Assembly: GCA_951813325.1 (NCBI GenBank)
Contig: OX638350.1
Span: 1,351,029 to 1,415,028 of the forward strand
DNA from: an uncultured Acidimicrobiales bacterium
GTDB taxonomy: Bacteria > Actinomycetota > Acidimicrobiia > Acidimicrobiales > Bin134
Direction of reading: 5' to 3'
DNA length: 64,000 nucleotides
Made by a program: the position numbers and the translations under genes. Positions 1-64,000 of this stretch are shown here, in pieces. The notes under the pieces are model-generated. The model did not search any database. It was not told the DNA's origin and saw nothing but the letters and a program-made list of their open reading frames with translations. Positions within the stretch are counted from its first letter, which is position 1. Every line of letters begins with the position of its first letter.

Positions 1-837
1 TCGGGAGCCTTCACCGGCTGGGAGATCGCCGACCTGCCCGCTCGACTCTGCGCCATGAACCTGCTGCTCCACGGCATCGAGAGCCCCGAGTCGGATTCTC
101 CCATCAACGTGGACGATGCGTTGCGCGACGACCCCGGCCAACGATTCGACATGGTGCTCACCAATCCGCCTTTCGGCCGGTCGTCATCCGACAGCTATGA
201 GCGGGAGGACTTCTGGGCCACCACCAAGAACAAGCAGCTCAACTTCGTCCAGCACGTCGTCAGCCTGCTCAAGATCGGTGGCACTGCGGCAGTGGTGGTC
301 CCGGACAACGTGTTGTTCGAGGCCGGAGCCGGCGAGACCATCCGCCGTCGACTCTTACACGACTGCGACGTCCACACCCTTCTCCGTCTCCCCACCGGCA
401 TCTTCTATGCCCAAGGCGTCAAAGCCAACGTCCTGTTCTTCCGCCGCCGTGAAGGTGCCGAGCAAGCCTGGACCAAGGAGCTATGGGTATACGACCTACG
501 CACCAACAAGCACTTCACCCTCAAGCAGAACCCGCTCACGAAAGCCGACCTCGACGACTTCGTAACCTGCTACAACCCCGCCAACCGCCACCAGCGCCAA
601 GAGTCCGAGCGCTTCAAGCGCTACTCCTACGACGAGCTCATCGCCCGCGACAAGGCCAGCCTCGACCTCTTCTGGCTCCGCGACGAAAGCCTCGAAGACA
701 TCGACAACCTCCCCACCCCCGCCGTCCTCGCCACCCAAATCGCCGAAGATCTCCAATCCGCCCTCACCGAAATCCAAGCCCTTGCCGAGAGCCTCGCGAC
801 TGCCGGTGAGCCTCCCGGCACTGGTATGTCAAGCTGA
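1..837 (+). CDS. hsdM: Type I restriction-modification N6-adenine methyltransferase subunit, C-terminal part (cut by window edge)
   Basis: The reading frame is open from base 1, so the true start lies upstream; about 278 codons are visible. It transfers a methyl group from SAM to adenine within a type I restriction-modification complex. The visible evidence is the NPPF catalytic motif in the context MVLTNPPFG near 163-174, a preceding stretch resembling the family segment before it (ARLCAMNLLLHG), and the later segment LPTGIFYAQGVKANVLFF, typical of the N6_Mtase core of HsdM. The charged C-terminal region would contact HsdS. No hsdS or hsdR follows; the next gene is a Gp37/Gp68-family protein 88 bp on, so the other subunits, if present, must lie upstream of the window. 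A stand-alone type IIG-like methyltransferase is a less likely alternative. Confidence 0.85.
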   Translation, partial: SGAFTGWEIADLPARLCAMNLLLHGIESPESDSPINVDDALRDDPGQRFDMVLTNPPFGRSSSDSYEREDFWATTKNKQLNFVQHVVSLLKIGGTAAVVVPDNVLFEAGAGETIRRRLLHDCDVHTLLRLPTGIFYAQGVKANVLFFRRREGAEQAWTKELWVYDLRTNKHFTLKQNPLTKADLDDFVTCYNPANRHQRQESERFKRYSYDELIARDKASLDLFWLRDESLEDIDNLPTPAVLATQIAEDLQSALTEIQALAESLATAGEPPGTGMSS

Positions 838-925
838 AGCGAAGTAGGTACATGTCACTCCTTGGGAGTAGTCTGCACCCTTCTGCACGGCCTGTGGATA
901 ACTTGGCGACCGAAAGGCAGCGGTC

Positions 926-1681
926 ATGGCCGACCGAACCAGAATCGAGTGGACCGAGACAACCTGGAACCCAACCACCGGTTGCGACCGAGTCTCCGTC
1001 GGTTGCGACAACTGCTACGCGCTAACCCTCGCCAAGCGCCTCAAAGCCATGGGCAACCCCAAGTACCAGAACGACGGCGACCCCAAGTTCAGCGGCCCAG
1101 GATTTGGACTCACGCTGCACGACTACCAACTGGAGCTTCCATACCGATGGAGAGCCCCTCGGCTCGTCTTCGTAAACTCGATGAGCGACCTGTTCCACAA
1201 CGACGTGCCGCTGGAGTTCATCCAGAAGGTCTTCACCATTATGGCCGACACTCCCCAGCACACCTACCAAATCCTCACCAAGCGCTCAAAACGGCTCGCT
1301 GCTCTCGCCGAAGAGTTGGATTGGCCTTCGAATGTGTGGATGGGTGTCACTGTCGAGAACGACCGCTACACCTTCAGAATCGACCACCTGCGCTCGGTAG
1401 ACGCCGCGGTCCGATTCATCAGCGCCGAACCCCTTCTCGGTCCACTCCCAGAACTCGACTTGACGGATATCGGCTGGTTAATCGCCGGAGGAGAAAGTGG
1501 CCACGGTGCTCGACCCGTCCAAGATGCGTGGGTTCGTGATCTTCGCGATCAGTGTGTTGCGGCCAGCACTGCCTTCTTCTTCAAACAGTGGGGTGGTCGC
1601 ACTCCCAAAGCAAATGGACGCGAATTAGATGGCATTTACCATGGTGAGATGCCGCAGGGCTTCTATCTTGCCGCTTCATGA
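926..1681 (+). CDS. Phage Gp37/Gp68-family (DUF5131) three-Cys-motif protein
   Basis: This 251-residue protein belongs to the Gp37/Gp68 family (DUF5131). The N-terminal signature runs IEWTETTWNPTTGC, followed by cysteines at about residues 20, 27 and 30 (C-x6-C-x2-C, then YA), which is the three-Cys motif of the family. The motif resembles a metal or iron-sulfur ligand set, and the family looks distantly like radical SAM proteins, but the spacing is not the classical CxxxCxxC. Other visible family segments are LVFVNSMSDLFH, ILTKRS and WLIAGGESGHGARP. The last codon overlaps the start of tcmP by 4 bp (ATGA), so the two are translationally coupled. The biochemical role is not known. Position next to a type I methyltransferase suggests defence or nucleic-acid modification, which is inference. 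Confidence 0.85.
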   Translation: MADRTRIEWTETTWNPTTGCDRVSVGCDNCYALTLAKRLKAMGNPKYQNDGDPKFSGPGFGLTLHDYQLELPYRWRAPRLVFVNSMSDLFHNDVPLEFIQKVFTIMADTPQHTYQILTKRSKRLAALAEELDWPSNVWMGVTVENDRYTFRIDHLRSVDAAVRFISAEPLLGPLPELDLTDIGWLIAGGESGHGARPVQDAWVRDLRDQCVAASTAFFFKQWGGRTPKANGRELDGIYHGEMPQGFYLAAS

Positions 1682-2643
1682 CAGTGCCAAAAGCTGACCA
1701 AGGCGTTCCATTGTTCAGTGACGCTGACTTGGATGCTATGATTGTGGAGATCGATTCAGGTCGCAGTGTTCCTGAAGCTAGAGACATCGCAACACAGATA
1801 CGAGAATTCCATGGTTGGACTCTCAATAAGCTCGATGTTTTTGAAAACTACCTTAAGATGTACCGTCGGGTCGCGGGAGGTGGAACATATATTGATGCCT
1901 TTGCGGGCACAGGAAAAGGTAGGCTCGTCGAGAATGGTCAAAGTTTCGTTCGGGATGGATCGTCGCTCATTGCGAGCAAAAGCGGAGCCTTCTCTACTCT
2001 TCATCTCATTGAGAAGAACAAGGACCATTTCGAGTTGCTCGACTCCGAAGTCAAAGTTCTAAACTCCCGTCAGTCCTCTAGAATTCATACGTATCATGAT
2101 GATTGCAATTCGAAAATACGCGAATTGTTGGGAGGTGGGGAACTTGACATGCAAAAGCCTTGCTTTGCCTTGCTGGATCAAGAATCTACTCAACTTGACT
2201 GGGATACAATTGAGAGGTTAGCGAATTGGAAGACTTACGAACCTCCTCCAACTAACAGTGGTAGACCCAAGAAATGCAAAGTAGAACTGTGGATTCTTTT
2301 CAACTCTCACCAGGCTATGAGCAGACTCTGGCCTCATGATCGAGATAGGTTTCCAGAGTCATTTAGTCCTCAAACCCTAGATAGAGTCTTTGGAAGCCGA
2401 GAGGTTTGGTGGGAACTGTGGGAGCAGCGTAAGACTTTCAAGATACTGATTGAGCGGTTCACTGAGCAGCTACGCAACCTCGGATACCAGTATGTGCTTC
2501 CACAATTGATCAAAGATCCAATAACAGGACGCCCGCAGTATCACATGATCCACGCTACTGATCATCCGAGCGCTGTTTCATTCATGCGATGGGCTAAACG
2601 AAGCACAGACGGATTCGAAAATCAGCAACTTCCTGGAATATAG
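1678..2643 (+). CDS. tcmP: Three-Cys-motif partner protein TcmP
   Basis: This 321-residue protein matches the TcmP family, named because it is regularly encoded beside three-Cys-motif Gp37/Gp68 proteins, as here. Recognisable parts are the N-terminal segment KLDVFENYLKMYRRVAGGG and the glycine-rich YIDAFAGTGKGRL motif, which resembles the SAM-binding loop of a Rossmann-like methyltransferase. Farther on is CFALLDQES, in the position where such enzymes carry an acidic motif. The start ATG overlaps the upstream stop as ATGA. Base composition is clearly AT-richer than the flanking genes (many AAT, GAA, TTT and AGA codons), which suggests recent transfer of the gene or of the pair. The activity is unproven. 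Confidence in the family name is good, in the enzymatic role low. Confidence 0.8.
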   Translation: MTVPKADQGVPLFSDADLDAMIVEIDSGRSVPEARDIATQIREFHGWTLNKLDVFENYLKMYRRVAGGGTYIDAFAGTGKGRLVENGQSFVRDGSSLIASKSGAFSTLHLIEKNKDHFELLDSEVKVLNSRQSSRIHTYHDDCNSKIRELLGGGELDMQKPCFALLDQESTQLDWDTIERLANWKTYEPPPTNSGRPKKCKVELWILFNSHQAMSRLWPHDRDRFPESFSPQTLDRVFGSREVWWELWEQRKTFKILIERFTEQLRNLGYQYVLPQLIKDPITGRPQYHMIHATDHPSAVSFMRWAKRSTDGFENQQLPGI

Positions 2644-2927
2644 GCCCCTCAATAGTGCCTGAACTGGTCGGCCAGGCCCGTGCAGATGTCTCGAAGATCT
2701 GACTTCAGTCGATCAACTACCCAGGGACAGGTCTGTTGAGGTCATGCTGGTGGAAAGGGATTCCAGGGACTGTTCGAAAGCCGGTGCTGAGACAGGGGCA
2801 GACTATCGGGGCTGTGCGCTGCCCTGAAGCAGGGCGAGCGTTCCTTTTTCTGGGGGCATTGCACCCCAACCCCTACCGGAGTCACTGTGTGGAGCAGCTG
2901 GAGCCGGGGCCACATTCGTAGGCTAGG

Positions 2928-3191
2928 GTGTTGTATCGTGTCAACGTGACGAGGGCTCGGCATCCGCAGAAGGACGTCGAGAAGGCTCTTGCCCAGATGG
3001 ATGAGGCCGGATGGGAGGTCGCAACGGCGTCGACAGGTCATCGCTGGGGGGTGGCAAAGTGTGGAGAGTCCAGCAGAGCCGGTTGTCAGTTGTCGATCTG
3101 GCCGACACCTCGCAATCAGGGCCTTCACGCTCGGCAGTTGCTGCATCGACTCGAAAGGTGTCTCCACGAATGGAGTCGGGAGGGCGGTTGA
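2928..3191 (+). CDS. Small HicA-like protein, putative toxin of a two-gene module
   Basis: This 87-residue protein has a GTG start at 2928 (TTG at 2931 is possible). The core reads VEKALAQMDEAGWEV, then GHRWG, a cysteine pair, SIWPTPRN and a terminal HARQLLHRLERC. That layout, with a helix-strand start, an internal histidine and a short basic end, resembles compact HicA/YcfA-like dsRNA-binding-fold proteins common in actinobacteria. It ends one base before the next gene's ATG (TGA-G-ATG), so the two form a bicistron with an HTH protein. The small basic protein plus DNA-binding partner layout suggests a toxin-antitoxin module. That is inference from architecture; no characterised homologue is claimed. 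Confidence 0.6.
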   Translation: MLYRVNVTRARHPQKDVEKALAQMDEAGWEVATASTGHRWGVAKCGESSRAGCQLSIWPTPRNQGLHARQLLHRLERCLHEWSREGG

Positions 3192-3192
3192 G

Positions 3193-3729
3193 ATGACAAC
3201 GTTTGCATTCACGCTGATTGTCGAGGGTTCTGACATTCAGGATGTTGAAGTCGTCGATGCCTTGTTCGATGCCGGCTGTGACGATGCCCTCGCTGGGTCT
3301 TCTGATGGGGTTCAGTTCCTGGATTTTGATCGGGAGGCAGACACACTTGGGGAGGCAGTGCTATCCGCGGTGGGGGATGTCGAATCAGTCAAAGAGCTAT
3401 CGGTGACCAGAATCGCTGATGCCGGTCTCATCACGATGGCTGAGATTGCGGCTCGTACTGGCCGCACCCGCGAGAGCATTCGGCTCCTGGTTGCAGGCAA
3501 GCGAGGGCCTGGGGGGTTTCCACCGCCAGCTACCGACCCCCGAAGCCGATATCGACTATGGAGAGCAGGCGAAGTTGAGTATTGGATGAGGGCCTACCTC
3601 GGGGAGGCCGCTGAATGGCAGGAGGACCTCTACTTGGCCGCTCTCAATATTGGCTTGGAGTTCCGCCACCACCGCGCCTACCTATCGGATGCCGAAGTCG
3701 CTGACATCCGTACCCTTGTAGACCTCTAG
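3193..3729 (+). CDS. HTH-domain protein, putative antitoxin or regulator partnered with the HicA-like gene
   Basis: The chosen start ATG at 3193 lies directly after the upstream stop and gives 178 residues. The N-terminal half (TFAFTLIVEG, DALFDAGCDDAL, FDREADTLGEAVLSAVGDVE) looks like a small ligand- or protein-binding domain that recurs in such pairs. The middle (LITMAEIAARTGRTRESIRL) is a clear helix-turn-helix of the MerR/excisionase kind. The C-terminal third is alpha-helical with no motif I recognise. Such a protein could bind the module's own promoter and neutralise the small upstream protein. The order toxin then antitoxin matches hicAB. The function is inferred from gene order and the HTH only. 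Confidence 0.6.
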   Translation: MTTFAFTLIVEGSDIQDVEVVDALFDAGCDDALAGSSDGVQFLDFDREADTLGEAVLSAVGDVESVKELSVTRIADAGLITMAEIAARTGRTRESIRLLVAGKRGPGGFPPPATDPRSRYRLWRAGEVEYWMRAYLGEAAEWQEDLYLAALNIGLEFRHHRAYLSDAEVADIRTLVDL

Positions 3730-4014
3730 TTCTTGGAACTGGCATTCGTGTTCAGGGTCAAAGCCGAAATCGGATGACATACAGCTTCAGGACCGGCCGG
3801 GGCGGGGGACGGGCAATCGGCCTAGGCCGTATCGCAGGTCACAGCGAAGGGTCGATGACCTGGTCGATGTCGCGGTGCATCTTGTCGGGGTCGATGTGGG
3901 GCAGGTGGCGCCAGCGGTCGAGCAAGGCTTGACGGTTTGGACCCTGATGGCGCAAGGGGCGAGGTTCTGTCTCGGGACGGTCAGGTCGGGTCACGACGAA
4001 AGCGTATTGCCTGT
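3730..4014. other. Non-coding stretch with antitoxin-like debris
   Basis: No intact gene is visible between the HTH gene stop and the antidote relic. The right-hand part carries a minus-strand open frame without a start codon, described separately. The left part (3730-3838) shows nothing recognisable. Confidence 0.5.
3839..3991 (-). pseudogene. Possible 3' remnant of a Phd-type antitoxin
   Basis: The minus strand is open without a start codon and ends at a stop at 3839-3841. Its last residues read RQALLDRWRHLPHID followed by an acidic HRDIDQVIDPSL end. The LLDRWRxLPxxD pattern with a DIDxVxDPSL tail resembles C-terminal toxin-binding tails of Phd/VapB-type antitoxins. No DNA-binding half is present. 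This rests on pattern memory and is tentative. Confidence 0.3.
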
Positions 4015-4206
4015 TTAGCGCTTGTCTAACGACAATTTGGTTCGACTGTGCCCCGTCAAGTTGCCGCAGCAGAAGACGTCGCTCAGAGCGGCGACGATCA
4101 ACCCTGGATCGCTCTCGGCAAAAGCGGCGTCCAGGTACGCAATCACGTTCTCTTCAGTCCGCAGGTGAGCCGCTGCGTCCCATGGTTATGTCTGTGTTGT
4201 TTCCAT
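4015..4206 (-). pseudogene. Decayed HigA-like addiction-module antidote gene
   Basis: Reading the minus strand from ATG 4206 gives METTQT, an in-frame TAA at codon 7, then PWDAAAHLRTEE, VIAYLDAAFAESDPGLI and VAALSDV. The segment after the stop matches the N-terminal half of the putative addiction-module antidote family (DAAEYL, then an AYL-A segment, then DPALIAAALGD). The family then continues with an HTH that is missing here: translation turns into unrelated sequence after SDV and stops at 4015. A ribosome-binding-like GAGG lies just upstream, and the gene starts 18 bp after the hicB stop, so it was probably once the third gene of that unit. It cannot yield a working antidote as read, because of both the nonsense codon and the loss of the HTH. 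Confidence 0.7.
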
Positions 4207-4224
4207 TTGAGACCTCAAATCGGC

Positions 4225-4458
4225 CTAAAGGCGGCGCGCCGCCACTTGAGGCGGCCATGCCACACCAGGCTCGGGCAGAGGCTTGCCCTGATCCAATAGG
4301 TGTTCGATGGCCTCGGCAACCACGGCCCGGATGCCCGACTCCGCTGCTTCCCGTTCCGGCTCCAGCCAGCTGACCAAAGGGAAGCCGTCACACAGGCCGA
4401 CCCACTCGCCGTCCTCGTCAGACCACTCAGTCCAGAACCGATACTGATCAATTGCCAT
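4225..4458 (-). CDS. hicB: HicB-like antitoxin
   Basis: This 77-residue protein starts at ATG 4458, overlapping the 3' end of hicA by 11 bp. It begins MAIDQYRFWTEWSDEDGEW and continues VGLCDGFPLVSWL, the beta-strand-rich start typical of HicB (a partly degraded RNase H-like fold that binds HicA). It is followed by an amphipathic helix (EAAESGIRAVVAEAIEHLL). The short GKPLPEPGVAWP tail is the usual end of DNA-binding-less HicB proteins. It should neutralise the HicA mRNA interferase encoded upstream. The order hicA-hicB is standard. Confidence 0.8.
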   Translation of the reverse strand: MAIDQYRFWTEWSDEDGEWVGLCDGFPLVSWLEPEREAAESGIRAVVAEAIEHLLDQGKPLPEPGVAWPPQVAARRL

Positions 4459-4702
4459 CGTGTTCCTCCATCTCGTCGAGCGCCCGCAGCGCCTGGCGTA
4501 CCTGGTAGGGCTTCGCCTTGCCTTTGCGGGGCTGAAGGACCAGCAACGGATGATCCATCCACGGAGTGTCATAGATCAGGTGGCTGCCCCTACGTCGCCG
4601 CGGCTTGCCAAAGCATAGGTCGCAAACCGCGACCAGGTCCGCCCACGAGACATTGCCCGGGTTGTTCCGGATTCTCTCCAACCGCTTTTCGTCTCGTGTC
4701 AT
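4448..4702 (-). CDS. hicA: HicA-family mRNA interferase toxin
   Basis: This 84-residue protein has ATG at 4702. The dsRNA-binding-like HicA fold is indicated by RGSHLIYDTPWMD (the catalytic histidine is in GSH), then QPRKGKAKPYQVRQALRAL, a very typical actinobacterial HicA ending. The N-terminal helix begins MTRDEKRLERIRNNPG. HicA cleaves mRNA when not bound by HicB. Overlap with hicB implies translational coupling. A TGCAT-ATGCA inverted repeat lies about 70 bp upstream and is a candidate autoregulatory site. Confidence 0.8.
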   Translation of the reverse strand: MTRDEKRLERIRNNPGNVSWADLVAVCDLCFGKPRRRRGSHLIYDTPWMDHPLLVLQPRKGKAKPYQVRQALRALDEMEEHDGN

Positions 4703-4769
4703 CTAGCTTGGGCGAGGCACTGCGGATCCGCAGGATCCATGCCGCTGACCTACCATCAACATCTTCATT

Positions 4770-4783
4770 TGCATTAACATGCA
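4770..4783. promoter_or_regulatory. Inverted repeat upstream of hicAB, possible operator
   Basis: TGCAT-TAAC-ATGCA is a perfect 5-bp inverted repeat in an AT-rich intergenic stretch between the divergent hicA (minus) and the membrane-protein gene at 4869 (plus). The position suits a HicAB autoregulatory operator. Short palindromes also occur by chance, so this is a weak call. Confidence 0.35.
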
Positions 4784-4868
4784 TTGAAAATTAGTATGAT
4801 AGCTAGAAAGTATCGCACTCGATCTTCAGGGCGCCCAGGCAATTCGCATATGCGAGGAGAAACACAGG

Positions 4869-5240
4869 ATGGGTGTGCTCCTGACGGTGGCGGTGTACGG
4901 GTCTTTCGGGTTGATGATGTTCAACCTGGGGTTGCTGTACCCCTTCTTGAGAAACAAGTGGTACCGGCGGAAGTTGGCGAAGGTGCGCACCGTCGGCCCT
5001 GACGGCACGGCGATCACCAAAGACGACATTCGCCGAGAGCTCATGCGGGATCCGGTGGCCAGCGACCTGTTTGCCAGTGACGATACGCCGGATGATGTGG
5101 CCCGCTACCTGTTCTTGGAGGCCGAGCGGCGGGCCATGCTGCGCAAGTGCAACCGGCTCGACGACGATGAGAACGACTTCTTCGCCCCTCCCCGTCGTGG
5201 CGGCCCCGACCCCGGCTTCCGCGGCTGCAACGAGTTGTGA
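4869..5240 (+). CDS. Small membrane-anchored protein of unknown function
   Basis: This 123-residue protein starts at ATG 4869, preceded by an AGGAG ribosome-binding site at about 4855. One hydrophobic segment (residues about 3-27, VLLTVAVYGSFGLMMFNLGLLY) predicts a single N-terminal transmembrane helix. The rest is soluble and charged: KWYRRKLAKVRTV, an ITKDDIRRELMRDP helix, an acidic patch DDDENDFF and a Gly/Pro-rich end. I do not recognise the family. It lies between two toxin-antitoxin units but has no visible link to either. Confidence 0.6.
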   Translation: MGVLLTVAVYGSFGLMMFNLGLLYPFLRNKWYRRKLAKVRTVGPDGTAITKDDIRRELMRDPVASDLFASDDTPDDVARYLFLEAERRAMLRKCNRLDDDENDFFAPPRRGGPDPGFRGCNEL

Positions 5241-5283
5241 GGATTCTGGCTTTTGTCGGCCTCTGTTCTGCCACCGCTCATTG

Positions 5284-5301
5284 TGTGTACATTTAGACAC
5301 A
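5284..5301. promoter_or_regulatory. Imperfect palindrome at the start of vapBC, possible operator
   Basis: TGTGT-ACATTTAG-ACACA is an inverted repeat reaching into the vapB start codon. VapBC complexes repress their own promoters at such sites, and the overlap with the start region fits. No binding data are available. Confidence 0.35.
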
Positions 5302-5540
5302 TGCGATTACACATTAAGCTTGAGGACGAGTTAGTCGCAGACTTGGATCGCAGAGTTGGCCCTCGCAAACGGAGCGCGTTTATTGCAGCCTTGATTCGTC
5401 GCACCCTTGAAGATGAGCGACGGTGGGATGAAATTGAAGCGTCTTTGGGGTCCATTGCCGACAGCGGCCATGAGTGGGACGAAGATCCCTCGGCGTGGGT
5501 TCGTGAGCAGCGGCGCAGCGACCCGAGACGGTCGGGCTGA
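5301..5540 (+). CDS. vapB: VapB-type ribbon-helix-helix antitoxin
   Basis: This 79-residue protein starts at ATG 5301. An upstream in-frame ATG at 5253 is less likely, because the family starts at MRLHIKLEDELV. Residues 1-45 form a ribbon-helix-helix DNA-binding domain (strand RLHIKLEDELVADLDRR, helix KRSAFIAALIRRTLEDE). The acidic, tryptophan-containing tail (RRWDEIEASLGSI, DEDPSAWVREQR) is the expected VapC-binding part. It stops two bases before the vapC start. Confidence 0.8.
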   Translation: MRLHIKLEDELVADLDRRVGPRKRSAFIAALIRRTLEDERRWDEIEASLGSIADSGHEWDEDPSAWVREQRRSDPRRSG

Positions 5541-5542
5541 GT

Positions 5543-5941
5543 GTGTCGCGCCTGCTTCTCGACACGACAGTGTTGATTGACGCGCTTAGGGAACGGGCCG
5601 CGGCAAACCGTCTGAGAGCACTGAGGCGACAGGGGGTCGAACCGTGGGTATCTGCGATATCGATTGAGGAAATCTGGCGTGGTTTGCGCTCTGAAGAAGA
5701 GATGGCAGCACGCCGTTTGGTCGAGGCGCTGAGGCTCGCCCCGATAGGAGTTGCCGAAGCACGACGGGCTGGTCGCTGGCGACGTGAATACGCGGCAGAA
5801 GGCATCACCATTCACCAAGCGGATTGTCTGATAGCCGCCGCAGCAATCGGTGTCGGAGCGGCGCTGGCCACGGCAAACGTCAGGGACTTTCCGATGCCCG
5901 AGGTGGACGTGCAGAATTGGCCTTCCACCTTCGAGGAGTAA
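5543..5941 (+). CDS. vapC: VapC PIN-domain ribonuclease toxin
   Basis: This 132-residue protein starts at GTG 5543. PIN-domain acidic residues are visible: LLDTTVLIDAL (first Asp), SIEEIWRG (Glu), HQADCLIAAAA (Asp) and a final ANVRDFPM (Asp). These bind the metal for RNA cleavage. It directly follows vapB, and the pair looks complete and intact, unlike two other modules in this window. It ends 7 bp before an acyl-CoA ligase that probably has its own promoter. Confidence 0.85.
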   Translation: MSRLLLDTTVLIDALRERAAANRLRALRRQGVEPWVSAISIEEIWRGLRSEEEMAARRLVEALRLAPIGVAEARRAGRWRREYAAEGITIHQADCLIAAAAIGVGAALATANVRDFPMPEVDVQNWPSTFEE

Positions 5942-5948
5942 GCCACTC

Positions 5949-7493
5949 ATGTACCCGGGACACCATGCCCAAACCACACCGGACAAGGCGGCGCAGATCA
6001 TGGCCAGCACGGGGGAGGTCACTACCTACCGAGAGCTGGATGAGGCGGCCAACCGGCTGGCTCAGCTTCTCTACGAGCGGGGGTTGCGGGAGGGCGACCA
6101 CATCTCGATCTTCGCCGAGAACAACCGCCGCTTCTACGAGGTCTTTTGGGCGGCGATGACCTCGGGCCTGTACTTCACCACCATCAATCGCTATCTGTCG
6201 CCCGAAGAAGCGGCCTATCTGGTGAACGACAGTGGCTCTATCGCGCTGATCACCACTGAGGCGATGGCCGATCCAGCCACCAAGATGCTCGACCTCATCC
6301 CCGGCTGCCTGCACAAGCTGATGATCGACAGCGCCGCTGACGGCTTCGAGTCATACGAAGACGCGGTGGCCGCCATGCCTACTGAGCCCCTGGCCCGCCT
6401 GCCCAAGGGCGAGGTGATGCTGTATTCGTCGGGCACCACCGGCCGCCCCAAAGGGATCCTGCGGCCCCTGACGGGCCTCACCATCGACGATGCCAGCCTC
6501 TCGGGCATCGGCATGCTCGAGCACCACCTCCTGGGAATGGACGAGAGTTCGGTGTACTTGAGCCCGGCGCCCCTGTACCACTCCGCACCGCTGATGTACA
6601 GCGCCGGAGTGCACGAGCTGGGCGGCACGCTGGTGATCATGGACCGCTTCGACGCCGAGCGCTTCCTGGCCTTTGTCGAGAAGTATTCGGTGACCGACAC
6701 CCAGATGGTGCCCACCATGTTCATCCGCCTGCTCAAGCTTCCCGACGAGGTCCGCCACCGCTACGACTTGTCATCGCTGAAGATGGCGGTCCACGCGGCC
6801 GCTCCCTGCCCGGTGCCGGTCAAAGAGCAGATGATCGAGTGGTGGGGCCCGATCGTGCAGGAGTACTACGCCGCCACCGAAGGCAACGGGCTGTGCTTCA
6901 TCGGTGCCGAAGACTGGCTTGACCACAAGGGGTCGGTGGGCAAGGCGATCATGGGAATACCCCACATCTGCGACGACGACGGCCGCGAGCTCGGACCCGG
7001 AGAACCCGGCGTCGTCTACTTCGAGCAGGAAACACCGACCTTCGAGTACCACGATGACCCGGAGAAGACAAAGGACTCCCGCCACCCTCAACACGACAAC
7101 TGGTCCACGGTGGGCGACGTCGGATACCTCGACGAAGAGGGTTACCTGTATCTCACCGACCGAGCCACGTTCATGATCATCAGCGGCGGTGTCAACATCT
7201 ACCCCCAAGAGATCGAGGCCTGCTTCGCGCTGCACCCCAAGGTGGCCGACGTGGCCGTCATCGGCCTGCCCGACGACGAGATGGGGGAGTACGTCCATGC
7301 GGTGGTGCAGCTTGAGGACGGAATCGAGCCGTCCGATGCTCTGGCCGAGGAGCTGCGCAGCTACGCCCGCCAGCGCTTGGCCAGCTACAAGGTGCCCCGG
7401 GTGGTGGACTTCCGGGCCGACTTTCCCCGGCTTCCCACCGGCAAGCTCTATAAGAAGCCGCTGCGTGAGGAATACCTGGCTCGCCGGTCGTAA
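5949..7493 (+). CDS. AMP-dependent acyl-CoA synthetase/ligase
   Basis: This 514-residue enzyme of the ANL adenylate-forming superfamily activates a carboxylic acid to its CoA thioester through an acyl-AMP. The start ATG 5949 fits family N-termini (MYPGHHAQTTPDKAA). Motifs are the phosphate loop YSSGTTGRPKG near residues 157-168, the acyl-binding EYYAATEGNG, the adenine/ribose motif GDVGYLDEEGYLYLTDR and the C-terminal PTGKLYKKPLRE with the catalytic lysine near residue 497. It resembles long-chain fatty-acid or bile-acid-type CoA ligases of actinobacterial catabolic clusters. A Rieske oxygenase follows 66 bp on, so it may work on an oxygenated product. The exact substrate is unknown. Confidence 0.85.
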   Translation: MYPGHHAQTTPDKAAQIMASTGEVTTYRELDEAANRLAQLLYERGLREGDHISIFAENNRRFYEVFWAAMTSGLYFTTINRYLSPEEAAYLVNDSGSIALITTEAMADPATKMLDLIPGCLHKLMIDSAADGFESYEDAVAAMPTEPLARLPKGEVMLYSSGTTGRPKGILRPLTGLTIDDASLSGIGMLEHHLLGMDESSVYLSPAPLYHSAPLMYSAGVHELGGTLVIMDRFDAERFLAFVEKYSVTDTQMVPTMFIRLLKLPDEVRHRYDLSSLKMAVHAAAPCPVPVKEQMIEWWGPIVQEYYAATEGNGLCFIGAEDWLDHKGSVGKAIMGIPHICDDDGRELGPGEPGVVYFEQETPTFEYHDDPEKTKDSRHPQHDNWSTVGDVGYLDEEGYLYLTDRATFMIISGGVNIYPQEIEACFALHPKVADVAVIGLPDDEMGEYVHAVVQLEDGIEPSDALAEELRSYARQRLASYKVPRVVDFRADFPRLPTGKLYKKPLREEYLARRS

Positions 7494-7559
7494 AGACCGG
7501 CCGCAACAGCCGCCGTGTCTAGTTCCAAGTCAGATTTCCCCACTAGGTAGGGTTGACCG

Positions 7560-8726
7560 ATGGCCTACACCGATGACGCGATCCGGGACTTGACCCGCCG
7601 GGTCTTCGATCTGTGGCAGGACAACACCACCGACCTGGCCCCCGACGTGATGCGCCAGTCGGTTCACGCCTACCTCGACCAAGACCGCTTCGAGTTCGAG
7701 TCCGGCCGCATCTTCAAGCATCTGCCGCTGGCGCTGGCCCTCGGATCAGAGCTCCCCGGCCCCAACACCTACAAGGCCATGGAGGTCATGGGAGTGCCGG
7801 TGCTGCTCACTCGAGGTGCCGACGGCGCGGCCCGGGCATTTCTGAATGTCTGCCGCCACCGGGGGTCGCCGCTGTGCGAGCCCGGGTCGGGGTCGGCTCA
7901 ACGGCTGAGCTGCCCTTACCACGCCTGGTCCTACGACACCGCCGGCGACCTAGTGGGCATGTTCGGCGCCCACACCTTCGGCGATGTCGACCGAGACCAC
8001 CTCTCGCTCACCCCACTGGCCTGTGCCGAGAAAGCTGGCTTCGTATTCGCCTGCCTCACCCCCGGCGTCACCTTCGACATCGACACCTTCTTGGGCGACT
8101 TCGGCCCCTACGTTGCCGCCCTCGACCTCGACCAGTGGCACATCTTCGAGCAGCGCACCCTCGACGGCCCGGGCTGGAAGGTGGCATGGGATGGATATCT
8201 GGAGGGTTACCACCAGGAGCGGCTCCACCCCAAGACCGTGGGGCTCAACACCATCGGCAACCTCATGGCCCACGACACCTGGGGTCCCCACCAGCGCATC
8301 GTGTTCGGCCGCAAGTCGCTGCCCAAGCTGGTCGGCCAGCCCGAAAGCGAGTGGGACCTAGACGAGCACATCCGCCTGATCCACTCGATCTTCCCCAACG
8401 TGTCCATTTCTGGGATCTTGGGCGACTTCTGCCTGGTGAGCCAGCTCTTCCCCGGCTCGACCACCGACACCAGCCTCACGATCCAGACCGTGCTGTGCCG
8501 CCACGAGCCGTCCACCGACGAGGAGCGCCAAGTAGCCGAGCAGTTCAGCGCCCTGGTGCTGCGGGCGGTGCGCGACGAGGACTACTGGGTGGGCTTCCAG
8601 ATCCAAAACGCCCTCAAGAGCGGGGCCACCGCCGAGGTGCTGTTCGGGCGCAACGAGCCGAGCTTGCAGCACTACCACCACGCGGTGGAGCGCTACGCCG
8701 AGCTGAGCGTGGACCGGGAGAACTAG
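7560..8726 (+). CDS. Rieske non-heme iron oxygenase, alpha subunit
   Basis: This 388-residue protein is an aromatic-ring-hydroxylating-type oxygenase component. The Rieske [2Fe-2S] site is visible as CRHRG and CPYHAW (Cys-x-His then Cys-x-x-His, about residues 97-120). The catalytic domain has the mononuclear iron segment EGYHQERLH near residue 220. Such enzymes use electrons from a separate reductase, and none is encoded nearby. The upstream CoA ligase suggests a shared catabolic role. It converges with nadA, the two stop regions overlapping by 4 bp. Confidence 0.85.
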   Translation: MAYTDDAIRDLTRRVFDLWQDNTTDLAPDVMRQSVHAYLDQDRFEFESGRIFKHLPLALALGSELPGPNTYKAMEVMGVPVLLTRGADGAARAFLNVCRHRGSPLCEPGSGSAQRLSCPYHAWSYDTAGDLVGMFGAHTFGDVDRDHLSLTPLACAEKAGFVFACLTPGVTFDIDTFLGDFGPYVAALDLDQWHIFEQRTLDGPGWKVAWDGYLEGYHQERLHPKTVGLNTIGNLMAHDTWGPHQRIVFGRKSLPKLVGQPESEWDLDEHIRLIHSIFPNVSISGILGDFCLVSQLFPGSTTDTSLTIQTVLCRHEPSTDEERQVAEQFSALVLRAVRDEDYWVGFQIQNALKSGATAEVLFGRNEPSLQHYHHAVERYAELSVDREN

Positions 8727-9817
8727 GTAATACTCAGCATCCGGTCGAGGGCGATGCGGGCATCAGCCGCGATATCAGGGTCCACGGTGATGCAGTTGCG
8801 GACCTTGCCCTCGGCCAAGCCCTCCAGCGTCCAGGCCAGATGGGCGGCGTCGATGCGGAACATGGTCGAGCACGGGCAGATCAGCGGATCCAGCGACACC
8901 ACCGTCTTGTCCGGGGTCTCGTCGTTGAGCCGGTTCACCAAATGGATCTCGGTGCCCACCCCGATCGCCGCGCCGGGTGGCGCCGCGGCCACCGCCTTGA
9001 TGATGTAGTCGGTGGAGCCCACCTGATCGGCCAGGGCGCACACCTCCCGGCTGCACTCGGGGTGAACCACCACAATCCCGTCGGGGTGCTCGGCCCGGAA
9101 CGCGGCAACATGGTCGGGCTGGAACCGCTGGTGCACCGAGCAATGCCCCCTCCACAGCAACAACACCGGCTCCTTGCACTCGGCCTCGGTCAGCCCGCCC
9201 CGATCGAAGCGGGGATTCCACACCGCCATGTCGCTCTCGTCGTAGCCCAAGTCGAAGCCGGTGTTGCGCCCCAGGTGCTGGTCGGGGAAGAACAGCACCT
9301 GGTCGCCCCGCTCCAGGGCCCAGGTGAGCACCGCCCGGGCATTGGACGACGTGCACACCGCCCCGCCGTGGCGGGCCACGAACGCCTTCAGGTTGGCGGC
9401 CGAGTTCATGTAGGTGATGGGCACCACCCGGTCGATGTCGGTCACCCGGGCCAGCTCCTCCCAGGCTTCTTCCACTTGGTCGATATCAGCCATGTCGGCC
9501 ATGGAGCAGCCCGCATTCAGGTCGGGCAACACCACCTGCTGGTGGTCGCCGGTCAAGATGTCGGCCGACTCGGCCATGAAATGCACCCCGCAGAACACGA
9601 TGTACTCGGCTTTGGGGCGCCGCTGGGCCAGCACCGACAGCCGGAAGGAGTCGCCTCGAGCATCGGCCCACGCCATGACCTCATCTCGTTGGTAGTGGTG
9701 CCCGAGAATGAACAGCCGGTCGCCCAGGGTCTCCTTGGCGTCGGCGATCCAGCCCGCCAACTGCTCGGGCGATGCCGTTGTGTACCGCTCGGGGAGCGGT
9801 CGCTGAACGCGCAACAT
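8723..9817 (-). CDS. nadA: Quinolinate synthase A
   Basis: This 364-residue enzyme condenses iminoaspartate with dihydroxyacetone phosphate to quinolinate, in de novo NAD synthesis. The start ATG 9817 has a strong GGAGG site just upstream; a longer frame to 10000 lacks support. Family hallmarks are LFILGHHYQRDEV, VFCGVHFMAESADIL, HPECSREV and LICPCSTMFRI, which supply the three cysteines of the [4Fe-4S] cluster. No nadB or nadC is adjacent, so the rest of the pathway lies elsewhere. It is divergent from uvrC across a 223-bp gap that must carry both promoters. Confidence 0.95.
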   Translation of the reverse strand: MLRVQRPLPERYTTASPEQLAGWIADAKETLGDRLFILGHHYQRDEVMAWADARGDSFRLSVLAQRRPKAEYIVFCGVHFMAESADILTGDHQQVVLPDLNAGCSMADMADIDQVEEAWEELARVTDIDRVVPITYMNSAANLKAFVARHGGAVCTSSNARAVLTWALERGDQVLFFPDQHLGRNTGFDLGYDESDMAVWNPRFDRGGLTEAECKEPVLLLWRGHCSVHQRFQPDHVAAFRAEHPDGIVVVHPECSREVCALADQVGSTDYIIKAVAAAPPGAAIGVGTEIHLVNRLNDETPDKTVVSLDPLICPCSTMFRIDAAHLAWTLEGLAEGKVRNCITVDPDIAADARIALDRMLSIT

Positions 9818-10040
9818 GTTTTGGGAACCTCCGTGAGGTATGGGAACTCCAATTAGCGGCCGGTGGGGACAGCCAGGTCGCCTCGCCACGGGGATGTCGG
9901 CCTTAGAGTTGGATATGTCGCCGGATACCTGGCCAGCGTGGGAAGAAATATTACCCGTCTGGGACACAGAGTCAAAGGGCAAACGACAGGTTCGACTCAA
10001 GGGCAGCCGGCACCGGCCCGGCTCCTAGGATGGGAATGCC

Positions 10041-11900
10041 ATGTTGAACCGCCCGCCCCCCGGCACCGTCCCCGACGCCGCGGGCTCCTACCAGTTCAAA
10101 GACCGGCATGGACGGCTCATCTACGTGGGCAAGGCCAAGAATCTGCGCTCCCGGCTGGGCAGCTACTTCCAGAACCCGGCCTACCTGCCGCCCCGCACCG
10201 CTCAGATGGTGGCCGAGGCGGAATCGGTGGAGTGGATTCAGGTGGACACCGAGGTGGAGGCGCTGATGCTGGAGTACAGCCTCATCCAGCAGCACCAGCC
10301 CCGGTACAACGTCCGCTACCGGGACGACAAGAGCTACCCGTTCCTGTGCGTGACCATGGTGGACGAGTGGCCCCGGGCCATGGTCATCCGTGGCCGCAAA
10401 AAGAAGGGCAACCGCTATTTCGGCCCCTATGGCCACGCCTACGCCATCCGGGAGACCCTCGACCAACTGCTGCGCACGTTCCCCATCCGCACATGCAGCG
10501 ACAACAAGTTCAACCACCACGCCCGGCTGGGCCGACCGTGCTTGCTGCATCACATCGAGAAGTGCGCCGGCCCGTGCGTGGGCGAAGTAGAGCGGGGGCG
10601 CTACGACCAGATGGTGGACGATTTGCTGGCCTTCCTCGGCGGCGACACCGACGAGGTGGTGAGGAGGCTGGAGGGCGACATGGCCGCGGCCGCGGCCGCC
10701 CTGGAGTTCGAGCAGGCCGCCCGCTGTCGGGACCGGCTGGCCAGCGTGCGCAAGGCCATCGAGGGCCAGGAGATGGTGGGGGGCCGCTCCGAGGACTACG
10801 ACGTGATCGGCCTGGTGGACGACGAGCTGGAGGCCGCCTGCCAGGTGTTCTACGTGCGCAAGGGCCGGGTGATGGGCCGCCGGGGGTTCATCGTGGACAA
10901 AGCCGGCCAACTCAGCCGCCCTGAGCTGGTGAGCCGGGTGCTGGAGCGGCTGTATTTCGAGGAGAACCCGCTGGGCGGCCCCAAGCAGGTACTGGTTCCC
11001 GACCTGCCCGACAACCAGGAGCTGTACGAGGAGTGGCTGCGAGAGCAGCGAAGATCAAAGGTGGGCATCTCGGTGCCCCAGCGGGGGGCCAAGCGCAAGC
11101 TCCAGGAGACAGTGGCCCGCAACGCCGCCGATGCGTTCGCCCGCCACCGGCTCAAGCGGACCTCCGACCACAACAGCCGGGCCCGGGCCCTCAACGAGCT
11201 TCAAGACAGCCTCGGCCTGCCCGAGGCCCCGCTGCGGATCGAGTGCTACGACATGAGCCACCTCCAGGGTTCGGACTATGTGGGCTCGATGGTGGTGATG
11301 GAAGACGGGCTGCCCCGAAAGTCGGAGTACCGCCGGTTCAAAGTGCGCACCGTGGACGGCAACGACGACTACGCGGCCATGGAGGAGGTGCTCACCCGCA
11401 GGCTGTCCAACTACCTGGCCGAGCGGGACCGCCCGGTGGACGAGCGGGGGAAGTTCGCCTACCCGCCGCAGCTGCTGGTGGTGGACGGCGGCAAGGGCCA
11501 ACTGGGGGTGGCCGAACGGGTGCTGGCCGAGCTGGGCCTCGACGGAGAGATCTTCCCGGCCGGGCTGGCCAAGGAATTCGAACAGATCTTCGTGCCCGGC
11601 CAACCCCACCCGGTGGAGATTCCCCGGCCGTCGGAGGGCCTGTACTTGCTTCAGCGCATCAGAGACGAGAGCCACCGCTTCGCCAACGACTACCACCGCC
11701 AACTGCGGGGCAAGCGGATGACAAAGTCGTCGCTCGACGGCATAGACGGCCTCGGCCCGACCCGCAGAACCCGCCTGGTCAAAGAGCTGGGCGGAGTGCG
11801 AGCAGTGGAGCGGGCCACGCTCGGCGACTTGCTGGCACAGAGCTGGCTTCCCGACGCAGTGGCCCATGCGGTATACGAGAAACTCCACGGCCCGCAATGA
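10041..11900 (+). CDS. uvrC: Excinuclease ABC subunit C
   Basis: This 619-residue UvrC makes both incisions during nucleotide excision repair after UvrAB finds damage. The order of domains is a GIY-YIG nuclease at residues about 12-90 (GSYQFKDRHGRLIYVGKAKN), a UVR/UvrB-binding helix pair near 205-235 (LEFEQAARCRDRL), an RNase H-like 5' nuclease at about 370-540 (ECYDMSHLQGSDYVGSMVV, LVVDGGKGQLG), and a helix-hairpin-helix end (LDGIDGLGPTRRTRLVKELGG). The last codon overlaps the next gene's ATG as ATGA. In many actinobacteria uvrC is followed directly by rapZ; here a methyltransferase intervenes. Confidence 0.97.
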   Translation: MLNRPPPGTVPDAAGSYQFKDRHGRLIYVGKAKNLRSRLGSYFQNPAYLPPRTAQMVAEAESVEWIQVDTEVEALMLEYSLIQQHQPRYNVRYRDDKSYPFLCVTMVDEWPRAMVIRGRKKKGNRYFGPYGHAYAIRETLDQLLRTFPIRTCSDNKFNHHARLGRPCLLHHIEKCAGPCVGEVERGRYDQMVDDLLAFLGGDTDEVVRRLEGDMAAAAAALEFEQAARCRDRLASVRKAIEGQEMVGGRSEDYDVIGLVDDELEAACQVFYVRKGRVMGRRGFIVDKAGQLSRPELVSRVLERLYFEENPLGGPKQVLVPDLPDNQELYEEWLREQRRSKVGISVPQRGAKRKLQETVARNAADAFARHRLKRTSDHNSRARALNELQDSLGLPEAPLRIECYDMSHLQGSDYVGSMVVMEDGLPRKSEYRRFKVRTVDGNDDYAAMEEVLTRRLSNYLAERDRPVDERGKFAYPPQLLVVDGGKGQLGVAERVLAELGLDGEIFPAGLAKEFEQIFVPGQPHPVEIPRPSEGLYLLQRIRDESHRFANDYHRQLRGKRMTKSSLDGIDGLGPTRRTRLVKELGGVRAVERATLGDLLAQSWLPDAVAHAVYEKLHGPQ

Positions 11901-12661
11901 CCGGGGAACACCCTGGGGAAACCGCGGATCATGCCCTGTGGGAACAACACGCGGGGTGGTGGCAGGCGCAGTGCACTGATGGCGCCGATCCCGAGTACGC
12001 CGAGCTGATCGTCCCGCTGGCTGCCGAACTGCTGACCGGGCACGACCGGGTGTTGGACATCGGCGCCGGCGAGGGGCAGCTTTCTCGCCTGGCGGCCGGG
12101 CTGGGTGCATCCTTGGTGGTCGGGGTGGACCCCACCCGGGCTCAAGTTGCCGAGGCCGCCCACCGCCGTGGGGGGCCGCTCTATGCCCGGGGACAGGCCG
12201 AGGCCCTGCCACTCGCCGATCGGTCATTCGACGCCGCGGTGGCCTGCCTGGTGTTCGAGCACATCGACGCCATGGACGCCGCCGTGGCCGAGGCGGCCCG
12301 GATGCTGCGCGACGGCGGTCGGTTCCTGCTGTTCTTGAACCATCCGCTGCTGCAAACCCCCGACAGCGGTTGGATCGACGACCACATCCTCGACCCTCCC
12401 GAGCAGTACTGGCGGATCGGTGCGTACCTGCGCGAGAGCGTGATGATCGAAGAAGTGCAAAAGGATGTGTTCTTGCCATTCGTCCACCGCCCGCTCAGCC
12501 GGTACGTGAACGCACTGCGGGACGCGGGGCTGGCCATCGACCGGATGCTGGAGCCCGCCCCGCCGCCTGGCTTTCTGGCCGCAGCCCCGGAATATCCCCA
12601 AGCCGAGGCTATTCCCCGCCTGCTGGTGCTGGTGTGCCGGAAAGAGCCGCAGGCGGTTTGA
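11897..12661 (+). CDS. SAM-dependent class I methyltransferase
   Basis: This 254-residue protein overlaps the uvrC stop by 4 bp. It has a Methyltransf_11-type core: VLDIGAGEGQLSRLAAG (SAM loop), VVGVDPTRAQV (acidic residue contacting the ribose), ALPLADRSFDAAVACLVFEHI and EAARMLRDGGRFLLFLNHP. The substrate cannot be deduced. The tight coupling to uvrC means it is co-transcribed with DNA repair. A relic of the uvrC/rapZ junction at 15.7 kb lacks this gene, suggesting it was inserted between them. Confidence 0.85.
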   Translation: MTGEHPGETADHALWEQHAGWWQAQCTDGADPEYAELIVPLAAELLTGHDRVLDIGAGEGQLSRLAAGLGASLVVGVDPTRAQVAEAAHRRGGPLYARGQAEALPLADRSFDAAVACLVFEHIDAMDAAVAEAARMLRDGGRFLLFLNHPLLQTPDSGWIDDHILDPPEQYWRIGAYLRESVMIEEVQKDVFLPFVHRPLSRYVNALRDAGLAIDRMLEPAPPPGFLAAAPEYPQAEAIPRLLVLVCRKEPQAV

Positions 12662-12726
12662 CCTGCCCTTTTGCACTGAAGTTCGCGAAAGAGCCTGAGC
12701 AACTCCTTCTCGGCCGTTAGCCTGAA

Positions 12727-13602
12727 GTGGTGGCCGAGTTCGTGGTGATCACCGGGATGTCGGGGGCGGGCCGGTCGCAGGCCGCCAACCATTTCGAAGA
12801 CTTGGGCTGGTACGTGGTGGACAACCTGCCGCCCGCACTGCTGCCCAAGGTGCGGGAGTTCGCCGACGCCCCCGACAGCGGCATCTCCCGAGTGGGCTTG
12901 GTGCTGGGATTGAACCTCTACCACGAGGAGGTGGCCCCCGCGCTGGCCGCCCTCAAGGCCTCTTCCGAAGGTTCGGTGCGGATCCTCTTCCTCGACGCCT
13001 CCACCCCAGTGCTGGTCAAGCGCTTCGAGAGCACCAAGCGCCGCCACCCGTTCGCCGGCGCCTCCCCGATGGGGGTGTCCGACGCCATCGAGGCCGAGCG
13101 GGAGGCCCTGGGCTATCTCCGCAGCGAAGCCGACGTGGTGGTGGACACTTCTGAATACAGCATCTACCAGCTCAACCGCTTCATCGACGAGGTGTTCGAA
13201 CTGGACGCCGGGCCCGAGTCGGTGACCACCCGGATCATGTCGTTCGGCTTCAAGCACGGCATCCCGCTCGATGCCGACCTGGTGCTGGACTGCCGCTTTT
13301 TGCCCAACCCCCACTGGGTGGAGGAGCTCCGCCCGCTCACCGGCCAACACGAGGCGGTGAGGGACTTTTTGCTCAACGGCCAGCCCATGGCCGAGACCTT
13401 CCTCCAAAAGACCGAGGATCTGTTGGCGATGTTGGTGCCCGCCTATGTGCGGGAGGGCAAGTCGTATCTCACCATCGCCTTCGGCTGCACCGGGGGCCAC
13501 CACCGCTCGGTCTTCGTGGCCGAGGACATCAACCGCCGCCTCGTCGAGAACCCGGAACTCGGCGTCCGCCCCCTGGTCATCCACCGGGACATCGACAAAT
13601 AG
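12727..13602 (+). CDS. rapZ: RapZ/YvcJ-family nucleotide-binding regulatory protein
   Basis: This 291-residue protein of the RapZ (RNase adapter) family has a Walker A motif GMSGAGRS near residues 10-17, followed by WYVVDNLPP, a family signature. The C-terminal domain carries SFGFKHGIPLDADLVLDCRFLPNP and AFGCTGGHHRSVFVAEDI, both diagnostic. The start is GTG at 12727 or 12730. In E. coli it regulates GlmS through small RNAs; in actinobacteria it sits in the uvrC-rapZ-yvcK-whiA locus and binds nucleotides. The usual yvcK and whiA do not follow here. Confidence 0.93.
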   Translation: MVAEFVVITGMSGAGRSQAANHFEDLGWYVVDNLPPALLPKVREFADAPDSGISRVGLVLGLNLYHEEVAPALAALKASSEGSVRILFLDASTPVLVKRFESTKRRHPFAGASPMGVSDAIEAEREALGYLRSEADVVVDTSEYSIYQLNRFIDEVFELDAGPESVTTRIMSFGFKHGIPLDADLVLDCRFLPNPHWVEELRPLTGQHEAVRDFLLNGQPMAETFLQKTEDLLAMLVPAYVREGKSYLTIAFGCTGGHHRSVFVAEDINRRLVENPELGVRPLVIHRDIDK

Positions 13603-13626
13603 CCCGGAGAGGTGGCGGCGCAGCCC

Positions 13627-14625
13627 TCAGGTGATTTCTCGAGACTCCGCCACCATGGCTTCGCTGTCCTCCCACAGCTTGGCCCCGTTGTCGGGGTCGG
13701 CTGCGCTCTCCGACACTGGTTTGCGATTCATCAGGTGGAGGTACATCCCGGTGGAGGCCCCCGCTTCGTCCGAGCAGCAGAGGTAGACGATCGGGGCGAT
13801 GGCCTTCTCGGGAGACCGGAAGAACAGCCGCAACGCCGGGTTGACGATCGGCTTCAGCAGCGCCGGAGCGTCTCGGGCGATTCTCGTGGCGACGCCACCC
13901 GGGCACAGGGCGTGCACGGCCACCTCGGTTCCCCTGCTCGGGTTCAGGCGGCGCGACAGCTCGGTGGCATAGGTGCTCAACACCAGCTTGCTGAGGCCGT
14001 AGTGCCGCATGCTCTCCTTGATCCCGTACTCGGTGTATTTGCCGAGGTGGTCGAACTCAATGGCGCCGGCGGACCGGTGTGACTCCGATGAGACGAACAC
14101 GATCCTCGGCGGCTCGCCACCCTTCTCCGCGGGACGGATGACCCCATCATGAAGCCAGCAGTCGATCATCACTCGCTTGGACAAGAAGTGGACCGCGAAC
14201 ATGGTGTCGTACCCCTGCGGGGTCTCCCTCGCGGTGGGCGTCATCAGGCCGGCGTTCATGAGCGCGATGTCGATGCGGATGCCGCTTCGTCGCAGCTCGT
14301 CGTAGCAACGATGCACCGAGCGGACATCGGCCAGGTCCACCTCGACCATCTCTACGGTCTCCGATCCAGACGCCTCCTTGATCTCGTCGCAGGTGTCGTC
14401 ATGGCCGGGGCGGCAGGCCAGGATCATGTTGCCCCCTCGCCGGGCCAGTTCGATGGCGGCCGCCCGGCCCAATCCGCTGTTGGCCCCGGTCACCAGACAC
14501 GTCTTGCCGTCGATCCGCACGTCATCGGGGACCGGGTCGACATCGGGGGTCTTCAAATTGCGGAAGTCGCGGACAGCCCCGACGATCGCGTTGGCCACGG
14601 TGCGTTTCTTTGGTGGTCGGCTCAT
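13627..14625 (-). CDS. Short-chain dehydrogenase/reductase, retinol-dehydrogenase-like
   Basis: This 332-residue SDR has the NAD(P)-binding TGANSGLGRAAA, the NAG motif in ALMNAGLM, the catalytic serine in IVFVSSESH and the catalytic YGLSK. The start MSRPPKKRTVANAIVG adds an unusual basic lead of about 35 residues before the core. It is most like the light-dependent protochlorophyllide reductase/retinol dehydrogenase-like group of SDRs. It converges with rapZ, with 24 bp between stops. The divergent intergenic region upstream holds nested inverted repeats that may bind a regulator. Confidence 0.85.
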   Translation of the reverse strand: MSRPPKKRTVANAIVGAVRDFRNLKTPDVDPVPDDVRIDGKTCLVTGANSGLGRAAAIELARRGGNMILACRPGHDDTCDEIKEASGSETVEMVEVDLADVRSVHRCYDELRRSGIRIDIALMNAGLMTPTARETPQGYDTMFAVHFLSKRVMIDCWLHDGVIRPAEKGGEPPRIVFVSSESHRSAGAIEFDHLGKYTEYGIKESMRHYGLSKLVLSTYATELSRRLNPSRGTEVAVHALCPGGVATRIARDAPALLKPIVNPALRLFFRSPEKAIAPIVYLCCSDEAGASTGMYLHLMNRKPVSESAADPDNGAKLWEDSEAMVAESREIT

Positions 14626-14852
14626 GGCAAAAGGTACCTCGTTGATCGTGGACGGTTTGGCGCCCGGTGAGCCTGGTGTGGGCTATTCAATGGGGATCGT
14701 GGTGGGTCTGCACGACTGCCGCGCCGCCGAGCACCCTGAGAAAGACGTCGAGGCGCTCCAGGTGAGGCGAGGTCTTGAGCACCCAGGCGCAGGCCGGTCT
14801 GGCTCGCCTGTTAGCGGGAGCAGCCGACCTGCACGCCTCTTCCAGGTTTGTC

Positions 14853-14889
14853 AAGTATCAAAACATGACGGATACTTGTTATGTTTTGA
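14853..14889. promoter_or_regulatory. Nested inverted repeats, probable operator
   Basis: Two inverted repeats interlock: AAGTATC (14853-14859) pairs with GATACTT (14871-14877), and TCAAAACAT (14858-14866) pairs with ATGTTTTGA (14881-14889). The arms are perfect and the segment is AT-rich. It lies between the SDR gene (minus) and the lipoprotein gene (plus), which suits a TetR- or MarR-like operator. No regulator gene is adjacent. Confidence 0.5.
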
Positions 14890-14966
14890 CACTCCTTTTG
14901 GTTGATCAAGCCGTGGGTCGGTGAACTCCACCGGTGGCAGCATGCAGAAGAAAAGGAATGGACACT

Positions 14967-15647
14967 ATGAAGTCACGTTCAGCGCCTGCAACCGCAGCAC
15001 TAGGCCCAAATCCAACAGTTCAGAGGCCGGCTAGTCGCCATATCCACGTTCGTCTGCTTCAATACCTTGCATTCGCCATCGCAGCTCTGATAGCGGTTGC
15101 ATGTGGTTCCAATGCCGAGTCCGAGGGAGCATTCTCCTATTCTTACGACTCGTACTTTCAGTCCTTTGCATTTGACTACAACCCGGCTACCACAGCCGAG
15201 GATCTGGCCAAACGCTCAACAGTCGTCGTTGAAGCCACGCTGGTTGATGTCAAGAACGGACGTTTCTTTGGCGCTTCTGAGACAGAACCCGAAGGCGTAA
15301 CCCTTAATCTCGTGTTTGGGACGGACGACAAGACGAGATATTACGTTCAGTTACCCAGACCAATGGATTCGGACGTAACACAGCTGCGTTCTGTACTGCC
15401 CATCGGCTCTCAAAGCGTTATCTATCTACAGCCAAACAACGATCCCTTGGAAGGTGTTTGGCACAACACTCGGAGCGATGGCAACGAGTGGTACTTCACC
15501 ACACCGCAGGGCTGGATCCTTGACCATTCAGAACGAGGAATCGTATTCCCACTTGTGGATAACGAGTTAGAACCGCCATTTCGCGAAGCTCCCACTGGTG
15601 CAAGCGACAGTCTAAAGGACTGGCTGGTCGGCGAGGGGCGGGTCTGA
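14967..15647 (+). CDS. Putative lipoprotein of unknown function
   Basis: Start ATG 14967 is chosen because an AAGG lies about 10 bases upstream; ATG 14958 is also in frame. The N-terminus has basic residues, then a hydrophobic stretch (LLQYLAFAIAALIAVAC) ending in a lipobox-like AVAC, predicting lipid attachment and export. The mature part begins GSNAESEGAFSYSYDSYF and has a predicted beta-rich body (STVVVEATLVDV, RYYVQLPRP, SVIYLQPNND). I do not recognise a domain. The gene ends exactly where a degenerate uvrC-like relic begins. Confidence 0.65.
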   Translation: MKSRSAPATAALGPNPTVQRPASRHIHVRLLQYLAFAIAALIAVACGSNAESEGAFSYSYDSYFQSFAFDYNPATTAEDLAKRSTVVVEATLVDVKNGRFFGASETEPEGVTLNLVFGTDDKTRYYVQLPRPMDSDVTQLRSVLPIGSQSVIYLQPNNDPLEGVWHNTRSDGNEWYFTTPQGWILDHSERGIVFPLVDNELEPPFREAPTGASDSLKDWLVGEGRV

Positions 15648-15648
15648 A

Positions 15649-15750
15649 CTGGCTCCTTGATGCAGCGGCCCATTCGGTGTACGAGTTGCTTCACGCCCCG
15701 AGGCGAGATCGGTAGCCTGAAATTGTGGCCGAGTTTGTGATGAACAAAGG
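15649..15750 (+). pseudogene. Degenerate copy of the uvrC 3' end joined to the rapZ 5' end
   Basis: Bases 15649-15701 align with the last about 55 bases of uvrC (11846-11895): the relic reads NWLLDAAAHSVYELLHAP where UvrC reads SWLPDAVAHAVYEKLHGP. After about 10 bases, GTAGCCTGAAATTGTGG followed by a GCCGAGTTTGTG-like run (from about 15711) aligns with TTAGCCTGAAGTGGTGG at the rapZ start (12719-12735), giving VAEFVMNKG and a stop. The relic therefore holds a compact uvrC-rapZ junction without the methyltransferase gene that separates them at 11.9-12.7 kb. Differences are spread through the match, so the copy is old or came from a related strain. Confidence 0.7.
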
Positions 15751-15758
15751 ATGAGACG

Positions 15759-15918
15759 GTGAGATTCGGCCTGCTGTCGACCTCGGCACACGACTGGAGG
15801 GTGCCGATGAGCCAACAGATCGCCGAGCATGCCGCAGTGGCCCGGATGCAACCATGCCCACGCCATGGCTCAACTCAAGCGGTTCGGCGCCGAGGTGACC
15901 CCGCTATTGTCCGGCTAG
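15759..15918 (+). pseudogene. Collapsed luciferase-like (LLM) oxidoreductase gene
   Basis: A GTG at 15759 opens a frame reading RFGLLSTSAHDW and then IAEHAAVARMQ, like the start of an LLM-class flavin oxidoreductase. From 15850, in another frame, NHAHAMAQLKRFGAEVTPLL ends at a stop at 15916-15918, like the C-terminal helix of the same family. Almost the whole barrel is missing. An intact LLM gene starts 12 bp further on, so the relic may be an older neighbour or a partial duplicate. The assignment is from pattern only. Confidence 0.45.
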
Positions 15919-15930
15919 AAAGCAGGGTCT

Positions 15931-16938
15931 ATGGGATCGGACAATATGCCTTACCGCGGTCCACGGATTGGCCTCTGCTTGCCCTATGAAGGCTCGGCCA
16001 CGGCTCAGGACGTCGTGGATGTGGCTCAAGCGGCGGAGTGGGCCGGGCTGGACTCGGTGCGGGTGGGCGACCACATCGCCTTTCCGGTGGAGTTCACCTC
16101 GCAGAACCCGACCATGGCTGATGGCAAGTACCCGTACCCCATCGACAATCCCCGCCTCGAGGCGCTCACCACCCTGGCCTATGTCGCCGGGGCGACGTCC
16201 ACCATCAGGCTCATGGTCAACGCCTGCGTGCTTCCCCAGCGCAACCCGGTGATCATCGGCAAGGCCGTGGCCACGCTCGACTACCTGTCGGGGGGAAGGG
16301 TGATCTTCGGGGTGACGCTCGGGTGGCTTCGAGAGAACTCGTCACTGGGGCAGGTGATGGGCGGGTGGATGGTGATCTTCGGGGTGACGCTCGGGTGGCT
16401 TCGAGAGGAATTCGACGCCCTCGGTGCCGACTACCCCCACCGTCGACAACTGTTGGAGGACGGCATCGAGATCCTGCGCGCCCTGCGGGAGCAGGACCAG
16501 CCCTCCTATGAAGGGGAGACCTACTCGTTTGCGCCCCTCAACATGAGGCCCAAGCCGGTGCAGTCGCCGGTGCCCATCTTCGTGGGCGGCCACTCCCGGG
16601 CCGCGCTCCGCCGGGCGGCGGCAATGGGAGACGACTGGCTGGCCGCCCGGATGGCTCCGGATGACTTGCAGGAGCATGTGAGCTTCCTGTGCGAAGAGCG
16701 CAAGCAATCGCCCCGGGCCGACCAGCCGTTCACCGTGGCCGCCACCTGTCCAGCGGCAGTTGGGGGTCAAAACCCGAATGTGCTCGACGTCGGTGACCGG
16801 GACGCAACGCTGAGCACTCTGGTGGCGCTGGGCGAAGCCGGGGCCGATGTCGTCAACATGGTGGTCGTCTCGTATGACCCCGCCGAGACCCGGGACGCGG
16901 CCGAAGCCCTGGACCGGCACTGTGGTCCAGGTCGGTAG
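15931..16938 (+). CDS. LLM-class (probably F420-dependent) oxidoreductase with internal in-frame duplication
   Basis: This 335-residue luciferase-like TIM-barrel protein uses reduced F420 or FMN. Motifs are [24 protein letters not shown], the metal/flavin-region [30 protein letters not shown] and [22 protein letters not shown]. The last, a hallmark, is present twice: residues [12 protein letters not shown] recur 24 residues later because of a 37-bp direct repeat. The insertion lies next to the cofactor pocket in this family and may impair activity, though the frame stays open. A second start ATG at 15946 is possible. Confidence 0.8.
   Translation: [335 protein letters not shown]
16299..16407 (+). 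repeat. 37-bp direct repeat inside the LLM gene
   Basis: Bases 16299-16335 and 16371-16407 are identical (GGTGATCTTCGGGGTGACGC and on to GAGAG). The period is 72 bp, so 24 codons are added without a frame change. The spacer encodes [12 protein letters not shown], not found at this place in the family. Confidence 0.9.
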
Positions 16939-16941
16939 GGG

Positions 16942-17016
16942 TCAGGCAGAGCCCACCACCCCAGCCACCACGTAGCCGTCGGCGGTCTGGAACGCCTCAT
17001 AGGGCACCACCACGCT
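16942..17016 (-). pseudogene. Fragment of a CaiB/BaiF-type CoA-transferase gene
   Basis: On the minus strand the bases read SSVVVPYEAFQTADGYVVAG, then VVGSA and a stop at 16942-16944. PYxAFxTADGxxV is a well-known segment of family III CoA-transferases, normally mid-protein and followed by VGND. Only about 25 codons remain. It abuts the plus-strand AtuA-like fragment. Confidence 0.5.
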
Positions 17017-17017
17017 G

Positions 17018-17329
17018 GAAGGCACCGGCGGGGCGGTGGACATCGGCACCATGAAGACCCAGTTGGCCTATGAGATCCACGATCCGGCGGCCTGCCTCAC
17101 CCCTGATAGCACCGCCGACTTCACCCCAGTCTGGGTGGAAGAGATCGGCTCCGATCGGGTGCAGGTCGGCGGCGCGACGGGCCGCCCCCGCCCCGACACG
17201 CTCAAGGTACTGGTGGGTGTGGATGATGGGTGGAAAGTGAGGACCGAAGCGCTAGTGGTGTGTCCCGCAGCCTGCGAACCGACCCCCACGGCAAGTCCTA
17301 CCAATCCCTCATCCTCGACATCGACGTAG
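17018..17329 (+). pseudogene. Fragment of an AtuA-like (DUF1446) gene
   Basis: From 17018 the frame reads EGTGGAVDIGTMKTQLAYEI, then HDPAACLTPDSTADF and GATGRPRPDTLKVLVGVDDGW, close to the middle of acyclic terpene utilisation AtuA/DUF1446 proteins (YEIHDPxxYLTPDVxADF, GRPRPxTLKV). No start region or C-terminal half is present. After GW the frame becomes unlike the family. A different frame at 17256-17355 encodes VSRSLRTDPHGKSYQSLILD, ending DADDKIKR-stop, possibly the tail of yet another lost gene. Confidence 0.55.
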
Positions 17330-17364
17330 ACGCCGACGACAAGATCAAGAGGTAGCTTTGGCTC

Positions 17365-18921
17365 ATGGCCAACGCTGCCGCTCGCACAGCTGGCACGTTT
17401 GTGGTGACTGTGTGGGTTGCGGCCGTCTTGGGCGGTTGTGGCAGCGCCGGCCATGACGCGGTTTCACCACCAGTGACCCAGCCATCTGTTGGAGGTGGAA
17501 CCGAGACCGGCATTGTCGAAGACAGCTCTGAGTTTCCAGTGGACTCTGGGCTCCTCCCGGTCACCGGCTGGGCAAAAGTCCAGTTTCCCGAATCAGTGGC
17601 GGGGCCGCATTTGATTGCCGCTTGGACCGGTAGCGAATTGATGCTGTGGGGCAGCAAGGCCGATCTTGGGTTTGCCTACAACCCGGAGACAGCAACGTGG
17701 CGTCAGCTAGCTGCGAGTCCCAGGCCTGCTGTTTACGGCACTGCGAGCGCCTGGACCGATGACGAGGTCATCGTCTACTGGGGGAACGAGTCCCCCTCGG
17801 TGTCCGCCTATGACCGGCAAACTGACACATGGCGCTCACTGACCGACGCGCCGATCACCAGTGTGTTTTCTGCCGACATCCTCTGGAATGGCACTGAAGT
17901 GTTGCTTATAACCGAACGCAGAGTCGCGGTCTATCACCTCGAATTAGATGCCTGGGAGGTGGTCGCTGTTCCGCCAACTCGACTGGGACGCAGCCGCGAA
18001 ATCGCATGGACCGGCGCTGAGCTGTTTGTTTGGCCAACAGAAACATCACGGTCGACAAAGCGAGGACTTGCCTACAACCCCATTGAGGACACCTGGAGAA
18101 CGCTGCCCGACCCACCGGCATGGCCGGCGATGCCCGATGCCGTGTGGACCGGCGAAGAGCTCATCGTATGGGGCGGTCTTCCCGGCTCCGCGGTTGTCGA
18201 CTACTCAGAACGTGCCGCCGGTTCGGCGTACGACCCGTCCACAGATGCATGGACTGCGATGCCTGAACCCCTTCCCGAACCAGAAAGCTATGAAGGCAAC
18301 TTGGGAAGCCAGACGCTGATGTGGACCGGAACCGAGCTCATCGTCTCGACTGGTCACTTGGGAACCGGCCTCGGCACCGCGGAGTCCTTGCTGCTGAGCT
18401 ACCAGCCCCGTAACGAGACCTGGGAACTCTTGGGAATCTCACCAGTGTCGGGATACAACGCCACAGGCATGGTGGCGGGCAACCGACTGGTCTTATTCGA
18501 TGTCGGTGGGCTCTTCGTCTCTGAGCCCCAATGGGGTTCCCTGGACAGGGGCGAGCCGCAAGACAAAAGAGCTGAGGGCGGCTCCGTTGCAGAACCTGCT
18601 GCGGCGGTTGAGGCTGAGATCGCGGGCGTGTTGCCCAATGGCGATCGATATCTTGTGAGAGCTGAGCCGGCGCTCCCGGACACTGTCGAGGGAATCCATG
18701 CGGCGATTGTCATTGACCTGGATGATGGTGAGGCGCCGATTGAGGGCCCGATCGTCGGCATTGCGACCTTCCACTCCAGTGCTGGAACGACCCCGAGAGC
18801 CTTCTATGGTCGGCAAGATCCGGTTGTCGTCGCTTCCGAGAACTGCAACATGGTTCTCAATTGGCCGGTCAGCCGGTGGCGAGGTGCTCTCGGAGCTCGA
18901 CTTTGCGGATTTTGCCGGTGA
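17365..18921 (+). CDS. Kelch-like repeat lipoprotein, 3' end running into a convergent gene
   Basis: This 518-residue exported protein has a signal ending in LGGC (VTVWVAAVLGGC), a lipobox. Residues about 60-380 contain about six beta-propeller (kelch-like) repeats with the pattern WTGxELxxWG and then YxPxTxxW, for example AWTGSELMLWGS, WTGEELIVWGG and AYDPSTDAW. A second domain follows (AEIAGVLPNGDRYLVRAEPA, VEGIHAAIVIDLDDG) of unknown function. The final residues (about 18869-18921) overlap the 3' end of the opposite acyl-CoA ligase by 53 bp and look unlike a natural end (WRGALGARLCGFCR), so the gene may be 3'-truncated. The role is unknown, presumably at the cell surface. Confidence 0.65.
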   Translation: MANAAARTAGTFVVTVWVAAVLGGCGSAGHDAVSPPVTQPSVGGGTETGIVEDSSEFPVDSGLLPVTGWAKVQFPESVAGPHLIAAWTGSELMLWGSKADLGFAYNPETATWRQLAASPRPAVYGTASAWTDDEVIVYWGNESPSVSAYDRQTDTWRSLTDAPITSVFSADILWNGTEVLLITERRVAVYHLELDAWEVVAVPPTRLGRSREIAWTGAELFVWPTETSRSTKRGLAYNPIEDTWRTLPDPPAWPAMPDAVWTGEELIVWGGLPGSAVVDYSERAAGSAYDPSTDAWTAMPEPLPEPESYEGNLGSQTLMWTGTELIVSTGHLGTGLGTAESLLLSYQPRNETWELLGISPVSGYNATGMVAGNRLVLFDVGGLFVSEPQWGSLDRGEPQDKRAEGGSVAEPAAAVEAEIAGVLPNGDRYLVRAEPALPDTVEGIHAAIVIDLDDGEAPIEGPIVGIATFHSSAGTTPRAFYGRQDPVVVASENCNMVLNWPVSRWRGALGARLCGFCR

Positions 18922-20371
18922 CGGTGCGAGGAAAGGTGTCGACGGCGATGAACTCGTCGGGGACCTTGATTTTGGCCAGGCGGTCGCGGCACCAATCGGA
19001 CATCCCGTGGAGCGTTTCTCCCGGTCGTAGCTCGACAAAGGCCACCGGGCGCTCGCCCCAGTCAGGGTCTGTGCGCCCGACCACGGCTGCCTCGGCGATG
19101 GCCGGGTGGTCGTGGAGCACCGCCTCGATCTCGCTGGGGTAGACGTTGACGCCGCCGCTGATGAGCATGTCCTTGGCTCGGCCCACGATGTAGAGGTAGC
19201 CGTCGGCATCGAATCGACCAAGGTCCCCGGTTCGCAGCCACCCGTCGACCAGCGCTTCGGCGGTCTGGGTCGGGTCGCGCCAGTAGCCGGCCATCACCTT
19301 CTCGCTCTTCACCCAGATCTCGCCCACTTCGCCGGGGGCCACGAGGGCGCCTTTCCCGTCGTGGAGTTCAATCCGGACGCCAGCCACAACGCGCCCGCAC
19401 GAGTCCAATAGCTCAGTACGCCCGGCCATGGCCATGTCGTGATCCTCGGGCAGCAGCCCGGTGAGGTTGGTAACGCACTCGGAGATGCCGTAGCCCTGAT
19501 ACAGCCCGCAGCCGAACCGCTCATAGGCCTGTCGGATGAGCGGCCCGGCAGTGGGGGCCGCGCCGTAGACAATAAGGCGGAGGCTGGAGAGGTCGGCCTC
19601 GTCGAAACCGGGGTGATCGAGAAGGCGGCGCAGCTGGGCGGGGACGAGGATCGAGATCGTCACCCGGTGCTCGGCGACCGCGGCAAAGAACGACTCCGGC
19701 GAAAAGGAGCGCAGCACCACGTGGGTCTGGCCGTCGGCCAGCATGGAGCTGACCCGGGTACCAGTGGCCGCGTGGTAAAGCGGCGTGGTCGACAAGAACA
19801 CGTCGTCGGGCCGGAACCGCTGCACCAGCGCCATGGTGAGCCCGTTGAACGCCAGCCCCCGCTGGGTGAGGCACACCCCTTTGGGCCGTCCGGTGGTGCC
19901 GCTGGTGTAGATGATGAGCGCGGTGTCATCTTCGGCAGCGCGATCCAGATCGGTGAACGGCACCGACGCCAGAAGATATTCGTAGGCATCGCCATCGGCG
20001 TCGATCACCGGGCCGGTGGAGCCGATGGCCTTCAGCCGCTCGGCATAATCGCTGGTCGCTATGGTGAGGGTGGGCTCGGCGTTCGACAGGATGAAGGACA
20101 ACTCGGGATCGGTGAACTGGGTGTTCAGCGGCACAGCCGCCGCGCCCAGGTAGGCCACCGCCAGATAAACGTCAAAAAAGACCAGACCGTTGTCGGCCAT
20201 GAGCGCCACCCGGTCGCCTGGGCCCACCCCAGCAGCCTCGAGACCTGCCGCCAGCTGGCAAACCCGGCCGCGCAGATCGGCAAACGTGACCGACGGTCCT
20301 CTTTCGACCGCCACCGCAGTCCGCTGGGGATACAGCGCAGCATCGCGCTCCAACAGGTCAACTATGCGCAC
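18869..20371 (-). CDS. Acyl-CoA synthetase/ligase (FadD-like)
   Basis: This 500-residue ANL-superfamily enzyme has the motifs IIYTSGTTGRPKGV (phosphate loop, about residue 150), YGISECVTN, GDLGRFDADGYLYIVGRAKDMLISGG and the C-terminal RTVTGKIRKVELREHL with the catalytic lysine. The short N-terminus (MRIVDLLERDAALYPQRTAV) is typical. It probably activates a fatty or other organic acid. Its end overlaps the kelch-like gene. A vapBC pair precedes it on the same strand, but an intergenic gap of 127 bp separates them. Confidence 0.85.
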   Translation of the reverse strand: MRIVDLLERDAALYPQRTAVAVERGPSVTFADLRGRVCQLAAGLEAAGVGPGDRVALMADNGLVFFDVYLAVAYLGAAAVPLNTQFTDPELSFILSNAEPTLTIATSDYAERLKAIGSTGPVIDADGDAYEYLLASVPFTDLDRAAEDDTALIIYTSGTTGRPKGVCLTQRGLAFNGLTMALVQRFRPDDVFLSTTPLYHAATGTRVSSMLADGQTHVVLRSFSPESFFAAVAEHRVTISILVPAQLRRLLDHPGFDEADLSSLRLIVYGAAPTAGPLIRQAYERFGCGLYQGYGISECVTNLTGLLPEDHDMAMAGRTELLDSCGRVVAGVRIELHDGKGALVAPGEVGEIWVKSEKVMAGYWRDPTQTAEALVDGWLRTGDLGRFDADGYLYIVGRAKDMLISGGVNVYPSEIEAVLHDHPAIAEAAVVGRTDPDWGERPVAFVELRPGETLHGMSDWCRDRLAKIKVPDEFIAVDTFPRTVTGKIRKVELREHLATG

Positions 20372-20498
20372 GACCGCTCCGCGGCTGAGGCCCAGGCAAT
20401 CCCCTCGTCCAAGCCCACCGAAAACACCTCATTCACCCCGGCAACGTACTCCCACGCCGCCCAACAGGCATACCTTCAATGGCCCAGAGGCGGTGGTG

Positions 20499-20891
20499 TC
20501 AGGCTTTGACGAGTTGGAGGGCGGTGTGCTGGGCGATTCGGTCGTAGTCGCGGTCGTGGTGGAGCACGGGGACGTTGAGGCGGATGGCGACGGACGCGAT
20601 GAGGGCATCGGTTTGCGAGCGAATGGTGATTCCCCGCCACCTGAGTTCTCGGTAAATTGTTGCGGCATCGAGCCAATCGAGCTTGGGGGAGAGCGCTTCG
20701 TGTTGCTGAGCCTCCAACAGCCGTTGGGTTCGGGCCACAGCATCTCGGCGGGCGCCGGCCATGACCTCCAACAGGATCGGGTCGATGGTGATGACCTCTC
20801 CATTGGAGATTGCCTGGCGCATTCTCTGCGCCTGAGCTGATCCCGTCGCCGACAAGAAGTCGATCCAGGCGGAAGTGTCAGCTATCAGCAC
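20499..20891 (-). CDS. vapC: VapC PIN-domain toxin
   Basis: Start GTG 20891 gives 130 residues and overlaps the vapB 3' end by 14 bp. PIN acidic residues are seen in [12 protein letters not shown] (Asp), PILLEVMAG (Glu), [12 protein letters not shown] (Asp) and [10 protein letters not shown] (Asp). It is a metal-dependent ribonuclease held inactive by the upstream VapB. The set appears intact. Confidence 0.85.
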
Positions 20892-21108
20892 TGCTGTCCC
20901 AGTCGGCAAAGCGATCGGCTCGCATGGTGTCGAGGTTGCCGTCCCAGCCGACCCCTTCCATCTCCAGTTGCTCCTCAATGGTCATCGGTCCGCCGCCTAG
21001 GAGGCGTTCCAAGGCGAGATGCACCGCCTGGCGCTTGGTGCGCAGTCCGAACGTCTGCATGGCGCGCTCAATGAGCTCGTCGTCGATGTCGATGTTGGTG
21101 CGGCTCAT
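20878..21108 (-). CDS. vapB: VapB-type antitoxin
   Basis: This 76-residue protein starts at ATG 21108 ([17 protein letters not shown]). The N-terminal strand-helix with [15 protein letters not shown] is a typical MJ/VapB ribbon-helix-helix-like DNA-binding part. The tail ([16 protein letters not shown]) would bind VapC. A palindromic TACAC-GTGTA lies 11 bp upstream. Confidence 0.8.
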
Positions 21109-21118
21109 GACACTACTA

Positions 21119-21134
21119 TACACTTCAATGTGTA
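21119..21134. promoter_or_regulatory. Palindrome upstream of vapBC, likely operator
   Basis: TACAC-TTCAAT-GTGTA, in an AT-rich 55-bp gap between vapB (minus) and an SDR pseudogene (plus). Position and symmetry fit autoregulation by VapBC. Confidence 0.45.
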
Positions 21135-21163
21135 AACTGCGGAGTGGCCTGCGGGAGGGCGTT

Positions 21164-21643
21164 GTGGAGTTGAGCGGCAAGAGGATCATCGTCACCGGTT
21201 GTGCGAGTGGGATGGGGGCGGCGACGGTGCGGGCCTATGTGAATGCGGCGGCTCAAGGTGGCCGAGGGCGGGGCCGTCATCAATTTCGGATCCATCTCCG
21301 GCCGGCGGGCCGAGCCGGGGGCCGCCGCCTATTCCGCGTCCAAGGGCGCGGTGCATGCCTGGACTCGCACGGCGGCCGGAACCTGGGGGCCGACGGTGTG
21401 CGGGTGAACGCCGTTCTCCCGGCCATCAGAACGCCGATGTTCCAGGCCTCCTGGGACCGGGCTACCGATGAGGGGCGAACCGAGAAGTTCTGGCGCAACA
21501 GCCACAGCATCGCGTTGGGACAAGATTACGGCGACCCGGATCGGGATCTCGGGCCGGTGATGGTGTTCTTGGCCTCGGATGCGCCCCGGTTCGTCACTGG
21601 CCAACTCATCGCGGTCGACGGCGGACAGGGGAACGTGCGCTAG
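21164..21643 (+). pseudogene. Frameshifted, internally deleted SDR gene
   Basis: From GTG 21164 (with GGGAGGG upstream) the frame reads [20 protein letters not shown], the Rossmann start of an SDR, to RAYV. It then jumps: the next recognisable SDR part, KVAEGGAVINFGSISGRRAE followed by the catalytic YSASKGAVHAW, is in another frame. From DGVRVNAVLPAIRTPMF to VTGQLIAVDGGQGN the original frame returns. About 100 residues between the Rossmann loop and the serine motif are lost. The gene cannot encode a working enzyme as read. Confidence 0.8.
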
Positions 21644-21687
21644 GCGCGCATGGGGTAGATGTCGCCGTCCCAGGAGGGGAATGTGTG

Positions 21688-23325
21688 CTAAGGCTGTTTC
21701 GCCCGGTCGTGGGTGGAAGCGGTCACGCCCCGCTCGCGGAGCTTGATCTTCTGGACCCGCTCCGAGGGTGTTTTGGGAAGCTCGTCGACGATCTCGATGA
21801 ACCGGGGCACCGCAAATGACGGCATGCGGGTCTCGGCCCAAGCCCAGAGCTCGGCCAGGTCGATGGGCGCCGAGGTGATGATCCAGGCCATCACCTCGTC
21901 CTCGCCGGCTTCGATGTCGGCTTTGACGGCCACCACCGCGCACTCGGTGATGTCGGGGTGGCCGAGCAGCGCCTGTTCCACCTCGTAGGAGGAGATGTTC
22001 TCGCCCCGCCGCCGCAGGGCGTCTTTGAGGCGGTCCACGAAGTAGTACCAGCCCTCGGCGTCGCGGCGCAGCCCGTCTCCGGTGTGGAACCAGAGATTGC
22101 GCCAGGCCTCGGCGGTCTTGTCGGGCATGGCGTAGTACCCCATCGAGCACGTCCAGGGAACCTTGGTCCGGATGGCCAGCTCTCCGAGCTCGCCGATTCC
22201 CACCTCTTCGTCGGTTTCGGGATCCACGAGGCGCACGTCGAACCAATCGGAGGCTGCGAGCCCTGCGGCACCCGGCGGGCGATCCTCTCCATAGGGCGAC
22301 AAGATCGGCATCGACGTCTCGGTGAGGCCGAACACCTCGACGAAGGCACCGACGCCGAAGCGGGCCTTGAACGCGTCGAGAATCGAATAGGCCGTGGGGG
22401 CGGCGAAGATGCAGCGCAGGTTGTTGTCGGCGTCGTCGGGGCGGGCCTCCTGCTTCCACACGAAGTCCATCATCACGCCCAAGAAGTTGGTGACGGTGGC
22501 CTTGGAGTCGCGGATCTGGTCGATCCAGCGGCTGGCCGAGAAATGGCTGTGGAGCACGAACCGGGCCCCGGCCACCAGCGCGGGGTAGGCGGCCAGAAAC
22601 TGGGCGTTGCCGTGGAACAGGGGCGTGGTCACCATGTAGGTGTCGGCGTCGGTGAGGCGGGTGAGCGACACGCACTCGTCGGCGAAGAAGTACATCTGCG
22701 CCTGCGGCATCATCACCCCCTTGGACGGCCCCGTGGTCCCGGAGGTGAAGAAGATCGAAGCCAGATCGCGGGGGGCAACCTCGAGGGGATCGGCCGGCTC
22801 GGAAGCCTCCAGGGCGTTCCACGGCTCAGCTTCCCAACCGGCATCGCGCAGAACGGCGATTCCGGCGTCGGCGTCGAGGCCGGCCACCCAGAACCGCTCG
22901 ATCGATGCACAGGCCGACTTGGACTCGACGAAGCGCTCGGCATAGGAGCCGTCGACCACCGCCAGCTTGGGCTGAACGGTGGAAGTTTGGTGTTCCAAGA
23001 ACTGGCCTCGGTAGGCGGTGTTGATGGGGACCTCGACCATCCCGGCCATCTGAGATCCCAGCCAAGTGCGGATGAACATCGACGAGTTCGGCAGCATGAC
23101 CAGCAGCCGATCTCCGGGAGCTCCACCCGACGAGATCAAGGTGCAGGCAATGCGGCAGGCAGATTCGTGAATCTCTGCGTACGTCCAGGTGATGCCCTCC
23201 TCGGGGCAGTCGAGGTACACGGCGTCGCGGTGGCTGGCCGCCCGGTGGGCCAGCACCTGCGGAGTGGCCCACATGCTGCGGTCGGGGAACGTGGGGTGGA
23301 TATCCCGATAGGTGCGTAAAGTCAC
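21688..23325 (-). CDS. Acyl-CoA ligase of the CaiC-like group
   Basis: This 545-residue adenylate-forming ligase has IFFTSGTTGPSKGVMMPQ near residue 190, FGLTETSMPI, the WFHTGDGLRRDAEGWYYFVDRLKD segment and a C-terminal KTPSERVQKIKLRERG lysine region. The N-terminus (LAHRAASHRDAVYLDCPEEG) and the RRRGENISSYEVEQALLGHP segment are most like crotonobetaine/carnitine-CoA ligases and related catabolic enzymes. It is divergent from gap with only 26 bp between start codons, so one or both promoters must lie inside coding sequence. The substrate is unknown. Confidence 0.85.
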   Translation of the reverse strand: MTLRTYRDIHPTFPDRSMWATPQVLAHRAASHRDAVYLDCPEEGITWTYAEIHESACRIACTLISSGGAPGDRLLVMLPNSSMFIRTWLGSQMAGMVEVPINTAYRGQFLEHQTSTVQPKLAVVDGSYAERFVESKSACASIERFWVAGLDADAGIAVLRDAGWEAEPWNALEASEPADPLEVAPRDLASIFFTSGTTGPSKGVMMPQAQMYFFADECVSLTRLTDADTYMVTTPLFHGNAQFLAAYPALVAGARFVLHSHFSASRWIDQIRDSKATVTNFLGVMMDFVWKQEARPDDADNNLRCIFAAPTAYSILDAFKARFGVGAFVEVFGLTETSMPILSPYGEDRPPGAAGLAASDWFDVRLVDPETDEEVGIGELGELAIRTKVPWTCSMGYYAMPDKTAEAWRNLWFHTGDGLRRDAEGWYYFVDRLKDALRRRGENISSYEVEQALLGHPDITECAVVAVKADIEAGEDEVMAWIITSAPIDLAELWAWAETRMPSFAVPRFIEIVDELPKTPSERVQKIKLRERGVTASTHDRAKQP

Positions 23326-23351
23326 AACGGGCCTACGTTAGTGTCAGCCGC

Positions 23352-24362
<1,011 letters not shown>

Positions 24363-24370
24363 GCAGCGAG

Positions 24371-25493
24371 GTGCTTCCCACCCTTGAATCGCTGAGCGAG
24401 GCCCTCGGCGGGCTGGACGGCCGTCGAATCCTGCTGCGGGCCGACTTCAACATCCCGCTGGACGTCCATGGCCAGATTGCCGACGACTTCCGCATCACAG
24501 CGGCCCTGCCCACCATCCGGTGGTTGACCCAGCAGGGAGCCGCGGTTGTGGCGTGCAGTCACCTGGGCCGCCCCGGAGGCACACCCGATCCCCGGTACAC
24601 ACTGGCTCCGGTGCAGGCTCGGCTGGGCGAGCTTGCCCCCGGCGTGGAGCTGTTGGAAAACCTGCGCTTCGATCCGGGCGAGACCGGCAATGATGACGGC
24701 CTGGCGCAGCGGCTGGTCGATGGTTGCGATGGCTACGTCAACGATGCATTCGGGGCGTCGCACCGGGCTCACGCCTCCATCGTGGGACCGCCCCGTTATC
24801 GGCCCGGCGGGGCCGGCCGCCTGCTGGCCAAAGAGGCCGAAGTGCTGCTCGGGCTGCGGGCCAAGCCCAAGCGGCCGTTTGTCGCCGTTTTGGGCGGGGC
24901 CAAGGTCAGTGACAAACTGGGGGTGATCGACGCCCTGCTGGAGACTGCCGATGAGGTGGTGATCGGAGGGGGCATGTGCTTCACCTTCCTGGCCGCGTTG
25001 GGCCACAGCGTGGGCGATTCGCTGCTTCAGACCGACCAGATCGAGGCCTGCGCCCGGTTGCTGCAATCGGGTGCGCCCATCCGGCTGCCCTCCGACATCA
25101 CCGCCCTGGCACCGGGGGAGCGGGTGGTGCAGGCCGGGGTGGATCTGCGCTCTGACTGGCGGGGGTTGGACATCGGCCCCGGTTCTGCGGCCGAGTTCAG
25201 CGATCTCATTGCCGAAGCCGGCACCGTGTTGTGGAACGGCCCCATGGGACTGTTCGAAGACCCCCGCTTTGCGGCGGGAACCAAGGTGGTGGCCCAAGCA
25301 CTGGCCGACAGTCGGGCGTTCACCGTGGTGGGCGGGGGAGACAGCGCCGCTGCGGTCCGCCAGTTTGGACTGGACCGGGAGATGGACCACGTGTCCACCG
25401 GGGGAGGGGCGTCGCTGGAGTTGATCGAGCAGGGCGATCTGCCCGGTCTGAGAGCACTGAGAGAATCCGTTGGCACCCGCGAGGAGGTAAACA

Positions 25494-25501
<8 letters not shown>
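24371..25501 (+). CDS. pgk: Phosphoglycerate kinase
   Basis: This 376-residue enzyme transfers phosphate from 1,3-bisphosphoglycerate to ADP. GTG 24371 is taken as the start; an ATG at 24302 would lie deep in gap. Motifs are ILLRADFNIPLD, ACSHLGRPGG, LLENLRFDPGE, LGGAKVSDKLGVI and VVGGGDSAAAVRQFGL. It is slightly short for the family, because loops are trimmed (for example RYRPGGAGRLLAKE). It overlaps tpiA by 8 bp. Confidence 0.95.
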
Positions 25502-26270
<769 letters not shown>

Positions 26271-26280
26271 GGATGTATGA

Positions 26281-26309
26281 CATATGTAGTGACTGTGGCA
26301 TTACATATG
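26281..26309. promoter_or_regulatory. Long inverted repeat upstream of the disrupted vapB, likely operator
   Basis: CATATGTAGTG (26281-26291) pairs with CATTACATATG (26299-26309), 10 of 11 positions, around a 7-bp centre. It sits 13 bp before the vapB ATG. This is a good candidate for VapBC autoregulation and is now upstream of an interrupted antitoxin. Confidence 0.55.
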
Positions 26310-26322
26310 GATATTGCTGGAT

Positions 26323-26729
26323 ATGAAGACGATCTCCATCACGATCCCTATCGAGCTTGACCGTCAGGCCGCCCAGGAGGCTCGGCGGCGGGGCATCTCC
26401 AAGTCGGAGTTGATACGGCAGGGCTTGGCCAAAGTCCTGCCCGATCCGCTACCGGATATCAATAGCTCGATGACCACCGCGGAGGCCTTTCTCAAACTAG
26501 TGGTGTGTCGTGGGTTTATTCGCGCGTGTCCTGCTAGACATCGACGCCCCTCGCGGCGTTGCCCCTCCTTGCCGTACGCTGGAAGTATGGCTGCGTCGGT
26601 GCGCCTTGCGAGGAACGCCGCTGCCGTCGCAATCCACGGCGCTAAACCCACGACACACCACTAGGCGGATTCGGCACACCCGGAGTTACCGCTGGGGATG
26701 ACATCGACGCAGTCGTCTATGGATCGTGA
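26323..26729 (+). pseudogene. vapB: vapB antitoxin gene interrupted by a MITE-like insertion
   Basis: The frame begins MKTISITIPIELDRQAAQEA and RRRGISKSELIRQGLAK, a ribbon-helix-helix antitoxin, and runs to FLKL. There a 160-bp element is inserted. Removing it with one CTAG joins codons cleanly into 80 residues ending GGFGTPGVTAGDDIDAVVYGS, whose stop overlaps the vapC GTG (GTGA). As it stands, translation runs into the element and stops at its right CTAG (26662-26664), giving about 59 native codons and a 54-codon foreign tail. The DNA-binding half survives; the C-terminal toxin-binding part is lost. Confidence 0.88.
26501..26660. mobile_element. 160-bp MITE-like element with 18-bp perfect terminal inverted repeats and CTAG target duplication
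   Basis: The left end TGGTGTGTCGTGGGTTTA (26501-26518) and the right end (26643-26660) are exact reverse complements. CTAG is present on both sides (26497-26500, 26661-26664), and excision to a single CTAG restores the vapB frame. It is far too small for a transposase, so it is non-autonomous. CTAG duplications are known for some IS5-family elements, so that family is a possible source of transposase; this is inference. Confidence 0.88.
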
Positions 26730-27139
26730 AATTCGCCGATACCAGTTGGTGGGTGGCCTGGGTTCTGACCGATGATTCCCGCCACATTGATGCTCGCGAG
26801 TTGCTCATCCACCATGTTGGAGCAACAGAGCAGATTTTGACCACCAACATGGTGATGGGCGAGAGCTGGACTTTTCTTCTTCGACGAGATTCGCATAACA
26901 ACGCGGTTTCCTTCCTCGACCGGACTGAACAACTCCGATTGGACGGCAAGCTCATCGTCCATCGGGTAACCCTCGAGCAAGAGGCCCGGGCCTGGACCTG
27001 GCTGCGGCGCCACGACGAGCGGATCTGTTCAATTGTGGATGCCACCAGTTTCGAGGTGATGCGCGACCGCCGTCTTCGAGAAGCGCTGGCCTTCGATCAG
27101 GACTTCGCTGCGGCTGGTTTCATCGAGCTCCGGCCATGA
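26726..27139 (+). CDS. vapC: VapC PIN-domain toxin, separated from its antitoxin's 3' end by the insertion
   Basis: This 137-residue protein starts at GTG 26726. PIN motifs are KFADTSWWVAWVL (Asp), TNMVMGESWTFLL (Glu), CSIVDATSFEVM (Asp) and AFDQDFAAAGF (Asp). The frame is intact, but its vapB is interrupted just upstream. Translation of vapC was probably coupled to the vapB stop, which the element-borne frame no longer reaches (its new stop is 62 bp earlier). So vapC expression is probably lowered, which may explain survival without a full antitoxin. Confidence 0.85.
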   Translation: MKFADTSWWVAWVLTDDSRHIDARELLIHHVGATEQILTTNMVMGESWTFLLRRDSHNNAVSFLDRTEQLRLDGKLIVHRVTLEQEARAWTWLRRHDERICSIVDATSFEVMRDRRLREALAFDQDFAAAGFIELRP

Positions 27140-27142
27140 CGA

Positions 27143-28360
27143 CTACTGGGGTGTGGCGCTGACGGTCAGGGGGACCGACTTGTAGCCCCGCACGGTGGAG
27201 GTGTGGATCCACTCGAGGTGCTCGTCGTCGACTTCCCAGTCGCGGTAGCGCCGGAGCATCTGCTCGAGGCCGATGCGGCCCTCCAGCCGGGCCAGGGCGG
27301 CGCCGATGCAGAAGTGGGCGCCGTAGCCGAACGACAGGTGGCGGTCGATCTTTCGGCGGATGTCGAAGCGGTCGGCGTCGGGGAAGTGGCGCTCGTCGCG
27401 GTTGCCGCTGCCGTTGATCAGCAGCATGTTGGCTCCGGCGGGGACCACTTGGCCGTGCAGATCGACATCGCGCATAACCCGCCGCCCCTGCACCGGCGAC
27501 GGTGCCTCGTAGCGGAGGATCTCCTCCAGGGCATCGGGCACGAGCGAGAAATCGTTTCGCAGTTCGGCAAACTGCCCAGGGTGGTCGGCGAGCAGCACCA
27601 CGGCCCAGGCCAGGAAGCGGGCCACCGTCTCGGCGCCGGCTCCGCCGATCAGGGCGACATAGGACGAGATCTCATCGAGGGTGAGAGGGCGGGTGGAACC
27701 GTCCAAGAGCTCGCGCTCGTGGGTGGCCAGTATGGTCAAAAGGTCTTCCGCTGGTTCTCTCCGCTTCTGCTCGCAGAGTTCGGGGACCAGGGCGTACACG
27801 TCATGGGAGAGATTGCCGGTCTGGTCGATGAGCTCGCGGCTGCTGCCCGCGGTGGCGGATTCCTCGACATGGAGGCCGATGTCCATCGACTCCCGCAGGC
27901 TCTGCTCGAGGCCGTGGGGGAATCCCAACAGGGCCAGAATCACAGTGGGGGGCATGAGCGCGGAGAACCGGTCGACGAAGTCGAAGACGCTCAAACCCTC
28001 GAGGGGATCGAGCAAGTCGTCGCAGATGGCCTCGATCCTGCTTCCCAAGCCGTGGATGGCCTTGGGGGTGAAGGCTCGGCTCACCAGCTTGCGCAGCAGC
28101 GTCTGCTCCGGCGGGTCTCGGAAGATGAAAAGCGGGCCGGTCCACTCCTCGTCGCCCATGAGGTCCAGCGAGGTGGCATAGCGCGACGAGTAGGTCTCCA
28201 CGTCCAGCAGCCCGGCGAGCACATCGTCGTAGCGGGTCAGGGCGTAGAAGTTGTGCTCGTCGTTGCGATACAGCGGGGCCTCGTCGCGCATCTGCCGCCA
28301 CACATCGTGGGCTCGAATGTCGATGTCGTAGTCGAACGGGTTGTAGTTGATCGAGCCCAT
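27143..28360 (-). CDS. Cytochrome P450
   Basis: This 405-residue heme monooxygenase has the I-helix ALIGGAGAETVARFL, where Glu replaces the more usual Asp/Glu-Thr spacing, the ExxR region EEILRYEAPSPVQGRR, and the heme-binding FGYGAHFCIGAALARLEG with the cysteine ligand. It is closest in feel to CYP families of actinobacterial catabolism. It follows a Baeyer-Villiger-type flavoprotein gene on the same strand by 62 bp and is probably co-transcribed with it. Ferredoxin and reductase partners are not nearby. Confidence 0.9.
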   Translation of the reverse strand: MGSINYNPFDYDIDIRAHDVWRQMRDEAPLYRNDEHNFYALTRYDDVLAGLLDVETYSSRYATSLDLMGDEEWTGPLFIFRDPPEQTLLRKLVSRAFTPKAIHGLGSRIEAICDDLLDPLEGLSVFDFVDRFSALMPPTVILALLGFPHGLEQSLRESMDIGLHVEESATAGSSRELIDQTGNLSHDVYALVPELCEQKRREPAEDLLTILATHERELLDGSTRPLTLDEISSYVALIGGAGAETVARFLAWAVVLLADHPGQFAELRNDFSLVPDALEEILRYEAPSPVQGRRVMRDVDLHGQVVPAGANMLLINGSGNRDERHFPDADRFDIRRKIDRHLSFGYGAHFCIGAALARLEGRIGLEQMLRRYRDWEVDDEHLEWIHTSTVRGYKSVPLTVSATPQ

Positions 28361-28422
28361 GGCGAAGTTCTAGCCGGTATTTCCCACAGTGTCGTTGCGA
28401 ATACTGCGGGCGGGGCGAGGGA

Positions 28423-30288
28423 TCAGGTGATATCGAGGTCGTCCCACTCGACTTCGGTGCAGAGCCGGTGGTACTCCGGGCCGTACCACGGGGCGCTCAT
28501 CTGAAGCCGGTTGTGGGTCTGGTTGAGGTAGTAGTTCTTGTCCGGCGCCCCCTCCTCGTGCATGAGGAGGAGCTTGGAGGCCTCTTTGTCCAGCGCCTCG
28601 TTGTACCGCTCGTAGGCGTCCATCGTCACCTCGACGCTGGTCTTGCCCTCTTCGAGCATTCTTACGATCAACTGGCCCGCGTACCCCGACCACACCTGAT
28701 ACCAGATGGGAAGGCCGGTGCCCCCCGACAAAGGCTGGGAGTTCGGGCCGTAGAGCATGAACATGTTCGGATAGTTCGGCACCATCATGCTGAGGTAGGC
28801 GCGGGGGCCGTCTTTGGACCAGAAGTCGTGCACGTTGAGGCCGTCTCGGCCGAAGTAGTCGGCCGGCCATAGGAATTGGACGACATCGAAGCCGATGGCG
28901 GTGATGATGGCGTCCACCTCGCGCACAGTGCCGTCGGCGGTCTCGATGCCGGCGGGCGTCAGCCGGGCGATCGGGTCCGTCACCAACTCGACGTTGTCGC
29001 GGGTGAGCGCTCGATACCACCCGTTGTCCACCACGGGACGCCGGGAGAAGGGGGCGTAGTCCGGCACCAGGTTGTCGGCGAGGTCTGGGCGATTGTCGGT
29101 CTGCTCGTGGATGTAGTTGGTGAGGAAGTCGCGCAGCTGGTCGTTCATCTGGTTCCAGTGGCCACCGGCGGCCTGCCACTCCTCGTCGGCGTAGAGGTAG
29201 TTGTGGGTGGCGAACAGGGCGGCGATGGCCATGTAGCGCCACCAGTTCCAGTAGCCCGGGAAGTTGTCGAGCAGCCAGCGAACCTCGGGCTCGATTGGCT
29301 GGCCGTACTTGGGCCGCGGGCTGATCCACTGCTTGGAGCGCTGGAAGACGTACACCTGCTCTGCGCCCTCGGCCACGGGGGAAAGCAGCTGTACGCCCGT
29401 CGAGCCGTTGCCGATGACCGCGACGCGGCGGCCGCGGTAGTCGAAATCCTCCGGCCACTGCGAGGGATGGATGACCGGACCGGGGAAGTCCTCGATGCCA
29501 TCGAATGCAGGGGTTCGCTGATTGGCGAAGGCGCCTACCGCATTGATGACCACGTTGGCCTCTATCGTCTCGATTCCGCCGGGGGTGTCGGCTTCGAGTA
29601 CCCAGACGTCGCGGTCCTCGTCGAAGGTGGCCCGTTTCAGGTCGTGGTCGAACCGGGTGTTGTCGTACATCCCGTATTTGCGCGAGATGTGGAGCAGGTA
29701 TTCCCTCACGAACTGGCCCTTCCCGAAATACTCGGGCCACGGGTAGTTCTTCTCGAAGGCGAACTCGTAGGTGATCGATATGGTGTCTACTCGGATGTCG
29801 GGATAGCGGTGCCTGCTCCAGGTGCCGCCGGGCTCGGACCGGCGCTCGAGGATGACGTAGGGGATCTCCAGCAGTTCCATCTGGATGCCCGCAGCCAGCC
29901 CGCTGAACCCGCTTCCGATGACCGCTACCTGAAACCCCTCGGGCAGATCGGGCTTGCCGTTGGTCCAGTCAACGGTCCAGGGGAAGGGCTTGAAAGCCAT
30001 CAAGTCGCGCCGTGACTCGAATTCCAGATCGCCCATGTCCTCCTTGGTGGCCAGATTCATCAGCTGGCGAAGTCGGGGAACGGGCGGCTCTTCGGGCATC
30101 CCCGGCCCGGCGTTCTCCTCCAACCAGGCCACGGTCTTGGTGATCAGCAATTCACGCTCGTCGTCGTCGAGCTGGAGGGCTCGGGGCAGCGCTTCGATTT
30201 CAGGATCGTCGGTGTGGTGGAACAGCGCCACCCGTACCGCGTCCAAATCGGCCAGCTCCACTGCTCGTCTGATGAACTCGGAATCCAT
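28423..30288 (-). CDS. FAD-dependent Baeyer-Villiger-type monooxygenase
   Basis: This 621-residue flavoprotein has two Rossmann motifs, VIGSGFSGLAAGIQ near residue 130 (FAD) and VAVIGNGSTGVQ near residue 310 (NADPH). Between them, FPGPVIHPSQWP matches the Baeyer-Villiger fingerprint FxGxxxHxxxWP. The N-terminal about 110 residues form an all-helical extension found in one BVMO subgroup. It inserts an oxygen next to a ketone, converting ketones to esters or lactones, suggesting terpenoid or steroid breakdown together with the downstream P450. Confidence 0.88.
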   Translation of the reverse strand: MDSEFIRRAVELADLDAVRVALFHHTDDPEIEALPRALQLDDDERELLITKTVAWLEENAGPGMPEEPPVPRLRQLMNLATKEDMGDLEFESRRDLMAFKPFPWTVDWTNGKPDLPEGFQVAVIGSGFSGLAAGIQMELLEIPYVILERRSEPGGTWSRHRYPDIRVDTISITYEFAFEKNYPWPEYFGKGQFVREYLLHISRKYGMYDNTRFDHDLKRATFDEDRDVWVLEADTPGGIETIEANVVINAVGAFANQRTPAFDGIEDFPGPVIHPSQWPEDFDYRGRRVAVIGNGSTGVQLLSPVAEGAEQVYVFQRSKQWISPRPKYGQPIEPEVRWLLDNFPGYWNWWRYMAIAALFATHNYLYADEEWQAAGGHWNQMNDQLRDFLTNYIHEQTDNRPDLADNLVPDYAPFSRRPVVDNGWYRALTRDNVELVTDPIARLTPAGIETADGTVREVDAIITAIGFDVVQFLWPADYFGRDGLNVHDFWSKDGPRAYLSMMVPNYPNMFMLYGPNSQPLSGGTGLPIWYQVWSGYAGQLIVRMLEEGKTSVEVTMDAYERYNEALDKEASKLLLMHEEGAPDKNYYLNQTHNRLQMSAPWYGPEYHRLCTEVEWDDLDIT

Positions 30289-30341
30289 ACCCGGAAGTTT
30301 GGCAGAGCCAAGTTGGATTTCTTTAGTCCTCAGAGGGGCGT

Positions 30342-31472
30342 TCAGCCCAAAGACTCGGAGAACAGCGTGGTGTAGACCTCTCGGGTCTGCTCCGCGGTCA
30401 GGCCCGCGCCCAGGTACTGGTTGTTGATGTGCAGCTCCCAGTGCAGATGGGGATCGTCGTAAAAGTCCCCGTTGGCCGCGGCGTGGGTCCCCCGGTTTCC
30501 GATGTCGCCTATCCGCTGTCCTGCTCTGATCGTCTGGCCGACTCCGACACCGGGGTCTACTTCGTGGAGGTGGGCGTAGACCGTGACCACGTGGCCGATA
30601 TAGGGGAATACGCCGTGGTCGATGACCACGAAATTGCCATAGAGCGTCAGAAGCGTGAAGGGCGGAGTTGCCTCGAGGTCGCCGGCGATCTCCAGCAGTT
30701 CATCGCGGTCGTTGGGAGCAGGGTCTTGATAGTCGCCGACGATCAGAACCACTCGTCCGTCGAGCGCGGCCACTGCTGAGCGGCCCAGCGAGAAGCACCG
30801 GAAGTCGACCCCTTGGTGGACTCCGAACCGGTAGGTCCGGGGAGCGTTGGGAAGGAGGTCGGGATGGGGGAGCGGAGACATGCAGTCGCTGGGAAAGATC
30901 GTGTGCGGGGCCAGGCCGGCAGCAATTGCCAGTGCCGACTCGTAGGTCGGGGGCTCTTGTTCGAGGAGCACCACCACGGGGGTAGGACTTGGTTCAGGGA
31001 CAGCAGTCGGCTCAGCGCCGGAACCCAGCGTGGAGGATGGCTGGTCGCCAGGGGGCTCTGGGGAATTCGATCCTGTCGGCGCACGCTCAGCTGTGCTCCC
31101 CGCCGAATCAGATGCGGTTGCCGGGTCGGTCTCGGTGGTCTCGGTGCTGGTTTGGGGGGGAGTGGCAGTGGGTTCCGAGGCCCCAGCAGAGGATTGAGGA
31201 GCGCTGCCGTCGTTGGAATCATCCGAGTTCCACGCCTGGGCGACCACAATTCCCAGAACAAAGGCCACAACCACGACAGCGAGCACCGCGAGGCCGCGCC
31301 GTGAGGTGATGCTCTTGAGGCCTGCTGTGATCCGCGTCCGACATTGGCGGGCGACGGCAGCCAGTCCGCGCCGGATGCTGCTTGCGCCCCGGCTGGGCGA
31401 TTTCCAGCACCAGCGGGCGGCAGAGGCGAGGGTACCAAGCAGCTTCAATCCCGGCCCCGTGCTGCCATCCAT
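30342..31472 (-). CDS. Membrane-anchored M23-family peptidase-like protein
   Basis: Start ATG 31472 gives 376 residues; ATGs at 31526 and 31592 are alternatives. A basic cytoplasmic lead precedes one transmembrane helix (LAVLAVVVVAFVLGIVVAQAW), then a Ser/Thr/Pro/Glu-rich extracellular linker. The C-terminal domain is lysostaphin-like: GVHQGVDFRCF (metal His and Asp), AYLH-region YAHLHEVDPG and HLHWELHINNQYLG (metal His). It probably cuts or binds cell-wall peptides. The full set of zinc ligands seems present. The gene is divergent from secG. Confidence 0.75.
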   Translation of the reverse strand: MDGSTGPGLKLLGTLASAARWCWKSPSRGASSIRRGLAAVARQCRTRITAGLKSITSRRGLAVLAVVVVAFVLGIVVAQAWNSDDSNDGSAPQSSAGASEPTATPPQTSTETTETDPATASDSAGSTAERAPTGSNSPEPPGDQPSSTLGSGAEPTAVPEPSPTPVVVLLEQEPPTYESALAIAAGLAPHTIFPSDCMSPLPHPDLLPNAPRTYRFGVHQGVDFRCFSLGRSAVAALDGRVVLIVGDYQDPAPNDRDELLEIAGDLEATPPFTLLTLYGNFVVIDHGVFPYIGHVVTVYAHLHEVDPGVGVGQTIRAGQRIGDIGNRGTHAAANGDFYDDPHLHWELHINNQYLGAGLTAEQTREVYTTLFSESLG

Positions 31473-31606
31473 ACTGCGGACAAGTGATCTCCCCCGATGC
31501 CGGAAACTCTCGGCCTCCACGACCATGCAGAGATTACGCTGGTTGAGCCAGGGTAACGGGTTGAGAGTCCCGAAATGTGGACCGCCCAACAATGGGTTCT
31601 GGGTAG

Positions 31607-31876
31607 GTGAGCGGAGGAGTACAGCGGGTAGAATTGGCCGCTGTGACTGTTGTTCTCGTGGTGGTCGACGTGGTTTCCGCGTTGGGGCTGTTGTTCTTGG
31701 TGCTGCTGCACAGCGGCCGGGGCGGCGGTCTGTCCGACATGTTCGGCGGCGGTTTCGGCACCCAGGCAGCCGGGTCGACGGTCATCGAGAAGAATCTCGA
31801 CCGGCTCACCATCGTGGCCGCGCTGATCTTCGCCTTCTCCACGCTGGCCCTGGCCCTGCTGCTGGATTCCAGCTAG
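31607..31876 (+). CDS. secG: Preprotein translocase subunit SecG
   Basis: This is a short inner-membrane protein with two hydrophobic helices (VTVVLVVVDVVSALGLLFLVLL and LTIVAALIFAFSTLALALLL) around the signature loop HSGRGGGLSDMFGGGFGTQ. It joins SecYE for protein export. The start is uncertain: GTG 31607, or TTG 31634 after a GGAGGAG at 31613-31619. secG normally follows tpiA directly in actinobacteria; here 5.3 kb of accessory genes intervene. Confidence 0.88.
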   Translation: MSGGVQRVELAAVTVVLVVVDVVSALGLLFLVLLHSGRGGGLSDMFGGGFGTQAAGSTVIEKNLDRLTIVAALIFAFSTLALALLLDSS

Positions 31877-31897
31877 CGGCGGACCGCTCACCGCCTG

Positions 31898-33004
31898 TTG
31901 GACTTCGCACTCAGCCCCGAGTTGCTGGATTTGCGCGATCGGGCGCGGGCAGTAGCCGCCGAGGGAGTGGCGCGCTTCGGACGGCACAACGACTCGTGGA
32001 TCAACGGGTTTTCCAAGGAGTTCGCCCGGGTCATGGCCGACGAGGGCTGGATCGGAATGGGGTGGCCGACGGAGTATGGAGGACAGGCCCGTTCGCCCAT
32101 CGAGCGGCTGATCGTGGCCGAGGAGATGATCGGCGCCGGCGCCCCGGTGGCGGCCATGTGGTTCGCCGACCGCCAGATGGGACCGGCGCTGATCGCCCAC
32201 GGCACCGAACAGCAAAAGGCTGAGTTCCTGCCCAAGATGCTGGCGGGGGAGACCACCTGGTGCATCGGGATGAGCGAGCCCGACGCCGGCTCGGATTTAG
32301 CCTCCATCTCCACTCGGGCGGTTCGGCATGGCTCTGACTTTGTGATCGACGGCCAGAAGATCTGGACCAGCTTCGGGCATGTGGCCGACTACTGCTATCT
32401 GATCTGCCGCACCAGCAACGAGGGGCCGCCCCATCGGGGGGTCAGCGAGATCATCGTGCCGATGGACATGCCGGGCATCGAGGTGTGTCCGATCACCGAC
32501 ATGATCGCCAACCGGCACTTCTGCGAGATCTACTTCACCGGCGTACGGGTGCCTGCGGAGAATCTGGTGGGCGCCGAGGGCGATGCCTTCAAGCAGACCA
32601 TGGCCCAGCTGGCCCACGAGCGAGGCGGCATCGACCGCTTGGTGTCCAACCGGGCACTGTTCCAGCATGCTGGCGCGAAGGCCGACCGATCCGATCCCCG
32701 GGTCCGCCAGCAGATCGCCCGCCTGGAGAGCGAATACCGGGTGGGGCGGCTGCTGGTGTACCGAGAAGCCCTGGGCCAGGCCCCGGTCGGGTTCAGCGCG
32801 GCTACCAAGGCCTTCTGCACCGAGTACGAGCAGCGGGTAGCCCAGTTCGCCGCCGCCTGCCTCGGGCCGACGGCCCTGCTCGACGATCAGTGGACCAGGG
32901 GCATCTGCTACGCCTCCTCGTACACTATCGCCGGCGGCACTTCCAACGTCATGCGCAACATCCTGGGCGAGCGGGTCTTGGGGCTGCCGCGCGAGCCTCG
33001 CTGA
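31898..33004 (+). CDS. Acyl-CoA dehydrogenase
   Basis: This 368-residue flavoenzyme has a TTG start, 21 bp after secG. Visible are the FAD/substrate loop WCIGMSEPDAGSDLASIS and KIWTSFGHVADYCYLICRT, with the C-terminal end IAGGTSNVMRNILGERVLGLP. It oxidises an acyl-CoA to an enoyl-CoA with an electron-transferring flavoprotein as acceptor. The family is wide, and chain or ring specificity cannot be read from sequence. No obvious partner subunit is next to it. Confidence 0.87.
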   Translation: MDFALSPELLDLRDRARAVAAEGVARFGRHNDSWINGFSKEFARVMADEGWIGMGWPTEYGGQARSPIERLIVAEEMIGAGAPVAAMWFADRQMGPALIAHGTEQQKAEFLPKMLAGETTWCIGMSEPDAGSDLASISTRAVRHGSDFVIDGQKIWTSFGHVADYCYLICRTSNEGPPHRGVSEIIVPMDMPGIEVCPITDMIANRHFCEIYFTGVRVPAENLVGAEGDAFKQTMAQLAHERGGIDRLVSNRALFQHAGAKADRSDPRVRQQIARLESEYRVGRLLVYREALGQAPVGFSAATKAFCTEYEQRVAQFAAACLGPTALLDDQWTRGICYASSYTIAGGTSNVMRNILGERVLGLPREPR

Positions 33005-33059
33005 AGACACCTTGGAGCGCTCTTTATCAAATTGCTAGTTGCAGGGTTACCCTGACGTC

Positions 33060-33944
33060 ATGCTCCAGCGACTCAAGCGGCGACCGGTCTTGTGGACCGT
33101 GGTGGCTATCGCTCTCGTGCTGATCGTTTTGTTGGCGATCGGCCTTTGGTGGTGGTTGGGGGACGACGCTCCAGCCGCAGTTGACCTCGGAGCTGCGGTT
33201 TCCACCCTCGACGACGATGCGGGCGGTGCGACCGCGACCGCCGCACCCACGGCCACTGCGGCGCCAACCGCCACTGAGATGCCGGCAGACCCCGCGGCGG
33301 TGCCTACAGCGACCATCGCGTCCACCGAGGAACCGACTGCTGCTGAGCCAGTCGAAGAACTCGCCGAAGAGATCACCGCCGAAGGGGTGAACGGTCAGTG
33401 GTTCATCGACACGTCGGTAGCCGAGTTCAACTATGACGATTCCACCGGGACCTTCGTCGGTTTCCGCGTCGAGGAAGAGCTGGCCAGCATCGGCTCCACC
33501 ACTGCTGTGGGTCGTACCCCGCTGGTCAGCGGATCTATCGCCATCGATGGCCAAGTTGTGACCGCAGTGACGATCGAAGCTGACATGACCGGCATTGTCA
33601 CTGATGATCAGCGCCGGGATCGCGCCATTCAAACCGCGCTCAGCACCGGCAGCTTCCCAACCGCAGCCTTCACCCTGACCGAGCCCGTCCGCCTGGGCGA
33701 CGACCCTGTTTCCGGCGACGCCATCATCACGACCGCTATGGGCGAGCTCACCATCAAGGACATCACCCGCTCCGTGGAGATCGCTTTGGAAGCCCAGTTG
33801 GTGGACGACACGGTCGTGGTGGTCGGCTCCACCGAGGTGGTGTTTGCCGACTACGGCGTAGCTGTTCCCCGCGTCCCCATCGTCTTGTCAGCCGAGGATC
33901 ACGGCATCGTCGAATTCCAGCTGTTCTTCACCCGCAGCCCTTGA
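33060..33944 (+). CDS. Membrane-anchored YceI-domain protein, copy 1
   Basis: ATG 33060 gives 294 residues: a short basic start, a transmembrane helix (VLWTVVAIALVLIVLLAIGLWWWL), a low-complexity Ala/Thr/Pro/Glu linker at about residues 45-105, and a YceI-like lipocalin-fold domain (WFIDTSVAEFNYDDSTGTFV, then ELTIKDITRSVEIALEAQ). YceI domains bind isoprenoid-like lipids in a barrel. A second copy lies at 35388; the two are closest in the domain and differ in the linker. It is followed by a tRNA-Leu. Confidence 0.85.
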   Translation: MLQRLKRRPVLWTVVAIALVLIVLLAIGLWWWLGDDAPAAVDLGAAVSTLDDDAGGATATAAPTATAAPTATEMPADPAAVPTATIASTEEPTAAEPVEELAEEITAEGVNGQWFIDTSVAEFNYDDSTGTFVGFRVEEELASIGSTTAVGRTPLVSGSIAIDGQVVTAVTIEADMTGIVTDDQRRDRAIQTALSTGSFPTAAFTLTEPVRLGDDPVSGDAIITTAMGELTIKDITRSVEIALEAQLVDDTVVVVGSTEVVFADYGVAVPRVPIVLSAEDHGIVEFQLFFTRSP

Positions 33945-34043
33945 TCGCCGTTGTGATGGTGTTGCCGGTGAAGCGGCTATCTCATAGAGCAATCGAGACC
34001 CCGCGCGATAGTCTGCCCTCTGCGCCGGATGCCCGGCGTCCAC

Positions 34044-34128
34044 GTCGGAGTGGCGGAATAGGCCGACGCGCTAGCTTGAGGGGCCAGTGCCCAATACGGG
34101 CGTGGGGGTTCAAGTCCCCCCTCCGACA
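34044..34128 (+). tRNA. tRNA-Leu(GAG), divergent copy
   Basis: The acceptor stem GTCGGAG pairs with CTCCGAC; the anticodon loop TTGAGGG reads GAG; the long variable arm (GCCC and GGGC) and the T arm (GGGGGTTCAAGTCCCCC) are intact. Compared with the copy at 36334 it has D-loop changes and an A:C mismatch in the anticodon stem (CTAGC against GCCAG). CCA is not encoded. It may be functional or a decaying paralogue. Confidence 0.85.
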
Positions 34129-34395
34129 CCCAGTCGACAACGATCGTCCAGCAGAGCCCCCTAGAAGAACATGAGAGGCGGAAAGCCCTTCGTCTCTTGG
34201 AGGATTGTCCTTGCCCCCGTGGCGGTCGCAGGGCTTGTTCCACCTGAAGTCCTCGGTCGACCCACAGATGGGCAGGATCGGCGGCAATTCGGCCATCTGG
34301 TCCGGCTACTTCTGTGACCCCTTGATGCAGATGCCAACCTCGGGGTTCATCGGCGATCCGATCAACGATGCGGTCTCCAAGCGACTTCAGGGCCT
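34129..34395. other. Non-coding gap between tRNA-Leu and the cold-shock gene
   Basis: No gene or clear signal was recognised. A short open frame (34205-34405, plus) resembles nothing known. Confidence 0.4.
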
Positions 34396-34422
34396 GGCGC
34401 GATAGCGGGCCCTCTGCGCCGG
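34396..34422 (+). repeat. Third copy of the tRNA-Leu leader segment
   Basis: GGCGCGATAGCGGGCCCTCT, then GCGCCGG, matches the block just before both tRNA-Leu genes (about 34006-34030 and 36294-36319), GCGCGATAGTSTGCCCTCTG and CGCCGG. It is probably the promoter or leader of a third tRNA unit whose decayed body begins at 34775, on the far side of the cold-shock gene. Confidence 0.6.
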
Positions 34423-34426
34423 TTGC

Positions 34427-34624
34427 TCAGATCACCCGCACGTTCTGTGCTTCCTGGCCCTTGCGGCCGGGGGCGACGTCGAACTCGACCTTTTGGCCTT
34501 CGCTGAGGGACTTGTAGCCCTCGCCGGTGATGTTCGAGTAGTGGACGAAAACGTCTTCGCCGCCGTCTCGCGAGATGAAGCCGAAGCCCTTCTCGCTATT
34601 GAAAAACTTGACAGTTCCTTGCAT
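34427..34624 (-). CDS. cspA: Cold-shock domain protein
   Basis: This 65-residue single cold-shock domain begins [20 protein letters not shown] (RNP1) and continues with DVFVHYSNI (RNP2), the RNA/ssDNA-binding motifs. It destabilises RNA structure as a chaperone. An AAGG is just upstream of ATG 34624. It lies between the leader repeat and body of a decayed tRNA-Leu copy, on the opposite strand, so it probably arrived or was rearranged there. Confidence 0.95.
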
Positions 34625-34774
34625 GACCTTGCGCTTTCGTTCGAGTCGATCTTGTGACCCACTCGCCCAAGACTGTACGGCGGCAATGGGTCGTAACTCC
34701 TAAGCCAAGCCAACTTTGCGCGAATTCGTTGTTTGGTCCGGGAGGCGTTGGTATTGGCGTTCCACGCTGGGTAG

Positions 34775-34861
34775 GACTCGGAATGGGGGAATTCGCAGGC
34801 GTGCTAGTTTGGGCGACCAGTGCCCAAATCGGGCCTGGAAGTTCAAGTACCTCCTCCGACA
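34775..34861 (+). pseudogene. Decayed tRNA-Leu copy
   Basis: The stretch aligns with the tRNA-Leu(GAG) genes at 34044 and 36334: GGGGGAATTCGCAGGCGTGC, then CTAGTTTGGGCGACCAGTGC, TTCAAG and CTCCTCCGAC. The acceptor, anticodon (TTGGGCG loop) and T arms are broken by many substitutions. The next gene's ATG starts 3 bp after its end. Confidence 0.75.
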
Positions 34862-34863
34862 CA

Positions 34864-35361
34864 ATGAAGTTCAGCGGCGCCAGCGAATTCAGCCAGATCG
34901 CCATCCATGTGAGCAACCTCGAGCGCTCATTGGAGTTCTATGTTGGCCGACTCGGCCTTGAGGTGCTGACGGAGTTCGTCGAGGAAGGGGAGTCGGCTCG
35001 CGCCGCGATCGGTTACCGGGATGCAGTGTTGAATTTGGCCATGCTGCGCCTGCCCGGCACTCAGGCGATCATGGAGGTCATTGAGGTGCAGAATGTGTCG
35101 GGGACGCCGATCAATCCCGAGCAGGCGAATCCCGGCACCTGCCACATCTGCTTCTACGTCGACGATCTCGACGCCACCTGGGCCGAGCTGGAGGCTCTCG
35201 GCTCAGAGATGGTCTCTACAGGCATCATCGACCTTACCGAAGGACCGCTCGAGGGCGGCAAAGTTGTCTTTCTGAAAGACCCTGACGGCATCCGCATCGA
35301 GCTGCTGCAAGCAGATCTCTCCCTACCCGACGCTGTGCTAGCCGACACTGCTTCGGGGTGA
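34864..35361 (+). CDS. VOC-family (glyoxalase-like) protein
   Basis: This 165-residue single-domain vicinal oxygen chelate protein begins FSQIAIHVSNLERSLEFYVG, continues VLTEFVEEGESARAAIGYRD, and ends HICFYVDDLDATWAELEALG and FLKDPDGIRIELLQ, the betaalphabetabetabeta repeats with possible metal residues (His, Glu). The start ATG 34864 lies directly after a decayed tRNA; a longer frame upstream is unlikely. The substrate is unknown. YceI copy 2 begins 26 bp later. Confidence 0.82.
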   Translation: MKFSGASEFSQIAIHVSNLERSLEFYVGRLGLEVLTEFVEEGESARAAIGYRDAVLNLAMLRLPGTQAIMEVIEVQNVSGTPINPEQANPGTCHICFYVDDLDATWAELEALGSEMVSTGIIDLTEGPLEGGKVVFLKDPDGIRIELLQADLSLPDAVLADTASG

Positions 35362-35387
35362 ACTAGAGAGCCAAGGAAGTTCGGCTG

Positions 35388-36251
35388 GTGCTCAAGCGGT
35401 TGAGACGGCGACCCATCCTGTGGTTGGTTGTGGCCGCCGTAGTTGTGGTGGCGGTCTTGGCTGTTGTCCTCATCTGGTGGTTGACCAGGGACGACGCACC
35501 GCCCTCGGTCGACCTTCAGGCCGCGGTCTCGACATTGGACGATGATGGCGGCGCGGCAACAGCAACGGTGGAACCCGTTTCGACACCGACGCCAGTCCCC
35601 TCGGCTGCACCGGCCACAGCCGAACCGACCGCAACTGTGCCAACAGCTTTGGCGGACGCTGTCGAACCCGAGGCAGCCCCAGCCCTAGAGGGAGTGAGTG
35701 GCCTCTGGACGGTGGACACCTCTATCGGAGAGTTCAGCTATGAAGACTCCACCGGCACTTTTGTTGGCTTCCGGGTGGATGAAGAGCTGGCCAGCATCGG
35801 CTCCACCACCGCTGTGGGCCGCACCCCGGTGGTAACCGGGTCGATCACCATTGACGGCGAGACTGTGACCGCCGTCACGGTGGAGGCCGACATGAGCGCT
35901 ATCACCACCAACGACTCGCGCCGAGACCGCCCTGTGCAAACCGCACTCAACACTGCTGAGTTTCCAACTGCGGTCTTCACTCTCACCGAGCCCATCGACC
36001 TTGGCCCCGACCCTGACTCCGGCAATCCCATTTCCACCACCGCAGTCGGCGAGCTCACCGTCAAAGGCATCACCCAGCCGGTGCAGATCGCACTGGAGGC
36101 CCAGCTGGTTGACGACACCGTTGTCGTGGTCGGCTCCACCGAGATCGTCTTCTCCGACTACGACGTTTCGGTCCCCCGAGTCCCCATTGTTTTGTCAGCC
36201 GAAGACCACGGCATCGTCGAGCTCCAGCTGTTTTTTGCCCGGAACCCATGA
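35388..36251 (+). CDS. Membrane-anchored YceI-domain protein, copy 2
   Basis: GTG 35388 with AAGGAAG upstream gives 287 residues. The layout is identical to copy 1 (33060): transmembrane helix ILWLVVAAVVVVAVLAVVLI, an Ala/Thr/Pro linker, then the YceI domain (WTVDTSIGEFSYEDSTGTFV, ELTVKGITQPVQIALEAQ). The domains of the two copies are nearly the same from ELASIGSTTAVGRTP on and end LSAEDHGIVE-QLFF in both. A tRNA-Leu follows, as with copy 1, so gene plus tRNA were duplicated as one segment. Confidence 0.85.
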   Translation: MLKRLRRRPILWLVVAAVVVVAVLAVVLIWWLTRDDAPPSVDLQAAVSTLDDDGGAATATVEPVSTPTPVPSAAPATAEPTATVPTALADAVEPEAAPALEGVSGLWTVDTSIGEFSYEDSTGTFVGFRVDEELASIGSTTAVGRTPVVTGSITIDGETVTAVTVEADMSAITTNDSRRDRPVQTALNTAEFPTAVFTLTEPIDLGPDPDSGNPISTTAVGELTVKGITQPVQIALEAQLVDDTVVVVGSTEIVFSDYDVSVPRVPIVLSAEDHGIVELQLFFARNP

Positions 36252-36333
36252 GGGTTTCGGGATCACCTATCTCGTAGTGAAGCAGGGTTGTGGCGCGATA
36301 GTGTGCCCTCTGCGCCGGCTTCAAGGCGCCCAC

Positions 36334-36418
36334 GTCGGAGTGGCGGAATTGGCAGACGCGCTAGCTTGAGGGGCTAGTGCCCTTTACGGGCGTGGGGGTT
36401 CAAGTCCCCCCTCCGACA
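36334..36418 (+). tRNA. tRNA-Leu(GAG)
   Basis: Acceptor GTCGGAG/CTCCGAC, anticodon stem CTAGC/GCTAG, loop TTGAGGG (anticodon GAG), class II variable arm TGCCCTTTACGGGCG, T arm intact; all stems pair. CCA is not encoded. It decodes CUC. It is the best-conserved of three copies in the window. Confidence 0.95.
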
Positions 36419-36457
36419 CCGCAACGCATGCTCGGTGCCGAGCAGTGCGGCTGGGTT

Positions 36458-36590
36458 TCATGGCGGCGGTCCAGCGGGGGCAAATGGGTTCGGCTTGGTC
36501 TCGCTTAGGGTGGCGAGATGGCTGGAATTGGTGCGGACCTGCTCGACCTGTCCCTCGACGAGTTGCTTACGACGACGCGGACCGTGCGCA
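36458..36590 (+). repeat. Direct repeat A: truncated 5' end of the nitroreductase gene
   Basis: This stretch matches 41048-41167 closely, including the region before the start and the first 24 codons of the nitroreductase (here MAGIGADLLDLSLDELLTTT; there MAGNGADLLDLS and on). A 13-base difference in length lies just upstream of the start. After GTGCGCA the sequences part. So this is the broken-off 5' end of a second nitroreductase gene, at the left edge of the zinc cassette. Confidence 0.88.
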
Positions 36591-36758
36591 CTACGGCGGG
36601 GCCTCTTGGTGGGTTGCTCCAAGCCAGGTGGAGACGTTGCGCCGGAGCCTTCCCGACGGCATGCGGGCTCGACCCTTCGAGGTGGATTGCCTGGGGCCGT
36701 GCTCGCGTGGCTGCACCTTCGATGCGCTGACCAACCGGTGCCTCTCCCCGGTGCTGGA
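36591..36758. other. Unassigned sequence between repeat A and the Fur-family gene
   Basis: No gene was recognised. A plus-strand open frame (about 36591-36780) reads YGGASWWVAPSQVETLRRSL and more without a start or a family match; it could be a fragment. Confidence 0.35.
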
Positions 36759-37202
36759 TCAGGCGCAGGCGGCGCAGGTGCCCAGTACGTCGAGGCGATG
36801 TGCGGTTGGCACGAAGCCGGTGTCCTCGAGCGCCTTGGCGATCGCGGTATCGAGCGAGCGCTCCGCGCGAACCGGCACGACGAAGTCGTCGACTGCGCCG
36901 CACTCGGTGCAGACGACATGGTGGTGATGCCCGATGATCTCCTCGGACAGCTCGTAGCGGGTGAGATCGTCGGTGCCCACCACCCGTTGCACGATGCCGA
37001 CCGACTCGAGGTCGACCATGTTGCGGTACAGCGAGCTTTGCTTGAGCCGGGGTCCCCCCTCGAGCAGTTCGGCGATCGTTGCCGGACGCCCGGCCGCCGC
37101 GAGCAGCTCGACCAGATGGCGGCGGCCCTTGGTGTACAGCTGACCCGATTCCCGCATCCGACCCGAGATCAGGTTGTGGACCTCTGCGACGTCGATCCCC
37201 AT
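36759..37202 (-). CDS. Fur-family metalloregulator, probably zinc-sensing (Zur-like)
   Basis: This 147-residue protein starts at ATG 37202. A winged-helix N-terminal domain (TIAELLEGGPRLKQSSLYRN, DLESVGIVQRVVG) precedes the metal region with HHHHVVCTECGAVDD and a second cysteine pair CAAC at the end, which together form a structural Zn site. The neighbourhood (CobW-type GTPase, WD40 protein) fits zinc-starvation control. Other Fur-family roles such as Fur or PerR cannot be excluded. The furA at 46.8 kb is a different branch. Confidence 0.8.
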   Translation of the reverse strand: MGIDVAEVHNLISGRMRESGQLYTKGRRHLVELLAAAGRPATIAELLEGGPRLKQSSLYRNMVDLESVGIVQRVVGTDDLTRYELSEEIIGHHHHVVCTECGAVDDFVVPVRAERSLDTAIAKALEDTGFVPTAHRLDVLGTCAACA

Positions 37203-37303
37203 GAGCCGGGACCCTATCGGCCGGCACCAACGCGGCCGGGGAGTCCCTGCGGCCCGAGCTCGCGGTATACAGCCAAGAAGGGCCGACAGCGACACATCAA
37301 GGA

Positions 37304-38353
37304 TCAGCTTCCGGTGCGCCAGGTTGTGAGGTGCCCCGATGCGTCGATGGCGGCCAGGGAACGGCCGTCGGGGCGCCAGGCCACGGCCTCGATGCGGCCA
37401 TCGCAGACGTTGAAGCCGACGGCTTTGCCGTTGCCGTCGGGCCCGAGACGCCATACCAGTACCCCGCCGTCGCGCCCTCCCGAGGCGAGGGTCGTCGACC
37501 GCGGCGCGAACGCGAGGCTCGTGACGGTGTCGGCGTGGGCGTCGAGCACACCGGGTGTGGAGCCCTCGGGGCCGCCGTCGCCGAACACCCACACGGTCAC
37601 GGCTTCGCCGCCGCCGGTGGCGAGCAGCCGGCTCGCGTCGTCGAACGCTAGGGCGCTGGGTTTGGCCGGGTAGCCGTACATGGCGGCGTCGGTGCCGGTC
37701 GCGGTGCGCCAGAAGTGCACCGTGTTGTCCTGGCTGCCGCAAGCGACGACATCGCCGTCGGGGCTCAGTACCAGCGACACTAGCGAGCCCTGCCATTCGA
37801 AACGCGCCTTCGGCTCGGGATCGTCGCCGAAGACGCAGACTGCACCGAACGATGCGGTGACCAACTCGCCCGCCGGCGTCCACGCGACGGCGGCCACCGT
37901 GCTCGGATGCTCGAACGAGGTCCAGGCGTCCCCGCCGTCGGCGGACCAGCGATGCGCGTGTCGACCGGCGGCGGTCGCGACACGCGATCCGTCGGGCGAC
38001 ACCGAGATCGTGTCGAGCCAGGCAGCTCCCAGCTCGTGACGCCACCGAAGCGCACCCGTGGCGGCATCACGTGAGGCCACCACGCCGTCGGCGCCGGCGC
38101 TCACGACGAACGACGGGCCGCCAGCAGCGAGGTGCACCGGTCCGGGCTCGTGCGCGTCGGCGAAACTCCAGACGATGTCGCTGCGCGCCGCGTCGACGGC
38201 GGTCAGCGCCCCCGATGAGTCGCCCGTCATCACGAGTCTGCCCCCGCACGCCCAGGCGAGCGCCGTGGGGTAGTCGTCGAGCAGATGCGACCAACCCTGC
38301 CGTAGCACACCCGCACGTCGCCGTTGTGCGACCCGGCCGGTCAGACCAGGCAT
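37304..38353 (-). CDS. WD40-repeat beta-propeller protein
   Basis: This 349-residue protein is made of about seven WD40-like blades, seen as repeated DGSRVATAAGRHAHRWSADG, ALAFDDASRLLATGGGEA and SLAFAPRSTTLASGGRDGGV, followed by LVWRLG. It has no signal peptide and so is probably cytoplasmic. It overlaps the upstream CobW gene by 13 bp, so the two are coupled. In other actinobacteria WD40 genes are found next to such GTPases in zinc clusters; the role may be as a docking platform. Confidence 0.82.
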   Translation of the reverse strand: MPGLTGRVAQRRRAGVLRQGWSHLLDDYPTALAWACGGRLVMTGDSSGALTAVDAARSDIVWSFADAHEPGPVHLAAGGPSFVVSAGADGVVASRDAATGALRWRHELGAAWLDTISVSPDGSRVATAAGRHAHRWSADGGDAWTSFEHPSTVAAVAWTPAGELVTASFGAVCVFGDDPEPKARFEWQGSLVSLVLSPDGDVVACGSQDNTVHFWRTATGTDAAMYGYPAKPSALAFDDASRLLATGGGEAVTVWVFGDGGPEGSTPGVLDAHADTVTSLAFAPRSTTLASGGRDGGVLVWRLGPDGNGKAVGFNVCDGRIEAVAWRPDGRSLAAIDASGHLTTWRTGS

Positions 38354-39687
38354 GCCTGGAATCCTGCTCGTAGCTCGTCGGCGTCGAGGTCGCGGCCGAT
38401 GAAGACGAGCTGATTGCGGCGAGGTTCATCACCCCATGGCCGGTCCGGCTGAGAATCGAGCAGCATGTGCACCCCCTGGAACACGACACGGTCCGTCTCG
38501 CCGGCGACGGCGAGGAAGCCCTTCATCCGAAAGAGGTCGGTGCCCTTGTCGTCTAGCAACTTGCCGAGCCACTGGTTCAGGCGATCGCCGTCGACGTTGC
38601 CATCGGCCTCGATCCCGACCGACGTGACGCTCTCGTCGTGTTCGTGGGCGGCCACCCAGGCCCGCTCGATCACCGGCGCGATGGTTGCGCCGTCGGCGGT
38701 CGTGACGGTGGGGTGGTACTCCTCTGCCAGGTGTTCGCAAAACAGGCCGTACAGCTGCTCGCCGGTGCCCTCGCCTATCAGGAGCGTCACCGCGGTCTGG
38801 TCGACGGCATCGAGCGCCGCATCGACATGGTGGCCAGGGGTCACCTGGTCACCGACCCGCACGCATGCCGGCGGCTCGGCGAACACGCGAACGCATCTCT
38901 CGGCGCCAGCTTCGAGGGCCTCGATCGTCGCCTCCGGCAGCGGCAGCACCGCCAGGCCCATCGTGGGATCGGGCCCGGCGTCGAAACGAAGGGTGTGGGT
39001 GCCCGGGTCGAGGCGGTAGACGCCGGTCCACTCGAACGGGTACTCGGGTTCGAGGAACGTGGGCCGGCGGTCGAGCGCGACCGTCAGGTCGAAGGACCGC
39101 TGGTCGAGCAGGACGTCGACGGCCACCGAGCCGAAGCTCGCGCGATGCATTGCGGTGACGCCGTTCATCGACCGAATACGCGCTTCGAGCTCGTCGAGCC
39201 GGCGCTCCTCGACGAGGTCGGTCTTGTTGAGCACGACGACGTCGGCGAACGCGATCTGTTCCTCGGTCTCGCGGCTGCGCCCGAGCTGTTGGTCGACATG
39301 GACGGCGTCGACGACGGTGACGATGCCGTCGAGCGCGTACTCGGCGGCGATGTCGTCGTCCATGAAGAACGTCTGGGCCACCGGCCCCGGATCAGCAAGG
39401 CCCGTGGTCTCGACCAGCACGTAGTCGAACTTGTCGCGCCGCTTGCCGAGGTTGCCGAGCACCCGGATCAGATCGCCTCGAACGGTGCAGCAGATGCACC
39501 CATTGGACATCTCGAAGACTTCTTCGTCGGCGTTGACCACCAGGCCCTGGTCGATGCCGATCTCGCCGAACTCGTTCTCGATGACCGCGATGCGTCGGCC
39601 ATGGTGCTCTGTGAGGATGCGGTTGAGCAGCGTCGTCTTGCCGGCCCCGAGGAAGCCGGTGAGGATCGTGACCGGTACCCGGCTCAT
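38341..39687 (-). CDS. CobW/COG0523-family GTPase, putative zinc metallochaperone
   Basis: This 448-residue G3E GTPase starts at ATG 39687 (VTILTGFLGAGKTTLLNRIL, Walker A). It has the metal motif MSNGCICCTVRGD (CxCC), the switch region ETTGLADPGPVAQTF, NKTD for guanine binding, and a long C-terminal CobW domain (ATIAPVIERAW, KGFLAVAGETDRVVFQGVHM). Members insert metals under zinc limitation. It overlaps the FAD gene by 4 bp. A longer upstream frame rich in His and Pro is the wrong-frame shadow of that gene. Confidence 0.88.
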   Translation of the reverse strand: MSRVPVTILTGFLGAGKTTLLNRILTEHHGRRIAVIENEFGEIGIDQGLVVNADEEVFEMSNGCICCTVRGDLIRVLGNLGKRRDKFDYVLVETTGLADPGPVAQTFFMDDDIAAEYALDGIVTVVDAVHVDQQLGRSRETEEQIAFADVVVLNKTDLVEERRLDELEARIRSMNGVTAMHRASFGSVAVDVLLDQRSFDLTVALDRRPTFLEPEYPFEWTGVYRLDPGTHTLRFDAGPDPTMGLAVLPLPEATIEALEAGAERCVRVFAEPPACVRVGDQVTPGHHVDAALDAVDQTAVTLLIGEGTGEQLYGLFCEHLAEEYHPTVTTADGATIAPVIERAWVAAHEHDESVTSVGIEADGNVDGDRLNQWLGKLLDDKGTDLFRMKGFLAVAGETDRVVFQGVHMLLDSQPDRPWGDEPRRNQLVFIGRDLDADELRAGFQACLV

Positions 39688-40985
39688 CGGGCCGCGTTGG
39701 TGTGATGTTCGGTGGTGGACATGGCGGGTTGCCTCCGGGGTGGTCGAGGGTGGGGGATGGTGGTGATGGTGTCGTACTCGAGGTCGACGCCGGTGATGGC
39801 CCGGGTGATTGCCCGGGCGGCGCGTTGCGCGCCCCAGAGGTTCCCGGCGGCGGGGCCAAGCGTCAGGGTGGCCAGGCGGCCCATGACATGGATGGGGTGA
39901 CGGCCGGTGCGCAGGTCGCGATCGCAAACGGGCAGGCCGGCGACGGTGGCGATGTCGGGCAGGACCGGTTCGAGGGCCCGCTGGGCGGCGATGTCGGGCG
40001 TGGTTCCCGTTGCGAGCCAGATGAGGTCGGTGTCGAGCGCCGTGCCGTCGTCGAGATCAAGTTCGGCTCGGTCGTTGGCCACGCCGGCGGCAACGACCCT
40101 GCGGCCCTCGTGGAGCCGCACCGTGCCTAACGCGGCGAGCGCCTCGAGGCGTTGGTGCATCCAGCCAGGCATCGTGCCTCCGCCCCGGGCCGCAAGCGCC
40201 TGCCGGTGACGCAACTCAGGATCGGGCTCGGCGGAGAAAGCCCGCAAGTGTTTCGGGCCGAGCCAGCCCGGATCGGTGTCGAAGCTGCGAATCTCGATGG
40301 GACGCCGACTGACGAGCTCAACGTGGGCGCCGCGCTCGACGGCGCCCACGGCGAGGTGCGCTGCGGTCAGTCCGCCGCCGATCACCGCCACCGTGGTGCC
40401 CGTGAGGTCGCCGATAGCGCGCAGGTCGATGTCGGCGGCGTGGTCGATGGCGCCAGGCAACCGGCCGAGTAGTCGTGCGACCCAGTCGGGGATCTCCCGG
40501 CGATGTGGGTTCGTGGCGACGACGAGATGGCGGCACAAAATGGTGTCGGCGTCAGTCTCCACGGCAAGGTGGTCACCTACGGGGACGACTCGTCTTGCCG
40601 CTGCGGCCAGCGGCCGATCCAGGTCCATACGGGCGACGAGGTCCTCGCAGTACGCCGCGAACGCCTTGGTTGTGGGCAGGTCATAGGGGAGTCCCGACCG
40701 GTCGAGGCCGTGGCGTACGGTGTGCTCGGCCAGCTCGCCCGAGCGAATGCCGGGATGGTGGACCCCCGGCGACCGGAGGTTCCCGATTTCGAGCCGAGCA
40801 AACTGCTCGTGCCAGGTGCGCATCCAGACGCCCGCGGGGTCGACGACCACGAGCCCATCGGCAAGGCCAGGCCTGGCGGTCAGTAGATGGACGGCAGTAG
40901 CCAGGCCAAGAGGGCCGGCGCCCAGGATGCAAACCGTCGCCTCCCGATCGGGTTGGGGCGGCGAGGAGCGCTCATTTGCCGTCAT
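39684..40985 (-). CDS. FAD/NAD(P)-binding oxidoreductase
   Basis: ATG 40985 gives 433 residues. Motifs are VCILGAGPLGLATAVHLL (FAD), TVAVIGGGLTAAHLAVG (NAD(P)) and LIWLATGTTPD, as in lysine/ornithine N-hydroxylase-like and related flavoproteins (PF13454/K_oxygenase-type). It is the first gene of the four-gene unit ending in the Fur-family regulator. A function in zinc acquisition, perhaps making a metallophore, is possible but unsupported by other biosynthetic genes here. Confidence 0.75.
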   Translation of the reverse strand: MTANERSSPPQPDREATVCILGAGPLGLATAVHLLTARPGLADGLVVVDPAGVWMRTWHEQFARLEIGNLRSPGVHHPGIRSGELAEHTVRHGLDRSGLPYDLPTTKAFAAYCEDLVARMDLDRPLAAAARRVVPVGDHLAVETDADTILCRHLVVATNPHRREIPDWVARLLGRLPGAIDHAADIDLRAIGDLTGTTVAVIGGGLTAAHLAVGAVERGAHVELVSRRPIEIRSFDTDPGWLGPKHLRAFSAEPDPELRHRQALAARGGGTMPGWMHQRLEALAALGTVRLHEGRRVVAAGVANDRAELDLDDGTALDTDLIWLATGTTPDIAAQRALEPVLPDIATVAGLPVCDRDLRTGRHPIHVMGRLATLTLGPAAGNLWGAQRAARAITRAITGVDLEYDTITTIPHPRPPRRQPAMSTTEHHTNAAR

Positions 40986-41003
40986 GGCCTCACTATAGAA
41001 TAG

Positions 41004-41018
41004 GAATGAGACCCATTC
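41004..41018. promoter_or_regulatory. Inverted repeat in the cassette promoter, possible Zur box
   Basis: GAATG-AGACC-CATTC lies 18 bp upstream of the FAD gene start on the minus strand, next to an AT-rich TATTCTATAGTG stretch that could be the -10 region. Zur boxes in actinobacteria are AT-rich palindromes with TGA/TCA arms; this match is loose. Confidence 0.35.
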
Positions 41019-41047
41019 GCACTTCATACCTGACGATCTTCACATCA

Positions 41048-41167
41048 TCATGGCGGCGGTCCAGCGCGGGCAGATGGACCACTAGGGTGGCGAGATGGCT
41101 GGAAATGGTGCGGACCTGCTCGACCTGTCCCTCGACGAGTTGCTTACGACGACGCGGACGGTGCGCA
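41048..41167 (+). repeat. Direct repeat B: 5' end of the intact nitroreductase gene
   Basis: The counterpart of 36458-36590. The two copies bound the zinc cassette at 4.6 kb separation and share the start region and first 24 codons of the nitroreductase. Confidence 0.88.
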
Positions 41168-41757
41168 AGCGGCTCGACCTGACTCGGGCGGTGCCGAGGG
41201 CGCTGATTACAGAGTGCCTCGAGATCGCGGTGCAGGCGCCGAACGGATCGAACCAACAGCGATGGAACTGGCACATCGTCGACGAACCGGACCTGCGGGC
41301 TGAGGTCGCCGAGGTCTACCGGACTGGAATGAGCGGCCACCAGGCCGACCCGAACCGCGCCACCCGGGATATCGACTACAGCACCGACGAGCAACAACGG
41401 ATCGCCTCTTCGGTGGCCTACCTCCGCGACCACCTGCACGAGGTACCGGCGTTGTTGATCCCGACCGTCGGGGGTCGGATGGACGGGGCCGATATCTTCC
41501 TCCAAGCCAGCGTGTGGGGATCGATCCTGCCCGCGGTCTGGAACTTCATGCTCGCACTGCGGGCCCGGGGGCTGGGAAGTGCATGGACGACGATCCACTT
41601 GCACAAGGAAGCCGAGATGGCCGAGCTTCTAGGCATCGACGCCACCAAGCACACGCAGGTCGGCCTGTTCCCGATCGCCTACACAGTGGGTACAGAATTT
41701 GGAGCGGGAGCGCGCCAGGACCTGGCCGAACTGATCCGCTGGAACGGAGCGGGCTGA
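41095..41757 (+). CDS. Nitroreductase-family flavoprotein
   Basis: This 220-residue FMN-dependent reductase starts MAGNGADLLDLSLDELLTTT, then TRTVRKRLDLTRAVPRALI, with ECLEIAVQAPNGSNQQRWNW (flavin phosphate binding), GSILPAVWNFMLALRARGLG and the C-terminal AYTVGTEFGAGARQDLAELI. The substrate is unknown (nitro compounds, enones or quinones). It overlaps the next gene by one base (TGATG). A truncated copy of its 5' end is at 36.5 kb. Confidence 0.88.
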   Translation: MAGNGADLLDLSLDELLTTTRTVRKRLDLTRAVPRALITECLEIAVQAPNGSNQQRWNWHIVDEPDLRAEVAEVYRTGMSGHQADPNRATRDIDYSTDEQQRIASSVAYLRDHLHEVPALLIPTVGGRMDGADIFLQASVWGSILPAVWNFMLALRARGLGSAWTTIHLHKEAEMAELLGIDATKHTQVGLFPIAYTVGTEFGAGARQDLAELIRWNGAG

Positions 41758-42236
41758 TGCCGAACTACACCGATACCGAAGAGCGCAACCTCAGCGTCGT
41801 TCGCCAGTTCCTCGGCGAGGAGAACGGTCCGGCCGACAAGTCTGAACTCTTCGCCGAGGACGCCGTTTGGTGGAACGGGCTACCGCTCATCCCCGGGGCG
41901 GAGGGCGTCACCGAGCACAAAGGCCGCGAGGCGATCCGCAACATATTGCCCTCCCAGTCGAAGGCCCCGCCGAGGCCCGGCGGCGACAAGTACGACTTGG
42001 CCACTATGGCCATCAGCGACGTCGTCACGCTGGCCGACGGCGACTACGTCGTCCGACAACAGACTTTCTCCGCTACGACCCTGCGGGGCCAGGACTACAG
42101 GAACGTCTACTGCTTTGTGTTCCGATTCAACCACCGGGGCGAGATCGCCTACCTCACCGAGCACTGGAATACCTGGCACGCCTACAACGTGCTCTTCAAT
42201 AATTTCGACATGGAGCCCGCCCACCCTGAAGGCTGA
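41757..42236 (+). CDS. SnoaL/NTF2-like protein
   Basis: This 159-residue protein begins YTDTEERNLSVVRQFLGEE, then LFAEDAVWWNGLPLI, with later strands TFSATTLRGQDYRNVYCFVF and a final WNTWHAYNVLFNNF. That is the single-domain cone-shaped SnoaL/NTF2 fold, often an isomerase, hydrolase or small-molecule-binding protein. Tight coupling to the nitroreductase suggests the same pathway. Confidence 0.75.
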   Translation: MPNYTDTEERNLSVVRQFLGEENGPADKSELFAEDAVWWNGLPLIPGAEGVTEHKGREAIRNILPSQSKAPPRPGGDKYDLATMAISDVVTLADGDYVVRQQTFSATTLRGQDYRNVYCFVFRFNHRGEIAYLTEHWNTWHAYNVLFNNFDMEPAHPEG

Positions 42237-42309
42237 CCCGGCTCTTTGTCTACGACGCGGAGTTGGACGCCTTCGTTCCCCGCTGACCAGGGCCAGTCGG
42301 CGTGGGCGT

Positions 42310-43284
42310 TTAAACAGCGCGGTGGAAGCGTCGAGAGCCGCCCTGCACCAGGGGCATGGAGTCTTTGACGAAGGCCGTCCAACCCGGGTCGGCGATGGTT
42401 GTCGCTCGGAGGTCGCAGTAGGCGGCCAGGGAGTCGATCTGCCAAGTGGAGTGGACCTCGGCCTCGAGATAGCCCTGATCGACTGTGCGCCAGCGATTCA
42501 GGAGGGGGCAGCCGCCCTCGACCATGAATGGGTCATAGTGGCGTTCAAGCAACTTGACGTAGGCGTCGGCGTCGGACACCGCGGTACGGGCGGCGATGGT
42601 ATACAGCACCGGGAAGGTGTCCGGCGGTGTCGCGGGGGGCGATTGGTCCTCGGCCGGTGAAAGTTCGAACGGACAGGTGAAGATCTTCAGCGAGCTCAGG
42701 CTGATGCCGAGGCTGTCGAAGCCCTCGATGCTCGAGCAGGCCATGCCCGCTTGTGTGCCAAGGTGGCGCTTTAGCTGGGCCATGTCGGTGAAGGCCTGCT
42801 CCCAGATATGGGTCCAGGCCCGGCCCTTGGCCGACACCCACCCCACGTCGTCGGCACCGAAGGCGGATGCCGCCATCTCCTGGGGCTGCGCCGCGAGGGC
42901 TTTGATCGCCGCCGCGTCGGCGTCGGTGCTTGCGTTCAACAGCAGCACCCGGCGGATGCCGCTTCGCACCTCCTGGGTGGCGTCGGGCGTTGTGTAGCGC
43001 GTCGCGTACGTGTTGTCGGTGATGCACTCGGGGCTGTCGGGCATCACATAATTGTCAATGGCCCCGATGTGGTAGGGGTGCACCATGTAGGGCCCGGAGT
43101 AGCTGGCCTCGTCGACGAAGGTGTTCTCCCACAGCACCGTGCGCGAGTCGAGATCGACGCTGGCGGAGGAATCCAACAGGCCCGGTATGAAACGATCGGC
43201 GGCGCCCAACACCGCGATCATCTCCTGCGCCTTCACATCGGGCACCCCGGGCATCAATGGCAAGACGTAAAACCGTCGGATCAT
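42310..43284 (-). CDS. Dabb (stress-responsive alpha/beta barrel)-like domain protein
   Basis: ATG 43284 (GTG 43293 possible) gives 324 residues. Each half looks like an alpha/beta barrel of the dimeric Dabb/EthD kind: first MIRRFYVLPLMPGVPDVKAQ, then DRFIPGLLDSSASVDLDSRT, VLWENTFVDEASYSGPYMVH; the second half has LKIFTCPFELSPAED. No catalytic residue can be claimed. Actinobacterial Dabb proteins often sit in catabolic clusters. It is divergent from the metallophosphoesterase pseudogene. Confidence 0.65.
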   Translation of the reverse strand: MIRRFYVLPLMPGVPDVKAQEMIAVLGAADRFIPGLLDSSASVDLDSRTVLWENTFVDEASYSGPYMVHPYHIGAIDNYVMPDSPECITDNTYATRYTTPDATQEVRSGIRRVLLLNASTDADAAAIKALAAQPQEMAASAFGADDVGWVSAKGRAWTHIWEQAFTDMAQLKRHLGTQAGMACSSIEGFDSLGISLSSLKIFTCPFELSPAEDQSPPATPPDTFPVLYTIAARTAVSDADAYVKLLERHYDPFMVEGGCPLLNRWRTVDQGYLEAEVHSTWQIDSLAAYCDLRATTIADPGWTAFVKDSMPLVQGGSRRFHRAV

Positions 43285-43375
43285 GCTCGTCACGGCGCTC
43301 GAACCTACTCGACCGCGATCTGGTGCTGAAATAACGACTGTGGTTCAGCGGTGGCGAGTTTGGGACACTCGGGAT

Positions 43376-44252
43376 GTGTTTCGTGTCACGCAGTTTTCGG
43401 ATATGCACTTCTGTACCGAGCCGGAGGGGGAGCCGCGCAATACCGATGACTCCTGGGATGCGGTCTTCGACGATGCATTTGATTCGGGCCGGCCCACTCC
43501 GGATCTGGTGGTGATCACCGGAGACATCGCTCACAACGGTACCGAGGCCGAATACCAGAAGATCGCTGAGAAGCTTGCCCGCCTGCCGGTGCCTGCGGTG
43601 GTGTGGTCCCGGCAATCACGATCGGCAGGTGCCCTTCGATGCCATTTTGCCCCGCCCGGGGGTGAGCAACGGGCGTACCTTGCGGGTCGGGAGCTGGCTG
43701 TTTCTATTTGCCGACTCCAATGCAGAAGGTCGGGATCAGCGCCCAGACGGATCGCTGGTCGATCGCGAGGATCGGACCCATAAGCACGGGCGCTTCGGCG
43801 ATGCTGAAGTGGCGTGGATGGCCGAGACCGTCGAGCAGAGCGACGCCGAGCATGCCTTCCTCTGGACCCACCACCCTCCGGGGGCGTTTGGCTTCTTCCA
43901 CATGGCCGACCATGACGCCGAGTTCGCCCGACTCATTGACATGGCCCCGGCAATTCGTGGAGTCGGGGCTGGCCACACCCACACCAATACGACGTTGGAG
44001 GTTGCCGGTCGGCCCATCCATCAATGCTCGTCGCTGTCCGTCAACATCGACCTTGAGAACTTCACCACGATGCCACCCGGTTACCGCACCTACCAGTTTG
44101 CCGAAGACGGGTCGGTTTCCAGCGAGGCCCATTTGGTGGGCGAAGGCCATTGGCCGAGAAGCCCGCTGTCCAAGGTCACCCAGCGCATGCTCCGCGGCGA
44201 GATCAGCTTCGAAGAGATGATGGACCAACTGGCTGCTGAGCGGGCCTCCTAG
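43376..44252 (+). pseudogene. Metallophosphoesterase with a one-base frameshift
   Basis: GTG 43376 starts VFRVTQFSDMHFCTEPEGEP (metal DxH) and continues to VVITGDIAHNG (GDxxx) and KLARLPVPAVV. The next motif GPGNHDRQVPF (GNHD) lies in another frame, near 43605, where an extra T in GTGGTGTGGTCC throws off the frame; removing it gives PAVVGPGNHD. The rest, AFLWTHHPPGAFGF and GVGAGHTHTNTTL (GHxH), reads on to 44252. All active-site motifs are otherwise intact, so the break is recent, a base-call error or a programmed shift. Confidence 0.75.
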
Positions 44253-44297
44253 TTGACGGGGCGGCCAACCTGTTTGGGCGCCGAAACTCGAGGATGA

Positions 44298-44621
44298 TCA
44301 GTCGACGCTGAGCTCGCCCATCTGGGACCACCCGTTGGCGCCCTCGATGGTGGTGTTGATGATCTTGGGTGTTTGAGCCAGGGCTTGGGGCATATCTTGC
44401 ATGACCTGTTTGAAGTGGTCGGATTCGACGTGGGGCACTGCTCCGTCGTCTTCAAATGCTTCGACCAACACGAACTCGTCGGGATCTTCGACGCTGCGGG
44501 ACCAGTCGAACCACAGGTTCTTGGGCTCGGCCCGGGTGGCCTCGGTGAATTCGTCGACTAGGTCGATCCACCGGTCAGACCACTCGGGTTTGGTCTTGAA
44601 CTTGACCACGATGAGGATCAC
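44298..44621 (-). CDS. Antibiotic-biosynthesis-monooxygenase (ABM) domain protein
   Basis: This 107-residue protein begins MILIVVKFKTKPEWSDRWID, then NLWFDWSRSVEDPDEFVLVE and DHFKQVMQDMPQAL, the ferredoxin-like fold of the ABM family (putative quinol monooxygenases). The start overlaps the upstream cupin gene by 4 bp (ATGA). Small ABM proteins act alone on quinols or as accessory subunits. Confidence 0.82.
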   Translation of the reverse strand: MILIVVKFKTKPEWSDRWIDLVDEFTEATRAEPKNLWFDWSRSVEDPDEFVLVEAFEDDGAVPHVESDHFKQVMQDMPQALAQTPKIINTTIEGANGWSQMGELSVD

Positions 44622-45724
44622 CGGACCGCTCCTTTGCTTGCGGCGGCATCGCTGCCCAGGGGCGCCCAGGCCAGCAGCGACGTGTCGCCTTCAAAAACGT
44701 TGGCCACCATCGGTGTGCCGGCGATTTCGGCGGTGGCCTTGTACTGCATCCACGACGAGACTGTGGTGATTGGGGTGCCGGGGCCGTCGTCGAACTGAAT
44801 CGGGCCGTAGATGTTGGCAGTGTAGATGAGGTCTTCGTCACCCAGTTGCTGGGTGGCTTCGTGGCGGGCGCCGGCGGGTTCGTAGAACCACACGCCGGAG
44901 CCGTAGCCCTCGGGCGGGCCGGCCCGATACCCGATGCGGCCGTTGATGACCAGGAAGTCGCCGGCACCCAGGTGGAAGTGGGGCCCGGCGACACCGATGT
45001 GCCTGATGATCATCGAAACGTGGCCGGTCTCCTCGCTGACCCGAAGGACCTTTATGCCAAAGCCGGGCCCGTTCGGATTGGAGAAGAAATCGAACGCCCG
45101 GGTGTCCACGAAATGAGGGTGGGTCGTCGCACCCTCGGGCAGGTTCTCCGCCGTCATCAGCAACTGATTGGCGGCATCCTCGGCGATGCGGAGCGGCTCG
45201 GGCGATAGGTCGGAGTTCTGGGTTCGCGGCACCATGCACTCGGCCAAAGTGTTGGGCACCAGCGCCAGGCCATTGGCTTGGGCCGAGGCCTGGATGTCCA
45301 GTGCAGTGAGGATGCGGGTCACGCTGTGCCCGTCGGCACCGAGGAAGGCGACCGGGCCGAAGAAGTTCATCAACAGCTCGGTTTCCTCGTCGACTTCGAG
45401 GCCCTCGATGCGAGCGTTGGCGGGAATGTAGCCCCACGTGCCCGTCTCGATGGTTGCGGCAAGCGGTTCTTGGGTATAGCGCATGCGCCCCGACAACACG
45501 AACAAGTCGGTGGCACCCAAATGCACAGCGGGGCGCAACGTGACCCCGGCGTCGAGTCCCACGATCGCGGAGAACACACCGGATTCTCTCGACGCGCGAA
45601 GTGGCTTGATCCGCCAACCCGGCGCCTGGGGCGTCTCGATCCAAGGCAGGGCGTTGGTGTCGACGCCGCCCTCCATGCCGGTGGGGACGAGGTCGGGGTT
45701 GTATCCAGTAGTTGTCGTCGTCAC
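44618..45724 (-). CDS. Double-cupin protein of the ChrR/acetylacetone-dioxygenase-like type
   Basis: This 368-residue bicupin has the first cupin at residues 40-140 (VTLRPAVHLGATDLFVLSGR, then TWGYIPANARIEGLEVDEET) and the second at about 225-320 (AGPHFHLGAGDFLVINGRIG, with GVWFYEPAGARHEATQQ). HxH and E/H residues of the second domain could bind a metal. It resembles C-C-cleaving dioxygenases of the acetylacetone type. Co-expression with ABM suggests oxygen-linked catabolism. The substrate is unknown. Confidence 0.75.
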   Translation of the reverse strand: MTTTTTGYNPDLVPTGMEGGVDTNALPWIETPQAPGWRIKPLRASRESGVFSAIVGLDAGVTLRPAVHLGATDLFVLSGRMRYTQEPLAATIETGTWGYIPANARIEGLEVDEETELLMNFFGPVAFLGADGHSVTRILTALDIQASAQANGLALVPNTLAECMVPRTQNSDLSPEPLRIAEDAANQLLMTAENLPEGATTHPHFVDTRAFDFFSNPNGPGFGIKVLRVSEETGHVSMIIRHIGVAGPHFHLGAGDFLVINGRIGYRAGPPEGYGSGVWFYEPAGARHEATQQLGDEDLIYTANIYGPIQFDDGPGTPITTVSSWMQYKATAEIAGTPMVANVFEGDTSLLAWAPLGSDAAASKGAVR

Positions 45725-45806
45725 TTCTCACCTCTGCATGTGAATATTCTGAGCGAAGAAGACTCGCACTAGATTGTGGGCCCTCTGGTTGATAGAGGAG
45801 CACAAA

Positions 45807-46700
45807 GTGGAGCTAAGAAACAAGACCATCGTGGTGACGGGGCCGACGGGGATGGTGGGGCCGCCGTTGTGCAAGACCTTGGCGGCCGACAATCGGGTGA
45901 TCGCGCTGGCTCGGTTCTCGGATGCCAATGCTCGGGCCGATCTTGAGGCTGGGGGAGTGGAGTGCATCGCCGTGGACTTCGTTGAGGCTGATTTCTCGGC
46001 CGTTCCCCGCGATGTGGATGTGGTCGTGAATCTGGCGGTGACAAAGACCGGCGATTGGAAGACCGATCTGGCCGTGTGTTCCGAGGCCACGGGCCACTTG
46101 ATGAGCCATTTCCGCAACGCCCAGGCGTTTCTGCACTGCTCTTCAGGGGCGGTTTATCAGCCCAATGGCGGGCAGCCGTTCACCGAGGACAGCCCCCATG
46201 GCAACCACCACGCCCACATGATGCCGACCTATTCGATATGCAAGATCGCGGGGGAGTCGGTGGCCCGGTTCGGGGCTCAGGAATTCAACCTCCCGACAGT
46301 GATTGCCCGGCTCAACGTGCCCTATGGCGACACCAATGGCTGGCCGCTGTTCCATTTGCTGATGATGCGGGCAGGCATGGACATCGAGGTCCACACCGAC
46401 GGCGCCCGCTACAACCTTGTCCACGATGAGGACATCGCCGCCGACCTGCCGGTGTTGCTCGACCAGGCCTCGGTGCCGGCCACCACCCTCAACTGGGCCA
46501 GCCCCGGACTGGTGTCAGTGGCCGAATGGTGCGCGTTCATGGCCGAGATTGACGGTTGCGACCCGCCCAAGATCGTGGAGTCGGATACCGCCATTCCCAG
46601 CACGGTCATGGACACCAGCCGCATTGAGGCCCTGCGGCCCGACCGCTTGGTGAACTGGCAGGACGGCATCCGCCGCCTCGTCGAGAACCACCCGGCCTGA
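45807..46700 (+). CDS. NAD-dependent epimerase/dehydratase-family protein
   Basis: GTG 45807 follows a GAGGAG site at a good distance and gives 297 residues; a longer frame to 45774 is less likely. It is an extended SDR: TIVVTGPTGMVGPPLCKTLA (NAD loop), VVVNLAVTKTGDW, the serine in HCSSGAVYQPNGG and the catalytic YSICK in MMPTYSICKIAGE. The function is probably oxidation or epimerisation of a hydroxylated or sugar-like substrate. It follows divergently after the cupin gene. Confidence 0.83.
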   Translation: MELRNKTIVVTGPTGMVGPPLCKTLAADNRVIALARFSDANARADLEAGGVECIAVDFVEADFSAVPRDVDVVVNLAVTKTGDWKTDLAVCSEATGHLMSHFRNAQAFLHCSSGAVYQPNGGQPFTEDSPHGNHHAHMMPTYSICKIAGESVARFGAQEFNLPTVIARLNVPYGDTNGWPLFHLLMMRAGMDIEVHTDGARYNLVHDEDIAADLPVLLDQASVPATTLNWASPGLVSVAEWCAFMAEIDGCDPPKIVESDTAIPSTVMDTSRIEALRPDRLVNWQDGIRRLVENHPA

Positions 46701-46739
46701 CTGACTTCCCGCGAGGTTCGGGTACGGGACAAATAGAGT

Positions 46740-46765
46740 AATCAGATACAAACAAATATTTGATT
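46740..46765. promoter_or_regulatory. AT-rich palindrome upstream of furA-katG, probable Fur-family box
   Basis: AATCA (46740-46744) pairs with TGATT (46761-46765) around an AT-rich core containing the palindrome CAAATATTTG (46753-46762). It lies about 30 bp upstream of the furA ATG. FurA proteins of mycobacteria repress their own operon at AT-rich sites in this place. Confidence 0.5.
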
Positions 46766-46794
46766 AAGTCTAAACTAGTCGATACGATGGTCTC

Positions 46795-49468
<2,674 letters not shown>

Positions 49469-49626
49469 GGACGGCGCGACCCGCTGGGCGCGCTCGCGGG
49501 AGTGGCCGCTTTTGCTGTCGACGAATCCCATCTGTCCCCCTCCGGGTGGGCTCGTCGATTGAGACAGTTGAGTACAGCCACTACCCTGCGAGTCGCCCAG
49601 CGGGTGCCGTTTTTTAAGGAGGGCCA

Positions 49627-50838
49627 GTGGCTGCCATCGAACCCGACATTTTGTCGACGACATTTGCCGAGGATCCCAATGCTGTCTTGGAGGTGATGCG
49701 GGAGGAGTACCCGGTCGTGTACCACGAGGCGACCGAGGCGTGGCTCATCTCCCGCTACGACGACATTGAACGGGCCTTCAAGGACAAGGCCTTCACCTCT
49801 AAGAACTACGAGTGGCAGCTCGAGCCCGTCCATGGCCGCACGATCCTCCAGATGGAGGGCCGCGACCACTCCGCTCATCGGAATCTGATCGCCCCCGCGT
49901 TCCGGGGCAGCGAGCTGACGGCCAAGTTCGTCCCGGTCATCGAGGCCAACGCCCGCGACCTGATCGACGGCTTCCGCCACGATGGCAAGGTCGATCTAGT
50001 GGATCAGTTCACCATCCGCTTCCCGATCAACGTGATCGTCGACATGCTGGGGCTCGACAAGTCCGATCACGAGCGGTTCCAGAAGTGGTACCACTCGATC
50101 ATGATGTTCCTCAGCAACCTCACCGGCGATGAGGAGGTCATGGCCCAGGGGCTACAGACCAAAGAGGAGCTTCAGGCCTACATGATGCCGATCATCGCCG
50201 AGCGTCGAGCCAAACCTGGCGACGACTTGCTCAGCACCCTGTGTACCGCGGTCATCGACGGAGAGCAGATGACCGACCTGGAGATAAAGGCATTCGTCTC
50301 GCTGCTCTTGGTGGCCGGGGGAGAGACCACCGACAAGGCCATGGCCAACATGATGATGAACCTGATCGCCAATCCCGATCAGCTCCAGGCAGTTCGCGAT
50401 GATCGCAGCCTCGTCGACAATGCGTTTGCCGAGACGCTGCGGCACTCACCGCCGGTGCAGATGATCATGCGCCAGCCCGAAGCAGATGTGGAGATGCGCG
50501 GAATGACCATTCCGGCCGGCGCCACTGTGACCTGCCTCATCGCCGGAGCCAACCGCGATCCTCGCCGCTACAACGACCCCGACCGGTTCGATATCTTCCG
50601 CCAAGACCTCGACGTCTCCAAGGCGTTCTCGGGGGCGGCCGACCACACCGGCTTCTGCTTGGGCCGGCACTTCTGCATCGGGGCCATGCTGGCCAAGACC
50701 GAAGTCGAAATCGCCACCAACCAGCTGTTGGACGCCATGGACGACGTCGAGTTCGACGGCCGGCCGCCGACGCCCGCCGGCGTTTTCACCCGGGCCCCCA
50801 AGACGATGCCCCTCACCTTCAAACCGACCGGCCGCTAA
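49627..50838 (+). CDS. Cytochrome P450
   Basis: GTG 49627 has an AAGGAGG ribosome-binding site and gives 403 residues. The I-helix is VSLLLVAGGETTDKAMANMM, ExxR is ETLRHSPPVQMIMRQ, and the heme-binding region is GFCLGRHFCIGAMLAKTEVE. The pattern of an N-terminal RYDDIERAF and the R in KAFTSKNYEW is usual. No substrate can be assigned. It converges with the next gene, with 38 bp between stops. Confidence 0.9.
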   Translation: MAAIEPDILSTTFAEDPNAVLEVMREEYPVVYHEATEAWLISRYDDIERAFKDKAFTSKNYEWQLEPVHGRTILQMEGRDHSAHRNLIAPAFRGSELTAKFVPVIEANARDLIDGFRHDGKVDLVDQFTIRFPINVIVDMLGLDKSDHERFQKWYHSIMMFLSNLTGDEEVMAQGLQTKEELQAYMMPIIAERRAKPGDDLLSTLCTAVIDGEQMTDLEIKAFVSLLLVAGGETTDKAMANMMMNLIANPDQLQAVRDDRSLVDNAFAETLRHSPPVQMIMRQPEADVEMRGMTIPAGATVTCLIAGANRDPRRYNDPDRFDIFRQDLDVSKAFSGAADHTGFCLGRHFCIGAMLAKTEVEIATNQLLDAMDDVEFDGRPPTPAGVFTRAPKTMPLTFKPTGR

Positions 50839-50876
50839 CGCCCGTCAGCGGCGGCAAGAGCCGAGTCGTCGGCCTC

Positions 50877-52406
50877 TCAGCTATCGTCTGGCTCGGGGAC
50901 GGGCTCGAGCTCGAACAAGCGCAGCTCGCGTTCGGTTGCCGCGTCGTACTGGATCCACAGCGGATACCAGGCCACTGCGGTCTGCCACCTCGACTCACGC
51001 TCGGCGCGTTGGAGGAGTCGAGCCCGCACAGGCGTCCTCTTTCCATGGAACACGATCTCGGCATCGGGGTTGGCGAGGAGATTGGCCGTCCACGCGGGAT
51101 GATCTTCGCGGGCGAAGTTGCTGCCCACCACCAGAAAGCGGCCCTCTTCGAGCGGGACCGCGCCAAGCGGCGTCTGGCGGGTGCGGCCGGTCTTGGCGCC
51201 CGTGGAGAAGAGCATGAGCATGGGCTGCGCGGAGGAATCGAGCAGCGTTCGCCCTCGGGTGAGCCGATTGACCACTCGGTGGAACCGGGGGACGATGTGC
51301 GGTCCGAGAGACCGGAACGGCCGCGAGAGCACCACACGGGCCGGCATCTGGAATCCCTTGGGCGGTGTCGGCGCTGCGCCGGGATCAAGGTCGGGCCGGG
51401 CATCGCCAGCCTGGCGATCGGACAGCAGCCCGGCTTCATGCCAAGCAACCAAGCTGTCGGCGAACGTCTCCTTTATGTCTCGGAATTCCACCCCGTACGC
51501 GGCGAGGTCGCTGTCGATCGACCCCTCCCATTGGGTGAGCACGCTCATGCTGAATCTGTTCATCGCCGCGTTGATCGGCACGATACGCCGAAGTGCGTCG
51601 GCCATGCGGCCCACCCCTCGAAGCGCCGAGGGTGGAAGCGGCACCATGGGGAACCTTCGACCAGTGAGGTCGCGGTGGATGTCGGCGAAAAGGTCCATGT
51701 CGACCAAATGGCCGCCGCTCATGACCCGACGGGGCCCATGGCCCGGTTCGAGCAGCGCCACGAGCAGCGAGGCCATGTCGCGGACATCGGAGATCGCCAC
51801 CGCCGCTCTGCGAGTGGGAATGACTCCGGCTGCGGTGAACCGGGCTATGCCCTCGCTGGCCTCGCCGAAGGCCGAGCCTGCTGGCGGGCCGATCACCGCA
51901 CTCGGGTAGACGATTGTTATAGGAGCACCGTGAGCCTGGAGTTTTCGGGCCACCAGTTCGGCTTCGGCTTTCGCTTGGCCATACGTGTAGCCGGCCGACG
52001 ATGGCGGGTGGTCGGTGGTCAGCGCCCCAACACCGGGTTGAAAAAGGGCCGCCACGCTGGAGACGTGAATGATCGGGTCAAGCTCTTTCGCATAAGCCTG
52101 GTGGAGCACGAGCCGGGCGCCGACGATGCTGTTCTTGATCCCCTGAGCGCTGCTCCGGGCGTCAAGCGACACGACGGCGGCGCAGTGGATCACCGCATCG
52201 GCGCCTTCGAGGGTCGCCGCGACGGCAGCAGGATCGGTCATGTCTCCCACGACTTGGTCGATGGAGGGCAGGTCGAAGGCCGCGCGGAGGCCTTCAAGCT
52301 TGGAGGGCGACCTCGCCAGGGCGCAAACTTCGTGACCAGCCTCAATGGCGCGCGCGGCGGTGTGCCCACCGATGAACCCTGTTGCCCCTGTCATCGCTAT
52401 GCGCAC
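50877..52406 (-). CDS. Fusion protein: atypical SDR plus F420-dependent (Ddn-like) oxidoreductase domain
   Basis: GTG 52406 (after AGGG) gives 509 residues; GTG 52415 is possible. Residues about 1-330 are an extended/atypical SDR (RIAMTGATGFIGGHTAARAI, DAVIHCAAVVSLDARS, the YTYGQAKAEAE catalytic region). Residues about 380-500 are a split-barrel flavin/F420 domain (PMLMLFSTGAKTGRTRQTPL, VPLEEGRFLVVGSNF, HPAWTANLLANPDAEI) of the DUF385/Ddn nitroreductase family. Both are in one uninterrupted frame joined by a Pro-rich linker. Such a fusion suggests two successive redox steps on one ligand. Confidence 0.85.
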   Translation of the reverse strand: MRIAMTGATGFIGGHTAARAIEAGHEVCALARSPSKLEGLRAAFDLPSIDQVVGDMTDPAAVAATLEGADAVIHCAAVVSLDARSSAQGIKNSIVGARLVLHQAYAKELDPIIHVSSVAALFQPGVGALTTDHPPSSAGYTYGQAKAEAELVARKLQAHGAPITIVYPSAVIGPPAGSAFGEASEGIARFTAAGVIPTRRAAVAISDVRDMASLLVALLEPGHGPRRVMSGGHLVDMDLFADIHRDLTGRRFPMVPLPPSALRGVGRMADALRRIVPINAAMNRFSMSVLTQWEGSIDSDLAAYGVEFRDIKETFADSLVAWHEAGLLSDRQAGDARPDLDPGAAPTPPKGFQMPARVVLSRPFRSLGPHIVPRFHRVVNRLTRGRTLLDSSAQPMLMLFSTGAKTGRTRQTPLGAVPLEEGRFLVVGSNFAREDHPAWTANLLANPDAEIVFHGKRTPVRARLLQRAERESRWQTAVAWYPLWIQYDAATERELRLFELEPVPEPDDS

Positions 52407-52450
52407 GGGAATCACCCTAGTAGGGGGCGTCGCGGCGTCGAATGCTGCGG

Positions 52451-54772
52451 CTAGTTGGCGGCACCCGGAGTGGGATTGTCGACGGTTTGGAAGCCGCCGG
52501 TGGCGTCGGGCACTCGGGCGTAGCTTTGTCCGCCAGGGGACTGGCCCTCGTCCCAGTCCACGCTATTGACAAGAGTGCCGTCTACCAGCCAGATGCCCAA
52601 TTCCTCGTCGCCGCCCAGGGCGAAGCCAGGCCAGCCGTCTTTTTCCAAGGAGAACTGCATGTATGCGCCCGGCTGGATGATGGCGCCGGTCGGGAAGGCG
52701 ACCCGCTTGCCGACGTCGGTGAGGCTATCGGCTACCTCAAAGCCGTCGAGTGCTATCGGGTCGGGCAGGGTGTTGTGCAGTTCGAACCAGTCGAGAGGGT
52801 CGCCCTTGGCGGCTATTTCATTGATGACGAGGCCAACGTCGGCCGAAGTGGTGCCGCGGCCGGTGCCTTCTTCGCCGTCGCCGTCGTCACTGATCCGAGA
52901 CAGGTTATACCCGTACACCCCGGAGAAGGTGCCGGCTATGGGGGCGCCGGGCGTCGTCTCCGCCATCGACAGTTCCAGCGTGCCCTCAGTGAAGGGCGAA
53001 AACGAATCTGGCGTAGACGCTCCGGGCTGGATGGACCAGATGCCGCCCGCGATGGTGTCCACACCGATGACAAGCGTTGTTCCAGCAGCCACCAGGTCCG
53101 GGTCCATGGCCAGCGTCATTCCGGTGAGGGGTCCAACCTCATTGAAGCTCACCGCGACGATGGACGCAGGATTGTCAACCTCTGGCAGCAGGCGCCTTTC
53201 CTCCGGGCTGGAATGACCGGCGAAGACCGCCAGGTTATCGACCGGCTCTTCGGATCCGTTCAACTCCAGGCTGAAGACGGTGCCCAAACTCGGAGGGTTG
53301 GGATTCAGATGGCTTCCCCAAGTCGTCTCAAAGGTGACTTCCAGGGTTCCCGAACCGGCGGATGCTGGGAGATATCCCTCCGGCTCCGGCCAGTCGGGCG
53401 GTCGGGGGGTGAGGTCTGCCAGGATCTCGCCTCTCCGCTTCAAGATGAACTTGCGCACCCGCTCGGCGCCGGCCGCGGCGGCATCTCTTGCCTCGGGGAG
53501 GGCATGCTGCTGCACGATGGCGGCCATTTCGTCCACCGCAGCCAACAGCTCGTCTTCGTCCCAGGCGGTGTCGAGGATGTCCTTCAGCCGGGACGTGTAT
53601 TCGCCCTGCCAGACGGGGTGGTTGTACAGGCGGTTTGGAATGGCCGTCAGGGCCAGCACCGACGGAGGCGGGTCGCTGATGTTGTCGAACGGATTGGGGT
53701 CGTCCTCTAAGTGGAAGGTGCCGTCGGTGCCCCACGGCAGGAACACGAAACGACCGCTTGGCTCACGGTAGAACCAATAGTTGTTGCGGTCGCCCGCGTA
53801 TCCGTCCCAGTGCCCCACGAGCACCTCCGTCGCCCAGAACGTGAGGAAGCGGTCCAGGTCCACGATCTGGCCCAGCGCCTCCAGGCCGGTATCCGACCGG
53901 TCCTCCAGGGCCGTCACCACGGCGTCTATGTCCGACCAGTCGGCGGCATCCTCGTTGGTCTTCTTCTCGATGGTGCCGCGATAGGTCGGCGTGAAGTCGC
54001 TGACCGTGCCTTCGTACAGATTGCCCTCGGCGCTGTCGAAGTGGTGCAGCAGGAACGGGGCTTTGAACTCCTCGACGTGGACGTAAAGCCCCAGGTTCTT
54101 GCCGTTCACCGACACGGTGGCGAAGTTGCAGCGGGGCGCGGGATTTCCGGCGGCGGCGAACACCCGGTACGACAGACAGGTGTTGATCATGGAAGGGTCC
54201 TGGACGCTGTTGTTCAGGGTCATCCGCTCCATGACCCCGCCGAGGGACTGGTCGTCCACATACTTGTCGAAGCGGAGCTTGAGGGAGGGTTTGGTGTCGC
54301 TCTGGGACCCCACGAACCCCTTCTTGCGCACGCCCACGTCGGCGTGGGTCTCGCCGTCCACGGTCACCGTGGCAGAGAACCAGGAGTAGATGTTGGCAAA
54401 GGGACGGGATAGGCCGTATTCCTCGATTTCGGCAAGCACGTCTTCCAGCGTCCGGGTCTGGTGGCGCAGGGTGTCCCAATCCTCGACGTCGATCTCGATG
54501 CGGATGTCCAGCACGCGCTCGAGGGCGAAGAAGACATCGCTCCGATGGGGCTCAGCGTCGTCTTCCTCCTGTGGCGGGGCGGGAGTGTCGGCTGGTTCGG
54601 CCGTCGTTTCGGACGGAGCGGCGGTGGGGTCTGGCGTCGGAGCGGCGGTGGGGTCTGGCGTCGGAGCGGCAGGAACCGCGGTAGGAGAATCCCCAGCGTC
54701 GTCGTTCCCGCCCCCGCAACCTGCCGCAAGAATCGCCATCGCCAGCAATACCGTGGCCAGGCGCCATCCCAT
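52451..54772 (-). CDS. CotH-kinase-domain lipoprotein with a C-terminal lamin-tail domain
   Basis: ATG 54772 gives 773 residues; GTG 54805 is possible. A signal ending AILAAGC (lipobox) leads into a Thr/Ala/Pro linker with a 24-bp DNA repeat. Residues about 75-470 form a CotH/spore-coat-H kinase-like domain (VGVRKKGFVG, TKPSLKLRFDKYV, MERMTLNNSVQDPSMINT, VHVEEFKAPFLLHHF, RNNYWFYRE). Residues about 650-770 are a lamin-tail domain (LVINEIAAKGDPLDWFELHN). CotH kinases phosphorylate proteins in bacilli; here it is surface-attached. No spores need be implied. Confidence 0.8.
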   Translation of the reverse strand: MGWRLATVLLAMAILAAGCGGGNDDAGDSPTAVPAAPTPDPTAAPTPDPTAAPSETTAEPADTPAPPQEEDDAEPHRSDVFFALERVLDIRIEIDVEDWDTLRHQTRTLEDVLAEIEEYGLSRPFANIYSWFSATVTVDGETHADVGVRKKGFVGSQSDTKPSLKLRFDKYVDDQSLGGVMERMTLNNSVQDPSMINTCLSYRVFAAAGNPAPRCNFATVSVNGKNLGLYVHVEEFKAPFLLHHFDSAEGNLYEGTVSDFTPTYRGTIEKKTNEDAADWSDIDAVVTALEDRSDTGLEALGQIVDLDRFLTFWATEVLVGHWDGYAGDRNNYWFYREPSGRFVFLPWGTDGTFHLEDDPNPFDNISDPPPSVLALTAIPNRLYNHPVWQGEYTSRLKDILDTAWDEDELLAAVDEMAAIVQQHALPEARDAAAAGAERVRKFILKRRGEILADLTPRPPDWPEPEGYLPASAGSGTLEVTFETTWGSHLNPNPPSLGTVFSLELNGSEEPVDNLAVFAGHSSPEERRLLPEVDNPASIVAVSFNEVGPLTGMTLAMDPDLVAAGTTLVIGVDTIAGGIWSIQPGASTPDSFSPFTEGTLELSMAETTPGAPIAGTFSGVYGYNLSRISDDGDGEEGTGRGTTSADVGLVINEIAAKGDPLDWFELHNTLPDPIALDGFEVADSLTDVGKRVAFPTGAIIQPGAYMQFSLEKDGWPGFALGGDEELGIWLVDGTLVNSVDWDEGQSPGGQSYARVPDATGGFQTVDNPTPGAAN
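54615..54662. repeat. 24-bp tandem repeat in the CotH-kinase gene linker
   Basis: Two identical 24-bp units with a partial third (54663-54670) encode PDPTAAPT-like repeats in the signal-proximal linker. The unit keeps the frame, so length changes would not disrupt the gene. Confidence 0.85.
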
Positions 54773-54886
54773 GACAAGAACATATCGGGAGACCCTGGGC
54801 AGCACACAGCTGAACGCGACTGGCCTACAGGGCCTTCAGCCGTTTGAGGCCGCGAGTATCGGATGCAGATCAGCTGACATATTTAT

Positions 54887-55120
54887 ATGCAAAGCACGAG
54901 TCTGCGGATCGACATCAACCCGCATCGGGAGTTGAAGAAGCTCGCAGCTTCCCGGGGCGCCACCGTGGGCGACACGGTTGCACTGGCAGGGCTACGGCTA
55001 CTTCGCCTTCCGGACCACAGGCGCCTACTCCTAGGGCCGAACTGCTGCTTTGCAGGTAACCGGGTTCTTCCTGAGATCGATCCCGATCTCGGACCGGCCA
55101 GCAACGGCTTTTTTGGCTGA
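54887..55120 (+). pseudogene. Truncated ribbon-helix-helix antitoxin-like gene
   Basis: From ATG 54887 the frame reads MQSTSLRIDINPHRELKKLA and ASRGATVGDTVALAGLRLL, which is the N-terminal part of a VapB/antitoxin family protein with the usual R-D-N-HRELKRLA pattern. After that, at the end of the helix, the sequence becomes unlike the family (RLPDHRRLLLGPNC) and no toxin follows. It appears to be an antitoxin remnant, 82 bp before the opposite-strand DUF1214 gene's neighbourhood. Confidence 0.45.
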
Positions 55121-55134
55121 TCTACTACCGGCGG

Positions 55135-55211
55135 TCACTGCTCGAGGAAGTCGGGCAGCGCACTGGGCGCGTCGTCGAAGTCCTCGGCGACGGTGGTTGT
55201 GCCCCGGAGCG
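55135..55211 (-). pseudogene. Possible antitoxin 3' remnant on the minus strand
   Basis: The minus strand reads ALRGTTTVAEDFDD, then an acidic APSALPDFLEQ and a stop at 55135-55137. RGxxxVxEDFD-xLPDF resembles C-terminal tails of some Phd/VapB antitoxins. Only about 25 codons exist. Tentative. Confidence 0.3.
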
Positions 55212-56291
55212 CTAGGTGCGGTAGCGCCACGCGATGTGGGAGGAGCGGCGGGTGATCTGGGCTCGGCGGTCAGCTGGGGGGAGGTTGAGCTCGCTGATGG
55301 GGACGACCTGGGCTTCGACAACAGGGGTGCCGGGTGGGTGCCACCAGCGGATTGTGCACAGCACCGAATCTCGGCCCTCGGTGTCGAGCCAGTTGGCGCC
55401 GCCGGGGTCGGTGCTGGCGATGACGATGGGTCCAGGCTCGATGAGCGCATGGTTGAGGCAGGTAAGGCGGTTGGTGAAATCCAGTGCCTCGTACCACGGT
55501 CGGCTGTAGAGCTGGATGTCCCACATGGCGGCCCCCCGGTGGTCGATCTCAACGACCAGTGCGTGCCCTTTGTCGAGGGCCACCCCGGCATGGCTGTAGA
55601 CCAAGGTTTTCACGCCGCGGCCCATGCCGGCGGGTGGGAGGAACGTGTTGGGCGGCTGGTCGCCCAACATTCGCTCCTGGTAGCCGTTCCAGAACGCGAA
55701 TGAGTGCTCGATCTCGCCGAGAGCGGTGCTGAGGATGGCTGCGGCGTCGACCGCCGGCTTGTGCTCGCCCACGGTGTCGAGGCGCTCGATCACGAACGTG
55801 GCCGGCTCGGTCGGCTGCCAGTCGAAGTAGTAGTCGCGGATGTGGATGAACGAGGCCTCGGGATCGAGCGGCAACCAGATCCCGCTCCGGTTGTCAGGCT
55901 CCTCGCCGCCCAACAGGATGTCGATGTCGTCGCCGGGGCCGAGCCCGAGGCTTGATCCGGTTGCCTCAAGCCCCACCCCCGCGCCGCCGCTTTGGGTCGC
56001 GCCGAGCTTGACCTGAAGCACGAACTCCTCGCAGGCGCCCATGTGGCCGGAGATCCGGTACACGCCGTCGCCATCGACGCGAGTCCGGCGAGCCACCTGA
56101 TCGGCGTTGGGCCCGCCCCACTGGTAGACGGGGTCGCTGCTGCGGAAAAAAGCGGGATGCCGAGCGTCATTGTGGCCAATCGAATAGGTCAGCCAACACG
56201 CCACCTGGTTGGCCAGATGCCGTTGCCCCTCGCCATCGAGACCCTCGCCGAGGGCCGCAATCCGATCGCAAAACTCGCGCCATTCAGTCAT
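55212..56291 (-). CDS. DUF1214 domain-containing protein
   Basis: ATG 56291 (MTEWREFCDRIAALGEGLDG) gives 359 residues; a longer frame to 56399 is not supported. The central and C-terminal part matches the DUF1214/LPPG-like family (GDDIDILLGGEE, WLPLDPEASFIHIRDYYFDW, WDIQLYSRPWYEALDF, VIASTDPGGANWLDTEGRD). Function unknown; members often sit beside hydrolytic and oxidative catabolic genes. It is transcribed divergently from the P450 at 56.4 kb. Confidence 0.8.
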   Translation of the reverse strand: MTEWREFCDRIAALGEGLDGEGQRHLANQVACWLTYSIGHNDARHPAFFRSSDPVYQWGGPNADQVARRTRVDGDGVYRISGHMGACEEFVLQVKLGATQSGGAGVGLEATGSSLGLGPGDDIDILLGGEEPDNRSGIWLPLDPEASFIHIRDYYFDWQPTEPATFVIERLDTVGEHKPAVDAAAILSTALGEIEHSFAFWNGYQERMLGDQPPNTFLPPAGMGRGVKTLVYSHAGVALDKGHALVVEIDHRGAAMWDIQLYSRPWYEALDFTNRLTCLNHALIEPGPIVIASTDPGGANWLDTEGRDSVLCTIRWWHPPGTPVVEAQVVPISELNLPPADRRAQITRRSSHIAWRYRT

Positions 56292-56424
56292 ATCTGCCTT
56301 GCAACATAGACGACCTCCGCGCCTACGGCGATCTGGTGCGGAGGCTGTCCGAACGCCCATTCCGACGTCCGAATGGCCTTGGGAAAATTCCTGTGCCACT
56401 CAAGTTTCTGTAGCTTGCTCGGTG

Positions 56425-57720
56425 ATGGAATCACTGGACGACAGGATTCAACGGCTGCTGGACCGCGATGAGGAGTTGCTGGCCTCGCCCTGGCAGCTCT
56501 TTGACGATGTGCGGGCGGCATCCGATCCGGCGTTCTACAGCGAGGCGATGGGCGCTTGGGTGATTACCAGCTACCAACTGCTGCACGCCATTGTGCTCGA
56601 CCCGGCCACATGGTCGAACCGGTCGCCTACCGCGACCTACGAATTCCGCAATCCCGTGACCGATCATGCCCACGCCATCGAACAAGAGCCAGAGATGGCT
56701 GAGGCGGTTCGCCGCTTTCGCAACCGCTCCCGGGGGCGGGTGCTCAACACCGCCGACCCGCCCGAGCATGTGCGGCAGCGACGGGCGTTGAACCGGGCGT
56801 TTCGCCCCGCACGCCTGCGAGCGCTGGAACCTGAGGTCGAGTCGGTGTCGGAATCGCTGGTGGCCGAATTCGCCCACCGAGGCCAGGCCGATCTGGTGGG
56901 GGAGTACGCCGTCTTGTTGCCCATGGTGATGATCTCGAGGATGCTCGGTGTTCCCGAGAAAGAACTGGAGATGTTCAAGGGGTGGTCGGACGATTTCGCC
57001 ATTCCCATTGGGCGAGCCAGACCGAGCCGCGACGAGGTGCGCAGCTACATCAGATCCGAATACGAGTTCGATGACTATTTCTCGGTCCTGATCGAACAGC
57101 GCCAGGCTGAGCCGCGCGACGACCTGATCTCCGATGTGGCCAACGCCGAGGTAGACGGCGAGCCGTTGACCTATGAAGAGCGCATGGGGGCGTTGAGGCA
57201 GTTCTTGCTGGCCGGCAACGAGACGACCACAACGCTGTTGACCAATATCGGCCACCGCCTGGCCACAAGTCACGGCTTGCGCGACCGGCTGGCGTCCAAT
57301 CGGGAGTTGGTGCCTGCCTTCGTCGAGGAGGCCCTTCGCCACGAGGCGCCGGTGACCGGCTTGTTCCGTGTAGCCACAAGGGACACGACGCTGGGCGAGT
57401 TGCCCGTCGCCAAGGGCGAGTTCGCGTGGCTGGCCTTCGCGGCTGCGAACCGCGACCCGAAGGCATGCCCGGTACCGCGCCAATTCGAGATCGACCGGGA
57501 CCCCAACGACCATGTGGCCTTCGGACACGGAGAGCACTACTGCATAGGACAGGGCCTAGCCCGCCTTGAGGGCAAAGTCGGCACCAACGCTTTGTTGGAC
57601 CTGCCCGACCTGGCACTGGCCGACGACCACACCGACGCCTTCATGGACAGCTACATCCTGCGAGGCCGTACGAGTCTGCTGGTCACCTTCGACCCCCTGG
57701 ACGAAAATACCGGTGCCTGA
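56425..57720 (+). CDS. Cytochrome P450
   Basis: ATG 56425 gives 431 residues. Motifs are the I-helix FLLAGNETTTTLLTNIG, ExxR at VEEALRHEAPVTGLFRVA and the heme site AFGHGEHYCIGQGLARLEGK. It is the third P450 in the window, about as different from the other two as the family allows. Its 3' end is 22 bp from a broken TauD gene. It may share a pathway with DUF1214. Confidence 0.88.
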   Translation: MESLDDRIQRLLDRDEELLASPWQLFDDVRAASDPAFYSEAMGAWVITSYQLLHAIVLDPATWSNRSPTATYEFRNPVTDHAHAIEQEPEMAEAVRRFRNRSRGRVLNTADPPEHVRQRRALNRAFRPARLRALEPEVESVSESLVAEFAHRGQADLVGEYAVLLPMVMISRMLGVPEKELEMFKGWSDDFAIPIGRARPSRDEVRSYIRSEYEFDDYFSVLIEQRQAEPRDDLISDVANAEVDGEPLTYEERMGALRQFLLAGNETTTTLLTNIGHRLATSHGLRDRLASNRELVPAFVEEALRHEAPVTGLFRVATRDTTLGELPVAKGEFAWLAFAAANRDPKACPVPRQFEIDRDPNDHVAFGHGEHYCIGQGLARLEGKVGTNALLDLPDLALADDHTDAFMDSYILRGRTSLLVTFDPLDENTGA

Positions 57721-57742
57721 TGGAGCCGCTTGGACAACTGCA

Positions 57743-57979
57743 ATGGGAATCGAGCCGCTCACTGCGGCCCTCGGGGCCGAGCTATCGGACATCGACCTCG
57801 ATGAGATTGACGCCAAGACGGCCACGGCGCTTCGCTGCGCTGCTGGAGCACATGGTGGTGGGCATTCGCGGCCAGCTTTTGGACGATACTGGTCGCGCCC
57901 GGCTGGCCCAGATGCGGGGCGAGCCGTGGGCCCACCCGATGGACCGTCTGCCGGTGTGGACCGGGCCGAGCCTGCGCTT
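57743..57979 (+). pseudogene. Frameshifted and truncated TauD/TfdA-type dioxygenase gene
   Basis: From ATG 57743 the frame reads MGIEPLTAALGAELSDIDLD (the N-terminus of alpha-ketoglutarate dioxygenases of the TauD family) to ALR. The next family part, FAALLEHMVVGIRGQLLDDT, then QMRGEPWAHPMDRLPVWTGP, lies in another frame. The 3' half, with the metal ligands, is missing; the opposite-strand methyltransferase stops at 57983. Confidence 0.7.
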
Positions 57980-57982
57980 TGC

Positions 57983-58663
57983 TCAGCGTGCGACAGCGAC
58001 AGTGACCAGGGTGCGCCGGGTGAAGGCCCACCCGTCCGGCCGGCGCTCACCGATCCTATGGAATTGCCGGTCGAGGTCGGCCTTGTGGATCTCCATCGCC
58101 GCGGCTCGCTCCGGGTCGATGCCGACGGCGAGCGTGCACCACTGATCGAAGCTCTCGAACACCGCCTCAGAGCTGAATTCGAAGCGATGCGGCGAGCTGA
58201 ATCCGCGACGGACAAGCTGTCCCAACTCCTGTTGCGCCGCGGTGCGGACGGCGACCTCATCGATGACCGGATAGCCGACCGAGTCCTCGGGCCCGTCCAA
58301 CTCGGGCTCGGCAACGTAAAGCGCCCCGCCCGGTCGGAGCACCCGGGCGGCCTCGTCGAGGGCTTGGGCCATGTCACTGGACGGCACATGGTGCAGGGAG
58401 TTCGAGAAGATGACGACGTCGAATGAGTCGTTGTCGAAGGGAAGTGCCTGTCCGGGCGCGTCGACATAGCTGTCTGAGTGGCCGGGATCGGCTTCGAGGG
58501 CTCGTCGGAGCATCTCGGCTCCGCAATCGGCTCCCACGGCCCGGGCACCCTGGCTGCGAAGCCAGCGGACCAAGCCACCGTCGCCGCAGCCCACATCGAG
58601 CACATCCCGGTCGGCCACTTCGACGTTTTCTGCTAGGACATCATTGGCGCGGCGGAGGGTCAC
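57983..58663 (-). CDS. SAM-dependent methyltransferase
   Basis: This 226-residue class I methyltransferase has RDVLDVGCGDGGLVRWLRSQ (SAM loop), GADCGAEML (acidic ribose contact), ALPFDNDSFDVVIFSNSLHH and EAARVLRPGGALYVAEPEL. Substrate unknown. Its 3' end lies against the TauD relic, suggesting the gene arrived by an event that broke TauD. Confidence 0.85.
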   Translation of the reverse strand: MTLRRANDVLAENVEVADRDVLDVGCGDGGLVRWLRSQGARAVGADCGAEMLRRALEADPGHSDSYVDAPGQALPFDNDSFDVVIFSNSLHHVPSSDMAQALDEAARVLRPGGALYVAEPELDGPEDSVGYPVIDEVAVRTAAQQELGQLVRRGFSSPHRFEFSSEAVFESFDQWCTLAVGIDPERAAAMEIHKADLDRQFHRIGERRPDGWAFTRRTLVTVAVAR

Positions 58664-58700
58664 ACCGCCACGTTAGGGCCTCTCACAGAAGGCCACCTCA

Positions 58701-59453
58701 CTAGGTGAGCTGGCGGAGAATGAGGGCGATCGCGCCGGTGAGGGCAACGATCAGAACTGCGGGCCGGAACCAAGTGCGATCCACGTGAGGGCGGACAAAG
58801 CGAGAAATGACCAACCCGAATACCACGCCTGGGATGAGCCAGCCGGTGAGTTCGATTTCGCGACGGCCGAACTCATCGGCGGCGACGAGCCCGACAACCG
58901 CGGCAATTGCCACCAAGAGGACGAAAGTGGCGACGGTGCCACGCAATGTCGCCGGCTTCATGTCGCTGAAGGAGATCACGAGCGGTGGTCCTGGCAAGCC
59001 GGCGGTGACGCTGGTAAACGCGGCGGCCAAGCCGGTGGCCGCTTCGACCGGCGCGTTGCGGCGGATTCGCAGGCCGCAGAGAAGCGAGATGGCGGCCGCC
59101 GCGGCCACAGCTCCGATCAAGAGTCCGAGCATCTGCTCGCTGATGGTGGTGAGAACGGCAAGGCCGGCTGCCAAGCCAAAGGGAAGTCCAATCGCGCAGT
59201 GGCGAACGGCTCGGCGGTCGGTGTGCTCGCGTTCCACGTAGAAGTGCCGAAGGCCCACGATCTGGCCGACGACGATGAGCGGTCCGGGAGCAAATCCCGA
59301 GTCGATGGCCACCAGAGCAGGCCCCGCCACCAGAGCCGCTCCGAGTCCCAGTGAGCCCTGCACCACAGCCCCGGCTGTGGAGAAGCCGATGATGATGAGG
59401 ATCTCGAGCGCGGTCAGGACAGACTTCCCATCTCTGAGACCGGCAACAGTCAG
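58701..59453 (-). CDS. TauE/SafE-family membrane protein, apparent CTG start
   Basis: About 250 residues with repeated hydrophobic helices (ILIIIGFSTAGAVVQGSLGL, QMLGLLIGAVAAAAAISLLC, VATFVLLVAIAAVVGLVAAD, AVLIVALTGAIALILRQL), the pattern of a sulfite/organosulfonate exporter. The open frame goes back into the VOC gene, and no ATG, GTG or TTG precedes the first helix in this frame. A CTG at 59451-59453 overlaps the VOC stop as CTGA, like the common ATGA coupling, and gives a normal family length. Otherwise a nearby base change must have removed the start. Confidence 0.72.
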   Translation of the reverse strand: MTVAGLRDGKSVLTALEILIIIGFSTAGAVVQGSLGLGAALVAGPALVAIDSGFAPGPLIVVGQIVGLRHFYVEREHTDRRAVRHCAIGLPFGLAAGLAVLTTISEQMLGLLIGAVAAAAAISLLCGLRIRRNAPVEAATGLAAAFTSVTAGLPGPPLVISFSDMKPATLRGTVATFVLLVAIAAVVGLVAADEFGRREIELTGWLIPGVVFGLVISRFVRPHVDRTWFRPAVLIVALTGAIALILRQLT

Positions 59454-59869
59454 ACCTTTTTCGGGTCGGGGACGCCGTGGCGGGTGCCTTCTTTGTGCTC
59501 GACGAATTCGATGAGATAGCCGTCGAAGTCCTTCACGAACGCCACGATTACCGGCCAGCGGTCGAGGTCTTGGGGCGCCATGACCGACTCGCAGCCGGCG
59601 TCGATGGCCCTCTGATGGAGGCGCTTGCAGTCGGAGGTGTTGACATAGATCTTCCACATGGCGGTGCCCATATCGATGGGGCCCTCGTGGTCGAGGTGCT
59701 GGGCCAGTTGGAGGCGCGACCCGCCGTGGGGCGACTGGACAACCGCTTCGTGGACGCCAGGGATCTCGGTGCGGTGCTGGAGTTCGAGCTCGCACACATC
59801 CACCCAGAACCCGATGGCCCGGTCCATGTCTTCAACGTTGATGCAGTACTGGCCGAGGATTTGAGTCAT
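59450..59869 (-). CDS. VOC-family (glyoxalase/dioxygenase superfamily) protein
   Basis: ATG 59869 has AAGGAAG upstream and gives 139 residues: QILGQYCINVEDMDRAIGFW, then LQHRTEIPGVHEAVVQSPHG and PVIVAFVKDFDGYLIEFVEH. Two betaalphabeta modules make a metal-binding VOC fold, with His, Glu candidates. Perhaps a glyoxalase I-like or dioxygenase enzyme. It overlaps the TauE gene. Confidence 0.83.
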   Translation of the reverse strand: MTQILGQYCINVEDMDRAIGFWVDVCELELQHRTEIPGVHEAVVQSPHGGSRLQLAQHLDHEGPIDMGTAMWKIYVNTSDCKRLHQRAIDAGCESVMAPQDLDRWPVIVAFVKDFDGYLIEFVEHKEGTRHGVPDPKKV

Positions 59870-59964
59870 GGTGGCTTCCTTGGTGGTTGGGGCGGATATA
59901 CGTGTCTGGGGTAGAACGTTATTCTGGAAGTCGCTAGCTCGACGGAATCGAGAGGGAGCCGAAC

Positions 59965-61254
59965 ATGCCCAGCCCGGTCGCAGGCGTTGACCAGAGCAAT
60001 GCCCCATACATCATCATCTCATCCGATACCCACGCCGGGTTGTTCGTCGAGGACTACCGCCAGTATCTCGAGTCGTCGCTGCATCCCGAGTTCGACGAGT
60101 GGCTCGCGACCCGTCATCAGCACCGGGCGATGGTCGAGGATCTCAACGGCGAGTACGTCGAGCAATGGGAGCGCGAGAACGAGATCGGGTTGAAGGGCGC
60201 CTACGACCCTGAAATTCGCGATAAGACCCTCGATGCCGACGGTGTTGCGGGCGAGATCATCTTCGCCGACGGCGACGCAGTCACTGGAATGGAGGCGCCG
60301 CCGTTCGGGGCAGGACTCTCGGCCGGGCAGATCACCGACTCGCGGCGCGCTTGGGCCGGCGCCCGAGCCCACAATCGCTGGCTTGAGGAGTTCTGCGCCA
60401 CCAATCCGCCGCGCCGCGCCGGTGTCGCCTTGGTGCCGATCACCCACGGCATCGAGGAGTCGGTGAAGGAGATCGAGGCGCTGGCCGGCAAGCCCGGCAT
60501 CAAGGGCATCATGATCCCGACCATGTGGCACGAGCACCCTTCCTACGGTCACCAGAGCTACGAGCCGGTGTGGGCCGCCTGTGCCGAAGCCGGTCTCGTC
60601 GTCCACACCCACTCGGGCGAGGCCGACACCTCGTCGTACAACGAGAACATGGCCCAGTACATGCTCGAGGTGGCGTTCTGGACCCACCGCCCCCTGTGGC
60701 AGCTCTTGTTCTCCGGGGCCTTCGACCGCCATCCCGGTTTGCGGTACGCCCCGGTGGAGTGCGGCTCGTGGTGGCTCGGCGACCTGCTGTTCAAAGCCGA
60801 TGCCATGTTCGGCGGGCGCAACTGGAAGGTGAAGAAGATGAGCTCGCGCACCCAGGGGCTCATCCAGCGCCTGCCCTCGGAGTACATCGGCGCCAACGTG
60901 TTCATCGGCGCCTCCACCATGAGCAAGGTCGAGCTGCGGCGGCGCTACGTCAACGGCGTCGATGCCCTGATGTGGGGTACCGACTATCCCCACCCCGAGG
61001 GCAGCTGGCCGAACACGATCGAGCGCCTCGAGACCGACTTCCAGCAGATCCCCGTCGAGGAGACCCGCCTGCTGTTGGGGCTGAACGCGGTGCGCTGCTA
61101 CAACCTCGACATCGACGGGCTGTCGACGATCGCCGAGCAGATTGGGCCGACCCCCGAGCAGCTCAACCAAGATCTCGGCCTGCGCACCGATCCGAACGCC
61201 GTCCGCGAGGCCCGGTTCTGGTTCGACGACTACAACATCGAGTGGCCCGATTGA
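59965..61254 (+). CDS. Amidohydrolase-family metal-dependent hydrolase
   Basis: This 429-residue TIM-barrel protein has GGGAG upstream of ATG 59965. Visible are the first metal motif in IIISSDTHAGLFVEDYRQYL, the barrel segments VVHTHSGEADTSSYNENMAQ and YAPVECGSWWLGDLLFKADA, and the metal-Asp ALMWGTDYPHPEGSWPNT. It is like decarboxylases/hydrolases of the amidohydrolase 2 group (ACMSD-like), common in aromatic catabolism. The substrate is unknown. An MFS gene follows 46 bp on, possibly its importer. Confidence 0.85.
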   Translation: MPSPVAGVDQSNAPYIIISSDTHAGLFVEDYRQYLESSLHPEFDEWLATRHQHRAMVEDLNGEYVEQWERENEIGLKGAYDPEIRDKTLDADGVAGEIIFADGDAVTGMEAPPFGAGLSAGQITDSRRAWAGARAHNRWLEEFCATNPPRRAGVALVPITHGIEESVKEIEALAGKPGIKGIMIPTMWHEHPSYGHQSYEPVWAACAEAGLVVHTHSGEADTSSYNENMAQYMLEVAFWTHRPLWQLLFSGAFDRHPGLRYAPVECGSWWLGDLLFKADAMFGGRNWKVKKMSSRTQGLIQRLPSEYIGANVFIGASTMSKVELRRRYVNGVDALMWGTDYPHPEGSWPNTIERLETDFQQIPVEETRLLLGLNAVRCYNLDIDGLSTIAEQIGPTPEQLNQDLGLRTDPNAVREARFWFDDYNIEWPD

Positions 61255-61300
61255 GCCGCTGGGCTGGGCTTGTGCAGCCTATCGAGCTTCAAGGGCTTGA

Positions 61301-62473
61301 TTGAGCAGCGGTCTGGCTGACCGGAGGGCGCTCCGGTCGGTCGCGGTACAGTTCTTCATCAATGGGGCTCTGTTCGCCTCATTTGTTCCCCGCCTGCCCG
61401 AGATCCGGGACCGTGTGGGGATCTCGGTGGCCGGTGTGGGCGCCTTGCTGTCGATTGCCGGTGTCTTCGGGCTGGTAGGCAGCGTCGGAGTCGGTTCTGC
61501 GATTTCCCGCTTCGGCACCCGGTCGGTGCTGCTGGGTGCTGGGGCCTTGCTGTCGATATCACTGGCGGTCGTCGGCCTCGCCACTTCGCCTGGGTTGCTG
61601 TTGGCCGGTCTGGCGTTGATGATGGCCTTCGACGTCCTTGTAGACGTCGCCATGAACATGCAGGGGTCGTGGCTGAGCGCCCGGAGGCATACGCCAGTGA
61701 TGAATCGGCTCCACGGGCTATGGAGTCTGGGGGCCCTCATCGGCGGAACAGCGTCGTCGAGGGTTGCCGCGGCCGGTGTGTCGCTGTCGGTCCATCTGAT
61801 GGCTGCTGCCGCAGTGTTGTTGGCGTTTCTGGGAGCCGTCGGCCCTGGGTTGCTTCGAGTCGATGAGACGCCCGATCAATCCGAGGACACCGCCGCTTCG
61901 GGGGAAGCTGGCTTGATCTCACGGTACTTCCGGGGATCCCTCGTTCTCTTCGTGCTGGTCGGGTTCACCGCGGCCGCAATGGAGTCGACGTCATTCGACT
62001 GGGCCGCGTTTCGGCTCACTGACGACTTGGGCACCTCGGCTGGATTCGCCGCTTTGGGCTATGTCGCCGTTATGGGGGGTATGACTGCGGCGCGCTTCGC
62101 GGGCGACTGGGCGAGCCTCCGTCTGGGCAGCACCAGGCTCGTCACGTTGTCGGTGGCGATGACAGGGACGGGCTTGGCGATCGCCACGCTGGTGCCGGGC
62201 CGATACCTGGTCGTGGCGGGCTATGTCCTCGCGGGGCTTGGAATCGCGGCGCTGCTTCCCTCGGTCTATGACACCGCGGCCAAGCGCCCCGGCCGCCCCG
62301 GAGCTGGACTCGGCGCGCTGACCGCCGGGTTGCGCATCGCCGTTCTGGTCATCCCCGTTGTGATTGGCGCCATCGCCGGAACCAGGCTCGGAGTCGGCGG
62401 CGCGGTAGCCGTCGCGGCGTTACCCAGCACCATCGTATTCCTTCTATTGATCTCCAGACTCCGCAGGATCTGA
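61301..62473 (+). CDS. MFS transporter
   Basis: TTG 61301 with AAGGG upstream gives 390 residues and about 12 membrane helices. The start FFINGALFASFVPRLPEIRD (an MFS motif-A-like loop with RLPEIRDRVG) is typical of the YfkF/YbjJ-like subgroup. Other helices are AGVFGLVGSVGVGSAI and VLAGLGIAALLPSVYDTAAK. Substrate and direction unknown. Confidence 0.85.
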   Translation: MSSGLADRRALRSVAVQFFINGALFASFVPRLPEIRDRVGISVAGVGALLSIAGVFGLVGSVGVGSAISRFGTRSVLLGAGALLSISLAVVGLATSPGLLLAGLALMMAFDVLVDVAMNMQGSWLSARRHTPVMNRLHGLWSLGALIGGTASSRVAAAGVSLSVHLMAAAAVLLAFLGAVGPGLLRVDETPDQSEDTAASGEAGLISRYFRGSLVLFVLVGFTAAAMESTSFDWAAFRLTDDLGTSAGFAALGYVAVMGGMTAARFAGDWASLRLGSTRLVTLSVAMTGTGLAIATLVPGRYLVVAGYVLAGLGIAALLPSVYDTAAKRPGRPGAGLGALTAGLRIAVLVIPVVIGAIAGTRLGVGGAVAVAALPSTIVFLLLISRLRRI

Positions 62474-62773
62474 TAGGACGCTGCCGAAGCTCTTGCGCGG
62501 GTTCACGGCAGAGCTTGGGAGAGAGCGGCTGGCACAGCCCGATGTCGCGGTGTTTGACGATGACCAGTGCCGACAATGAGCAATGGGGTGGCAGAGAAGG
62601 CTGCCCCCGATTTTTCCGACATCCCGTCAAGAACAAATTAACTCGTCGACTCGTAAGAATGAAGGGTGAGGGAATCAGGGGTTGACTGTTGCCAAGCCAG
62701 TTCCCCGGTCAACCGCGGTCGTGTGCCGATCCGCCCTGATCTTGTGATGCGCTTCCCAGTAAGTTGGGGTCGC
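62474..62773. other. Intergenic region before the GcvT-like gene
   Basis: No gene is recognised. A plus-strand frame at about 62487-62579 encodes TLPKLLRGFTAELGRERLAQ and VAVFDDDQCRQ-stop, which looks like a protein tail but matches no family I know. The right-hand half is AT-richer and may hold the next gene's promoter. Confidence 0.4.
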
Positions 62774-63958
62774 ATGGTCGGGGACAGGCACTACTACGTC
62801 GAGTCGTATGGCACGATCGAGCTCAGTGCCTTCCGGCTTTACCAGTCGCCGTTCGCTCATCGGTATGTCACTGATCAGACGATCTTTGGTTTGTACTGCG
62901 GGCGTCTCTACCCTCTCAAGGCGAACCACGACGAGGACCCGGTTCCCTACTATTGGAAGTTGCGAAAAGGCGTCTTGTTGTACGACGTTCCCGAGCAGCC
63001 TCTCGAGCTTGTCGGCCCTGATGCTGTCAGGGTCCTGGAGAGAGTTCTCGTGTGCCAGGCGGAGACGCTCGGAGTGGGACGATGCCGATACGCCCTCGCC
63101 TGCAATGAGGACGGCACCATCGCGATGGACGGCGTGGTCATGCGGCTGGGGCCAGACCGCTACTGGTACGTCAAGGCCAACGGCGAGTTCATCAGCTGGC
63201 TCAAGGCCGCTGCTTTCGGGCTTGATGCCGAGGTATCCGATCCGCAGTCACAGGTGCTCCAGATTCAGGGACCGAAGTCGCTTGATGTGCTGAATGCGGC
63301 GATCGGCGGCGGGTTGTCAGCCGACTTCAAGTACTTCCGCGCCGGATTCTTCGACTTGGGCGGCCAGACGCTGTGGGTGTCTCGCACCGGATGGACTGGG
63401 GAAGCGGGGATCGAGATCTACAGCAACAGCGGCCCAGAGCCGACCGACCACGATGCCCTCTGGGATCACCTGTTCGCTAGCGGTGAGCAGTTCGGCATGG
63501 AGTTCAGCACGTCATCTTCGATGGGGATTCGCCGTATAGAGGCTGGCATTTTGGACAACGGCAGCGATATCGAACCCGATCTGACACCGTTCAGCGCCGG
63601 CCTCGGACACTTTGTCAACTTCGGCAAGGGAGGTTTCATCGGCCGGGACTCGTTGGAGACCGCCGACCGCAGGCAGCTTCTCCTTGGGCTGGAATGTCCC
63701 AGCACAACGCCGGAGACCTCTATGGCCGTGCACTTTGAGAGCGCACCGGCAGGGCACATAACCCTCGGCACATGGTCGCCCACGAGGGACAGGGGAGTCG
63801 GCTATGTGCGCTTCAATCAGCCGTTGCCCGGTGACGAATGGATGGGCAAAGCGGTCCAGTTGCAGGACCATGACGGCAAATTGCACGAGGCGACCGTGGA
63901 GTTGCTGCCCTTCATCGACAAGGAGAAGCGGCTTCCCCGCGCAGTTTGGAACGGGTGA
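62774..63958 (+). CDS. GcvT/DmdA-like aminomethyltransferase-family protein
   Basis: ATG 62774 (MVGDRHYYVESYG) gives 394 residues; ATG 62747 and 62666 are possible. It has the tetrahydrofolate-binding fold: VLLYDVPEQPLELVGPDAVR, QVLQIQGPKSLDVLNAAIGG, LWVSRTGWTGEAGIEIYSNS (a family core), then GIRRIEAGILDNGSDI and GFIGRDSLE. Members include GcvT, DmdA and demethylases acting on methylated substrates. No gcvH or gcvP neighbours, so demethylation of an osmolyte or lignin-type compound is more likely than glycine cleavage. The gene ends 42 bp before the window end. Confidence 0.83.
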   Translation: MVGDRHYYVESYGTIELSAFRLYQSPFAHRYVTDQTIFGLYCGRLYPLKANHDEDPVPYYWKLRKGVLLYDVPEQPLELVGPDAVRVLERVLVCQAETLGVGRCRYALACNEDGTIAMDGVVMRLGPDRYWYVKANGEFISWLKAAAFGLDAEVSDPQSQVLQIQGPKSLDVLNAAIGGGLSADFKYFRAGFFDLGGQTLWVSRTGWTGEAGIEIYSNSGPEPTDHDALWDHLFASGEQFGMEFSTSSSMGIRRIEAGILDNGSDIEPDLTPFSAGLGHFVNFGKGGFIGRDSLETADRRQLLLGLECPSTTPETSMAVHFESAPAGHITLGTWSPTRDRGVGYVRFNQPLPGDEWMGKAVQLQDHDGKLHEATVELLPFIDKEKRLPRAVWNG

Positions 63959-64000
63959 GCGGCGCTTCCAGAACGAAGACAACCACTCACCTACATAGCA

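Follow-up and report, generated by a model that had tools for sequence, protein, structure and literature searches.

A decayed uvrC-rapZ junction in an acidimicrobial genome as a probable remnant of an ancient tandem duplication

The window analysed here is a stretch of 64,000 nucleotides that forms part of a 3.59-Mb single-contig genome of an uncultured Acidimicrobiales bacterium (G000, the present genome). Its congeners are Acidimicrobiia MAGs, e.g. 'Candidatus Poriferisocius' and OX638344.1, whose names suggest a sponge-symbiont setting for the present genome as well. The genus sample comprised 22 genomes and the uvrC-rapZ junction was readable in 21 of them, the present genome counted. The genes in the window follow each other in the order Rieske oxygenase, nadA-like gene (minus strand), uvrC, methyltransferase (MT), rapZ, short-chain dehydrogenase (SDR, minus strand), lipoprotein-like gene, a relic of the uvrC-rapZ junction, fragments of a luciferase-like monooxygenase (LLM1) and a second gene of this type (LLM2). 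The features used below are the following, in window coordinates:

10041..11900, plus strand: uvrC, functional copy (Pfam UvrC_RNaseH_dom, UVR and GIY-YIG)
11900..12661, plus strand: class I methyltransferase gene (MT) in the uvrC-rapZ interval (Methyltransf_11, E 3.6e-20)
12727..13602, plus strand: rapZ, functional copy (RapZ-like_N and RapZ C-terminal domains)
13627..14625, minus strand: SDR (adh_short), by synteny the usual neighbour of rapZ in many congeners
14680..14800, minus strand: truncated remnant of a sulfotransferase gene (tblastn of 14621-14800 to sulfotransferase residues 291-347), proposed to close the first copy of the duplicated unit on the right
14801..15645, plus strand: insert of low GC content (53% vs 64%) that contains a palindrome and the lipoprotein-like gene, the proposed filler at the duplication join
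15643..15652, plus strand: joint between the lipoprotein 3' end and the uvrC tail, at the short match CTGARCTGGC
15646..15700, plus strand: decayed uvrC 3' end (42/55 to uvrC of the present genome, 44/55 to that of G013)
15701..15746, plus strand: decayed intergenic gap of the compact-19 type (defined below), containing GATCGGTAGCCTGA, and rapZ start (rapZ head 31/37)
15741..15827, plus strand: upstream region and head of LLM1 (76-81% DNA identity to the LLM1 starts of G014, G007, G013 and G015)
15828..15919, plus strand: tail of LLM1 (81-89% identity to the LLM1 tails of G003, G006, G013, G015, G018 and G019)
15931..16938, plus strand: LLM2, intact luciferase-like monooxygenase (Bac_luciferase, E 3.7e-42)

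The initial annotation of this DNA had read the relic as the end of uvrC followed by the start of rapZ, and pairwise alignment bore this out. Nucleotides 15646-15700 match uvrC 11840-11894 without gaps and nucleotides 15710-15746 match rapZ 12715-12751, both with an E value of about 1.7e-5 within the window. Local scores of the uvrC and rapZ halves (45 and 44) exceeded the best scores of 2000 shuffles (29 and 30) as well as the maxima obtained on about 1960 real windows (33 and 32). When 15640-15930 was used as a genome-wide query at E <= 0.001, it retrieved no match beyond the relic and the true start of rapZ. At about 15741-15746 the rapZ-like part gives way to the LLM1 upstream region. The absence of the methyltransferase had also been pointed out: no methyltransferase-like sequence lies between the two halves, which are spaced like an MT-free junction.

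Relatives with such a junction were found. In G003, G005, G013, G017 and G019, uvrC and rapZ are separated by one particular 19-nt gap without MT ("compact-19"), and the entire 103-nt relic aligns to these functional junctions as one unit with a single gap and 79-81% identity. This contiguous match includes the same spacing and GATCGGTAGCC, common to the relic and the five congeners. The motif GATCGGTAGCCTGA is present in the gap of the relic and of these five genomes only, while gap lengths in the other compact congeners range from 27 to 84 nt, mostly with CGTTAGCC or CATTAGCC. Since the 19-nt gap with GATCGGTAGCCTGA is shared and the other compact gaps differ, the relic is a compact-19 junction. 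It diverges by about 20% from every living junction, those of the compact-19 strains included, and has GGTGTACGAG..GCTTCACG in common with the uvrC gene of G007, which argues against a recent import from a compact-19 strain.

The relic is a non-functional genomic fossil that shows no sign of function. Second codon positions account for 5 of its 12 changes from the consensus and for 8 of 110 in working copies (Fisher p 0.003), an excess that a dead copy should show. The rapZ remnant reads VAEFVMNKG-stop, i.e. 9-10 codons. A reading as a structured RNA element was set aside, since no Rfam family matched 11500-17500 at E values up to 0.5.

The lipoprotein-like gene that precedes the relic probably starts at 14967 and stops at 15645-15647; homologues sit at other places in G008, G015 and G001. 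Upstream of it, at 14858-14889, we observed a near-perfect palindrome, TCAAAACATGAC-N8-GTYATGTTTTGA, which looks like an operator or a small repeated element: one more copy occurs in the present genome (G000:C1:3556152) and one to three in G007, G013, G014 and G015, some of them adjoining a TTGACA-like promoter element. The relic had been placed exactly at the 3' end of the lipoprotein gene, as a possible recombination scar. A recombination joint does lie there, but the uvrC-like part begins inside the stop codon, the gene passing into uvrC at CTGAACTGGC (15643-15652). The native 3' flank of the lipoprotein gene in G015 (contig C33, another site) is CCTGAACTGGCCC and uvrC reads CCTGAGCTGGCTC at the joint, and comparison of the two locates the joint at a short match. 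In G007 and G014, the equivalent position reads CTGAGCCAGCTACCCGACCTTGTGGCCTATTCGAAGG, the right part of which is the native 3' flank of the sulfotransferase gene (TGGCCTATTCGAA in G013 and others). In the 35-mer that follows the lipoprotein gene in these two genomes, the final 11 nt correspond to the sulfotransferase side and the preceding 22 nt, read in the register that GGCCYATTCG imposes, match uvrC at 16/22 (null p about 1e-4). Over the 13 nt most distant from the lipoprotein joint, the match to uvrC is 9/13 (p about 0.007). In the present genome and in G014 alike, the GGCCYATTCG landmark stands 37 nt away from the same base of the lipoprotein gene. The lipoprotein/uvrC joint is thus probably common to the present genome, G007 and G014, the latter two keeping a shorter uvrC stub that may owe part of its likeness to uvrC to a chance short match at the joint. 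The short matches are CTGARCTGGC at the lipoprotein/uvrC joint, TGGCCYATTCG at the uvrC/sulfotransferase joint of G007 and G014 and TGA at the rapZ/LLM1 joint of the present genome.

The sulfotransferase gene normally comes after SDR. Congeners without the lipoprotein insert have a single sulfotransferase gene directly after SDR, in the order SDR - sulfotransferase - Y - LLM1 - LLM2. In the present genome, G007 and G014, a truncated sulfotransferase gene lies between SDR and the lipoprotein gene, and G007 and G014 possess a complete one downstream of the lipoprotein gene. The G014 fragment keeps residues 291-460 and ends on the right at the same residue as that of the present genome (residue 291); an internal deletion is common to the truncated genes of the present genome and G007. 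Identity of the G014 fragment is 91.8% to the complete downstream copies of G007 and G014 compared to 81-85% to all other strains, and it clusters with these downstream copies in the tree (support 98). For the sulfotransferase, the copies are therefore each other's closest relatives, the uvrC/rapZ relic itself being too short to place. This duplication is lineage-specific and constitutes evidence independent of the relic. The idea of a single-strain curiosity is weakened, as G007 and G014 share the lipoprotein insert and the duplicated sulfotransferase gene with the present genome and have a probable uvrC stub.

On the other side of the relic, the LLM1 head meets the LLM1 tail, in a different frame, through an internal deletion of about 0.8 kb; LLM1 is intact (about 354 codons) in G013, G015, G018, G006, G003, G007 and G014. 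The neighbouring LLM2 contains a 45-nt stretch twice (16291-16335 and 16363-16407, 72 nt or 24 codons apart, in frame), and BLAST alignments of LLM2 to relatives break at this repeat, as expected if these have one copy. The SDR-LLM interval is an insertion/deletion hotspot in the genus. At locus L033 (G007:C1), about 15 kb are inserted between gene Y and LLM1, with ORFs that by eye have the appearance of a sugar ABC transporter, a LacI-type regulator and dehydrogenases. Further downstream, at 17349-18860, a kelch-repeat gene (17365-18921) is found in the present genome, G007 and G015, while the corresponding site in G013, G014 and G018 lacks it.

We consider it probable that the relic is the still surviving left edge of the second copy in an ancient tandem duplication of roughly 2.6 kb. 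In the ancestor of the present genome, G007 and G014, a block extending from the uvrC tail through rapZ and SDR to the 3' third of the sulfotransferase gene would have been duplicated in tandem. The join between the copies would comprise the truncated sulfotransferase gene, about 840 bp with the lipoprotein gene and the uvrC tail, entered at CTGARCTGGC, and may have been produced by short-match template switching or illegitimate recombination. Later deletions at short matches would have pruned the redundant second copy. In G007 and G014 the deletion runs from the uvrC stub to the sulfotransferase end; in the present genome it runs from rapZ codon 6-8 into the region upstream of LLM1, at a shared TGA, and LLM1 has lost its middle as well. 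That second copy would have carried the MT-free compact-19 junction still seen at the functional locus of five congeners. One event with such a complex join would account for both the relic and the second sulfotransferase gene. The relic with its junction type, the two sulfotransferase genes with their kinship and today's joints are observed; a single duplication event, its mechanism and the order of the deletions are what we infer. The second copies occur in the same order and orientation, with the sulfotransferase fragment before the lipoprotein insert and the uvrC tail-rapZ head after it. Left-flank trees group the present genome with G007 (100/100) and G014 next, whereas the right-flank tree groups G007 with G014 (support 98), in agreement with their common deletion to the right of the lipoprotein gene; the difference between the trees implies recombination between both flanks. 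Only the present genome has kept the rapZ head of the relic. Remnants of the body of the second rapZ or of the second SDR are present in none of the genomes examined, so that the full extent of the duplicated unit is deduced. No undegraded two-copy intermediate was found among the 22 genomes of the genus; such an intermediate, itself deduced, is not strictly required, as redundant copies are expected to be lost. The initial annotation had left the choice between a duplication that carried the junction and recombination with a related strain: the sulfotransferase duplicated on either side of the lipoprotein gene speaks for the former, and the divergence of about 20% makes a recent import unlikely.

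A foreign patch was also considered: a short piece of uvrC-rapZ DNA from a compact-19 strain, taken up and inserted through short matches at the lipoprotein gene on one side and LLM1 on the other, with the loss of at least 2.5 kb in between, the sulfotransferase duplication being a separate, smaller event. The relic's junction type belonging to another lineage, the MT in the functional copy of the present genome and the short matches at both ends of the relic are compatible with such a foreign patch. However, it requires an independent event at the same lipoprotein position and with the same 37-nt spacing as in G007 and G014, and we regard it as unlikely.

MT lies between uvrC and rapZ at 51 of the 68 loci of the genome collection where both genes are visible, and at 44 of 52 once the genus's own 16 loci are removed; uvrC-MT-rapZ is the common order in other Acidimicrobiia. 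Among the 21 readable genomes of the genus (present genome included), MT is present in 8 and the junction is compact in 13, with several different gaps. The compact order had been taken as the older one, but the prevalence of the MT order outside the genus and the differing gaps inside it indicate instead a derived loss that occurred more than once. The position of MT (11900-12661) is widely conserved across Acidimicrobiia, yet within one genus the gene was repeatedly lost, leaving different gap lengths, and apparently exchanged. The functional locus carries MT in the present genome, G007 and G014 while the relic is compact-19, so a plain duplication of the present-day locus is insufficient. 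Either both alleles circulated in the ancestor, or recombination changed one of the copies, or the second copy lost MT, in which case its MT-free allele also passed to the compact-19 strains. It is conceivable, though we hold it only tentatively, that the relic keeps a compact-19 allele now gone from the functional locus of its lineage, one clade having held MT-bearing and MT-free loci side by side. If so, this fossil would serve to follow, and to place in time, the recombinational exchange of MT among sponge symbionts.

This mismatch would be directly explained if the relic were a displaced native copy: a donor segment from the uvrC 3' end through MT, rapZ, SDR and the sulfotransferase fragment to the lipoprotein gene would have entered a compact-19 ancestor, by homologous recombination within uvrC at one end and through a short-match joint at the other, so that the old junction came to lie further downstream and decayed there. 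The genus shows recombination around MT, since rapZ of G011 and G020 groups with that of G018. Against this, the upstream sulfotransferase fragment and the downstream copy are of the same lineage. In addition, an AU test on trees around uvrC3-MT-rapZ rejected the flank grouping with all strains in (p 0.0057), but the conflict was not significant without G011 and G020 (p 0.136); with this signal gone, import of the functional uvrC3-MT-rapZ block is not claimed. We judge such a displacement very improbable. Finally, although each half is short when taken alone (55 and 37 nt), chance similarity or an assembly artefact can be dismissed with near certainty: the two halves are collinear and each exceeds all controls, together they align as a unit with the real junction of five genomes, which already refutes both, a divergence of about 20% is not that of a misassembled working copy, and related joints occur in the separately assembled G007 and G014.

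A tandem duplication with later loss makes the relic a case of ordinary genome evolution with an unusually readable anatomy, well explained in kind, and no identical case was found in the literature searched. During cat amplification in Acinetobacter baylyi, duplications arise mainly via illegitimate recombination between regions sharing 0-5 bp (PMC9997567). The duplication proposed here resembles these in being head-to-tail, joined at little sequence identity and followed by loss of the redundant copy, but it is old and fixed in a lineage of several species, an 840-bp filler occupies the join, the second copy persists in fragments only and there is no evident selection for amplification. Microhomology-mediated template switching (FoSTeS/MMBIR) has been named for human FOXL2 deletions (PMC3597517). 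As in that mechanism, the join is complex, with a piece from elsewhere between two joints; here, however, it is bacterial, and template switching is a candidate mechanism deduced from the sequence alone. The row of uvrC, rapZ, sulfotransferase and LLM1 fragments between intact genes also resembles the remnants ordinarily left by deletion bias, except that these fragments come, in collinear order, from a duplicated block and not from a single decayed gene. Odd strings of gene fragments between intact genes can thus be duplication debris and not new genes or regulatory elements, and, from sequence alone, the duplication of a piece of chromosome in an uncultured lineage can be traced through fragments of about 100 bp.
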